Part shown: positions 1 to 44,888 of the stretch, one piece after another
Position numbering within the stretch: position 1 is the first letter of the stretch
How the letters are laid out: the number at the start of each line of letters is the position of its first letter
From: an uncultured Opitutia bacterium
GTDB taxonomy: Bacteria; Verrucomicrobiota; Verrucomicrobiia; Opitutales; Opitutaceae
Length of the DNA: 44,888 nucleotides
Reading direction: 5' to 3'
Assembly: GCA_903830425.1 (NCBI GenBank)
Contig: CAIKTR010000028.1
Coordinates: 1 to 44,888 of the forward strand
Position numbers and translations under genes: made by a program
Notes under the pieces: model-generated
Told to the model about the DNA's origin: nothing
Databases searched by the model: none
The model's input: the letters and a program-made list of their open reading frames with translations, nothing else

Positions 1-411
1 CTGCTGCCGCACATCGACTATTTTCTGCCGAATGACGATGAGTCCGAGCTCATCACCGGGTGCGCGGATCCGCTCGACCAGTTGCGCTGGTTTCAGGCCA
101 AGGGCGCGCGGACGGTCATCATCACCCGGGGTCCGGCCGGGACGTTGGCGGGGCGGGAGGGGCGGTACTGGCAGTGCGGCCCGTACCCGGCGCAGGCGGT
201 CGACCCCTCCGGGTCGGGCGATGCGTTTGGGGCGGGCGTCATCGCAGCCATCCGCCGCGGCCACGATCTGGCCGGCCTGCTGCGCTACGGCAGTGCGCTG
301 GGCGCGTCCGCGACCCGCGCGGTGGGCACCACCGACGGCGTGTTCACCGCGGCGGAGGCGGACGCTTTCATCGCCGCCCACCGACTGCCGGTCACCGAGG
401 GCCAGCTGTGA
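1..411 (+). CDS. PfkB-family carbohydrate kinase, C-terminal part
   Basis: The reading frame is open from the first base, so the 5' end of the gene lies outside the window; 136 residues are visible. The segment reads FLPNDDE, then a nucleotide-binding core, then DPSGSGDAFGAG at about residues 70-81. That last stretch is the PfkB signature 2 (the DTxGAGD type), whose final Asp is the catalytic base for phosphate transfer from ATP to a sugar hydroxyl. The family phosphorylates fructose, ribose, 2-keto-3-deoxygluconate and similar sugars in the cytoplasm. The exact sugar cannot be read from this fragment. Its place at the head of a cluster with alpha-mannosidases and a lyxose/mannose isomerase makes fructose a reasonable guess, but this is inference. 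Its stop overlaps the GTG start of the next gene, so the two are probably translationally coupled. Confidence 0.9.
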   Translation: MLPHIDYFLPNDDESELITGCADPLDQLRWFQAKGARTVIITRGPAGTLAGREGRYWQCGPYPAQAVDPSGSGDAFGAGVIAAIRRGHDLAGLLRYGSALGASATRAVGTTDGVFTAAEADAFIAAHRLPVTEGQL

Positions 412-2465
412 ACGGCGCGATGACCACGGACCACGCAAGCTCCGGGCCCGTCGTGGTGTCCAATCCCTGGGTGGCGGTGGTCATCGAAGATAGCGGGACG
501 GCCGGCCAGCCGGCGTACGGCGTCCGCGCGCTGGCCCTGCAGTGCGCCGGGGAGTGGCAGCGGCTGCTCCACGGGTTGGACGGCCAGGAGTTCGCGACGT
601 CCGTCGGGGCGGCCAGCGCCTCGGCCTGCACGACGCGCCGGACGGAGGACGGCGGCTGGGAAATTCGGCTCACCGGAGATTGCGCCGCGTGGACCGCCAC
701 CGCGGTCATCACCGTCCCGCCGGACCAGCCGGTGATCTGGCGCCGGCAGACCTATCGCTTCCACGCGGCCTGCCGCGCGGCGATTCATCCCGGGTTCCGG
801 CTGCGGGCGGACGCCGGCCTGCGCTACACCTGTCCCCTCCACGTCCACGAGCAGCCCCTGGCGGGCCGGACGCACTTCCGCCCGGCGGTGGACTGGGCTC
901 TGCCCTTTCCCTTCCACGTCTGGCACGACGGGCGCGCCGTCGCGATCTATGGCGTGGATCGGAGCGGTTCCGCCGGAACGGTGGAGTTCACGCCGGAGCC
1001 GGACGGCTCCGCTCGGCTCGGTGTCTATTATCCGGACACGGCCCTGCAGCCCGCCGGGGGCGTGCCCCATGCGTCGCCCACCACCGCCTCGTTCGCGGCC
1101 GGCGCCGAGCTGACGATCACCGAGGTGTTTGCGGCCCAGCAGCTGGCCGCCGGGGAGGAGCCCCTGCTTGAAGCCGAGCGTCTGGCCGCGGGGATCCTGC
1201 TGCGCCGGCCGCCGCCGCCAACGGACCCCCGGGCCGTGGCGGCGGGGCTGGCCGCCTTTTATCCGCGCTGCGAGCTGTGGGAGCCCAACGCGCTCGGGCC
1301 GGGGCGCGGCTGGTTCAGCAACATGTGGGTTCGCACCCAGACCGGCCCGGCCAAGAAGCGGGGCGAGATGAGCGGCTATTTCGACCTGGGCTGGGGCGAG
1401 GGCATCGCGGTGGAAATCTGGATGGGCGGCGTCCGGCACTGGCTGCGCACCGGCGACCGCGGCCTGCTGCCGTACATCGACGAGATGACGCGGAACCTGG
1501 ACTGCTTCAAGCGGGGCGAGGGCGAGGCCGCGGCCTATTTCGACCGCAGCGACGGACAGAAGTACGGCGACTTCCTGATGGACCACGTGCCGGGCAGCCG
1601 GATCTGGACGCATTCGCTGGGGCACACCGGCAGCCAGCTGCTCCAGCTTTACCAGCTGGCCCCCGGCTATCCGGACGCCCCGACGCGCCAGCACTGGCTG
1701 GCCGCGGCCACGTCGATGGGCCACTTTCTGGCGGGCCAGCAGCGGGCCAACGGGGATTTGCCGGACATCGTCGACGCGCAGAACCAGGAGGTGAACCGCA
1801 AGCCGCACCGCATCGCCGCCCGCGCCGTGGTCGCGGGGCTGTGGACGCGGCTGGGGCAGGTCACGGGCGAGCCGGCGTGGACCCAGCGGGCCCTGCGTCT
1901 GGCGGAGTGCCTCGCGCCCGAGCTCGGACGCTACGAATATTACAACCAGATGCTCGACGGGATTATCGCCGCGGACCGGGAGTTCGTCGACGGCGAGGCG
2001 GCCTGTTACGTGCTGGAGGGGCTGGTGCCCCTGTATGTCGAGACCCGCCGGCCGGCCGTGCTCGCGCTCTGCCAGCAGGCCGCGGCCTTCGCGTTTGGGT
2101 GGACCTATTTCTACGACCTGCCGCACGCCCACCGCGGCATCGCGCGCGGGGGCCAATGCTGCCGCATGGATGATTATCCGCTCCTGTATCCGATCGGCCC
2201 CGCCAAGGCGATGGAGCCGGTCCTCGCGCTGGCCCAAGTGACCGGCGATCCGCTCTACCGGAAAATGGCGGACGAGATGGCCGCCTTTCTCGGCCACTGG
2301 CAGCTGGCGGCCCCCGGCCAGCCGTGGGACGGCGGGATGGTGCATGCCCTGGGGCAGTTCAGCGGCCAGCACTGGGGGCCGGATCTCGCCGGCCAGGTGG
2401 ACAGCGGCATGGCCACCGGCAACAGCCTGGCGGCCCTGGAATGCTGGCTCGCGCACCCCAGGTAG
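408..2465 (+). CDS. Uncharacterised glycosidase-like protein (beta-sandwich plus alpha/alpha toroid)
   Basis: This 685-residue protein is of a family I cannot name. The GTG at 408 is chosen because GAGGG at 397-401 sits 6 nt upstream and the start overlaps the previous stop (GTGA); ATG at 420 is the alternative. No signal peptide is visible, so it is probably cytoplasmic. The first 250 residues or so look beta-rich. From about residue 270 the pattern is repeated helices with aromatic and acidic residues, for example YFDLGWGEGIAVEIW near residue 323 and a His/Asp-rich stretch after it. This resembles the six-hairpin glycosidase and epimerase superfamily. A sugar-hydrolysing or carbohydrate-binding role follows from this shape and from the neighbours only. 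No catalytic residue can be assigned with confidence. Confidence 0.75.
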   Translation: MNGAMTTDHASSGPVVVSNPWVAVVIEDSGTAGQPAYGVRALALQCAGEWQRLLHGLDGQEFATSVGAASASACTTRRTEDGGWEIRLTGDCAAWTATAVITVPPDQPVIWRRQTYRFHAACRAAIHPGFRLRADAGLRYTCPLHVHEQPLAGRTHFRPAVDWALPFPFHVWHDGRAVAIYGVDRSGSAGTVEFTPEPDGSARLGVYYPDTALQPAGGVPHASPTTASFAAGAELTITEVFAAQQLAAGEEPLLEAERLAAGILLRRPPPPTDPRAVAAGLAAFYPRCELWEPNALGPGRGWFSNMWVRTQTGPAKKRGEMSGYFDLGWGEGIAVEIWMGGVRHWLRTGDRGLLPYIDEMTRNLDCFKRGEGEAAAYFDRSDGQKYGDFLMDHVPGSRIWTHSLGHTGSQLLQLYQLAPGYPDAPTRQHWLAAATSMGHFLAGQQRANGDLPDIVDAQNQEVNRKPHRIAARAVVAGLWTRLGQVTGEPAWTQRALRLAECLAPELGRYEYYNQMLDGIIAADREFVDGEAACYVLEGLVPLYVETRRPAVLALCQQAAAFAFGWTYFYDLPHAHRGIARGGQCCRMDDYPLLYPIGPAKAMEPVLALAQVTGDPLYRKMADEMAAFLGHWQLAAPGQPWDGGMVHALGQFSGQHWGPDLAGQVDSGMATGNSLAALECWLAHPR

Positions 2466-2510
2466 CCTCTCCGCCCTCCGCGACCCAACCACCCCGACCC
2501 AAGCCCGAAC

Positions 2511-3548
2511 ATGGAAATCGAATTCAAGATGCCGGATCTCGCGACGACGGATTCCGAAATCAAGGTGATCCGCTGGTTCGTCGCGGCGGGCCAGTCCGTG
2601 ATTCGGGGCCAGCCCCTGCTGGAGGTTGAAACCGACAAGGCGACGATGGAGGTGGAATCGATCGCCACGGGCCGGCTGCTGGCGATCCATGCGCAGCCGG
2701 GTGACGCGCTTTCCGCCGGGCAGCGGCTGGCGGTCATTGCGACCGAGGGCGGTCCCGCGACCCCGTCCGCGCCGCCGGTGCCCGACGGCGTCGCGGCGCC
2801 GGTTCCCGCGCCTCAGGCGGCGCCGCCGAAGCCGGCGGGGGGCCTGTTTGCCAAGAACCGCGCCGCGACGAACGCCCGGGCGGCCGAGGGAGCGCGTCCC
2901 TCCATCGCCCTGACCGCCGCGCACGCCACGGCCGCGCGCCGCCTGCAGCAGAGCAAGCAGACCGTCCCGCATTTCTACCTGCAGACCTCGGTCAACGCCG
3001 AGCCGCTGCTCCGGGCGCGGGTGGCCGCGGGCGCCAGTCCGCCGGCCTGGGATGCCTTCTTCGTCCACGCGGCGGGCCAGGCGCTGGCCAAATTCGACCG
3101 CCTGGGTTGCCGCTATGAGGGCGACCACCTCCGACCAGCGGAAACCGACGCCATCGGCGTCGCCGTGGACCACGAGGACGAGTTGTTCGTGCTGACCATT
3201 GCCAGTCCCGCCGCCAAAACGCCCGCCCAGATCTCCGCTGAACTCCGCACCCTGGTCGGCCAGTTGCGCGCCGGGGATCCCGCGGTCCGGCGCCTGCGTC
3301 CCGCGAGCCTGACGCTGACGAATCTCGGCAGCACCGGGGTCGAAGCCTTTGCCGCCATCATCAATCCGCCGGAAGCGGCGATCCTGGCCATCGGCCGGGC
3401 GGCGCCGGTGGCGGTGGTGCAGGCCGGCCAGGTGGTCCCGCAAACGCGGCTGACGCTGACCCTGTCGGTCGACCACCGCGTGGTGAACGGCAAATACGCC
3501 GCCCGCTTTCTGGATGAAATCGTCCGGGAACTCGAGTCGCTCGGATGA
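2511..3548 (+). CDS. pdhC: Dihydrolipoamide acyltransferase (E2) of a 2-oxo acid dehydrogenase complex
   Basis: The 345-residue E2 moves an acyl group from lipoyl-lysine to CoA, giving acetyl-CoA in a pyruvate or acetoin dehydrogenase complex. Residues 1-78 form one lipoyl domain with the lipoylation site ETDKA (Lys43). An Ala/Pro-rich linker follows at about 85-130, then the trimeric catalytic domain to the end. Two features are odd. The usual peripheral-subunit-binding domain (about 35 residues that hold E1 or E3) is not recognisable, since the linker runs straight into the catalytic domain. The catalytic motif reads DHRVVNG, with His322 kept but Asn326 in place of the usual Asp. E1-alpha and E1-beta are encoded 7 kb downstream, and no E3 (lipoamide dehydrogenase) gene is in the window. 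The leader is C-rich without a clear ribosome-binding site. Acetoin versus pyruvate specificity is not resolved. Confidence 0.9.
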   Translation: MEIEFKMPDLATTDSEIKVIRWFVAAGQSVIRGQPLLEVETDKATMEVESIATGRLLAIHAQPGDALSAGQRLAVIATEGGPATPSAPPVPDGVAAPVPAPQAAPPKPAGGLFAKNRAATNARAAEGARPSIALTAAHATAARRLQQSKQTVPHFYLQTSVNAEPLLRARVAAGASPPAWDAFFVHAAGQALAKFDRLGCRYEGDHLRPAETDAIGVAVDHEDELFVLTIASPAAKTPAQISAELRTLVGQLRAGDPAVRRLRPASLTLTNLGSTGVEAFAAIINPPEAAILAIGRAAPVAVVQAGQVVPQTRLTLTLSVDHRVVNGKYAARFLDEIVRELESLG

Positions 3549-3589
3549 CCCGGGGACCGGAACAACGCCGCGATCAACCCCTCCCACCC

Positions 3590-4789
3590 ATGACGCTCGC
3601 CCCCTCCCAGCTGGAACCGGAACTGGCCGAAGCCTACCGCCAATGCGCCGACAAGAACGTGCTGGCGGCGCTGAACCCCAAGATATTCTTCGGCTATTTT
3701 TCCGTCTGCGCGGATCCGACGCAGGGCCACGGGCACGACACCACGTTTCCCGGGCTGGACTGGGGCCAGTCGGCCGAGGCGCTGCTGTGGCTGGGACGCC
3801 AGGCGGAGGTGCTGGCGAGCTGGGAGTACGTGAAGACCTTTCTGCGCGCGGACGGCCTGCTGCCCTTTGCGATTGTGCCGAGCCAGGCGGGCACGACGGT
3901 GCAGATGAGCCTGCCGAAAAAAACGGAGACCTATCCCTTTACCGTGTCCGCCAACGGCGGCGCCTACTGCCACTGGTTCCCGGGCAACCCGCTGCTGATG
4001 CTGCCGAACGTCACGTTCATCCAGCTGGCCGACGCGATTTTCCGGCACACGCAGGACTCGGGGTGGCTGGCCGCCCAGCGCCCGGTGCTGCGGCAGGTGA
4101 CCGACTGGGTGCTGCGGCAGGTCACGCCCCTCGGGCTCGTGCCGGGAGGGGGCTTCTACGTCGAGCGGCCGACGCGCCTGGAGCACGACGGGGTCACGCA
4201 GTGCTACACCGCGCACGCCCTGCGGCTGGCGGCCCGGCTGACGGGCGAGCCCGGCTACGCGGCCGGGGCGGACCGCATCACGGCGGGCTTCCGCGAAAAA
4301 TTCTGGGCCGGCGACCACTGCGTCGAGTATCTCAACGCGGAGCACGGGGCGATCTCGCATCACGGCCTGACGGATGTGGACTGGGCGGCGATCGCCACGG
4401 GCCTGGCCACGCCCGAGCAGGTGCAGGTGCTCTGGCCGCAGCTGCGCCACAACGGGGACTTCCGCTACCACGGGATTCCCACCGGCATCTCCACGCGTCC
4501 GGAGACCTACGAGGACTGGGAGATGATGTACCTCGATCGGCACGATCTGGCCGCCATGGGACGCGCGTGGTATCTGGAGGCGTGGGCGCGGTCCGTGATG
4601 GGTGACCGCGCCGGAGTGTTGGAATCGCTGCGGCAGGTGGCGCGCGTCGGGCGCGAGAACAACTGGTACTGGCGCGAGCGCTACTACTCCGAGCGCAGCG
4701 GGGATCTGGGCAGCTATCGCATCAACACGTACTGCGAGTACCCGGCCAACTTCATCCGGATCGTGCACCGGTTCGTGCTGGCGGGCTGA
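3590..4789 (+). CDS. Uncharacterised six-hairpin glycosidase-like protein
   Basis: This is about 399 residues from ATG 3590. An earlier ATG at 3545 overlaps the E2 stop and would add 15 residues (Arg/Pro/Gln-rich) that do not look conserved. I prefer 3590 because its C-rich leader matches the leaders of the neighbouring genes. The protein has evenly spaced helical hairpins with many Trp, Tyr and Asp/Glu residues, including HWFPGNP, GISTRPETYEDWEMM and NNWYWRERYYSE, as in (alpha/alpha)6 toroid glycosidases. There is no signal peptide or membrane segment. I cannot assign a GH family or the catalytic acids. It lies between E2 and the large DUF4450-like gene, 5 bp upstream of the latter, so it is almost certainly in the same operon and probably acts on the same oligosaccharide. 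Confidence 0.75.
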   Translation: MTLAPSQLEPELAEAYRQCADKNVLAALNPKIFFGYFSVCADPTQGHGHDTTFPGLDWGQSAEALLWLGRQAEVLASWEYVKTFLRADGLLPFAIVPSQAGTTVQMSLPKKTETYPFTVSANGGAYCHWFPGNPLLMLPNVTFIQLADAIFRHTQDSGWLAAQRPVLRQVTDWVLRQVTPLGLVPGGGFYVERPTRLEHDGVTQCYTAHALRLAARLTGEPGYAAGADRITAGFREKFWAGDHCVEYLNAEHGAISHHGLTDVDWAAIATGLATPEQVQVLWPQLRHNGDFRYHGIPTGISTRPETYEDWEMMYLDRHDLAAMGRAWYLEAWARSVMGDRAGVLESLRQVARVGRENNWYWRERYYSERSGDLGSYRINTYCEYPANFIRIVHRFVLAG

Positions 4790-4794
4790 GAGCC

Positions 4795-7700
4795 ATGAGC
4801 CGTCCCGCCGCGACCCCTGCCGTGCCGGACCGCCTGTGGGCGGAGTCGGCGGGGCCGTGGCGCGAGCCGGGCCAGTCGGTCGATGCCGCCTACCGGCGCG
4901 ACGGCCGGCAGCGGTACGAGGCGGACGGCGGCGAAATCGTCGGCCGCAACGGCCCGTATTTCAACAACCGGCCGCTCTACTGCACGCTCAACACCGACGG
5001 GGCGGTGCTCGCCGGGGACCGACCGCTGGTGCGGCTCATCGCCAAGCCCCACCTGCTCGGGGCGCTGACCGTGGCCGTCGCCCGGGACGGCCGCGCGACC
5101 TGGCTGCACGACTGGGCGGAGGTTGAGTCCCGCTACCGCTGCGGCCGGATGACCTGGCGATGCGCGGATCCTGGGCTGCCGGGCGTGACGGTCACGCTGA
5201 CGGTCGTGCCGCTGCGGGACGTCGCCGGCTTCGCCGCCCACCTCCAGCTTGCCGGGTCGCGGGCGGGCGACCAGGTCATCTGGGGTTTTGGCGGCGCGCG
5301 GTGGGAGGAGGGGGACCCGCGGCTGAACTGGGATCCGGTCATGCGGGGCAATCCGGACATCTGCCGGTCCGGCGATCCGCGGCGGCCGCTGCTGCGCCAG
5401 AGCCTGGTGCCGGAATTTTCGCTGGGGAATATCGCGACCCTGGCTCCGCCGGGCTTCCGGCTAGCCGCGACGGCCGACGCGACGCACGTCGCCACGGGCC
5501 AAGCGAGCCGGACGGACACGCTGCGGGTGGGCGACGCCGCGGCGGCCGCGGATCCGCTGGAGCTGGCGGCCGCGACGGCCGGCGCGCGGCCGATGGTCGT
5601 CGGGACCGCGCACCTGGCGGCGGGAGCGGACGAACTGTGGTTTGCCGTCGAAGGGGCCCCGGCCGGGGCGGCGACGGCCGGCCGGGCGAGTGCGGAGCCG
5701 GCGCGGGCCTTCGCGGCCGGGCTGGCCTATCTGGGCGAAGTCGAGCGCGTCCGGGTGGCGGGCCCGGATGCCTGGCTGGAGGCGGCGGTCGCGGCGGTCT
5801 GCCATGCGGTGGATGGAAACTGCGAGCGCGACCCCTACATCTTCCGCCACGGCTGCATGGCCTTCAGCTGCCGGTTTGTCGGGTGGCGCGTGATCTGTGG
5901 CGCCACGGCGCTGGGCTGGCACGAGCGGGTGCGGGGCAACGCGGGCTACACGATCGGCCTGCAGAAGACGGCCGACCCGGAGCGCACCCGGCCCGAGGCC
6001 AGCCGGGAGCGGCTGGGGTGCCACGAGGGCCCGGGGTCCCGGCTCTACGGCCGGGGGGCGCTCGATCGGGATTTTCCGATGTACGATGTGCAGACGCAGT
6101 TTTTCGACCAGACGATCCAGGACTGGCGGGCGACCGCCGACCCGGAGATGGAGCGGCTGCTGCGGCCGGCGCTGGAACTGCACCTGGAATGGATGCAGGA
6201 CTGCTTCGATCCGGACGGCGACGGGCTCTACGAGAGCTACATCAACACGCTGCCGACGGACTCGGTGTGGTACAACGGCGGCGGCAGCGCGGAGCAGTCC
6301 GCCTATGCCTACACGGCGCATCGCGCGGCGGCGGACCTGGCGCGCCGCGCCGGCGACCGGCCGGCGGCGGACCGGCATCGGGCCCAGGCCGCCAAGATCC
6401 AGCGGGCGATGCGCGAGCGGCTCTGGCTGCCGGACCGCGGGCATTTCGGCCTGTACCGCGAGCAAGGCGGCCATGGCCGCGTGCATGCCGACGCCTGGGT
6501 GTACAGCGTGTTCCTGCCGATCGACGCGGGCCTGACGACGGCGGAGGAGGCGTTGCAGTCCCTCTATTACACGGAGTGGGGCCTGGAGCGGATCCGCCTG
6601 CCCTACGGCGGCGTGCTGTGCCAGCCGTCCAACTGGGTGCCGTGGAAATGGTCGGTGCGCGATGTGTTCGGCGGCGATCTCTGCCATCTGGCGCTGGCCT
6701 ATTTTCAATCCGGCCTCGGCGATGCCGGCTACGAGCTGCTCGAGGGCGCGACGCGGGAGAGCGCCTATGCGAGCGCGGTGCCGGGCGGCTTCAGCCATAT
6801 CGGGGCGGCGACGGATTTCGGGGACAACGTCCACATGTTCGCGCGCACGGTGGTCGAGGGCCTGTATGGCTACGCGCCGGACTACCCCAACGGGCGGGTC
6901 CGGCTCCAGCCGGCGTTTCCCTCGGCGTGGACCCGCGCCGCGATCGAGACGCCGGACTTTGCCCTGAGCTACCAGCAGGCGGATGACAGCGATCGCTACC
7001 GCCTGACCCTGGCGCGGACGGCGGACGTGGAGTTCCGCCTGCCGGTGCGCGCGGAAAAAATCCGCCGCCTCACGCTCAACGGCCGGCCGGTCGAGGGCGC
7101 GGTCGAGCCGGGATTCGGCTGCCCCTATCTGGTCCTGCGGGTGCCGTCCGGGACGACAGCCGAGCTCGTCATCGAACTCAGCGGCCGCCGGCCGCAGAGC
7201 GCGCCGATCGCGGTCGCCGGCCGGGTGGGCGAGGAGGTCTGCCTGCGGGTGGCGGCGGGCCGCGTGGACGAGTGGCGCGACCTGCACCACGTGCTGCTGG
7301 CGGCCGGGGCGGAGGGTTCTACCCTGCGCGGCCGGCTGGCCGCGCGGCCGGGCCACCACCTCGTGTTGGCCAAGTGCACGATCGGCGACCTGCCGCACTG
7401 GCAGGTCTTCCAACTGCACCTCACCGATCCCGTCGCCGAGCGGCGCCAGCTCGACCGGACGCCGCGCGCGGCCCATCCGGGGTCGACGTGGGCGTGCCTC
7501 GACCTGGCGCCCCAGCACAACGGCGACGTCCGGACCATCTTCCAGCAGCGCTACCTGTCCCCGCGCCCGGCCACCTGCTCGGTCCGGCTGGGGATCGACG
7601 GCTATTCGGCCTGGACGTTTCCCTACTGGAACCTGCCGCCCCCGGAGATCGATCTCAGCTTCGTGCCGAGCCTGACCGATGCGCCGGGGCGGCTGCGGAC

Positions 7701-8160
7701 CCCGGCCAACGTCCCCTTCGCCCCCGTGGCGGCGTCGCGGAACATCGCCTTCACCTCGTTGTGGGACAACTGGCCCACGGCGGTGACGGTCCCGGTGGGG
7801 CGCGCCGCGGACACGATCTGGCTGCTGGTGGCGGGGTCGACCTTCCCGATGCAGACGCGGATCGCCAACGCCGAGTTTCGCTTCGACTACGCGGATGGCG
7901 TGACGGAGCGTCTGGCCTTGGTCCCGCCGTTCAACTTCTGGATGCTGTCGCCGTGGGGCGGCGGCGACTACAGCTATGAGCATGATGCGTTCTGCCTGCC
8001 TCCGCAGCCGCCGCCCCAGGTACAGCTGGGCCGCAACTGCCGGGCGATGGTGCTCGCGTGGAAACTGCGGGCCGGCGTGCCGCTGGCGAGCGTGACGCTG
8101 GAGACGCTTTCCCAGGACGTGGTCATCGGACTCATGGGCGTGAGCCTGGAAACGACATGA
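4795..8160 (+). CDS. Large DUF4450-like glycosidase-family protein
   Basis: This 1121-residue multidomain protein has no signal peptide. The N-terminal 220 residues or so contain NGPYFNNRPLYC and a beta-rich pattern that I associate with DUF4450 proteins of polysaccharide-degrading bacteria (from memory, not searched). Residues 320-720 form a helical toroid like that of amylo-alpha-1,6-glucosidase, GH78 and GH94 enzymes, with DPDGDGLYESYINT near residue 470 and WYNGGGSAEQSAYAY just after. A small beta-sandwich with LNGRPVEG follows near residue 760. The last 320 residues form an extra domain rich in Trp and Phe, such as YSAWTFPYWNLPPPEID. The catalytic residues are not known to me. It follows the previous gene by 5 bp, and its stop overlaps the start of the GH38-like gene (ATGA), indicating translational coupling. 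A cytoplasmic hydrolase for a branched oligosaccharide is a fair guess. Confidence 0.78.
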   Translation: MSRPAATPAVPDRLWAESAGPWREPGQSVDAAYRRDGRQRYEADGGEIVGRNGPYFNNRPLYCTLNTDGAVLAGDRPLVRLIAKPHLLGALTVAVARDGRATWLHDWAEVESRYRCGRMTWRCADPGLPGVTVTLTVVPLRDVAGFAAHLQLAGSRAGDQVIWGFGGARWEEGDPRLNWDPVMRGNPDICRSGDPRRPLLRQSLVPEFSLGNIATLAPPGFRLAATADATHVATGQASRTDTLRVGDAAAAADPLELAAATAGARPMVVGTAHLAAGADELWFAVEGAPAGAATAGRASAEPARAFAAGLAYLGEVERVRVAGPDAWLEAAVAAVCHAVDGNCERDPYIFRHGCMAFSCRFVGWRVICGATALGWHERVRGNAGYTIGLQKTADPERTRPEASRERLGCHEGPGSRLYGRGALDRDFPMYDVQTQFFDQTIQDWRATADPEMERLLRPALELHLEWMQDCFDPDGDGLYESYINTLPTDSVWYNGGGSAEQSAYAYTAHRAAADLARRAGDRPAADRHRAQAAKIQRAMRERLWLPDRGHFGLYREQGGHGRVHADAWVYSVFLPIDAGLTTAEEALQSLYYTEWGLERIRLPYGGVLCQPSNWVPWKWSVRDVFGGDLCHLALAYFQSGLGDAGYELLEGATRESAYASAVPGGFSHIGAATDFGDNVHMFARTVVEGLYGYAPDYPNGRVRLQPAFPSAWTRAAIETPDFALSYQQADDSDRYRLTLARTADVEFRLPVRAEKIRRLTLNGRPVEGAVEPGFGCPYLVLRVPSGTTAELVIELSGRRPQSAPIAVAGRVGEEVCLRVAAGRVDEWRDLHHVLLAAGAEGSTLRGRLAARPGHHLVLAKCTIGDLPHWQVFQLHLTDPVAERRQLDRTPRAAHPGSTWACLDLAPQHNGDVRTIFQQRYLSPRPATCSVRLGIDGYSAWTFPYWNLPPPEIDLSFVPSLTDAPGRLRTPANVPFAPVAASRNIAFTSLWDNWPTAVTVPVGRAADTIWLLVAGSTFPMQTRIANAEFRFDYADGVTERLALVPPFNFWMLSPWGGGDYSYEHDAFCLPPQPPPQVQLGRNCRAMVLAWKLRAGVPLASVTLETLSQDVVIGLMGVSLETT

Positions 8161-10784
8161 ACCCGCGCCCCCCAACCCCTGCTGACCGGAGCAAGCCGGA
8201 GCTGTGCTTCGCGCTCCTCAACCACTGGAGCTACACCGGGATTGGCTGGAATCTCGGGCTGGAATCGTGCGCGCAGTCGCTTACGGACAGCCTCGACATG
8301 GCGGACTACGAGCCGAGCGTCAAAACCGGGATCAATCTGGATGCGCTGACCTACGAACTCGTGGCCGAGTGGTATCCGCACCTGATCCGGCGGCTCCGGC
8401 AGTATCTGGCCGCGGGCCGGGTGGAGATCATTGGCGGCACCTTCGGCCAGCCGATTGGGTCGATGGTTTCCGGCGAGTCCAACCTGCGCCAGCTGGTCGT
8501 GGGCCAGCAGACGATCACCCGGGTCCTGGGCCGGCCGGTCGCGGTGTTTCTCGAGGAGGAGGAAATGAGCCATCCGCAGATCCCGCAGCTGCTCGCCCTG
8601 ACGGGCTACCGCTATGCGAGCCTGGCCCAGTGTGACACCTGGGGGCGGCACGGGGCCCCCTGCCTGGAGGAGCCGGTGATTTGGTGGGAGGGGGCGGATG
8701 GCACCCGGATGCTCGCCGTGCCGTTCAGTCCGCTGGTGTTTCATCCGCCGATGGTGACCCACGACATCGACTGGCTGTGGACGGAGGCCGGCCGGGCGGC
8801 GGTGCAGCGCCTGACGCGCGACCGGACGCCACTGGCCCTGAAGTGGACCGAGTTTGGCTGGGAGAAGTTGACCGGCCAGGCGATCAACAAATTCGACCCC
8901 GCGCGGTTCCGGACCCTCTCGGAAAAGTTTCAGGTCGAGTACGTGACGATCGAGCAATACCTCGACCGGCAGGTGGGCGGGGCGGGGGTGCCGCCGGTGC
9001 CGACGCGGCGGCTGGCGGTTGACGACTTTGCGAAGCTGCTCCCGTGGGGCATCGGGGGCGATCAACTCCGCCGGTTCGGGCGGGAGGTCGAGTCGGTCCT
9101 GCTGGCGGCGGAGCGGTTTGAGGCGATCGCGCACGTGCTGCAGCTGGGGGTGGAGGAGGTCGGAGCGCTGGGCGAGGCCTGGCGGCGCCTGCTGGCGGCG
9201 CAGAGCCACGATGTTTCCCTGTGCGAATACACCCGCCACCAAGGGGCGGCGCCGCCGGCCGATCCGGTGATGGACGCCCACTTCCAGACGTGGGGTTCCT
9301 ACGGCTATCGCTTCATGGATGAGGCGATGGCGACGGGGCGCGCGGTGCTGCGCCGCTCGCTGGAGGCCATCGCGCAGACCGTCGACACCCGGCCGGCCGG
9401 CGGCGCCGGCGGCCTCGCGGCGGTGGTCTTCAACCCCTGCGGCTTTGCGCGCGACGCCTTGGTCACGACCGGAACCCTGCAACTGGAGGAGTTTCCCGGC
9501 ACCGCGGTGGAGGTGCGCAATGCCGCCGGCGAGCGGGTCCCGGTGCAAATCCTCTCCTGCGAGCGCGCCGCGGACGGCCGGCTGGTGTGCGCCGAGCTGG
9601 CGTTCCCGGCGCGGGCGCTGCCCTCGGTCGGCTACGACACCTACCAGCTGGAGCCGGTGGCGTCCGCCGCTGAGCTGCCCGGCACCGATCTGCGGGTCGA
9701 ACCGGAGTCGCGGGTGCTCGAAAACGAATGGGTCCGGGTGGGGCTCGATCCGGTCAGCGGCGCGATCCGCAGCCTGGTGGATCGGCGCACCGGCCGGGAG
9801 CTGCTGCGCGGGGCGGATCGGCCCTTTCCGACCTTGACCGGGCAGGCGAACGGATCCTCGCCGCTGGCGCGGCCGGCGAACACCCCGGTCGAACCCTACA
9901 ACACCGCCCACACCCAGGCGCAGTTTACCTGGCTCGAAACCGGACCGCTGCGCGCCCGGGTGCGGGCGACGCATCCCGAGACCCGGGGGCTGAGATTCGA
10001 GATCACCGTTGGGCTCACCGCGGGATCGCCGGAGGTCGAGGTGCAGGTGCGGGTTTTCCCGGATCTGCCGCCCAAGACCGGCGAGGCGAAGATCAACGGC
10101 TGGCAGTTCCCGTTGGAAATCACGGAGGGCTACTGGCTGGAATGGGCCCCGGCGTTCGCCGTGGAGACGGTGCTGCGCGACTACCCGTTCGGCGCCGAGC
10201 CCTCCCGCCAGCCCGCCCTCACGGCCCTGTCGTGGCTCGACCTGCTGGCGGCGGATGGCAGCGGCCTGCTGCTGATTCACAGCGGCACGCAGTATTTCAA
10301 GCGGCGGGAGGACGGGGCGTTTGCCAATCTGGTGGTGCGCGAATGGGAGTCCCATTTCACCGGCGAGTTCGGGTGGCCGAGGGCCTGCGCCTACCGCTAC
10401 GTGCTCCGGCCGCATGGTCCCGGATTTTCCCCGGACGAGCGCTGGCAGGCGGTGGAGGCGTTCGATCAGAAGCCCCGCTGCCTGGTGGCGCGGCCGCAGG
10501 CGGGCGCGCGGCCGCCGCGGGCGAGCTTCATCGCGGTCGAGGGTCCGGGAGCCAGACTGTCCGCCCTGCGCCGGCCGGCGGCCGGGGCGGGGGGCTGCGA
10601 GCTCCGCTTGGTGGAAGGCGCCGGGCAGGAGGCGCCGGCCCGGGTGGTGACCTCGCTGCCGCTGCGGTCGCGCCAGTCGACCGACGCGCTGGCCCGGCCG
10701 GTGGGTGATCCGACGCCGGTCGCCCTCGCCGCCGGCCTGGCCCTGCGTCCCTGGGAAATCAAACATTTCAACCTGCAACCATGA
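8157..10784 (+). CDS. Divergent glycoside hydrolase family 38-like protein
   Basis: The 875-residue protein has the overall plan of GH38 alpha-mannosidases: an N-terminal (beta/alpha) barrel-like domain to about residue 330, a three-helix segment containing QSHDVSLCEYT, then a large beta-sandwich region from about 430 to the end with ENEWVRVGLDPVSGAIRSL. The residues that define the family are altered. The zinc motif that normally reads H-x-D near the N-terminus reads NHWSYTGIGW (His23, with Ser25 where Asp is expected). The nucleophile region, usually PDxFGH, reads EEEEMSHPQIPQLL at residues 133-146. Activity may therefore differ from classical alpha-mannosidase, possibly with Glu as nucleophile or without zinc, or the enzyme may belong to a separate subfamily. 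It overlaps both neighbours by 4 nt (ATGA). Confidence 0.82.
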   Translation: MNPRPPTPADRSKPELCFALLNHWSYTGIGWNLGLESCAQSLTDSLDMADYEPSVKTGINLDALTYELVAEWYPHLIRRLRQYLAAGRVEIIGGTFGQPIGSMVSGESNLRQLVVGQQTITRVLGRPVAVFLEEEEMSHPQIPQLLALTGYRYASLAQCDTWGRHGAPCLEEPVIWWEGADGTRMLAVPFSPLVFHPPMVTHDIDWLWTEAGRAAVQRLTRDRTPLALKWTEFGWEKLTGQAINKFDPARFRTLSEKFQVEYVTIEQYLDRQVGGAGVPPVPTRRLAVDDFAKLLPWGIGGDQLRRFGREVESVLLAAERFEAIAHVLQLGVEEVGALGEAWRRLLAAQSHDVSLCEYTRHQGAAPPADPVMDAHFQTWGSYGYRFMDEAMATGRAVLRRSLEAIAQTVDTRPAGGAGGLAAVVFNPCGFARDALVTTGTLQLEEFPGTAVEVRNAAGERVPVQILSCERAADGRLVCAELAFPARALPSVGYDTYQLEPVASAAELPGTDLRVEPESRVLENEWVRVGLDPVSGAIRSLVDRRTGRELLRGADRPFPTLTGQANGSSPLARPANTPVEPYNTAHTQAQFTWLETGPLRARVRATHPETRGLRFEITVGLTAGSPEVEVQVRVFPDLPPKTGEAKINGWQFPLEITEGYWLEWAPAFAVETVLRDYPFGAEPSRQPALTALSWLDLLAADGSGLLLIHSGTQYFKRREDGAFANLVVREWESHFTGEFGWPRACAYRYVLRPHGPGFSPDERWQAVEAFDQKPRCLVARPQAGARPPRASFIAVEGPGARLSALRRPAAGAGGCELRLVEGAGQEAPARVVTSLPLRSRQSTDALARPVGDPTPVALAAGLALRPWEIKHFNLQP

Positions 10785-11800
10785 ACCTGCCCGCCTCCTC
10801 GCTGCCGCCGGCGCCCGCCGTCGGCGACGCCTCCCTCCTCCACCGCCACGACCGGGACTTCCTGCTCGGCCTCTATGAGCGGCTCGTGCTCATCCGCGAG
10901 TTCGAGGAGCGGGTGAAATTCCTGTTTTTGGAGGGCACCATGCCCGGCACGATCCACCAGTGCCAGGGGCAGGAGGCCACGGCGGTCGGCGTGTGTGCGG
11001 CGCTGCAGGCCGACGATTTCATCACCTCGACGTTTCGCGGCCATGGCCATGCCCTCGCGAAGGGCCTGACGGTGCAGGAGATGCTGGACGAGCTGTTCGG
11101 CGCCACCACGGGCTGCTGCAAGGGCAAGGGCGGCTCGATGCACCTGGGCAACATGGCGAAGGGAATGGTCCCGGGCATCGCCATCGTCGCCGGCGGCATC
11201 CCGCTCGCGGCGGGCATGGCGCTGGCGTTCAAGCTGCAGCGGCGCCCGCAGGTGGTGGCGTGCTTCTTCGGCGACGGCGCGGTGGCGGAGGGCGCCTTCC
11301 ATGAGGGCGTGAACATGGCGGCCCTGTGGAATCTCCCCGTCGTGCTGGTGTGCGAGAACAACCTCTACGGTGCTTCGACGCGGATCGACAAGGTGATGAA
11401 GCACCCCTGTGTCGCGGCCCGGGCCGCGGCCTACGGGTTTCGCGGGGAGACGGTGGACGGCAACGACGTGCTCGCGGTGCACGCCGCGGCGCAGCGCGCG
11501 GTGGCGGAGTGCCGGGCCGGGCAGGGGCCGGTCCTGCTGGAACTGCTCACCTACCGGCGGACCGGACATTCCCGGCGCGATGCGTGCCACTACCAGGCCA
11601 AGGACGAGCGGGAGGCGTGGTTCGCGCGCGATCCGATCGAACGCTTCGGCGCGCAGCTGCTGGGACGGAGCGACGTCAGCGCGGCGGACCTGGCGGCGGT
11701 GAAGGCGCGCGTGGAGCAGCAGATCCAGACTGGCGTCGAGCGCGCCCGGCAGGCGCCGCAACCCACGATCGCAGACCTGACCACGGATGTCTTCGCCTAG
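10781..11800 (+). CDS. pdhA: 2-oxo acid dehydrogenase E1 component, alpha subunit (pyruvate/acetoin type)
   Basis: The 339-residue protein is the thiamine-diphosphate-binding half of the E1 decarboxylase, which decarboxylates pyruvate (or cleaves acetoin) and passes the acyl group to the E2 lipoyl arm. The thiamine-binding motif runs from GDGAVAEGAFHEG near residues 165-177 to the VCENN about 25 residues later. The substrate region GQEATAVGV, the STFRGHGHALAKG segment and GKGGSMHLG are typical of the PdhA/AcoA group. The length fits the family. Its ATG overlaps the stop of the GH38-like gene, so the dehydrogenase gene is coupled to a glycosidase gene. The beta subunit follows after 54 bp. Acetoin dehydrogenase is a real alternative, because AcoA and PdhA are hard to separate by eye. 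Confidence 0.93.
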   Translation: MNLPASSLPPAPAVGDASLLHRHDRDFLLGLYERLVLIREFEERVKFLFLEGTMPGTIHQCQGQEATAVGVCAALQADDFITSTFRGHGHALAKGLTVQEMLDELFGATTGCCKGKGGSMHLGNMAKGMVPGIAIVAGGIPLAAGMALAFKLQRRPQVVACFFGDGAVAEGAFHEGVNMAALWNLPVVLVCENNLYGASTRIDKVMKHPCVAARAAAYGFRGETVDGNDVLAVHAAAQRAVAECRAGQGPVLLELLTYRRTGHSRRDACHYQAKDEREAWFARDPIERFGAQLLGRSDVSAADLAAVKARVEQQIQTGVERARQAPQPTIADLTTDVFA

Positions 11801-11854
11801 GCGTGCCCCCAACCCAGAAAACCACCGGCTCGCAACCACCCACTATTTTTTCCC

Positions 11855-12871
11855 ATGAAACGACAAGGCATAGCAGAGGCGCTCCGCGACGGCATCGCGG
11901 AGGAAATGACACGCGATCCGAGCGTATTTTGCATCGGTGAGGACATTGGCGTGCCCGGCGGCTGGGGCGGCGCGTTTACCGTCACCCTCGGGCTGGCGGA
12001 GAAATTCCCCGGCCGGGTCATCGACACCCCCATTGCCGAACTCGGCTTCACGGGCATGGCGGTGGGGGCCGCGATGATGGGCATGCGGCCCATTGCCGAC
12101 GTGCAGTACGGCGACTTCCTGTTTCTCGCCAGCGACCAGTTGATCAACAACGCGGCGAAGATGCGCTACATGTCCGGGGGCACGGTGAAGGTGCCGATGG
12201 TCATGCGCGCCCCGATCGGCGCGACCGGACGCGGGTCCCAGCATGCCCAGAGCATGGAGCGGTACTTCATCGGCGTGCCCGGCCTGAAGGTCGTCGCGGT
12301 CTCCACCGCCTACGACGCGAAGGGGGTGCTCAAGGCGGCCGTGCGGGACGACAACCCGGTGATGATCTTCGAGCACAAGCTGCTCTACGGTTCCAAGGGC
12401 GCCCGGGCCGAGCCGGGCGCGGTGGACGCCACCAGCGAGATCCCGGACGGGGACTACGTCGTCCCGCTCGACCGGGCCGCCGTGCGCCGCGAGGGGAAGC
12501 ATGTCACCCTGCTCGGGTGGCTGCTGATGGCGCACTACGCGATGGCCGCCGCGGACCTGCTCGCCGCCGAGGGCATCGAGGCCGAGGTGATCGACGTGCG
12601 CAGCCTGTCCCCCATCGACTACGACACGATCGGGGCGTCGGTCCGCAAGACGGGCCGGGTCCTGCTCGTGGAGGAGGGGCCGAAGACCGGCGGGGTCAGT
12701 GCCGAGATCGCCGCGGGCCTGATGGAGCACTGCGCCGACAGCCTGATGGCCCCCATCGTGCGGGTGGCGTCGGCCGATGTGCCGGTGCCGTTCACCCCGG
12801 TGCTGGAAAACGCCTACCGCCCGGATGTCGCCCGCATCGTGGCGGCGGCGCGGCGGCTGGCCCAGAGCTAA
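11855..12871 (+). CDS. pdhB: 2-oxo acid dehydrogenase E1 component, beta subunit
   Basis: The 338-residue beta subunit completes the alpha2-beta2 E1 enzyme. The sequence has the transketolase pyrimidine-binding domain from the start (CIGEDIGVPGGWGGAF near residues 26-41, then DTPIAELGFTGMAVGAA with the Glu that activates thiamine diphosphate). The C-terminal transketolase domain contains EVIDVRSLSPIDYDTI and LLVEEGPKTGG. Length and order match PdhB/AcoB. The leader between pdhA and this ATG is 54 bp, ends in a C- and T-rich stretch before ATG and has no Shine-Dalgarno sequence. The gene is in the same transcriptional direction as the E2 gene far upstream, with four genes between E2 and E1-alpha. 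Confidence 0.94.
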   Translation: MKRQGIAEALRDGIAEEMTRDPSVFCIGEDIGVPGGWGGAFTVTLGLAEKFPGRVIDTPIAELGFTGMAVGAAMMGMRPIADVQYGDFLFLASDQLINNAAKMRYMSGGTVKVPMVMRAPIGATGRGSQHAQSMERYFIGVPGLKVVAVSTAYDAKGVLKAAVRDDNPVMIFEHKLLYGSKGARAEPGAVDATSEIPDGDYVVPLDRAAVRREGKHVTLLGWLLMAHYAMAAADLLAAEGIEAEVIDVRSLSPIDYDTIGASVRKTGRVLLVEEGPKTGGVSAEIAAGLMEHCADSLMAPIVRVASADVPVPFTPVLENAYRPDVARIVAAARRLAQS

Positions 12872-12996
12872 CTCCGAGTTGTCATTCACCCCGAAATCAG
12901 GAATTCCATGGGGCTAAACCCGAGGCTCGGCGCGCCCGCTCACCGGAGCTGGCGCCGCGCTCCACCGGGTCGATCTCCCCACCTCAGCCCAACCTC

Positions 12997-13548
12997 ATGA
13001 TCACCACGAAAGAACTCAAACAATGGCAGGACGAAGCCTCCGCCTTTTTTCAGCAGGCGGGTTTGGTCATCACCCCGGCGGAACGAGCGCAGGTTGAGGT
13101 GGCGGACTTCGGCCTGAGCGAATTCACCCGCACCGGCCTCGGGGTGCTCGTCTATGTGAACACCCAGCGGTGCTGCGCGAAGGAGCTGGCGATGTGGCCG
13201 CGGCAGACCTGCCCGGAGCACCGGCATCCCACGGTCGGCGGCCAGCCGGGCAAGGAGGAGACCTTCCGCTGCCGCTGGGGCCGGGTCTATCTGTATGTCG
13301 AGGGCGCGCCGACGGCGCAGCCGTCGTGCCGTCCGCCGGCGGGTCGCGAGTCGGCCTACACCGTCTGGCACGAGGTGGTGCTCCAGCCCGGCGACCAGTA
13401 CACGATCCAGCCGGACACCAAACACTGGTTCCAAGCCGGGGAGCAGGGCGCGGTGGTGTCGGAATTCTCCACCCACAGCACCGACGAGAACGATATTTTC
13501 ACGGACGCCACGATCGGCCGCGCCACCCAGGTGGCCCCCGGGAAGTAA
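12997..13548 (+). CDS. Cupin-type D-lyxose/D-mannose ketol-isomerase
   Basis: The 183-residue single-domain cupin matches the D-lyxose isomerase family (DUF1498 type). It has CPEHRHP with metal ligands His75 and His77, KEETFRCRWG with Glu at 87-88, TKHWFQAG with His143, and the C-terminal VSEFSTHSTDENDIF. Characterised members interconvert D-lyxose and D-xylulose and also D-mannose and D-fructose, using a divalent metal in the cytoplasm. ATG 12997 is chosen because the conserved protein begins there and the upstream in-frame sequence is unlike it. The leader is C-rich (ending cccaacctc) without a ribosome-binding site. Sitting 37 bp before an alpha-mannosidase gene, it probably converts released mannose to fructose; this substrate choice is inference. 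Confidence 0.85.
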   Translation: MITTKELKQWQDEASAFFQQAGLVITPAERAQVEVADFGLSEFTRTGLGVLVYVNTQRCCAKELAMWPRQTCPEHRHPTVGGQPGKEETFRCRWGRVYLYVEGAPTAQPSCRPPAGRESAYTVWHEVVLQPGDQYTIQPDTKHWFQAGEQGAVVSEFSTHSTDENDIFTDATIGRATQVAPGK

Positions 13549-13585
13549 GACCCCTCGTCCTCCGTCCCCCGCCCGCCCTATTACC

Positions 13586-16315
13586 ATGAGCACGACGAAA
13601 AAACGCCTGGTCCATTATACGCTGAGCACCCACTGGGATCGCGAGTGGCGCGAACCCGGCCAGGGCATCCGCTATGCCCTGGTGGGACTGATGGACCGCG
13701 TCCTCGCGGGACTGGCGGACGGCCGGCTGCAGGGGCCGTTCCAGACGGACGGACAGTCCATCCTCCTGGACGACTATCTGGAAATTCGGCCCGAGCGCCG
13801 GGCGCAGGTGGAGGCCCTGGCCCGCGAGGGTAAACTTGTGATCGGCCCCTGGTACTCGATGCCCGATGAGTTCACCGTCTCGGGCGAGGCGCTGGTCCGC
13901 AATCTCCGGGTGGGCCGCCAGAGTGCCCGGGACTTCGGGGGCACGCCGTCGATCGCCGGCTATGTGCCCGACATGTTCGGGCATACCAGCCAGCTCCCGC
14001 AGATCTTTGCGGGTTTCGGCATCCCCGTGGGCTACCTCTGGCGCGGGATCAACCTGGCGCACCGGAACTTCCTCTGGCGCGGGGCGGACGGCACGGAGAT
14101 GCCCTGCCACAAATTCGGCAATGTGGGCTACGGCTCGTTTGCCCACCAGGTGAACCGCGGGCATGAATACGACGCAGACATCGAGGACCGGCCGGCGGAA
14201 CTGGCCCGCCGGGCCCGGGAATTCCTGGCGCAGGAGGCGGCGGCCACGGCCGTGGATGCGATCCTGGTCCACGAGTCCTGCGACCACCAGGAATGGAACC
14301 CGCGGCGCTATGCGCTGCTGTTTGCCGAGTTTGCGAAGAGCCGGAACTACCGGGTCGTGCACACCAGCCTCGATGCCTACCTCCTCGAGCTGCTGGCCCA
14401 GCGCGACCGCATCACCACGGTGCTCGAGGGTGAATTGCGCGCGGCGGGACGGGAGCATGTACAGCCGGACGTCACGGCCTACTGCAACCAGTGGGTCATC
14501 CCCGGGGTGCTCTCGAGCCGCGTGCGGCTGAAGCAGGCCAACGGCCACTGCCAGACGCTCCTGTGCCACTGGGCCGAGCCGTTCACGACTTTTGCGCATG
14601 CCGCGCTCGGCGCGGAATTCGCCCCGGGCTTCCTCGAGGTCGCCTGGCGGTGGCTGATGCAGAATCATGCGCACGACTCGATCGATGGCTGCAGCCCGGA
14701 CCAGGTGCACAAGGACATGGCGTACCGCTTCGACCAGTGCCGGATGATCGCGGAGAAGCTGACGGTCGACGCCACCCACCGCCTCGCGGCGAGCGTGGCC
14801 GGCGGGCTGACCGCGGATGAACTGCGCGTCACGGTGTTCAATCCGCTCCCCCGGGATTTCAACGGGGTGACCGAGCTGACGCTCGAGATTCCCACCACCT
14901 GGCCAACGTTCAACGAGTTCTTCGGCTTTGAACCCAAGCCGGGGTTTCTCCTTCAGGATGCGGCCGGCCGGGAGGTGCCCTATCAGCGCCTGGGGCAGAC
15001 GCTCAACCGGATCCGCCAGCGCATCCGCCCGACCAAATTCCCCGAGGTGGTCATGAGCCACCACATCCCGGTCGCGCTGCAACTCGCGGTGCCCGCCCAG
15101 GGCTACACGACCCTGACGGTGCGGGCGGTCGCGGCGGGCCGACCCACGCGTTATCCCGACGACGCAGGCCTGGCCACGGGCCCGGGCGCGATGGCCAACG
15201 AACGGCTGGCCGTCGTGATCGAAAGCAACGGCACGCTGACGCTGACCGACCGCCGCTCCGGGCGCAGCTACCCCCAACTCCTCACGTTCGAGGACCGCGC
15301 CGACATTGGCGACGGCTGGTACCACGGTCCGGCGGTCAACGATCAGATCTATTACTCCACCGCCTGCCGGGCGGATGTGGTGCTGGTCCACAACGGGCCC
15401 CAGCTGACGACCTTCCGGGTGCGTACGACGCTGCCGGTGCCGGCGGAGTTCCAGTCCGACGGCATGGTTCGCTCGCAACGCCTGGTGCCGATGATCCTGG
15501 ACAGCCTGGTGAGCCTGCGGCCGGGCCAGGCCTATCTGGACATCACGACGACGGTGGACAACCCGGCGGACGACCACCGGGTGCGGGTGCTGTTCCCCAG
15601 CGGAGCCCGGACGGAGACGTACCTCACGGACACGGCGTTTGACGTGGTTGAGCGGCCGATTGCGCTGCCGAAGGACAACCATGAGTACCGCGAATTGAAC
15701 GTCGAAACCCAGCCGCAGCAGAGCTGGACCGCGGTGCATGACCGCCAGTCAGGTCTGGCGGTGATCGCGGCCGGGCTGCTGGAAACGGCGGTGCCGGACA
15801 CGGCGGAGCGTCCCGTGGCCCTGACCCTGTTCCGCGGCACGCGCCGCACGGTGTTCACCGATGGCGAGCCGGACGGCCAGATGCGCGGGCCGATGACGTT
15901 TCATTATTATGTCCTGCCGCTGACGGGTGAACCCGACCGCACGCAACTCTGCGAACTCGGCCAGCGGATCGCCGCCGGGCTGCGGGCGGTGCAACTCCGG
16001 GCCGCGGATCTGGCAATCTACCGGTCGGAGCGGAGCCTGCCGGCGACCGCGGGCTTTTTCCGCCTGGAAGGACCGGCGGTGATCACCAGCACGCGGCAGG
16101 TGGGCCCCGCGATCGAAATCCGGATGTTCAACCCCCACCGGAAAAAAATCGCGGCGAAGCTGCACCTCGCCGGCCCGGGAGGTGGCGGCCGAGCGGTGCG
16201 CAAAGTCCAGCGCGTTGACTTGGAGGGGACCCCGCTGGGCCCTGTGGCCGTGGCGGGCGGAGTCGTGACGGTTGCGCTGAAGCCGAAGCAAATCCTCACC
16301 CTGAGCCTGGCGTAA
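13586..16315 (+). CDS. Alpha-mannosidase, glycoside hydrolase family 38
   Basis: The 909-residue protein shows the canonical family features. HWDREW lies at residues 16-21, with His16 and Asp18 as zinc ligands. YVPDMFGHTSQLPQI contains the nucleophile Asp129. The helical segment carries NHAHDSIDGCSPDQVHKDM, which supplies another zinc-site His. The large C-terminal beta-sandwich domain includes ANERLAVVIESNGTLTLTDRRSG and a long mannosidase C-terminal region. The closest general type is the bacterial MngB-like enzyme that removes alpha-mannosyl residues (or 2-O-(6-phospho-mannosyl)-glycerate) in the cytoplasm. There is no signal peptide. The start at 13586 follows a C-rich leader. It is the last gene of the carbohydrate cluster and should feed mannose to the isomerase just upstream. 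Confidence 0.93.
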   Translation: MSTTKKRLVHYTLSTHWDREWREPGQGIRYALVGLMDRVLAGLADGRLQGPFQTDGQSILLDDYLEIRPERRAQVEALAREGKLVIGPWYSMPDEFTVSGEALVRNLRVGRQSARDFGGTPSIAGYVPDMFGHTSQLPQIFAGFGIPVGYLWRGINLAHRNFLWRGADGTEMPCHKFGNVGYGSFAHQVNRGHEYDADIEDRPAELARRAREFLAQEAAATAVDAILVHESCDHQEWNPRRYALLFAEFAKSRNYRVVHTSLDAYLLELLAQRDRITTVLEGELRAAGREHVQPDVTAYCNQWVIPGVLSSRVRLKQANGHCQTLLCHWAEPFTTFAHAALGAEFAPGFLEVAWRWLMQNHAHDSIDGCSPDQVHKDMAYRFDQCRMIAEKLTVDATHRLAASVAGGLTADELRVTVFNPLPRDFNGVTELTLEIPTTWPTFNEFFGFEPKPGFLLQDAAGREVPYQRLGQTLNRIRQRIRPTKFPEVVMSHHIPVALQLAVPAQGYTTLTVRAVAAGRPTRYPDDAGLATGPGAMANERLAVVIESNGTLTLTDRRSGRSYPQLLTFEDRADIGDGWYHGPAVNDQIYYSTACRADVVLVHNGPQLTTFRVRTTLPVPAEFQSDGMVRSQRLVPMILDSLVSLRPGQAYLDITTTVDNPADDHRVRVLFPSGARTETYLTDTAFDVVERPIALPKDNHEYRELNVETQPQQSWTAVHDRQSGLAVIAAGLLETAVPDTAERPVALTLFRGTRRTVFTDGEPDGQMRGPMTFHYYVLPLTGEPDRTQLCELGQRIAAGLRAVQLRAADLAIYRSERSLPATAGFFRLEGPAVITSTRQVGPAIEIRMFNPHRKKIAAKLHLAGPGGGGRAVRKVQRVDLEGTPLGPVAVAGGVVTVALKPKQILTLSLA

Positions 16316-16454
16316 AGGGGCGTCGCTCGGTGCAGCGGTGTTGGCCGTTCGCACGAGGGCGCCTCTGGGCCAGCGGGCGCATAGCGTCGCAGCAAGTCGG
16401 TTGCAACTTGGGGCGAAGCGGTGCTCCCTGTTGCCCGTAGCTGCGCGACCCACG

Positions 16455-16940
16455 ATGATCTCCACCCAGCGTCACCTAGAGTTTGCCACAGGCTACCTGG
16501 AACTCGGCATGGTGACGGCCGCCGCTGAAGAACTGGAGGCCATCGTCGGGTCGGACCGACTTTCCGACGAGGTCATGGGGGTGCGGGCGAATCTCCACCT
16601 CGAGGCGAAGCAGTGGGACTTGCTGCTGGCGGTCGCCCGGGAACTCACGCGGCGGTGTCCGGCGAATGAGCAAGGCTGGGTGCACGCGGCTTACGCGCTG
16701 CGGGAATTGGGCCGCATCGCAGAGGCGAAGGCAGTCCTGCTGGAGGCCGCGCCCCTGCATGGCCGGCGGTGCGCCGTTCTCCACTACAATCTGGCCTGCT
16801 ATTACTGCCTGCTGGGCGAGTGCACCGAGGCCAAGCGCGAGCTTTCGCTGGCTTGCCAGATGAACGCGGAGTGGCGGCGGGCCGCCCTGGACGACGATGA
16901 CCTGAAGGCGATGTGGACGGAGATCGCCGCCATGGGGTAG
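16455..16940 (+). CDS. Small TPR-repeat protein
   Basis: The 161-residue soluble protein is built of helix pairs with tetratricopeptide spacing: ATGYLELGMVTAAAEELEAI at the start, HAAYALRELGRIAEAKAVLLEAAP in the middle, and LACYYCLLGECTEAKRELSLAC near residue 120. TPR proteins act as protein-binding scaffolds, so no enzymatic role is expected. An in-frame GTG at 16338 would extend it by 39 Arg/Ala-rich residues that do not look conserved, so ATG 16455 is preferred. The 139 bp upstream, after the alpha-mannosidase stop, hold no gene or terminator that I can see. The partner protein is unknown. The following exported PDZ protein is 133 bp downstream on the same strand, but nothing ties the two together. 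Confidence 0.75.
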   Translation: MISTQRHLEFATGYLELGMVTAAAEELEAIVGSDRLSDEVMGVRANLHLEAKQWDLLLAVARELTRRCPANEQGWVHAAYALRELGRIAEAKAVLLEAAPLHGRRCAVLHYNLACYYCLLGECTEAKRELSLACQMNAEWRRAALDDDDLKAMWTEIAAMG

Positions 16941-17073
16941 GGTGCAACTGTCACGGGTCTGGTCGCTGCGCATCCGGGGATGTCGGGACGAGGTTTTCTC
17001 CCTTCTCTCCCCGTCCCCGTTGCCTATTCTGCGACCTTGATGACAAGGATGACCCCCTAGGCGACGGAATAGA

Positions 17074-18015
17074 ATGACGACGGCCCGCCGAACTTTCGAT
17101 TGCTGGCGCTATGTCGGCCTGATGATGGTCGCCGCTGCGTCCGTCTGGGCGGGCAGTCCAGCGGGGCAGGTTCCGGGAACGACCGGCGAGGACCAGGTGG
17201 TCGTGATGCGACCCTTCGAGGTGCAGATCGCGGTGCTCGGGTCGATCGGCGTGAGGTTCACGCTCAACGGTGATGACGCCGACGATCTGGCGGCGCAGAT
17301 CGTCTGGGCGAGCCTCACGGATGTGCCGGCCGGGGGCCCGGGCGCCCGGGCCGGCTTGAAGGCCGGGGACGAACTGATTCGTCTGAACGACCGCCTGATC
17401 CGCGGGTTGACGATCCCGCAGTTGGCCGGACTGATTCGGCGGAATCGCGAGCGGGGTAATCTTGTCTGGACGGTGCGCCGCGGCGTGCTGGGGGTCACCT
17501 TTACAACGGTTTTCAATGGCAAACCGGAAAGCGAGGCCCGCTCGCTGTCGAGGCCGACGGCTTCTCCGCGGCTGCTTCAGGGCAGGACCAATCTGGAGTG
17601 CGCGACCGGGGTGGCACCGTCCGCACTCCCGCCGCTGCCGCTTGTCGCGTCGCAGGTCGAGTTGATGGAGCCGTTCAGTGTGCGGGAGACCTGGACGGAG
17701 GCGATCGAGGTCCGGTTCATGCTCAGCGGGAAAAACCTGACCAGCACGCTCGACGATCCCATGCGGGAGGCGAATATCGCCTCGGTGCAGGGGGTCGGGG
17801 CTGGCACCCGCCAAGGCCTGCAAACGGGCGATGTCCTCGTCCGGTTGAACGGCACGGCGCTGCAGGGTCTGACGATCCGCCAACTCGGTGCCCTGGTCGC
17901 GGGGATGCGGAAAAAAGGGGACCTCGTTTGGGAGGTCCGCCGGGGCCTCACCTTTTTCTCCCGACGTTATAATGGCAAGTGGACCAAGCCCCTGCCGCTG
18001 CCGGCGGGCAGCTAG
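17074..18015 (+). CDS. Exported protein with two PDZ-like repeats
   Basis: This is 313 residues. The N-terminus has Arg residues then GLMMVAAASVWA followed by GS, a likely Sec signal peptide with cleavage after VWA. Two homologous segments follow, at about residues 43-138 and 194-290. Each begins with MxPFxV, continues through a beta-rich part into AGLKAGDELIRLNDRLIRGL in repeat 1 or GLQTGDVLVRLNGTALQGL in repeat 2, and ends in GNLVWTVRRG or GDLVWEVRRG. This is the PDZ carboxylate-binding loop plus its last strands, so the protein probably binds peptide termini in the periplasm. There is no protease domain. An internal duplication created the gene. It converges with the pseudopilin gene with only 3 bp between the stop codons and no terminator. 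Confidence 0.75.
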   Translation: MTTARRTFDCWRYVGLMMVAAASVWAGSPAGQVPGTTGEDQVVVMRPFEVQIAVLGSIGVRFTLNGDDADDLAAQIVWASLTDVPAGGPGARAGLKAGDELIRLNDRLIRGLTIPQLAGLIRRNRERGNLVWTVRRGVLGVTFTTVFNGKPESEARSLSRPTASPRLLQGRTNLECATGVAPSALPPLPLVASQVELMEPFSVRETWTEAIEVRFMLSGKNLTSTLDDPMREANIASVQGVGAGTRQGLQTGDVLVRLNGTALQGLTIRQLGALVAGMRKKGDLVWEVRRGLTFFSRRYNGKWTKPLPLPAGS

Positions 18016-18018
18016 TGC

Positions 18019-18372
18019 CTAGGGACCATAGGTGATGGTCCGGGTCCCGGCGATGCCGCTGACGGTGATCGCCTCACCTTGGGTGTAGTTGTCCGGATAG
18101 TTTTCATTGGCCACGAGATTCAGCGTCTTCACGTAGCTCAACGAGCCCACGAGGCTGCCGATGGCCACGGTCGTGTCGCCGCTTTCCAAGTAGTATTGGT
18201 CGGCGGCGGACGAGAGTTGGCGGGCGTTGTTGAAGACCGCCCGGTCCTGCGACGTCTGGCGGATCCTCTGAAAAGCGGGCAGCGCGAGGGAGGAGAGGAG
18301 GCCGATGATCACGCAGACAATCATGATTTCAACGATGGTGAAACCGGAGGGAGGGAGGTTGGTGCGCGGCAT
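18019..18372 (-). CDS. Type II secretion / type IV pilus-like pseudopilin
   Basis: This 117-residue protein has a short leader ending in SG, then FTIVEIMIVCVIIGLLSSLALPAF. That is the prepilin peptidase (PilD-type) site, with Phe1 as the methylated residue, Glu5 for assembly and a hydrophobic alpha-1 helix. The globular part is small, with DQYYLESGD and a short beta-rich end. It lacks the paired cysteines of type IVa major pilins, so a GspG-like or Verrucomicrobia-type pseudopilin is more likely. It would sit in the inner membrane and be built into a pseudopilus after processing. No other secretion or pilus gene is nearby, so it stands alone. A 17-bp inverted repeat at 18426-18442 lies 54 bp upstream of its start. 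Confidence 0.85.
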   Translation of the reverse strand: MPRTNLPPSGFTIVEIMIVCVIIGLLSSLALPAFQRIRQTSQDRAVFNNARQLSSAADQYYLESGDTTVAIGSLVGSLSYVKTLNLVANENYPDNYTQGEAITVSGIAGTRTITYGP

Positions 18373-18723
18373 GGGTCCAGCCGTCCAGCACCAGCCGCCG
18401 GGCGTGCCACAGATATCGGCTCAATTTGTCCGAACCGGACAAGGAAAACAGCTGAGGAGGGATTCTACCGCCGTTGGGAAATTGCCGGCCACCCCGGAAG
18501 GGGATGGCCGCTGAAGCGCTCATACCACTGGGGAGGGAAGCCCCTGCGGTCGAACTCCTGCCGACAAGCGCCGGCTTATCGGGGTGGGGTGGGCTGTGAG
18601 CGGTCTGCCTGCTCGGTGCGAGTCCTGCTCCTGAGACCAGAGGGTGTGGCGAAATTGCTTGTCACCCTCTCGGCGCAAAGCCTAATACCCGCCACTCGTC
18701 TCCACAGGATAAGTGTCTCTTTT
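18373..18723. other. 351-bp gene-free interval between the pseudopilin and tRNA-Thr genes
   Basis: No convincing reading frame fits this interval. It should carry the divergent promoters of the pseudopilin gene (- strand) and the tRNA (+ strand). Visible structure includes the inverted repeat TTGTCCG-AAC-CGGACAA at 18426-18442, a GGGG/CCCC hairpin near 18525-18545, and an 8-bp inverted repeat AGAGGGTG/CACCCTCT at 18639-18646 and 18663-18670 with a 16-nt loop. I compared it mentally with SRP RNA, 6S RNA, and cobalamin and c-di-GMP riboswitches and found no match, so a small RNA is possible but unsupported. Confidence 0.4.
18659..18688 (+). promoter_or_regulatory. Possible sigma-70-type promoter for tRNA-Thr
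   Basis: TTGTCA (18659-18664, 5 of 6 matches to the -35 consensus) is separated by 18 nt from TAATAC (18683-18688, a weak -10). Transcription would begin about 30 nt before the mature tRNA 5' end, which is a usual distance. The -10 match is poor, so this is tentative. Confidence 0.35.
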
Positions 18724-18799
18724 GCCGAGCTAGCTCAGTTGGTAGAGCAACGCTTTCGTAAAGCGTGGGTCATCGGTTCAAATCCGATGCTCGGCTCCA
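18724..18799 (+). tRNA. tRNA-Thr, anticodon CGT
   Basis: The 76 nt fold into a complete cloverleaf. The acceptor is GCCGAGC/GCTCGGC, the D stem GCTC/GAGC with loop AGTTGGTA, and the anticodon stem ACGCT/AGCGT with loop TTCGTAA, whose centre is CGT. The variable loop is GGGTC and the T arm ATCGG-TTCAAAT-CCGAT. The discriminator base is T and CCA is encoded in the DNA. The anticodon CGT reads ACG, so the tRNA carries threonine. A strong hairpin with a T-run lies 10 nt downstream. Confidence 0.96.
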
Positions 18800-18808
18800 T
18801 TTCCAAGG

Positions 18809-18842
18809 TGCTTCACCGGTTCAACCGGTGAAGCATCTTTTG
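18809..18842 (+). terminator. Intrinsic terminator after tRNA-Thr
   Basis: TGCTTCACCGGTT (18809-18821) and AACCGGTGAAGCA (18823-18835) are perfect inverted repeats. They are followed by TCTTTTG, with the T-run just after the stem. In practice the innermost pairs open to form the loop. It ends the tRNA transcript and lies before the convergent LON-domain gene. Confidence 0.88.
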
Positions 18843-18913
18843 TTTGGTGGCCCCCCGCTGATGGTCCGCGAGGTGTGTGGCGCGCGTGGCCTAGGTGGCA
18901 GGCTAAGCTGGGT

Positions 18914-19597
18914 TCAATTATCCGCGATTCGCTCGTCGGACAGTCCGTTCTGAAGCTTGCGCTGGAGGCGCAAGGCCTCGATGTCAGCGCGCAGTTGCTG
19001 GGCAAAGAGTTCGAGTCGCCGGCCGACATTCAGCGTTTCCAGGAGTTTTTGTTTCAGGGCGCTGTTTTCACAGAGGCTGAAGGCCGCCAGGTCGATGAAA
19101 ACCTCCGGGTCCTCCACCGTGCGGAGAAACTCAGCCATTTCGGCTGAAACGGGCGCGCCGAACTTTTGTTTCAGTCCGATCAGCCGGGTGAGCTCCCTTT
19201 GGAGCCGGAGGTTCTCGGCCGCATCGGTGACGGGCTCGCTTGCCAGCGCACGGATGCGGACGCGGCGATAGGGTTGGTCATCCAGAATTGCCAGAAACTC
19301 GACGCGGCAGAGTCCCTGCAGGAGTAGGTTGGAGGTGCCATTCTCGTTTTTTTGACAGGCGCGGACGATGCCGATGCTGGCGACGTGGTGGGGCGGCTCG
19401 AACTGGTCGCCGTCGTTAGCTAGCTTGGGATTGAGGCCGCTGACGGCGAAGAGACGGTTGCCGGCGAGCACGTCTTGCACCATTTGCCGGTAGCGCGGCT
19501 CAAAGATGCGGAGTGGGAGCAGCGCCTGAGGAAATAAAGCCACATTGGGCAGGGTCATGACCGGCACTTCGTCCGGCAGGATAATTTCCATCTCCAT
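18914..19597 (-). CDS. LON substrate-binding (N-terminal) domain protein
   Basis: The 227-residue protein starts with an acidic leader and then VMTLPNVALFPQALLPLRIFEPRYRQMV, the hallmark of the LON N-terminal domain. The domain's beta part continues to about residue 110 with GIVRACQKNENGTSNLLLQGLCRVEF. The rest is a helical tail (LRLQRELTRLIGLKQ and LLETLNVGRRLELFAQQL). It has neither the AAA+ ATPase nor the Ser-Lys protease domain of Lon, so it is a stand-alone substrate-binding-type protein, common in bacteria and of unclear role. It may bind unfolded proteins, which would suit its place beside dnaK, but that is inference. It is transcribed divergently from dnaK with 308 bp between the preferred starts. 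Confidence 0.9.
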   Translation of the reverse strand: MEMEIILPDEVPVMTLPNVALFPQALLPLRIFEPRYRQMVQDVLAGNRLFAVSGLNPKLANDGDQFEPPHHVASIGIVRACQKNENGTSNLLLQGLCRVEFLAILDDQPYRRVRIRALASEPVTDAAENLRLQRELTRLIGLKQKFGAPVSAEMAEFLRTVEDPEVFIDLAAFSLCENSALKQKLLETLNVGRRLELFAQQLRADIEALRLQRKLQNGLSDERIADN

Positions 19598-19905
19598 GGC
19601 GTGACCGTATGAGGTTACCCGTCTTATTCAACTTGGGATGGGACGGCGAAGTGCGGGGACATACTGCGGTCAAGGATATGGAGGGTGACGCCCTTCGTGC
19701 CGCCTGTGTGACGATTCTCCGGATAGGTTTGTGCCATCACTGTCACACTAGAGCGGCCAAGACTTGAAAATATGTGCCATTATGGCGTTACGTTGGGACA
19801 TGTGTATTAAATCTGAGATAATGGATATCTTTTAAATAACTGTATAATAACTATCTACGAGTTTTCCTAAACGGAGGCATGCCCATTGCTATGCGGGCTG
19901 TCTCT
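19598..19905. promoter_or_regulatory. Divergent promoter region between the LON-domain gene and dnaK
   Basis: This 308-bp interval is clearly more AT-rich than its surroundings. On the dnaK strand it holds a perfect TATAAT at 19843-19848 without a good -35. CTTGAAA lies at 19763-19769 and resembles a heat-shock sigma -35, but no correctly spaced CCCAT-type -10 follows. The inverted repeat GTGTGAC (19706-19712) / GTCACAC (19742-19748) could be an operator. I see no CIRCE element (TTAGCACTC/GAGTGCTAA). ACGGAGG at 19871-19877 is the ribosome-binding site candidate for dnaK. Confidence 0.5.
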
Positions 19906-21840
<1,935 letters not shown>

Positions 21841-21853
21841 CTTTCAAGCTTGG

Positions 21854-21888
21854 CACGCCGGCGGCGGGTTACGCCGCGGGCGTGTTTT
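21854..21888 (+). terminator. Hairpin terminator between dnaK and groES
   Basis: CACGCCGGCGGCG (21854-21866) and CGCCGCGGGCGTG (21872-21884) pair with one mismatch around a 5-nt loop. TTTT follows at 21885-21888. It probably ends or attenuates the dnaK transcript before groES. The remaining 45 bp to the groES start leave little room for a full separate promoter, so partial read-through is plausible. Confidence 0.7.
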
Positions 21889-21933
21889 GCTGAAAAATCC
21901 ATAAACTCCACCCTTCAACCCAAACCCACATAT

Positions 21934-22230
21934 ATGGCTAACATTAAGATCAAACCTATCGGTGATCGTGTTCTCGTTGAGCACATCGAAGAAAAAGAGC
22001 AGGTCCGCGGAGGCATCATCATCCCGGACAGCGCCAAAGAAAAGCCCCAGGAGGCCAAAGTCATCGCCCTTGGCACCGGCAAGAAAGACGAGGACGGCAA
22101 GGTTACGCCCTTCGAAGTGAAGGTCGGCGACACCGTGCTCATCAGCAAGTACGGCGGCACCGAGGTGAAGCTGGGCGACAAAAAATACACGCTCGTCCGC
22201 GAGGACGACATCCTTGGCGTCATTGGCTGA
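21934..22230 (+). CDS. groES: Co-chaperonin GroES (Hsp10)
   Basis: The 98-residue protein has the normal family length. It forms the seven-subunit lid of the GroEL folding chamber. It contains [17 protein letters not shown] at the start, the mobile loop region [28 protein letters not shown], and [18 protein letters not shown] near the end, all typical. ATG 21934 is used because homology begins there; an earlier in-frame ATG at 21850 lies within the terminator. The leader is A- and C-rich (caacccaaacccacat) with no ribosome-binding site. groEL starts 44 bp downstream in the same direction, forming the usual groESL pair. Confidence 0.97.
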
Positions 22231-22265
22231 ACCCGGCGTCCCACCCTCACAATCCACTAAAATAA

Positions 22266-23912
<1,647 letters not shown>

Positions 23913-23940
23913 GCCAGGCCATCGATCCAAGTAATTCCAA

Positions 23941-23971
23941 GGCGCCCCGCGAAAGCGGGGCGCCTTTTTTT
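23941..23971 (+). terminator. Intrinsic terminator of groESL
   Basis: A perfect 10-bp stem GGCGCCCCGC/GCGGGGCGCC with loop GAAA is followed by seven T residues (23965-23971). It lies 28 bp after the groEL stop and is the clearest intrinsic terminator in the window. Confidence 0.96.
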
Positions 23972-24103
23972 GTCTGCTTATCACGCCGGCACCCAGCGAC
24001 CAGCGCAGGACGACACCGAATGCGGGTGGCGTCCCCGTGCCTTTCACGCCACCTGTACCAATGGTCAGCTAGGCGGGCTGCGCCCATCTGCTAAGATGAG
24101 GGT

Positions 24104-26059
24104 ATGCGCTGGATGTGTCATGGTGGTCTGGGTCTGGTATTGTGGGGGTGCGCTTTCCATGGATTCGCTCTGGCAGAAGCTCCGTCCCGAATTGCCGCCC
24201 TCCGGACAGAGCTCAGCTACCATGACGAACTCTATTTCCGGAAATCAGCCCCTGCGATCTCGGACGCGGCTTACGACCAGCTCAAACAGGAGCTAGAGCG
24301 TTTGGAACAGGCAGACGCGTCCAAGGTGAGGGAGAGTTTTCCCCGCAGTTCCCTAGGCGACGACCGGACAGGTGTTTTGCCCACTTACCGGCATCGCGAG
24401 CGGATGCTCAGTCTCGACAAGGGCTGCTCCGAAGCTGATTTGCAGTCGTTCTACTCGAAAATGACCAAGATCGCTGGTGACCGAGGCGTCACGTGTGTGG
24501 TGGAGCCGAAGTACGATGGTTTGGCCATCAGCGTCACCTATGAAGATGGCGTGCTCATCCATGCCACTACCCGCGGCAACGGGGAGGAGGGAGACGATGT
24601 CACGACAAATGCTTTGGCCATGCCTACGCTACCAAGGCGGTTACGCTCAGTAGCGGCTGATGGCACAGTGAATCCGATCCCATCGCTCATCGAACTGCGA
24701 GGAGAGGTCTATCTCCCGTTGCCGGAGTTCGAGCGGCTCAATCACGAAAGAGAGTTGGCGGGTGAGCCCGGGTATGCCCATCCCCGCAACGTAGCCGCGG
24801 CGACGCTGCGGCAGCAGAATACCGGCGCAGTGGCTCAGCGGCGGCTTGCGGTGGTATTTTATGGCTGGGGTGCGTGTGCTCCGGAGAGCGACCGGCCGGG
24901 GAGTCAGCGTGCGTTCCATCATCTGGTGAAGCAATGGGGCTTACCAGGGGTGGAGCGTTTCCATGTGGTGAGCACGGCGGAAGAAGCCTGGGCGTCAGTC
25001 CAGGCGTTTCAGGGCTACCGGCAAAACTTGAAGGCTCCGACAGACGGCGTGGTGGTTAAACTCGACGCAACCGCGAGCCAGTTGGTCGCAGGCGTGACGG
25101 CGCAGGCCCCGCGTTGGGCCATGGCGATCAAGTATCCGGCGTTGCGCAGTGAAACGCGGGTGGAGGCGATCACGTTGCAGGTCGGGCGCACGGGAGTGAT
25201 CACGCCGGTCGCGGAAATCACGCCGGTGGAGATTGATGGCGCGAAGATTGCGCGAGCCACGTTACACAACCGGCGCGAGATTGCCCGGCAGGATATCCGG
25301 GTGGGGGATTGGGTTTATGTGCAGAGAGCGGGGGAAGTCATTCCCGACGTCGTGGGGGTCAATCTAGCGCGTCGTCCGCCCGACAGCGAGATATTCACCT
25401 TTCCGTCCGACTGCCCGGTGTGTCGGTCCCGACTCACCCAGCGCACCGATGAGGTGGCGGTGCGGTGTCCAAATTATGATTGTCCCGGGCAGCTCAGGAG
25501 ACGGTTGGAGCATTTCGGGTCGGAAGCCTGCGTGGATATCGCCGGGCTGGGACCGGAGATGATCGAGGCCTTGGTTCGCGAGGGTGGGGTCAGGGGCATC
25601 CCGGATCTCTATCGATTCAAGCGCGGAGGTACCGTCATGGGGGCTCCAAGCCTGGTTTCTGGCCAGGCGGGGGCCCGGTTGCAGGAAGCGATGGAGCAGA
25701 GCAAGCGGGCGGAGTTGTGGCGGTTCATTTGCGGCTTGGGTATCCCGCACGTGGGGCCGGTCACAGCCCAAGATCTGGCCGGCCGATTTGACGGTCTGAA
25801 GGAACTGATGGCGGCATGCACCCATCCGGATGTTCAGGTGAAGGAGGTGACAATGAGGGATCTCAGCCCGACGGTCGTTAAGTCATTGGCGACCTATTTT
25901 TCTGAACCACGAAACCGGGAGCTCATCACTGAACTGATCGCGTTGGGAGTGCAGCCGACCTCACGGCCCAGCCGAAAAACAGCGGCGACTCGGGCGACAT
26001 TTCTCGGTGCCAAGGTGGATAGGGCGAACGCGCATGCGCAGGGTTTGAGCGGTCCGTGA
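24104..26059 (+). CDS. NAD-dependent DNA ligase, signal-peptide-like start, no BRCT domain
   Basis: This is 651 residues. Domain Ia is followed by the adenylation domain with catalytic Lys136 in EPKYDGLAIS, then TRGNGEEGDDVTTN and ELRGEVYLP. The OB domain contains RATLHNRREIARQDIRVGD. A four-Cys zinc finger (CPVC and CPNYDC) and helix-hairpin-helix repeats (CGLGIPHVGPVTA) follow. The protein ends about 28 residues after the HhH part with a basic, non-BRCT tail, so the usual BRCT domain is missing. The first 24 residues are hydrophobic and end in FALA-EA, a good signal peptidase I site. E. coli LigB is a known relative that also lacks BRCT and has a hydrophobic N-terminus. GAGGG at 24098-24102 fits the internal ATG 24113 better, and both starts keep the hydrophobic segment. 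It may be a second, accessory ligase. Function outside the cytoplasm is unproven, as NAD would have to be available there. Confidence 0.9.
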   Translation: MRWMCHGGLGLVLWGCAFHGFALAEAPSRIAALRTELSYHDELYFRKSAPAISDAAYDQLKQELERLEQADASKVRESFPRSSLGDDRTGVLPTYRHRERMLSLDKGCSEADLQSFYSKMTKIAGDRGVTCVVEPKYDGLAISVTYEDGVLIHATTRGNGEEGDDVTTNALAMPTLPRRLRSVAADGTVNPIPSLIELRGEVYLPLPEFERLNHERELAGEPGYAHPRNVAAATLRQQNTGAVAQRRLAVVFYGWGACAPESDRPGSQRAFHHLVKQWGLPGVERFHVVSTAEEAWASVQAFQGYRQNLKAPTDGVVVKLDATASQLVAGVTAQAPRWAMAIKYPALRSETRVEAITLQVGRTGVITPVAEITPVEIDGAKIARATLHNRREIARQDIRVGDWVYVQRAGEVIPDVVGVNLARRPPDSEIFTFPSDCPVCRSRLTQRTDEVAVRCPNYDCPGQLRRRLEHFGSEACVDIAGLGPEMIEALVREGGVRGIPDLYRFKRGGTVMGAPSLVSGQAGARLQEAMEQSKRAELWRFICGLGIPHVGPVTAQDLAGRFDGLKELMAACTHPDVQVKEVTMRDLSPTVVKSLATYFSEPRNRELITELIALGVQPTSRPSRKTAATRATFLGAKVDRANAHAQGLSGP

Positions 26060-26111
26060 TGGGAATCATTTTTGGTGTTGGTGGAAGACGGATGAACGGG
26101 AGGAAAGGCGG

Positions 26112-26140
26112 GGTGGGGCGCGGTGACGCGCCCCACCTTT
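26112..26140 (+). terminator. Probable terminator after the DNA ligase gene
   Basis: GGTGGGGCGCG (26112-26122) and CGCGCCCCACC (26127-26137) are a perfect 11-bp stem with loop GTGA, followed by only TTT. The short T-run makes it weaker than the groEL terminator. It lies between the ligase stop and the metallo-hydrolase start. Confidence 0.75.
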
Positions 26141-26185
26141 GCCCTTCACTTTGATGGTCCCTGGGTGTTCCGTGGGGGCTCCACC

Positions 26186-26965
26186 ATGGAAGTTGTTTTT
26201 CTCGGCACAGGCACCTCGCAGGGCGTGCCGATGATTGCGTGCGACTGCGATGTCTGCACTTCGGATGACCCGCGCAATCGCCGGTCCCGCACCTCGGTTC
26301 ATGTGGTGATGGATGGTCTGCATATCCAGGTGGATGCTGCCCCTGAGTTTCGACTGCAGTGTTTGAGGGAAAATATCCGCGAACTGGACATATTCATCCT
26401 CACCCACGGCCATGCCGACCACATTACGGGGATGGATGACCTGAGGCGTTTCTGCGATCTCATCGGCGGCCGTGCGCTGACGGTTTACACGACGGATGAA
26501 GGGATGCGACGGGTGCAGGCGGTCTTTCCCTATGCGATAGCTGAACGGCCCGTGTCTAAAGGCTACGCGGCCTTCAAGCCCGTGGCGATGCCAGCGGCTC
26601 TAGAACTTCCCCAAGGCACCATCCAGTCTACCTTACTGCCTCACGGCGGAGTGGAGACTCTTGGTCTGGTCTTCACGGAGCGAAGCAGCGGCAAAAAACT
26701 CGCCTACTACACAGACTGTAAATGTCTTACTGATGAAGCGATTGCGTTAGCAAAAGGGGCCGATGGCGTAGTATTGGACGGGCTACGCCCACAGCCTCAT
26801 CCCTCGCATATGAGCATCCCAGAGGCAGTCGCTGCCGCTCATAAAATCGGTGCTGCTCAGGCATGGTTGACCCACCTCACTCATGTCACCGACCATGGTC
26901 CGACCGACGCTGGGCTACCAACTGGCATCAAACTGGCGTACGATGGGCTTAGATTGATGCTGTAG
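26186..26965 (+). CDS. MBL-fold metallo-hydrolase, PhnP-like
   Basis: This 259-residue cytoplasmic protein opens with VVFLGTGTSQGVPMIACDCDVC and then DDPRNRRSRTS, the extra Cys-rich loop seen in PhnP-type enzymes. The metallo-beta-lactamase motif THGHADH follows near residue 74, with YYTDCK further on and THLTHVTDH supplying late metal ligands. Relatives are phosphodiesterases; PhnP cleaves cyclic ribose phosphate in phosphonate use, but many homologues lie outside phn operons, as here. The substrate is therefore open. An ATG at 26123 would place the start inside the preceding terminator, so ATG 26186 is preferred. No clear operon partner is visible. Confidence 0.9.
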   Translation: MEVVFLGTGTSQGVPMIACDCDVCTSDDPRNRRSRTSVHVVMDGLHIQVDAAPEFRLQCLRENIRELDIFILTHGHADHITGMDDLRRFCDLIGGRALTVYTTDEGMRRVQAVFPYAIAERPVSKGYAAFKPVAMPAALELPQGTIQSTLLPHGGVETLGLVFTERSSGKKLAYYTDCKCLTDEAIALAKGADGVVLDGLRPQPHPSHMSIPEAVAAAHKIGAAQAWLTHLTHVTDHGPTDAGLPTGIKLAYDGLRLML

Positions 26966-27036
26966 GGGACTAGGGCGGGTTTCTGGGTGTCTTGACCCCC
27001 TTTCCCGATGGGATGCGAGAATGGAGTAATAATTGC

Positions 27037-27060
27037 TTGCCTTAAACTATACCTAAGCAA
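27037..27060. promoter_or_regulatory. Imperfect inverted repeat upstream of the Rrf2 gene
   Basis: TTGCCTTA (27037-27044) and TAAGCAA (27054-27060) are imperfect inverted arms around ACTATACC, 24-47 bp before the regulator's ATG. The region is AT-rich in a GC-rich genome and could hold the promoter and an autoregulatory operator. The match to any known Rrf2 site is not established. Confidence 0.3.
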
Positions 27061-27083
27061 TGTAGATTAACTGAGTATTATAA

Positions 27084-27683
27084 ATGAAGCTCTCGAAAAA
27101 AGGCGAATACGCGCTGCGGTCTCTGATCAATCTCGGCATTGCGGCTGAGGTAGGCCGTTCCTTGGTGCAGGTCACGGAACTGGCCGACACCGAGCAGCTC
27201 CCGATTAAGTTTCTGGAGCAGATCATGTCGGCGCTGAAGGAAGCCGGCCTGGTGATCAGCGCCCGGGGAAAGTTCGGCGGCTACCGCTTGGCCAAACCGG
27301 CCAAGCGCATCACCATTGGGGAGGTAGTCCGACTCATTGATGGCCCGCTGGCGCCGCTCGGCTGCGTCAGCCAGACCGCGTACCAAAAATGCACCTGCCC
27401 CGATGAGGCGCACTGTGGATTGCGGATGCTGATGCTGGATGTACGCAACGCCATCTCGGGCATTCTCGACCGCTACACGCTGGCGGACGTGGTTGAAGTC
27501 ACGCTCCGCAAGCTGCGCCGGGACAATGTCCCGCTGCCCTTTTCCCCCGAGGCGGAGCACGCGGCCACACCGCTGCGCGTCCCTGCCCGGCATGCCCGCA
27601 AAAATGCCCGTCAAGCCGGAGTCTCCCGCCTCGATGAGACCGAGGGAGTGCTCCACCAACTGCTCGGCGACTACGCCATATAA
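27084..27683 (+). CDS. Rrf2-family transcriptional regulator with Fe-S-type cysteines
   Basis: The 199-residue protein is longer than most members (130-165). Residues 1-70 form the winged-helix DNA-binding domain (MKLSKKGEYALRSLINL, then GLVISARGKFGGYRLAKP). A dimerisation helix follows. Cys94, Cys103, Cys105 and Cys111 lie in the loop that holds the iron-sulfur cluster in IscR and related sensors, so it may sense cluster, sulfur or redox state. The last 45 residues are basic and extra. It heads a run of sulfate uptake and cysteine synthesis genes. In Bacillus the Rrf2 protein CymR controls such genes and binds CysK, so a sulfur-regulator role is likely, though CymR lacks a cluster. It could instead be an IscR-like general regulator. 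Confidence 0.9.
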   Translation: MKLSKKGEYALRSLINLGIAAEVGRSLVQVTELADTEQLPIKFLEQIMSALKEAGLVISARGKFGGYRLAKPAKRITIGEVVRLIDGPLAPLGCVSQTAYQKCTCPDEAHCGLRMLMLDVRNAISGILDRYTLADVVEVTLRKLRRDNVPLPFSPEAEHAATPLRVPARHARKNARQAGVSRLDETEGVLHQLLGDYAI

Positions 27684-27693
27684 TCACCCCACC

Positions 27694-27885
27694 ATGTCCC
27701 AACTAGCAAATCCCTCGCCTGCTCCGTCATCGGTTCCCGACTGGGTAGCGATCACCCGTGAGAAAGTTGAGAGCCTGCGTTTCGGCGTGGTGCAACTGCT
27801 CGTGCATGACGGCCGTGTGACACAAATCGAGCGCACGGAGAAAACGCGCCTGCCGTCCTACCCAGATACGCCGGTTGTCCGCTGA
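27694..27885 (+). CDS. Small DUF2292 / YezD-like protein
   Basis: The 63-residue protein has the family core REKVESLRFGVVQLLVHDGRVTQIERTEKTRL, the single DUF2292 unit, at about residues 22-54. Family members are small, cytoplasmic and of unknown function, and in many bacteria they lie beside sulfate or cysteine genes, as here. It starts 10 bp after the Rrf2 gene, with C-rich sequence caccccacc before ATG, and 102 bp before the sulfate-binding protein gene. It probably belongs to the sulfur unit, perhaps in regulation or cofactor handling, but no biochemical role is known to me. Confidence 0.85.
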   Translation: MSQLANPSPAPSSVPDWVAITREKVESLRFGVVQLLVHDGRVTQIERTEKTRLPSYPDTPVVR

Positions 27886-27987
27886 CCCATCTTGCGACCG
27901 CCGCATGGTCGGTGGTCTCTCGAATCACCCACCCCCACCTGCGTCCTGAATTTCAGTTCGTCCACGCCCTCTCCGATTTTTTCCGTC

Positions 27988-28986
27988 ATGAAAGTTAAAC
28001 CTCTTCTCTTGGGCGTTCTGGCCTTGGCTGCCAGTGCCGGTGCCTCAGCCAAGACGGTCGAACTGCTCAACGTCTCCTACGACCCCACCCGCGAGTTGTA
28101 CGTCGAGTACAACCGGGCGTTCGCCCGCTACTGGAAGGCCAAGACCGGCGATGACGTTACGGTCAAGCAGTCGCACGGCGGCTCGGGTAAGCAGGCCCGG
28201 GGCGTCATCGATGGCCTCCCGGCGGATGTGGTCACGCTCGCGCTGGCGGCGGACATCGATGCCATTTGCGAGCACAGCCAGCAACTGCCCAAGCAGTGGC
28301 AGCAGTTGCTGCCGAACAACTCGGCCCCCTATACGAGCACCATCGTTTTCCTCGTCCGCCAGGGCAACCCGAAGGGCATCCGGGACTGGGACGACCTCGT
28401 GAAGCCGGGCGTCAGCGTCATCACGCCGAATCCGAAGACCTCCGGCGGCGCGAGGTGGAACTATCTGGCCGCCTGGGCCTACGCCCGGCGCAAGCTGGGC
28501 GGGGACGCCGCCGCCCAGGAGTTTGTGGCCAAACTGCTGAAGAACGTCCCGGTGCTGGACTCCGGAGCGCGCGGTTCAACCACGACCTTCGTGCAACGCG
28601 AAATCGGCGATGTGGCGATCTCCTGGGAAAACGAAGCGTTTCTCGTCCAGAAGGAGTTTGGCGCGGACAAATATGAGATCGTGGTGCCGTCACTCAGTAT
28701 TCTGGCCGAACCGCCGGTGGCCGTGGTCGACCGGGTGGTCAGGAAAAAAGGCACCGCCGAGGTTGCCCAGGCATACCTCCAGTATCTGTATTCCGAGGAA
28801 GGGCAGGACATCGCCGGCCGCCATTTTTACCGCCCGCGCAATCCGACCATTGCGGCCAAGTATGCCAAAAAGCTGCCGCCGCTCGAACTCGTCACGATCG
28901 ATGCCGAATTCGGCGGCTGGGCCAAGGCGCAGAAAACGCATTTCGCCGATGGCGGCACCTTCGACCAGGTCTATCTGAACAAATAG
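27988..28986 (+). CDS. sbp: Periplasmic sulfate/thiosulfate-binding protein
   Basis: The 332-residue solute receptor delivers sulfate to the CysTWA importer. A Sec signal peptide ([20 protein letters not shown]) precedes [21 protein letters not shown], the usual mature start. Typical sulfate-binding segments follow: [42 protein letters not shown] and SWENEAFL. The C-terminus has [13 protein letters not shown]. Length matches Sbp and CysP; sulfate versus thiosulfate cannot be told from the sequence. The genes for the permeases and ATPase lie 1.8 kb downstream, with two M14-like genes inserted between. Confidence 0.95.
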
Positions 28987-29045
28987 CCGCCGCCACAGGG
29001 TGCGGGCCCTCGTGGTTCGCGCCCGGCCACACCTCCCTGCACCCC

Positions 29046-29873
29046 ATGCCCCTCCCACACGCGACCATGAGCCCGTTACCCTCCCGCCAGGCAGCGTTGG
29101 CGCCGGAGCGGGCGCCGGTCCCCGTCCCGCCGGATTCGATTACCGCGCAGCTCAGCGCGCTCTATGAAGTGGCGCAGAAAAATGGTCATGTGTTTGCCTC
29201 GCCTCTCGGACTGTTCGAATCCGGCAGCGGGCCCGGCCACCTGCCGCGGTTCGTGTTCTTTGGCCCTCATGCCACCGATGAATCCTGGCGGCTCGCCTTT
29301 CTGGCCGGGTTTGACCGGCAGGAGTTGCGGGCCAGCCGGGCGCTGCTGCAACTGCTCCAGACTTTGGCCGACCACGCGGAGGCCGGGCATGGCCTCAACC
29401 TCACGTTCTTTCCGCTCATCGACGTTGCCCGCTTGCTCCCGGGGGCCGCGCCGCGCCGGCTGGATCAGGCGCACTGGGCGCAGTCCACGGCCCCGGAGAT
29501 TGAACTCCTGGAAAGGGACGCCCGGCTCCGTGGCTATCACGGCTTTGTCCGGGTGGTGTCCACCACGGATGACGACGACCTCGTCTCCGTACGGGTGCGG
29601 GCCCCGGCGAATTTTCCGCTCTCGCCCGACGTGGAACTGATTTCGTCCGAGGAAACCGCGCCGTTGCCAGTGCGGTTTGAGCGCGCGGCCTCGCATGCGG
29701 TCGCCGGCGGCCCGCTGACCATTGCGGACGACCTGCTGGTCCAGCCGTTCGAGCTCACGTTGGGCATTCCGGCCGCCTGGCCCGACGACCGTTATCAGGC
29801 CGCCGTGGTGGCCATCCTCACCCGCTTCATCATCCGCTACCGTGCCTTGCAGGCCTACGGTCAGCATCTCTGA
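29046..29873 (+). CDS. M14 carboxypeptidase-like pseudoenzyme (zinc ligands lost)
   Basis: The 275-residue protein has the same fold plan as the M14 peptidase two genes on: LPRFVFFGPHATDESWRLAFLAGFD matches LPRFVFHGPDTGMPPIRLGLFALVH in the neighbour. All catalytic positions differ. HGDE becomes FDRQ, the Asn/Arg substrate-binding stretch is replaced, the third zinc His is Val, and the catalytic Glu in FETP is Gly (LGIP). It is thus probably an inactive paralogue that arose by duplication and may pair with the active enzyme. It has no signal peptide. ATG 29067 is an alternative start. It lies 59 bp after sbp in the same direction. Naming the fold rests on the alignment to the neighbour, done by eye. 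Confidence 0.7.
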   Translation: MPLPHATMSPLPSRQAALAPERAPVPVPPDSITAQLSALYEVAQKNGHVFASPLGLFESGSGPGHLPRFVFFGPHATDESWRLAFLAGFDRQELRASRALLQLLQTLADHAEAGHGLNLTFFPLIDVARLLPGAAPRRLDQAHWAQSTAPEIELLERDARLRGYHGFVRVVSTTDDDDLVSVRVRAPANFPLSPDVELISSEETAPLPVRFERAASHAVAGGPLTIADDLLVQPFELTLGIPAAWPDDRYQAAVVAILTRFIIRYRALQAYGQHL

Positions 29874-29917
29874 AGCCGTCATGGACTTTCCCAGTCACGA
29901 TCCGTCTCCTGCGCCGA

Positions 29918-29935
29918 ACCAGACACGGGTCTGGT
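29918..29935 (+). other. Small hairpin between the two M14-like genes
   Basis: ACCAGAC (29918-29924) and GTCTGGT (29929-29935) form a 7-bp stem with loop ACGG; partial pairing extends it by a few bases. There is no T-run, so it is not an intrinsic terminator. It may stabilise or process the operon mRNA. Confidence 0.4.
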
Positions 29936-29966
29936 CGGGCGAATGAGCTGACTCGGCCGCGCCCCC

Positions 29967-30773
29967 ATGGTCATGCTCAACACGTCCGACCCCGCCTCGC
30001 CGCAGCGGCTGCGCCGCCTGTGCGGGCCGTTCCTGACGTTGGCCGAAGAGTGCCCGGAGGTGGTGGGCACCGTCGCGGGATCGTTTGAGGTGGGGGACCG
30101 GCACTACCTGCTGCCGCGCTTCGTTTTTCATGGCCCGGACACGGGCATGCCGCCGATCCGCCTGGGGCTGTTTGCCCTGGTGCACGGCGACGAGCCCGCC
30201 GGGGCGCTGGCGCTCCAGCACCTGCTGCGCCGGCTGGTCGCACAGCCCGGCCTGGCCCGGGGCTATGAGCTGTGGTTTTACCCGCTGTGTAACCCCACTG
30301 GCTACGAGGACGGCACCCGCCACAACCGCGCGGGCTTTGATCTCAATCGCGAATTCTGGCGCGACTCCGCCCAGCCGGAGATCCGGATTCTGGAGGAGGA
30401 GTTGCGTACCCAGCAGTTTGACGGGGTCATCGCGCTGCATGCGGACGACACCAGTGACGGCCTGTACGGGTACACCCAGGGCCGGGTGTTGAATGAGAAC
30501 CTGCTGGTTCCCGCGCTCCGCGCCTCCGCCCAGATCCTGCCCGTCAACACCCGTGCCATCATCGACGGGTTTACGGCCCGCGCGGGCCTGATTGACGACT
30601 GTTACTCGGGCGTGCTGGCACCTCCGCCCGGCCAGCGGCCGCGGCCGTTCGAGATCATTTTCGAGACGCCGGCGGCGGCGCCGCTGACCCAACAGGCCGA
30701 AGCTACCTGTTGCGCGCTGGAATCCGTGCTCACAGAGTACCGGGGCTTTATCGCCCAAGGAGCCAACCTGTGA
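29967..30773 (+). CDS. M14-family zinc carboxypeptidase / deacylase
   Basis: The 268-residue protein has a complete zinc site: HGDEPAG near residues 73-79 (His and Glu ligands), NPTGYEDGTRHNRAGFDLNREFW with the Asn-Arg substrate pair, LHADD with the third ligand His, and FETP with the catalytic Glu. This is the AstE/aspartoacylase-like or short carboxypeptidase branch of M14, which hydrolyses an amide bond at a C-terminal or N-acyl amino acid. It has no signal peptide, so it is probably cytoplasmic. Its stop overlaps the GTG start of cysT, so it is firmly in the sulfate operon. The natural substrate is unknown; a sulfur-containing peptide or N-acyl-amino acid would fit the context but is speculation. 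ATG 29973 is an alternative start. Confidence 0.85.
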   Translation: MVMLNTSDPASPQRLRRLCGPFLTLAEECPEVVGTVAGSFEVGDRHYLLPRFVFHGPDTGMPPIRLGLFALVHGDEPAGALALQHLLRRLVAQPGLARGYELWFYPLCNPTGYEDGTRHNRAGFDLNREFWRDSAQPEIRILEEELRTQQFDGVIALHADDTSDGLYGYTQGRVLNENLLVPALRASAQILPVNTRAIIDGFTARAGLIDDCYSGVLAPPPGQRPRPFEIIFETPAAAPLTQQAEATCCALESVLTEYRGFIAQGANL

Positions 30774-31615
30774 GCCTCGCCGTCCCCGTCCCCCAATCCC
30801 CGCGCCGCGTCCTGCCCGGCTTTGGGCTCTCGCTCGGGTTCACCCTAGCCTATCTCGGATTGATCGTGCTGATTCCGCTCGCCGCGGCGTTTTTGAAGAC
30901 CGCCGGCATGAGCTGGGACGAATTCACCGCGGCGGTCGCCGCGCCCCGCGTGCTGGCGTCCTATCGGCTGAGCTTTTTCGCGTCGTTCGCGGCGGGTCTG
31001 GTCAACATCTTCTTCGGGCTGATCGTGGCCTGGGTGCTGGTGCGGTATGCGTTTCCCGGCCGGCGGATCGTGGACGCGCTGGTGGACCTGCCGTTCGCCC
31101 TGCCGACGGCCGTGGCGGGCATCGCGCTGACCGCGATCTATGCCAAGAACGGCTGGGTGGGGCAGTGGCTCGAGCCGCTCGGCATCAAGGTGGCCTTCAC
31201 CGAGATCGGCGTGTTTGTGGCGCTGACCTTCATCGGCCTGCCCTTTGTGGTCCGCACCCTGCAGCCGGTCCTGCTGGAACTGGAACCCGAGATTGAGGAG
31301 GCCGCCGCGAGCCTGGGGGCGAACCGGTGGGAGACGATCACCCGCGTGATCCTGCCCGAGCTGTTTCCCGCGATGCTGACCGGCTTTGCGCTGGCCTTCG
31401 CCCGGGCGCTCGGGGAATACGGCTCGGTCGTCTTCATCTCGGGCAACATGCCCATGCGGACCGAGATCACCCCCCTGCTCATCATCACCAAGCTGGAGCA
31501 GTATGACTACCGCGGGGCCACGGCCATCGCGGTGGTGATGCTGGTCACGTCGTTCCTGCTGCTGCTGCTCATCAACCTGCTCCAGAAATGGAGCCGTCGG
31601 TACCACCGGATCTGA
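30770..31615 (+). CDS. cysT: Sulfate ABC transporter permease CysT
   Basis: The 281-residue inner-membrane protein has about six membrane spans, starting with FTLAYLGLIVLIPLAAAFL. It carries the ABC permease EAA loop (EEAAASLGANRWETITRVILPELFPA) that docks to the ATPase. FARALGEYGSVVFISGNMPMRTEITPLLI near the end is diagnostic of CysT (CysU). The GTG start at 30770 overlaps the previous stop (GTGA); an upstream ATG in frame at 30710 lies inside the M14 gene and is not used. It pairs with CysW, which starts 2 bp after its stop. Confidence 0.95.
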   Translation: MSLAVPVPQSPRRVLPGFGLSLGFTLAYLGLIVLIPLAAAFLKTAGMSWDEFTAAVAAPRVLASYRLSFFASFAAGLVNIFFGLIVAWVLVRYAFPGRRIVDALVDLPFALPTAVAGIALTAIYAKNGWVGQWLEPLGIKVAFTEIGVFVALTFIGLPFVVRTLQPVLLELEPEIEEAAASLGANRWETITRVILPELFPAMLTGFALAFARALGEYGSVVFISGNMPMRTEITPLLIITKLEQYDYRGATAIAVVMLVTSFLLLLLINLLQKWSRRYHRI

Positions 31616-31617
31616 CC

Positions 31618-32499
31618 ATGGCCGCCGTTTTTGCCCGGGCCCTTGCCACCTCGCCGCATGCCGCCGGCCCCGCTCCGCGCGCCACGCAGGATCCGGCGTG
31701 GGTGCGCTGGACGCTCACGGCGGTGGCGCTGCTGTTCCTGCTGTTTTTCCTCGTGCTGCCGTTGGCGGCGGTTTTCACCGAGGCGCTGCGACGCGGGCTG
31801 GGGGCGTATTTCGCCGCCTTCCGCGACCCGGCCGCTCTGGCCTCGATCAAGCTCACCCTGATTGCGGCGGGCATTGCGGTGCCCGCCAATCTGGTCTTCG
31901 GCGTGGCCGCGGCCTGGCTGATCGCCAAATTCAAGTTCCGCGGCAAGAGCGTGCTCACCACGCTCATCGACCTGCCCTTTGCCGTTTCCCCGGTCATCTC
32001 CGGCCTCATCTACGTGCTCGTCTTCGGCCTGCAGGGCTGGTGGGGGGAGTGGCTCCTGGCGCACAACCTCACGGTCATCTTTGCCGTGCCGGGCATCGTG
32101 CTGGCGACGATGTTCGTGACGTTTCCGTTTGTGGCGCGGGAGCTGATCCCGCTGATGCAGGCGCAGGGCGCGGACGAGGAATACGCGGCCATCACGCTGG
32201 GGGCGAACGGCTGGCAGACCTTCTGGCGGGTCACCCTGCCGAACATCAAGTGGGGCCTGCTCTACGGTGTCATCCTGTGCAACGCCCGGGCGATGGGCGA
32301 GTTCGGCGCGGTCTCGGTCGTCAGCGGCCACATCCGGGGCGAGACGAACACGATGCCCCTGCACGTCGAGATCCTCTACAACGAGTACAACTTCGTCGCG
32401 GCCTTCGCCGTGGCCTCGCTGCTGGCCCTGCTGGCCATCGTCACCCTGGTGCTGAAGGCCCTCGTCGAATGGCGCCATGCCCAGAGCCGGACGCTCTGA
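31618..32499 (+). CDS. cysW: Sulfate ABC transporter permease CysW
   Basis: The 293-residue second channel subunit has a 35-residue Ala/Pro-rich cytoplasmic leader, then spans beginning with [21 protein letters not shown]. The EAA loop reads [21 protein letters not shown], and the CysW-specific stretch [31 protein letters not shown] follows. ATG 31618 is preferred to in-frame ATG 31588, which lies inside cysT. It forms the membrane channel with CysT and is powered by CysA, encoded 7 bp downstream. Confidence 0.95.
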
Positions 32500-32506
32500 T
32501 CCTCCC

Positions 32507-33541
32507 ATGAGCATCAACGTGACCAACATTCACAAGACCTTCGGGGCCTTCACGGCGCTCGATGGCGTGGACCTGACCGTGCCGCGGGGCAAGCTCGTGG
32601 CGCTGCTGGGCCCGTCGGGCTCGGGCAAGACGACCCTCCTGCGGATCATCGCGGGGCTGGACCACGCGGACGCGGGGAGCGGCCGGATCGAGTTCCACGG
32701 CGAGGATGTGACCCGGGTGCGCGCCGGCCGCCGCAAGGTGGGATTTGTGTTCCAGCACTACGCGCTGTTCCGGCACATGACGGTGCTGGAGAACATCGCT
32801 TTCGGCCTGCGGGTCCGCCCGCGGCGCGAACGGCCCGCCGCCGGAGAGATTCTCGACCGGGTGCACCGGCTGCTCAAGCTGGTGCAGCTGGAGGGCCTGG
32901 ACGCCCGCTATCCCAACCAGCTGTCCGGCGGGCAGCGGCAGCGCGTGGCGCTCGCGCGGGCGCTGGCGGTCGAGCCCAAGGTGCTGCTGCTGGACGAGCC
33001 GTTTGGGGCGCTCGACGCCAAGGTGCGCAAGGAACTCCGCCGCTGGCTGCGGCGCTTCCATGACGAGATCCAGCTGACGACGCTGTTTGTGACGCATGAC
33101 CAGGAGGAGGCGCTCGAGATCGCCGACGAGGTCGTGATCATGAACCAGGCGAAGATCGAGCAGGTGGGGACGCCCCAGGAGGTGTATGACCGCCCCGCGA
33201 CGCCGTTTGTCTATCAGTTTCTCGGCAACGTGAACGTGCTGCGCGGACAGGTGCTGGAGCAGGTGGGCGCCCCGCGCGACCGGCCGGGGACGCTGGTCGC
33301 GGACGGCCTGATTTATGTGCGGCCCCACGACATCGAGCTGGCGGCCTACGTGCCCGGCGCGGGCGGGGCGGCGGCCGTCGTCCGCTATCTCCATCTGGCC
33401 GGACCGCAGGCGCGCCTGTCGGTCGAGCTGGTCCAAACCCACGAAAATGTGGAGGTGGAGGTCTCCCGCACCGAGCTCGCCGGCCTCGGCCTGGCCGTGG
33501 GCGACGTGGTTCGCCTGCGCCTGCGGCAGGGGCACGCGTGA
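32507..33541 (+). CDS. cysA: Sulfate ABC transporter ATPase CysA
   Basis: The 344-residue ATPase drives sulfate import. The N-terminal ABC domain carries Walker [10 protein letters not shown] near residues 35-43, the signature [15 protein letters not shown], Walker [17 protein letters not shown] and the switch THDQEEALE. The C-terminal part (about 235-344) is the TOBE-type regulatory domain with [16 protein letters not shown], typical for CysA. ATG 32507 fits the conserved start ([13 protein letters not shown]). It completes the sbp-cysT-cysW-cysA importer. cysK begins 52 bp downstream. Confidence 0.96.
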
Positions 33542-33593
33542 GCGGACGGCGCGGCGATCTAGATTTTCCCAACTGCTATCAACCCAAACTGAC

Positions 33594-34580
33594 ATGGCCA
33601 AAATCCACAACGACATCACCGAGACCATCGGCAACACGCCCCTGGTCCGCCTCAACCGAACCGCCGCCGCCCACGGGGCGCAGGCGGAGATCCTCCTCAA
33701 GCTCGAGTTCTTCAATCCGCTGTCGAGCGTCAAGGACCGCATCGGCTTCGCGATGATCGACGACGCGCTGAAGAGCGGCAAAATCAACGCGAGCACCATC
33801 CTGATCGAGCCGACCAGCGGCAACACCGGCATTGCCCTCGCGTTTGTCGCCGCCGCCAAGGGCCTCCGGCTCATCCTCACCATGCCGGAGACAATGAGCA
33901 CCGAGCGCCGCAAGCTGCTCAAGATCCTGGGTGCCCGGCTGGTCCTGACCGAGGGACCGAAGGGCATGAAGGGCGCGATCGCCAAGGCCGAGGAGCTGCA
34001 GGCCAAGATTCCGAACAGCGTCATCCTGCAGCAGTTCGCCAACCCGGCGAATCCCGCCGTCCACCGCCGGACGACGGCCGAGGAAATCTGGCGCGATACC
34101 GACGGCAAGGTGGACATCCTGGTCTCCGGCATCGGCACGGGCGGGACCATCACGGGCGTGGGCGAGGCCCTGAAGGCCAAAAACCCCTTGATCAAAATCG
34201 TCGCCTTGGAGCCCGATGCCTCCCCCGTCCTCTCCGGCGGCGCCCCGGGGCCGCACAAGATCCAGGGCATTGGCGCGGGCTTTGTGCCGGCGGTGCTCAA
34301 CACCAAGATCTACGACGAGATCATCCGCGTGAAGGAGGCCGACTCCGGCCCGGTGTCCAAGCAGGTCAACCAGCTGGACGGCATCCCGATCGGCATCTCG
34401 TCCGGGGCGGCCGTCTGGGCGGCCCTCCAGCTCGCCAAGCGCCCGGAAAACAAGGGCAAGCAGATCGTCGCGATCATCCCGTCGAGCAGCGAGCGCTACC
34501 TCTCCACGTGGCTGTTTGCCGACGTGAGCCCGGAGAGCGATTCGCTGGACGATCTGTTCGTCCCGCCCGCGGCCACCTGA
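33594..34580 (+). CDS. cysK: Cysteine synthase A (O-acetylserine sulfhydrylase)
   Basis: The 328-residue pyridoxal-phosphate enzyme joins sulfide to O-acetylserine to give cysteine. Lys47 in NPLSSVKDR is the cofactor lysine. PTSGNTG at 73-79 binds the substrate carboxylate, and [14 protein letters not shown] anchors the phosphate. [15 protein letters not shown] near the C-terminus is typical of CysK. The length fits the family. The leader is C-rich (caacccaaactgac) without a ribosome-binding site. It closes the sulfur operon and faces the convergent hox operon. No genes for sulfate reduction (cysD, cysN, cysH, cysI) are in the window. Confidence 0.97.
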
Positions 34581-34616
34581 GCGGGGCCTGTCTTCCCGGT
34601 CAGCGGCTGGCGTGCA

Positions 34617-34647
34617 AGGCCTCCTTCCCCGCACGGGAGGGAGGCCT
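34617..34647. terminator. GC-rich hairpin between convergent cysK and hoxW
   Basis: AGGCCTCCTTCCCCG (34617-34631) pairs with CGGGAGGGAGGCCT (34634-34647) with one bulged base and a 2-nt centre that must open to form a loop. There is no T-run on either side, so it could be a bidirectional or Rho-assisted stop for cysK and hoxW. Position and strength, not a U-tract, support the call. Confidence 0.5.
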
Positions 34648-34700
34648 GGTCGTGTCCGTAGCAGGGACTCGCCGTCTTCCGCGCGAGGCCCGACCGCCGG

Positions 34701-35180
34701 CTAGGGCCGGCGCGCACCGGCCAGCTTCATCCGGGCGAGCCGGGAAATCTTTTCGACCGCGCGGGCGATGCCCCGGCGGGTGACTGGCGAAAGCTCGGTG
34801 CCGAAGCCGAACTGCACCGCGGGAACGGTGAGCAGCCACCCCGGAGGGGTGCGCCCGTAGACATCGCGCGCCAGCGCCAGGAGGGTGCGCGGCTCGGCCG
34901 CGTGGGTGGTCACCTGCGAGGATTCGCCGGGCCGGACCCGCCGGAGCCGGGGTTCCTGGTCCGGGCCGGCCTGGGCATCGACAAACACGACACCGCGGGA
35001 CTGCGCCACGGCCTCGGCGTGCTCGGGCGAGAGCTGCGGGCTCACCAGCGTGACGACGCCGGGCAGGCTTGCGGCCTCGATCTCCTCCGCGACGGCGGGC
35101 CCGGCCTGGTCGTCCTGCCGCAGCGTGTTGCCGTAACCGATGACCAGCAGTGCGGCAGGGGTGGCGGCCGGGGGGGGCAT
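34701..35180 (-). CDS. hoxW: Hydrogenase maturation protease HoxW (M52 family)
   Basis: The 159-residue endopeptidase removes the C-terminal tail of the hydrogenase large subunit after nickel is inserted. It opens with LLVIGYGNTLRQDDQAGPAVAEEI, the M52 motif in which the Asp/Glu residues bind nickel. FVDAQAG contains a second conserved Asp, and THAAEPRTLLALA the third ligand, a His. The C-terminus is basic. It starts 9 bp after the hoxH stop on the same strand, and hoxH still encodes a tail to be cut, so the pair is consistent. No hyp genes for cofactor assembly are in the window; they must lie elsewhere. Confidence 0.92.
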   Translation of the reverse strand: MPPPAATPAALLVIGYGNTLRQDDQAGPAVAEEIEAASLPGVVTLVSPQLSPEHAEAVAQSRGVVFVDAQAGPDQEPRLRRVRPGESSQVTTHAAEPRTLLALARDVYGRTPPGWLLTVPAVQFGFGTELSPVTRRGIARAVEKISRLARMKLAGARRP

Positions 35181-35189
35181 GACGGGGTC

Positions 35190-36614
35190 TCAGTCGCGCC
35201 GCACCTCGTGCAGCACGCGGCCATCCGGGGCGATCATGCGCACCAGAAGTGCCATGCGGCCGGCGGCGTGGGTGGAGCAGCTCAGGCAGGGGTCGTAGCA
35301 GCGGATGCCGTGCTCGATCCGGTTGAGCATGGCCTCGGTGATTTCCGGGCCGCGGGCGAAATGCTGGGCGATCTGCGCCACCGTGCGGTTCATCGCGAGG
35401 TTGTTCTGGCCCGTGGCGACGATGAGGTTCACCTTCTGCAGGAGCCCGTTGCGGTCGACGGTGTAGTCGTGGAAGAGCGTGCCGCGCGGGGCCTCGCTGG
35501 CCCCCACGCCGCGCAGGCTGTTGATGCCGGCGTCGGCGCGCAGGTCCTGGCTGAACAAGTCCGCGTCATCCAGGTAGCGCTCGATCCATTCCAGCGAAGC
35601 CAGAATCTCGATCAGCCGGGCATAGTGGTAGAGGAAGGACGAGGTCACGGCGCCGTGGCCGAAGCTCTTGAAGTTCTTCAGCTCGGCGTCCGCCTGCGAG
35701 ACCCCCATGTGGGTGCAGATGTTGAGCCGGGCGAGGGGCCCGACCCGGTATACGCCGTCGGTGGAGCCGAGCGGCAGGTAATACGGCGACTTGAGGTAGG
35801 AGTTGTCCTGCACCGACTCGCCGATGACGCTGAGGTAGTCCTTGGGCGCGATCTGGTCGGCGATGATGCTGCCGCTGCTGTCCATGAAGCGCAGGTTGCC
35901 GCCATGGTGCTCCCAGCCGCCGTCGGCGGCGACCAGGCCCATGAAGAGGGAGGGAAAGTTCCCGTAGAGCTGCACCTCGTGCTGGTGGGTGGAGAGCACG
36001 CGCTTGAACAGGTCGAGGGCGGTGCGGGTGGTGGCGAAGGCCTCGGGCAGCCAGGCGCGGATCTTCTCGGCCCCTTCCTTGCTCAGCGGGCTGCGCACGC
36101 CGCCGGGCACGGCCCAGGCCGGGTGGATCTTCCGGGCGCCGAGCACCTCGATGATTTCCTGGCCAAACTGCCGCAGCCGGATCCCCGCGCGGGCGAGGTC
36201 GGCATGATTCGCGATCAGCCCGAAGACGTTGCGCTGGGCGGCCGGGGAGTCCCAGCCCAGCAGGAAGTCGGGCGCGCTGAGGTGGAAGAAGCTCAGCGCG
36301 TGGCTTTGCACGAGCTGGCCAAGGTTCATCAGCCGGCGCAGCTTGTCGGCGGCCACCGGGATGTTCACCGCCATGATCGCATCGCCAGCCTTGGCGGAAG
36401 CGAGCAGGTGGCTCACCGGGCAAATGCCGCAGATGCGCGGCGTGATCCCGGGCATCTCCGTATAGGGGCGGCCCTCGCAGAACTTCTCAAAGCCCCTGAA
36501 TTCAACGACATGGAACTCGGCGCCGGATACATTTCCGGCGTCGTCCACAAAGACGCTGATTTTGGCGTGGCCTTCAATGCGGGTGACCGGGTCGATGACA
36601 ATGCGCTGGGACAT
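35190..36614 (-). CDS. hoxH: NAD-linked [NiFe] hydrogenase large subunit HoxH
   Basis: The 474-residue subunit holds the Ni-Fe active site that splits or makes H2. The L1 motif [10 protein letters not shown] gives Cys62 and Cys65, and the C-terminal L2 motif DPCLSCSTH gives Cys443 and Cys446. All four nickel ligands are present. A 25-residue tail follows His449 and would be removed by HoxW. N-terminal [16 protein letters not shown] is typical. The HoxEFUYH set places it in group 3d, bidirectional hydrogenases that link H2 to NAD(H) in the cytoplasm. It follows hoxY by 12 bp. Confidence 0.97.
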
Positions 36615-36626
36615 AGGAAGCGGGGT

Positions 36627-37175
36627 TCAGCCGAATTTGATCTGGCGGCCAGAGAGCTGGGGCGTGGTGCCGGCCAGGACCTGGGTCAGGAAGGCTTTGA
36701 TGTTGGCGGCCGCGGGAGGGCAGCCGGGCAGGAAGTATTCCACCGCCACGACCTCGTGCACGGGCATGACGCGGGGGAGCAGGGCAGGCACGATGCCCGC
36801 GGTCGAGGGCCGCCGCGGGTTCTCCTGGGCGTGCTCGATGTAGGCGCACTGCAGCACGTTCGCCACGTTGTCGGGGCCGAGCTGGTTGCGCATGGCGGGA
36901 ACGTTGCCGGTCACGGCGCAGTCCCCGAACGACACCAGCACCTTCGTCCGCGCGCGGATTTTGTGCAGGAGCTCGAGGTTGTCCTCGTTGCAGATCGCAC
37001 CCTCGATCAGGCAGAGATCCACGTTTTCCGGATACTCCTTGCAGTCGATGATCGGGCTGTAGACCAGGTCGACCAGGCCGGCGAGATCGATGAGGAATTC
37101 GTCGAGGTCGAGGAACGACATGTGGCAGCCGGCGCAGCCGCCGAACCAGACCGTGGCAATTTTTAGACGCTCCAT
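36627..37175 (-). CDS. hoxY: NAD-linked [NiFe] hydrogenase small subunit HoxY
   Basis: The 182-residue subunit carries the proximal [4Fe-4S] cluster that passes electrons between HoxH and the diaphorase part. Its ligands are Cys14 and Cys17 in WFGGCAGCHMS, Cys86 in FGDCAVTG and Cys152 in FLPGCPPAA. It is short, as in other cytoplasmic group 3 enzymes, and has no twin-arginine signal. ATG at 37175 (reverse strand) is the family start, and the gene overlaps the end of hoxU by 13 nt, which indicates translational coupling. Longer in-frame reading to 37733 lies inside hoxU and is not coding. Confidence 0.96.
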   Translation of the reverse strand: MERLKIATVWFGGCAGCHMSFLDLDEFLIDLAGLVDLVYSPIIDCKEYPENVDLCLIEGAICNEDNLELLHKIRARTKVLVSFGDCAVTGNVPAMRNQLGPDNVANVLQCAYIEHAQENPRRPSTAGIVPALLPRVMPVHEVVAVEYFLPGCPPAAANIKAFLTQVLAGTTPQLSGRQIKFG

Positions 37176-37879
37176 TGTTTTTTCTCCCGGGCGTTGACGA
37201 TGAACTCGAGTTTCGAGCGATCGTGTTGCATTTCGGAAACGGTGGAACCCTTGGCGGAGAGGGCGCCGGTGGGGCAGGCGCTGACGCACTTGCCGCAGGC
37301 GGTGCAGGTCTCGGAGTTTCCCCAGGGCTCGTTGAGATCGGTGATGATCATCGATTTGCCGCCGCGGCCGGCGACATTCTTGGTGCCGGCGCCCTCGATG
37401 TGCCAGCAGGCGCGGACGCAGCGGGTGCAGAGGATGCAGCGATTGTGATCCATGCCGAAGAGGCGGTGGGTGGCGTCGACGCCCCATTTCGGCGAGCAGT
37501 AGTCGTAGCGCACGTGGTCCATGCCCAGGCTGTAGGCCAGGGTCTGCAGTTCGCAGTGGCCGTTGGACACGCAAACGGCGCACACATGGTTGCGCTCGGC
37601 GAAGAGGAGCTCGAGGGTCATGCGGCGGTACTTCCGCAGCCGCTCGCTGTCGGTCGCGACCTCCATGCCCTCGTAGACCCGCGTGGTGCAGGCGGGCAGG
37701 AGCTTGGCCGTGCCCTTGACCTCCACCAGGCAAAGGCGGCAGGCGCCCACGTCGTAGACGCCCTCGAGGTGGCAGAGGGTGGGGATTTTCACTCCGGCCT
37801 CCGTGGCGGCTTGCAGCACGGTGATGTGGTTTTCGGCACTGATCTGGGTGCCGTCGATGGTAAGGGTTTTCGCAGCCAT
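37163..37879 (-). CDS. hoxU: NAD-linked hydrogenase diaphorase small subunit HoxU
   Basis: The 238-residue electron-transfer subunit resembles the N-terminal part of complex I NuoG. An N-terminal [2Fe-2S] ferredoxin domain (CHLEGVYDVGACRLCLVEV, with a further Cys in PACTTRV) is followed by the His-Cys3 [4Fe-4S] segment (HVCAVCVSNGHCELQ) and a two-cluster ferredoxin domain (CILCTRCVRACW and CTACGKCVSACPTG). It relays electrons between HoxF and HoxY. It starts 15 bp after the hoxF stop, and its last 13 nt overlap hoxY. Confidence 0.96.
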   Translation of the reverse strand: MAAKTLTIDGTQISAENHITVLQAATEAGVKIPTLCHLEGVYDVGACRLCLVEVKGTAKLLPACTTRVYEGMEVATDSERLRKYRRMTLELLFAERNHVCAVCVSNGHCELQTLAYSLGMDHVRYDYCSPKWGVDATHRLFGMDHNRCILCTRCVRACWHIEGAGTKNVAGRGGKSMIITDLNEPWGNSETCTACGKCVSACPTGALSAKGSTVSEMQHDRSKLEFIVNAREKKQWSV

Positions 37880-37894
37880 AAGCGTCCGGGGTGG

Positions 37895-39541
37895 TTAGTT
37901 CGCCGCGGTCAGGGGCGGAACAGGGGTGGCAGGGGTGCGCGGGCCATGGGGATCAGGCTGGAGCAACTCCTCGTATTCGTGGCGGAAGAAACGGAGCGTG
38001 CTGAGCACGGGGTTGGGCGCGGTCTGGCCGAGGCCGCAGAGGCTGGTGTTTTTGACCATGTCGCAGAGCTCCTCGAGCTTGGCGAGGTCGCGGGCGGTGG
38101 CCTGGCGGGCGAGGATCTTCTCCAGCAGGTGGTGCATCTGCACGGTGCCGGCGCGGCAGGGGATGCACTTGCCGCAGGACTCATCCATGCAGAATTCCAT
38201 GAAGAACCGGGCCACATCGACCATGCGCGTGGTCTCGTCCATGACGATCATACCGCCCGAGCCCATGATGGAGCCCAGCTTGGTCAGGGACTCGTAGTCC
38301 ACGGGGGTGTCGAGGTGCTGCCGGGGGATGCAGCCGCCGGACGGCCCGCCGGTTTGCACGGCCTTGATCCGACCGCCGTCGGGGGCTCCGCCGCCCATGT
38401 GCTCGACGATGGTGCTGAGCGGGGTGCCCATCGGCACCTCGATCAGGCCGGTATTCTGGATCTTGCCCGCCAGGGCGAAGACCTTGGTGCCCTTGCTTTT
38501 TTCCGTGCCGATGCCGGCAAACCAGTCGGCGCCGCGGCGCAGGATCGGCGCAATGTTGGCAAAGGTCTCGACGTTGTTGATCAGGGTGGGGCAGTCCCAG
38601 AGGCCGCGCTCGGCCGGGAAGGGCGGGCGGGGGCGCGGGGTGCCGCGCTTGCCCTCGACCGAGGCCATCAGGGCCGTCTCCTCGCCGCACACGAAGGCGC
38701 CGGCGCCGATGCGGATGTCGATGGTGAAGTTGAACGGGGACTCAAAGATGCCGCTGCCCAGCAGGCCCACCCGCTTGGCTTGGCGAATGGCGTTGTGCAG
38801 CCGGCTGATGGCCAGGGGATACTCGGCGCGCACATAGATGAAGCCCTGGTCCGCGCCGACGGCGTAGGCGGCGATCGCCATGCCCTCGAGGATGCTGTGC
38901 GGGTCGCTCTCCAGGACGCTGCGGTCCATGAATGCGCCCGGGTCGCCTTCATCGGCGTTGCAGATGATGTATTTCTTGACCCCGGGGGACTTCGCCACCG
39001 TGCCCCACTTCAGCCCGGTGGGGAAACCGGCGCCGCCGCGGCCCCGCAGCCCGCTTTTAACGATGGTGTCCACCACATCCTTGGGGGTCATCTCGACCAG
39101 CACCTCATGCAGCGCCTGATAGCCGTCTGCGGCGATGTAGGCCTCGATGCGCTCGGGATCGATCACGCCGCAGTTCGTGAGCACAATCGACTGCTGCAGG
39201 GTGAAGAACGGTGAGTGGGGATCGGCCTGGGCCAGGGTGGACCGTCCGCCCTTGAGGGCGGCGACGATGGCCGGCGCATTGTCCGGGGTCACCTTCACAT
39301 ACAGGGCGTCCGACGGATCGGCCTGCACAAGCGGTCCCTCGCAGCAGAGCTTCATGCAGCCCACGCCGCGCACCTCGACCTCGTTCTGGAGGCCGGCCTC
39401 GGCGACGGCCTTTTCCAGCCGCTCCTTCACGCCCTTGGAGTCCGACGACGTGCAGCCGGCCGCCTGACAGCAGCGCAGGACAATTTTCTTTCGGGCGGCG
39501 ATTTCCGCCTCCTTGGTTTGATGCAGATCGTTAAGGGTCAT
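37895..39541 (-). CDS. hoxF: NAD-linked hydrogenase diaphorase large subunit HoxF
   Basis: The 548-residue subunit binds FMN and NAD(H). It begins with a thioredoxin-like [2Fe-2S] domain ([11 protein letters not shown] and [12 protein letters not shown]). [13 protein letters not shown] (FMN/NADH loop), [13 protein letters not shown] and [13 protein letters not shown] follow as in NuoF. C-terminal [10 protein letters not shown] and CGLGQ bind a [4Fe-4S] cluster. It exchanges electrons with NAD. ATG 39541 overlaps the hoxE stop (ATGA); the further upstream ATG at 39553 is possible but inside hoxE. No extra C-terminal ferredoxin domain is present. Confidence 0.96.
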
Positions 39542-40065
39542 GGTGTCACCCACTGGTTGATTTGGGCCAAAGCGGATTCCGGCGACTGGCGCGGTGTGAC
39601 GGTGCCGTCGTAGACGACGGCCGGGGCGATGCCGCAGGCGCCGATGCAGCGCGCGGTGAGGAGGGAGACCTGGTTGTCGGGGGTGGTCTCCCCAGCCTTG
39701 ATGTGCAGCTGCTGCTCCACCGCCGCCAGCACGCGGTTGGCGCCCTTCACGTAGCAGGCGGTGCCGAGGCAGACGACGCAGGTGTGCGCCCCCTGCGGCT
39801 TGAGGGTGAAGAAATGGTAGAAGGTGGCCACGCCGTAGACGCGGCTGGCCGGCAGCTTGAGCTGGGCGGCGACGTAGCGGAGGACGTCATCCTCGAGGTA
39901 GCCGAAGAGCTCCTGGGCCTTGTGCAGCACCTCGATCAGGGCATCGTGCCGGTGCTGGAACTTCTTGATGTGCGCCTCGAGGATCTTGAAGCGCTTGTCG
40001 CCTGCGGCCTGCGGCAGGTAGCGGGCGGCGATCCGGGGCTTTTCGGGTGAGGGCGGGAGGGCCAT
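39538..40065 (-). CDS. hoxE: NAD-linked hydrogenase diaphorase subunit HoxE
   Basis: The 175-residue NuoE-like subunit has one [2Fe-2S] cluster with ligands Cys99 and Cys104 (CLGTAC) and Cys140 and Cys144 (CIGAC), plus an extra Cys at 96. The N-terminal helical part contains [24 protein letters not shown]. It is the first gene of the hox operon, so a five-subunit HoxEFUYH enzyme is encoded. The presence of HoxE is typical of the cyanobacterial-type branch of group 3d enzymes. Its promoter must lie in the 330 bp upstream. Confidence 0.95.
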
Positions 40066-40396
40066 GGTCGGGATGCGTTAGGTAGATTCCGGCCCACAGA
40101 GGCCGGCTGCCGGGGGTGGGGTCGTGGGCAACAAGTCCACTCTCTCCGCGTGGTGCTTGCAGAGCGAATGAGGTGGCACCTGGCTCGGGGTTTTAGCCAA
40201 GCACACCGCCAGTGTGCCCGGGTTCTTCAATGCATGATCAGTATGCCCGAAAACTTTTCCCGCTACTGCTCATCGCTTGGCCAATGTAAGGCGTATCTTG
40301 TGCACCGCGGGACCGGCCGTCGTTCTCGCCGCTGTCCGGCCCGGCGCGTCGCGCCCCCAGCATCGCCGACGCGGCGGCGACACGCCGCGGACACCC
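40066..40396. other. 331-bp gene-free interval upstream of hoxE
   Basis: No coding frame is convincing. The interval should carry the hox promoter on the - strand, but I see no good sigma-70 pair. A sigma-54-like GG-N10-GG near 40200 fails the GC at -12. An imperfect palindrome around TGATCA near 40225-40240 and a GAAAACTTTTC repeat near 40244-40254 are the only structured spots. The part nearest the terminator (40310-40390) is very GC-rich. Confidence 0.4.
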
Positions 40397-40397
40397 T

Positions 40398-40442
40398 AAA
40401 AAACTAACCGGCCACGGGCACCTTTCGGTGCACCGTGGCCGG
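40398..40442 (-). terminator. Intrinsic terminator of the cytochrome/beta-barrel operon
   Basis: CCGGCCACGGGCACC (40408-40422) pairs with GGTGCACCGTGGCCGG (40427-40442) with one bulged base and loop TTTC. On the - strand the stem is followed by a T-run (AAAAAA at 40398-40403 on the + strand). It lies 31 bp after the beta-barrel gene stop and insulates the hox operon from it. Confidence 0.92.
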
Positions 40443-40473
40443 TGTTTATTGGGATAACTAAACTGACGGAGTC

Positions 40474-42639
40474 TTACAGGGCGTAGGTCAGGGAGACGTA
40501 GGCCTGCGGACCATGGAAGTTGGTCTTGCCGCCGGTCGTGTCGTTCGCGCTGTCGAAGTAACCGACCTTGGCATCGCCAACCACCCGATCCGAGAACTTG
40601 TGCTTCAGGCCGACGGTCACCGAGGTCTCCTCGACCATCATCCCGTAGGGGACGGTCCAGGCGGCCAGGGCGACATCGCTGTTGTCGGCCTTGTAGTAGT
40701 TGAACTGGATCTGGAGGTCGTCCGCCGCGGAGAGCGTCGTGCCGCACAGCAGCGTCATGGTGACGTAGTCGTTCTTGGCATCCTGCAGCACCTTGTTGGC
40801 GTCCCACGCGATATTCGTCACTGTTGCGGCCACCGTGCCGGCCCGCGGATAGACCGTGTTGATGTTGTTGAACACGAAGTTCACGTTCGCCTGGGCGTAG
40901 AACTGCTGGTTGGGATTCCAGTCGATCGTCTCAGAGATCGTGTGGTTGATCGTGTTGCCCGCGGGATACTCGGGGAAGGCCGGCAGATAACCGGTCACCG
41001 AGGACTGACCCGACTGGTAGATGTACCGCGTGGTGGAGGTGATCATGTCCGTCGGCTTGACGACCGACGTGACCTTCCAGCCCGTGAAGTTGTAGTCGAG
41101 ATTGTAGAAATCCGCGGCCCGGGCGCCATAGCCCACGTAGCCGTTCTGGTGGCTCTTCTGGAACATCTCAACCCGGGTGGTGAGGAACGTGGAGGGCTTC
41201 CAGTTCGCACCGACCGTGTAGTTGCCATGGGCCTCGGAGATGTTGTTGAGGGCGTTCGTGCCGCTGATGGCGGTGAGCGGGTTGAAGGCCGAGGTGTTCT
41301 TCTCCTGGCCCGTGACCGACGCCTTGCTGTAGTTGGCGTAGATCGTCACGTCCCGGAAGCCGGTGTAGCGCACGCCGACCTCGGGGGTCGTGATCTTCTC
41401 CATGCCGTGCGACCAGCCGCTGCGGGGGGTCGTGGCCACCGTGGTGGCGGGGGTGCCGCTGGCGGCCGAGGCATTGAAAGCCACATCGCTGCGGAGGTAC
41501 TCCTCCTGGCGCTTCACCGCGAAGTTCAAGGACCAATCCTTGCTCGGGGCGTAGGTCAGCGAGGTGTTGCCCGCGTAGGACAGGATGCGGGAACCGCCGA
41601 CCAGACCCTGATAGTTGAAGGTGTTGATCGGAATCACACCTGTGGCCGTCGGGGTCTGCGTGACGAGGGAGCGGTCGCCGCTCAGGTCGGCATGAACGAG
41701 TTCGTAGATCAGGCCGCACTTGAGGGTGAGCTGGTCGTTGAACTTGGTCTCCGTGGTGAACGTGGAGATGGTGGCCTTGGAGTCGATGCCATCGCCCTGG
41801 ACGTAGGAGATCTGGTTGTTCATCTGCGCCGCCGGCATGAGCAGGGTGGAAGCCGGGCTCGGGAAGGGCTTGGCCTCACCGGGGAAGCGGGTGACGAACC
41901 GGGTGTCGAAGTTCTTGATCTGCTCGCCCAGCAGCGTGAGCTGCAGGGTCGTGTTGCCGATCGTGTGCTTCGCGGTGAACTCAAGGCTCTGCGACTCTTC
42001 GTCCAGCTTGATGTAGCTGGGGACGATTTTGCGGACCTGCGAGATCGGGGGGTTGTTGTTCGGCAGACCGGTGAAGTCGGTGTCACCCCAGATCGTGGAG
42101 TCCTTCTTGCCCTCGCGCTTCTCGTTCGCGTAGCGGAGCGTGAAGACCGGGGCATTCGGCAACGCGATCGTGGCCTCGGCCCACAGCTTGCTGCGGTCCA
42201 CATGCAGGTCGCGATTCGTCAGGGGCTGCCAATTCCCGTTGAGCGGGAAGAAGCCGCCGATGCCGTCATAGAACGTGCGGAAGCTCTTGTAGCCGATGTC
42301 GGCTGAACCGAACTCGTTCTTGGTGAGCTTGATCTGGCCGAGGTAGTCCTCAGAGCCAGTCAGGGCGCGTCCATTGATCTCGGTGGTGGTTTCCTTCGAT
42401 TCCTTGATGTAATGAAGGTCCTCGATGCCAATGCCGCCGCTCTTGGACTGCTGCATGCGGCGTTGGTAGGCGCTTTCGTCGCCATTGATGGACGGCGCTT
42501 GGCCGGTGACCTTGATGTAGCTCTCGAAGGTCGGGAAGGCATCGGCGGCGACCGCCTTATCCGATCCGCGGACCGTGAGGGCCGTGAGGGCCGCCAGCAG
42601 GCTGGCGCCCCGGACGATGGTGGAGAATTTTGCTTTCAT
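40474..42639 (-). CDS. Outer-membrane beta-barrel protein, probable MtrB/PioB type
   Basis: This is 721 residues from ATG 42639 (MKAKFSTIVRG). A longer frame to 42798 lies in the preceding cytochrome gene. A signal peptide ends around AVAA-DAF. The remainder is a chain of amphipathic strands with alternating aromatic residues, such as DYLGQIKLTKNEFGSADIGYKSFRTFYDG, YVTMTLLCGTTLSAADDLQIQFNYYK and the closing AYVSLTYAL, as in large porins. In Shewanella and relatives, MtrB/PioB barrels sheath a multihaem MtrA cytochrome. This gene follows such a cytochrome by 19 bp, which is the main reason for the name. The N-terminal CXXC seen in some MtrB proteins is absent. A plain porin is the alternative. 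Confidence 0.75.
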   Translation of the reverse strand: MKAKFSTIVRGASLLAALTALTVRGSDKAVAADAFPTFESYIKVTGQAPSINGDESAYQRRMQQSKSGGIGIEDLHYIKESKETTTEINGRALTGSEDYLGQIKLTKNEFGSADIGYKSFRTFYDGIGGFFPLNGNWQPLTNRDLHVDRSKLWAEATIALPNAPVFTLRYANEKREGKKDSTIWGDTDFTGLPNNNPPISQVRKIVPSYIKLDEESQSLEFTAKHTIGNTTLQLTLLGEQIKNFDTRFVTRFPGEAKPFPSPASTLLMPAAQMNNQISYVQGDGIDSKATISTFTTETKFNDQLTLKCGLIYELVHADLSGDRSLVTQTPTATGVIPINTFNYQGLVGGSRILSYAGNTSLTYAPSKDWSLNFAVKRQEEYLRSDVAFNASAASGTPATTVATTPRSGWSHGMEKITTPEVGVRYTGFRDVTIYANYSKASVTGQEKNTSAFNPLTAISGTNALNNISEAHGNYTVGANWKPSTFLTTRVEMFQKSHQNGYVGYGARAADFYNLDYNFTGWKVTSVVKPTDMITSTTRYIYQSGQSSVTGYLPAFPEYPAGNTINHTISETIDWNPNQQFYAQANVNFVFNNINTVYPRAGTVAATVTNIAWDANKVLQDAKNDYVTMTLLCGTTLSAADDLQIQFNYYKADNSDVALAAWTVPYGMMVEETSVTVGLKHKFSDRVVGDAKVGYFDSANDTTGGKTNFHGPQAYVSLTYAL

Positions 42640-42658
42640 GTCTGGTAAGGGTCGGGGG

Positions 42659-43459
42659 TCAGTAGCGGAAGTGGTAGCTGGCGTTGGATCCGTGGGGAGC
42701 CTCGTGGCAGCCGGCGCTCCAGCAGGTACCCTGCATGAGGCGCGAGTTATGATTTTCAGTGGTCGAGCGGATCGAGTTGGCGTTGATTTCGCCCGCATTC
42801 GGAACCGACGGCGTCTCCAGGTGGCAGCGCAGGCAGAGGTTGGCGTCGCGGGCGACCAGCATCTTGGCGTTCACGGAACCGTGCGGGTTGTGGCAGGCCG
42901 TGCAGCCTTCCTTCATCGCGCCGTGCTCGTAGACGAACGGACCCTTCTGGGCCGTATGGCACTTGGTGCAGGTGGCGACCTCGTTCTCGAGCGCCGCGCC
43001 CGTGCCCTTGACCGCCGTGCTCTCGTGGACGTCATGGCAGTCCACGCAGCTGACCTTGCCGGCCAGCACCGGGTGGCTGTTCGGGAGATTGAACTGGCCC
43101 TGCTTGTCCGTATGGCACTGGAAGCAGGCCTCGGGGGACTTGCCGGGGTTCACGATCGAACCCTTGCCGCCGCCCGCGGCGACGTGGATGCTGCCCGGGC
43201 CGTGGCAGGATTCGCAGCTCGTGTCACCGAGCTTGGAGTCCGCCACCGCGACCTTGGCGTGGGTCGAGGAGCCGAAATGACCGGTGACCTCCTCATGGCA
43301 TTGGGTGCACTCCTTGGTGCCGACATAAGAAGCTCCCGCAATTTTCGGCGGAGCGACGACGGTGCGATTCACCATCACGCAGGAGATGAGCAGCAGGCCC
43401 CAGGCCGCGGCTCCTCCGAAGATGAGGGTTTGTTTGGTCCAGTTTAGGCGCATTTTCAT
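42659..43459 (-). CDS. Octahaem c-type cytochrome lipoprotein of MtrA/DmsE type
   Basis: This is 266 residues. An N-terminal hydrophobic segment ends in the lipobox LISC (Cys27), so it is probably a lipoprotein. Seven CXXCH haem sites lie at residues 51, 82, 112, 138, 164, 186 and 209, and an eighth unusual site CWSAGCH (CX4CH) at 246-252. The repeats CTQCHEEVTGHFGSSTHAKV, CESCHGPGS and ACHNPHGS are typical of the MtrA/DmsE family, whose members usually have ten haems. It should carry electrons through the periplasm into the barrel encoded next. ATG 43453 is an alternative start. Cytochrome maturation genes are not in the window. Confidence 0.9.
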   Translation of the reverse strand: MKMRLNWTKQTLIFGGAAAWGLLLISCVMVNRTVVAPPKIAGASYVGTKECTQCHEEVTGHFGSSTHAKVAVADSKLGDTSCESCHGPGSIHVAAGGGKGSIVNPGKSPEACFQCHTDKQGQFNLPNSHPVLAGKVSCVDCHDVHESTAVKGTGAALENEVATCTKCHTAQKGPFVYEHGAMKEGCTACHNPHGSVNAKMLVARDANLCLRCHLETPSVPNAGEINANSIRSTTENHNSRLMQGTCWSAGCHEAPHGSNASYHFRY

Positions 43460-43527
43460 GACAGGTTGTGTTAGGTAGGTACGAGAGGGTACGAGGCGGG
43501 GTTAAAAACCTTATTGGTGATTCTTAG

Positions 43528-43545
43528 TATCGGAAATTTCCGATA
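43528..43545. promoter_or_regulatory. Perfect 18-bp palindrome upstream of the cytochrome gene
   Basis: TATCGGAAATTTCCGATA is fully self-complementary and lies 69-86 bp before the cytochrome start, in an AT-richer 200-bp gap. Position and symmetry suggest a dimeric regulator site controlling the cytochrome/beta-barrel operon. It does not match FNR/CRP (TTGAT-N4-ATCAA). The rest of the gap (43460-43658) holds no gene. Confidence 0.55.
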
Positions 43546-43658
43546 ACCTGACTGCGCATAAATTGCCAAGTCAGCAGCAAATGTTGCCGAATCTGAGGAC
43601 CACCACCCAGCATTAGCGTTTGTTACACCGGGCATTCCGGTGGCTCACAGACGCTACT

Positions 43659-44888
43659 TTACGGGGTCTTTTCCGCCGGGACTGCGCGGGAGCCGCCGCG
43701 CCAGCCGCCCCGGGCCTTGGTGAAGACCAGGGACACGGCCAGCAGCACGGTGCCGAGCACCAGGAAGCTGATGATGCGGTAGGTGGGGGCGAGCTGGGTG
43801 ACGCCGACGACCACAACGTAGAGCACGGTGAGCAGCAGGGTGAGATGGCCCATCCAGCGGTACTTCACGTTGCGCACCACGAGATTCATCAGGTAATAGA
43901 CGACGGCCACGCCGATCCACGAGACGCTGACGTAGACGCGCGGGACCAGATGGTACAGCGCGTAGGGGAACACGACGAAGGCGCAGGCGAGGTACGCGTT
44001 GCGCATGAGGCCGGTCCGCAGCTCCAGCCGCTCGCTTTTCCAGTTCAGGATGCGCGCTGTGAGCAGGGCCACGACGCCGAACCCGAGGCTGACTCCCGCC
44101 TCCCGGTCGGTCGTGATCATGTAGCCGAGCACCACCGTCACGAAGATCAGGAAGTTGGCCACCACGATGAAGCGGGAGCGGAACCACAGGGCGGTGGCGA
44201 CGACCAGCAGGCTCTGGAGCGAGAGCCACATGAAGACGTCGGGCGCGGCAAACGCCTTCAGGATGGCCACGCTCAGGGCCAGATAGCCGGTCATGGCGTA
44301 GAAGAAGGTCGACACGCGGCTTTCCTCCCGCCGCCAGAAGGCCATGGCCAGCCCGAGGAACACCAGGGTGGCGACCAGGTTGGCCGGCACGAGGTCCTGG
44401 GGGAACCGCAGGAGGCTGTGCAGGAGGAACAGCCCGTAGCCGGCGCCGCAGTTGAAGATCGCGGTCAGGATGGTCAGCTGGTCCTCGGATGACCGGTTGC
44501 GGCGCAGCAGGGGGCCGATGCCGATGATCACGGCATAGAGGAGCAGGAAATAGACGCTGCCGGCCGGGGTGGAGACGACGAGCAACGGGCGGCCGGCCCA
44601 GGGGTTGCCGATCATCCAGAGCAGGTGCGCGAGATAGCTGAACGGGATGGCCAGCAGCAGCAGGGCGGGGGCGCTCCGGCGGTTGGCGGCCGCGGCGATC
44701 AGGCCCGAGAGCAGGGTGACGCCGGCGAACAGCCACCCGGGGGAATTGGGCACCACGGCCGTCACATAGCCCGTCAACAGGGCCAGCACCACCAAGGCGC
44801 CCGAGCTCTGCCGCAGGGCCACCACGAGGTTGAGCGCGACCGCGGCGAGCAGGACGGTCCGGCTCAGGCCGGAGTCGATGCTGAGCAC
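43659..44888 (-). CDS. Multi-spanning membrane protein of unknown function, 5' end outside the window
   Basis: This frame gives 409 residues up to the window edge; it begins with a GTG at the last base triplet, which may be internal. It has at least ten hydrophobic spans, for example TVLLAAVALNLVVAL, LLLLAIPFSYLAHLLWM, VYFLLLYAVIIGIGPLL, LTLLLTVLYVVVVGV and IISFLVLGTVLLAVSLVF, with short basic loops such as LLRRNRSS and FWRREESR. The C-terminal tail is cytoplasmic-type and basic. I recognise no transporter or enzyme motif; a DUF2339-like integral membrane protein is one possibility. It lies upstream of the cytochrome gene in the same direction, but the 199-bp gap with the palindrome suggests separate transcription. 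Confidence 0.8.
   Translation of the reverse strand: MLSIDSGLSRTVLLAAVALNLVVALRQSSGALVVLALLTGYVTAVVPNSPGWLFAGVTLLSGLIAAAANRRSAPALLLLAIPFSYLAHLLWMIGNPWAGRPLLVVSTPAGSVYFLLLYAVIIGIGPLLRRNRSSEDQLTILTAIFNCGAGYGLFLLHSLLRFPQDLVPANLVATLVFLGLAMAFWRREESRVSTFFYAMTGYLALSVAILKAFAAPDVFMWLSLQSLLVVATALWFRSRFIVVANFLIFVTVVLGYMITTDREAGVSLGFGVVALLTARILNWKSERLELRTGLMRNAYLACAFVVFPYALYHLVPRVYVSVSWIGVAVVYYLMNLVVRNVKYRWMGHLTLLLTVLYVVVVGVTQLAPTYRIISFLVLGTVLLAVSLVFTKARGGWRGGSRAVPAEKTP

Follow-up and report, generated by a model that had tools for sequence, protein, structure and literature searches.

The region analysed here, called the window, is a stretch of 44,888 nucleotides from an uncultured Opitutia bacterium (genome G000), and corresponds to the whole of contig C28. 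Two adjacent minus-strand genes, encoding a multihaem cytochrome and a putative outer-membrane barrel, lie between a set of hydrogenase genes and the contig end. The features are as follows.

34701..40065, minus strand: hoxEFUYH and a maturation protease, a neighbour judged to lie outside the conduit system
about 40398..40443, minus strand: predicted intrinsic terminator, ending the cytochrome-barrel transcript ahead of hoxE (sequence and fold; end points set by eye from the sequence)
40474..42639, minus strand: putative MtrB-type outer-membrane beta-barrel, 721 aa, 26 predicted strands (model, fold match, hhalign)
42659..43459, minus strand: octahaem c-type cytochrome lipoprotein, MtrA-type (haem motifs, profile and structure-sequence matches)
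43659..44888, minus strand: 3' part of a DUF2339 membrane protein, cut at the contig end, the rest being on contig C141
44748..44888, no strand: 141-bp contig-end overlap with G000:C141:23369-23509, joining the conduit locus to a hydrogenase/ImcH/CbcL cluster

A preliminary description of this DNA had reported an octahaem lipoprotein cytochrome followed by a 721-aa barrel, and ORFs, sizes, order, lipobox and haem count are as described. It had set the cytochrome apart for its eight haems and lipid anchor, as borne out by the eight motifs and the lipobox. The strong terminator it had placed between the barrel and the same-strand hoxEFUYH genes is recovered by folding of the barrel-hoxE gap (region dG -43 kcal/mol, z -5.2). 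Further along the window, a plus-strand cluster at 27084-34580 (Rrf2 regulator, solute-binding protein, two permeases, ATPase and cysteine-synthase-like ORF) resembles a sulfate uptake and cysteine synthesis set.

The cytochrome measures 266 aa, and features seven CXXCH motifs and one CXXXXCH motif (CWSAGCH), the latter being the last haem site, plus a lipobox (LLIS-C27). The lipobox cysteine and the CX4CH motif are invariant in 15 close homologues. The protein matches the MtrA structure 6r2q_A with E values of 1e-28 (single sequence) and 5.8e-40 (profile); entry 6r2q is named as the Mtr complex in the fold search, the molecule name printed for chain A being wrong. The top NCBIfam match is the GSU2203 family (8e-50), and the DmsE family (TIGR03508) is matched at 2e-44, both below the curated cut-offs. 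On these alignments, the cytochrome is a homologue of MtrA, DmsE and GSU2203. MtrA haems 1, 2 and 5–10 are present, and haems 3 and 4 missing, in all 42 aligned octahaem homologues, while all ten haems are found in 55/55 aligned decahaem homologues, which come from other phyla; exceptions to this pattern may exist, since only the best 80 relatives, out of at least 248, were sampled. Within the same best 80, octahaem cytochromes come from Verrucomicrobiota, from one record labelled only as bacterium (L077) and from one member of the Omnitrophota (L088), decahaem ones from Acidobacteriota, Nitrospirota, and deltaproteobacterial and proteobacterial records. One ORF from Planctomycetota, with 22 haem motifs (L119), was disregarded. 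An N-terminal truncation is rejected as the origin of the eight haems, because the absent haems 3 and 4 are internal. The AlphaFold model of the cytochrome alone, built without haems, has a pLDDT of 39, too low for use.

The barrel gene starts at an ATG at 42639, 19 bp past the cytochrome stop. The AlphaFold model, based on 20 homologues, features 26 long strands (pLDDT 78, pTM 0.73). Its top PDB fold match is MtrB (6r2q_B; E 3.9e-13, TM 0.61 on target length), and TonB receptors trail behind (TM 0.36–0.49). Barrels linked to octahaem cytochromes were aligned by hhalign to 27 barrels encoded after decahaem MtrA homologues; 21 of the 27 match PF11854 (MtrB_PioB). The two profiles align end to end, with a score of 290 over 623 columns; decoys scored 59–62 (reversed profiles) and 75–91 (block-shuffled). 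The MtrA-type and MtrB-type assignments of the preliminary description thus hold on the 6r2q_A and 6r2q_B matches and on an hhalign score far over the decoys. The profile searches it had suggested gave a mixed outcome, as DmsE was matched below cut-off by the cytochrome, and the window barrel matched none of the Pfam/NCBIfam models, MtrB/PioB included. Searches of PDB sequences (phmmer, hmmsearch) gave no match to the barrel, and a scan of genome contigs with the barrel alone found no relatives. Weak matches to the GSU2204 family were obtained with five barrels of the wider set. On the basis of the fold model and the profile-profile comparison we take the barrel as a remote MtrB homologue, remote because it matches no MtrB model in Pfam or NCBIfam. 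MtrB-like barrels carrying CXXCH motifs were seen in several Verrucomicrobiota outside Opitutaceae (L077, L078, L080, L081, L086, L087). Six barrels of the aligned set, from other Verrucomicrobiota, carry an additional monohaem domain matching PSCyt1, so that a cytochrome is fused there to the conduit barrel.

Homologous barrels were identified in 20 of the 57 genomes searched. The same cytochrome resides upstream of the barrel in all 19 loci fetched from relatives, and a barrel comes after the octahaem cytochrome in every case where the contig runs on and the start of the gene could be resolved. The pairing is not due to chance. Candidatus Didemnitutus (L070:1238-7895) hosts two tandem octahaem cytochrome-barrel pairs of differing divergence, followed by an ImcH-like gene.

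The window stops at a contig end, and the apparent absence of further genes upstream is therefore an artefact. The true upstream genes are found on contig C141. The 141-bp stretch shared by C28 and C141 is unique in the genome to the ends of these two contigs, and their join restores one DUF2339 ORF of 559 aa, identical to the sister gene at 391/564 aligned positions. An exact overlap of this length would be the expected residue, between adjacent contigs, of an assembly graph with k=141. The DUF2339 gene is syntenic in sister genomes, where its location between the NrfD module and the cytochrome is kept. Towards the conduit, C141 encodes in order hydrogenase small and large subunits and cytochrome b (HyaA/B/C), a protease, an ImcH-like protein, two CbcL-like proteins, a tetrahaem protein, an FeS protein (DsrO-like), NrfD (DsrP, above cut-off), and the DUF2339 protein. 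The order from C141 to the conduit is the same in G010 and G011, on single contigs, and in G009, across a contig break; HyaB lies ~17 kb before the barrel in G010, G011 and the joined G000.

The ImcH-like protein measures 496 aa, and features three N-terminal TM segments, one CX3CH and six CX2CH motifs. The assignment follows the published layout (about 500 aa). The two CbcL-like proteins carry 13 and 11 haems, and a membrane half similar to the formate dehydrogenase gamma subunit. The hydrogenase small subunit is closest to that of the O2-tolerant membrane-bound hydrogenase of Ralstonia (HoxK 5mdj_S, 6e-140), and E. coli Hyd-1 is also found among its best alignments. Both extra proximal-cluster cysteines are present (ECTCC and SGC), at the same positions as in HoxK. 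By sequence, the C141 enzyme appears to be a group-1d-like O2-tolerant [NiFe] hydrogenase. HyaB was found in 11/57 genomes, 9 of which also carry the barrel; the two that do not are G005 and G007, whose contigs stop soon after the ImcH-like or CbcL-like genes. Outside the genus, HyaB was detected only in G026 and G035, on contigs other than that of the barrel. Barrel and ImcH-like gene coexist in 19 of the 57 genomes, the barrel being found alone in 1, ImcH alone in 2, and neither in 35 (Fisher p 6e-12 overall, 2e-7 within the family; the p-values overstate the strength of the association, because related genomes were counted as independent). In Acidobacteriaceae bacterium dw_441, a 10-kb stretch (L089:7462-17433) brings together the large subunit of a group-1-like hydrogenase, an MtrA homologue with ten haems and the 754-aa ORF that follows it, and an ImcH-like gene. 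This may be a hydrogenase-conduit linkage of independent origin, in a different phylum.

Surface cytochromes were searched for in the window's own genome. Nothing scored above cut-off for the OmcA/MtrC family (TIGR03507), in agreement with the outer-surface partner having been reported as missing. The search yielded only the tetrahaem protein of C141, a pentahaem protein on C58, which by reading of its sequence resembles alternative complex III (ACIII), and an eight-haem ORF on C171. In other Verrucomicrobiota (L079, L082, L083), the octahaem gene is immediately preceded by a larger cytochrome ORF (7–9 haems, 566–624 aa), a candidate surface cytochrome; no such ORF is found at the window's locus.

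Homology, predicted fold, haem pattern, synteny and co-occurrence together suggest that the pair is likely a short Mtr-type conduit, and the exit to extracellular acceptors of a quinol-linked respiratory chain encoded by C141. The octahaem lipoprotein would be tethered to the outer membrane on its periplasmic side, and thread through the 26-strand MtrB-type barrel, forming a haem wire across the membrane. Quinol would be made by the group-1d-like hydrogenase, with H2 as donor, and by other dehydrogenases, and be oxidised by the ImcH-like and CbcL-like multihaem cytochromes of the inner membrane. Electrons may then cross the periplasm and reach, through the octahaem wire, humics, Fe(III) or similar acceptors outside the cell. 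A broader reading, that a minimal, lineage-specific Mtr wire of eight haems, devoid of a surface cytochrome, ends one hydrogenase-ImcH/CbcL block and provides Verrucomicrobiota with a self-contained H2-to-outside respiration, is put forward tentatively.

The conduit may work as proposed, and the hydrogenase be an independent O2-linked uptake enzyme which merely resides nearby. This is a serious possibility, if somewhat short of an even chance. The hydrogenase small subunit belongs with those of the O2-tolerant membrane-bound enzymes, which as a rule are linked to aerobic respiration, and the hydrogenase may serve O2 respiration because the genome also has the ACIII-like pentahaem protein. The enzyme is absent from most conduit-bearing genera, and in G001, G003 and G004 it is found 20–23 kb away, outside the compact order. 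Against this, hydrogenase, ImcH-like and CbcL-like genes form a single block oriented in one direction in G000, G010 and G011, and, across contig breaks, in G009 and G007. As the conduit outside the genus usually occurs without a group-1d-like hydrogenase, H2 would be at most one donor among others.

Electrons could run inward instead, with Fe(II) or some other extracellular donor as their source, as in PioAB and MtoAB. Pio and Mto sets similarly lack an outer-surface decahaem partner (PMC6344600), and CbcL/MtoC-type proteins are known from oxidisers too (PMC6295460). ImcH homologues, found with the barrel in 19/20 genomes, have been reported from reducers only (PMC6295460), and an inward flow is deemed unlikely.

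A functional tie between the conduit and the adjoining hoxEFUYH genes, as proposed in the preliminary description, is more improbable still. The two sets are adjacent and on the same strand in one genome, and HoxE and HoxU score above their NCBIfam cut-offs. Hox hydrogenases are cytoplasmic, NAD-linked enzymes. The strong terminator separates barrel and hoxE, and hox and conduit lie apart in G035, G215, G227 and G014, although each has both. Among the 57 relatives, a close HoxH (84% identity) was found in G035 only, on a contig different from that of its barrel. Across 195 genomes of the phylum, the octahaem cytochrome was detected in 14, HoxH in 30, and both in 4, HoxH residing beside the cytochrome only in the window's genome. 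The linkage is rejected on the terminator and on the surveys of both family and phylum, and the hox genes are probably beside the conduit by chance. A supply of electrons from H2 to the conduit is better supported for another enzyme, the group-1d-like hydrogenase of contig C141.

It is hardly credible that an ordinary porin, the case named in advance as refuting the conduit, or a TonB-type receptor lies here beside an unrelated cytochrome: the direct HMM searches gave no match to MtrB, but the cytochrome pairing is constant, MtrB is the best fold match, the profile score is far above the decoys and the model has 26 strands.

The cytochrome-barrel pair is not a discovery, since such pairs have been already reported by He et al. 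2017 (PMC5615132). These authors described in Verrucomicrobia a porin with at least 20 predicted strands, encoded beside a periplasmic eight-haem cytochrome, in the cultured Opitutus terrae PB90-1, further Opitutae and genomes from bogs, suggested humics as the extracellular electron acceptor, and stated no homology to Shewanella/Geobacter systems; the words quinol and hydrogen(ase) are absent from their text. The window pair fits this set, as the porin gene adjoins that of an eight-haem periplasmic cytochrome. With respect to their work, remote homology to MtrAB is shown here, and the upstream chain is added. As in MtrAB, MtoAB and PioAB, an MtrA-type cytochrome is associated with a many-stranded MtrB-type barrel, and MtrC is absent, as in Mto and Pio; the own-genome search found no OmcA/MtrC-family surface cytochrome, a component of MtrCAB. 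In contrast to these systems, the cytochrome features eight haems (3 and 4 missing), a lipid anchor and a CX4CH motif at the last haem, and the barrel scores under the family thresholds. Having eight rather than ten haem motifs, the pair is therefore filed as a variant, not as a canonical MtrAB-type conduit. Geobacter GSU2203 (OmcK)/GSU2204 provides the top NCBIfam family for the cytochrome, but GSU2203 proteins are decahaem, whereas the window cytochrome is octahaem and below the family cut-off, and GSU2204 has a CXXCH motif which the window barrel lacks. The ImcH-like protein fits the Geobacter ImcH layout (3 TM, CX3CH plus six CX2CH). The CbcL-like proteins share with Geobacter CbcL a multihaem N-terminal half and a HydC/FdnI-like membrane half, but carry 11 and 13 haems rather than 9. 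No mtrAB was found beside imcH by Zhong and Shi 2018; here, in contrast, the ImcH-like gene lies in one cluster with an MtrAB-like pair. Verrucomicrobia are not mentioned by Baker et al. 2022, and no description of the hydrogenase-ImcH-CbcL-conduit block was found in the open literature, subscription papers being outside the search.

The porin-cytochrome sets of Verrucomicrobia, described as unrelated to known systems, may thus be viewed as remote MtrAB relatives lacking two haems of the wire, and the octahaem wire bears on the minimum length of a trans-membrane haem wire. Lake and soil Opitutaceae are predicted to be capable of respiration on H2 or sugars with humics or iron as acceptor. If so, such respiration would divert electrons from methanogenesis in anoxic water.
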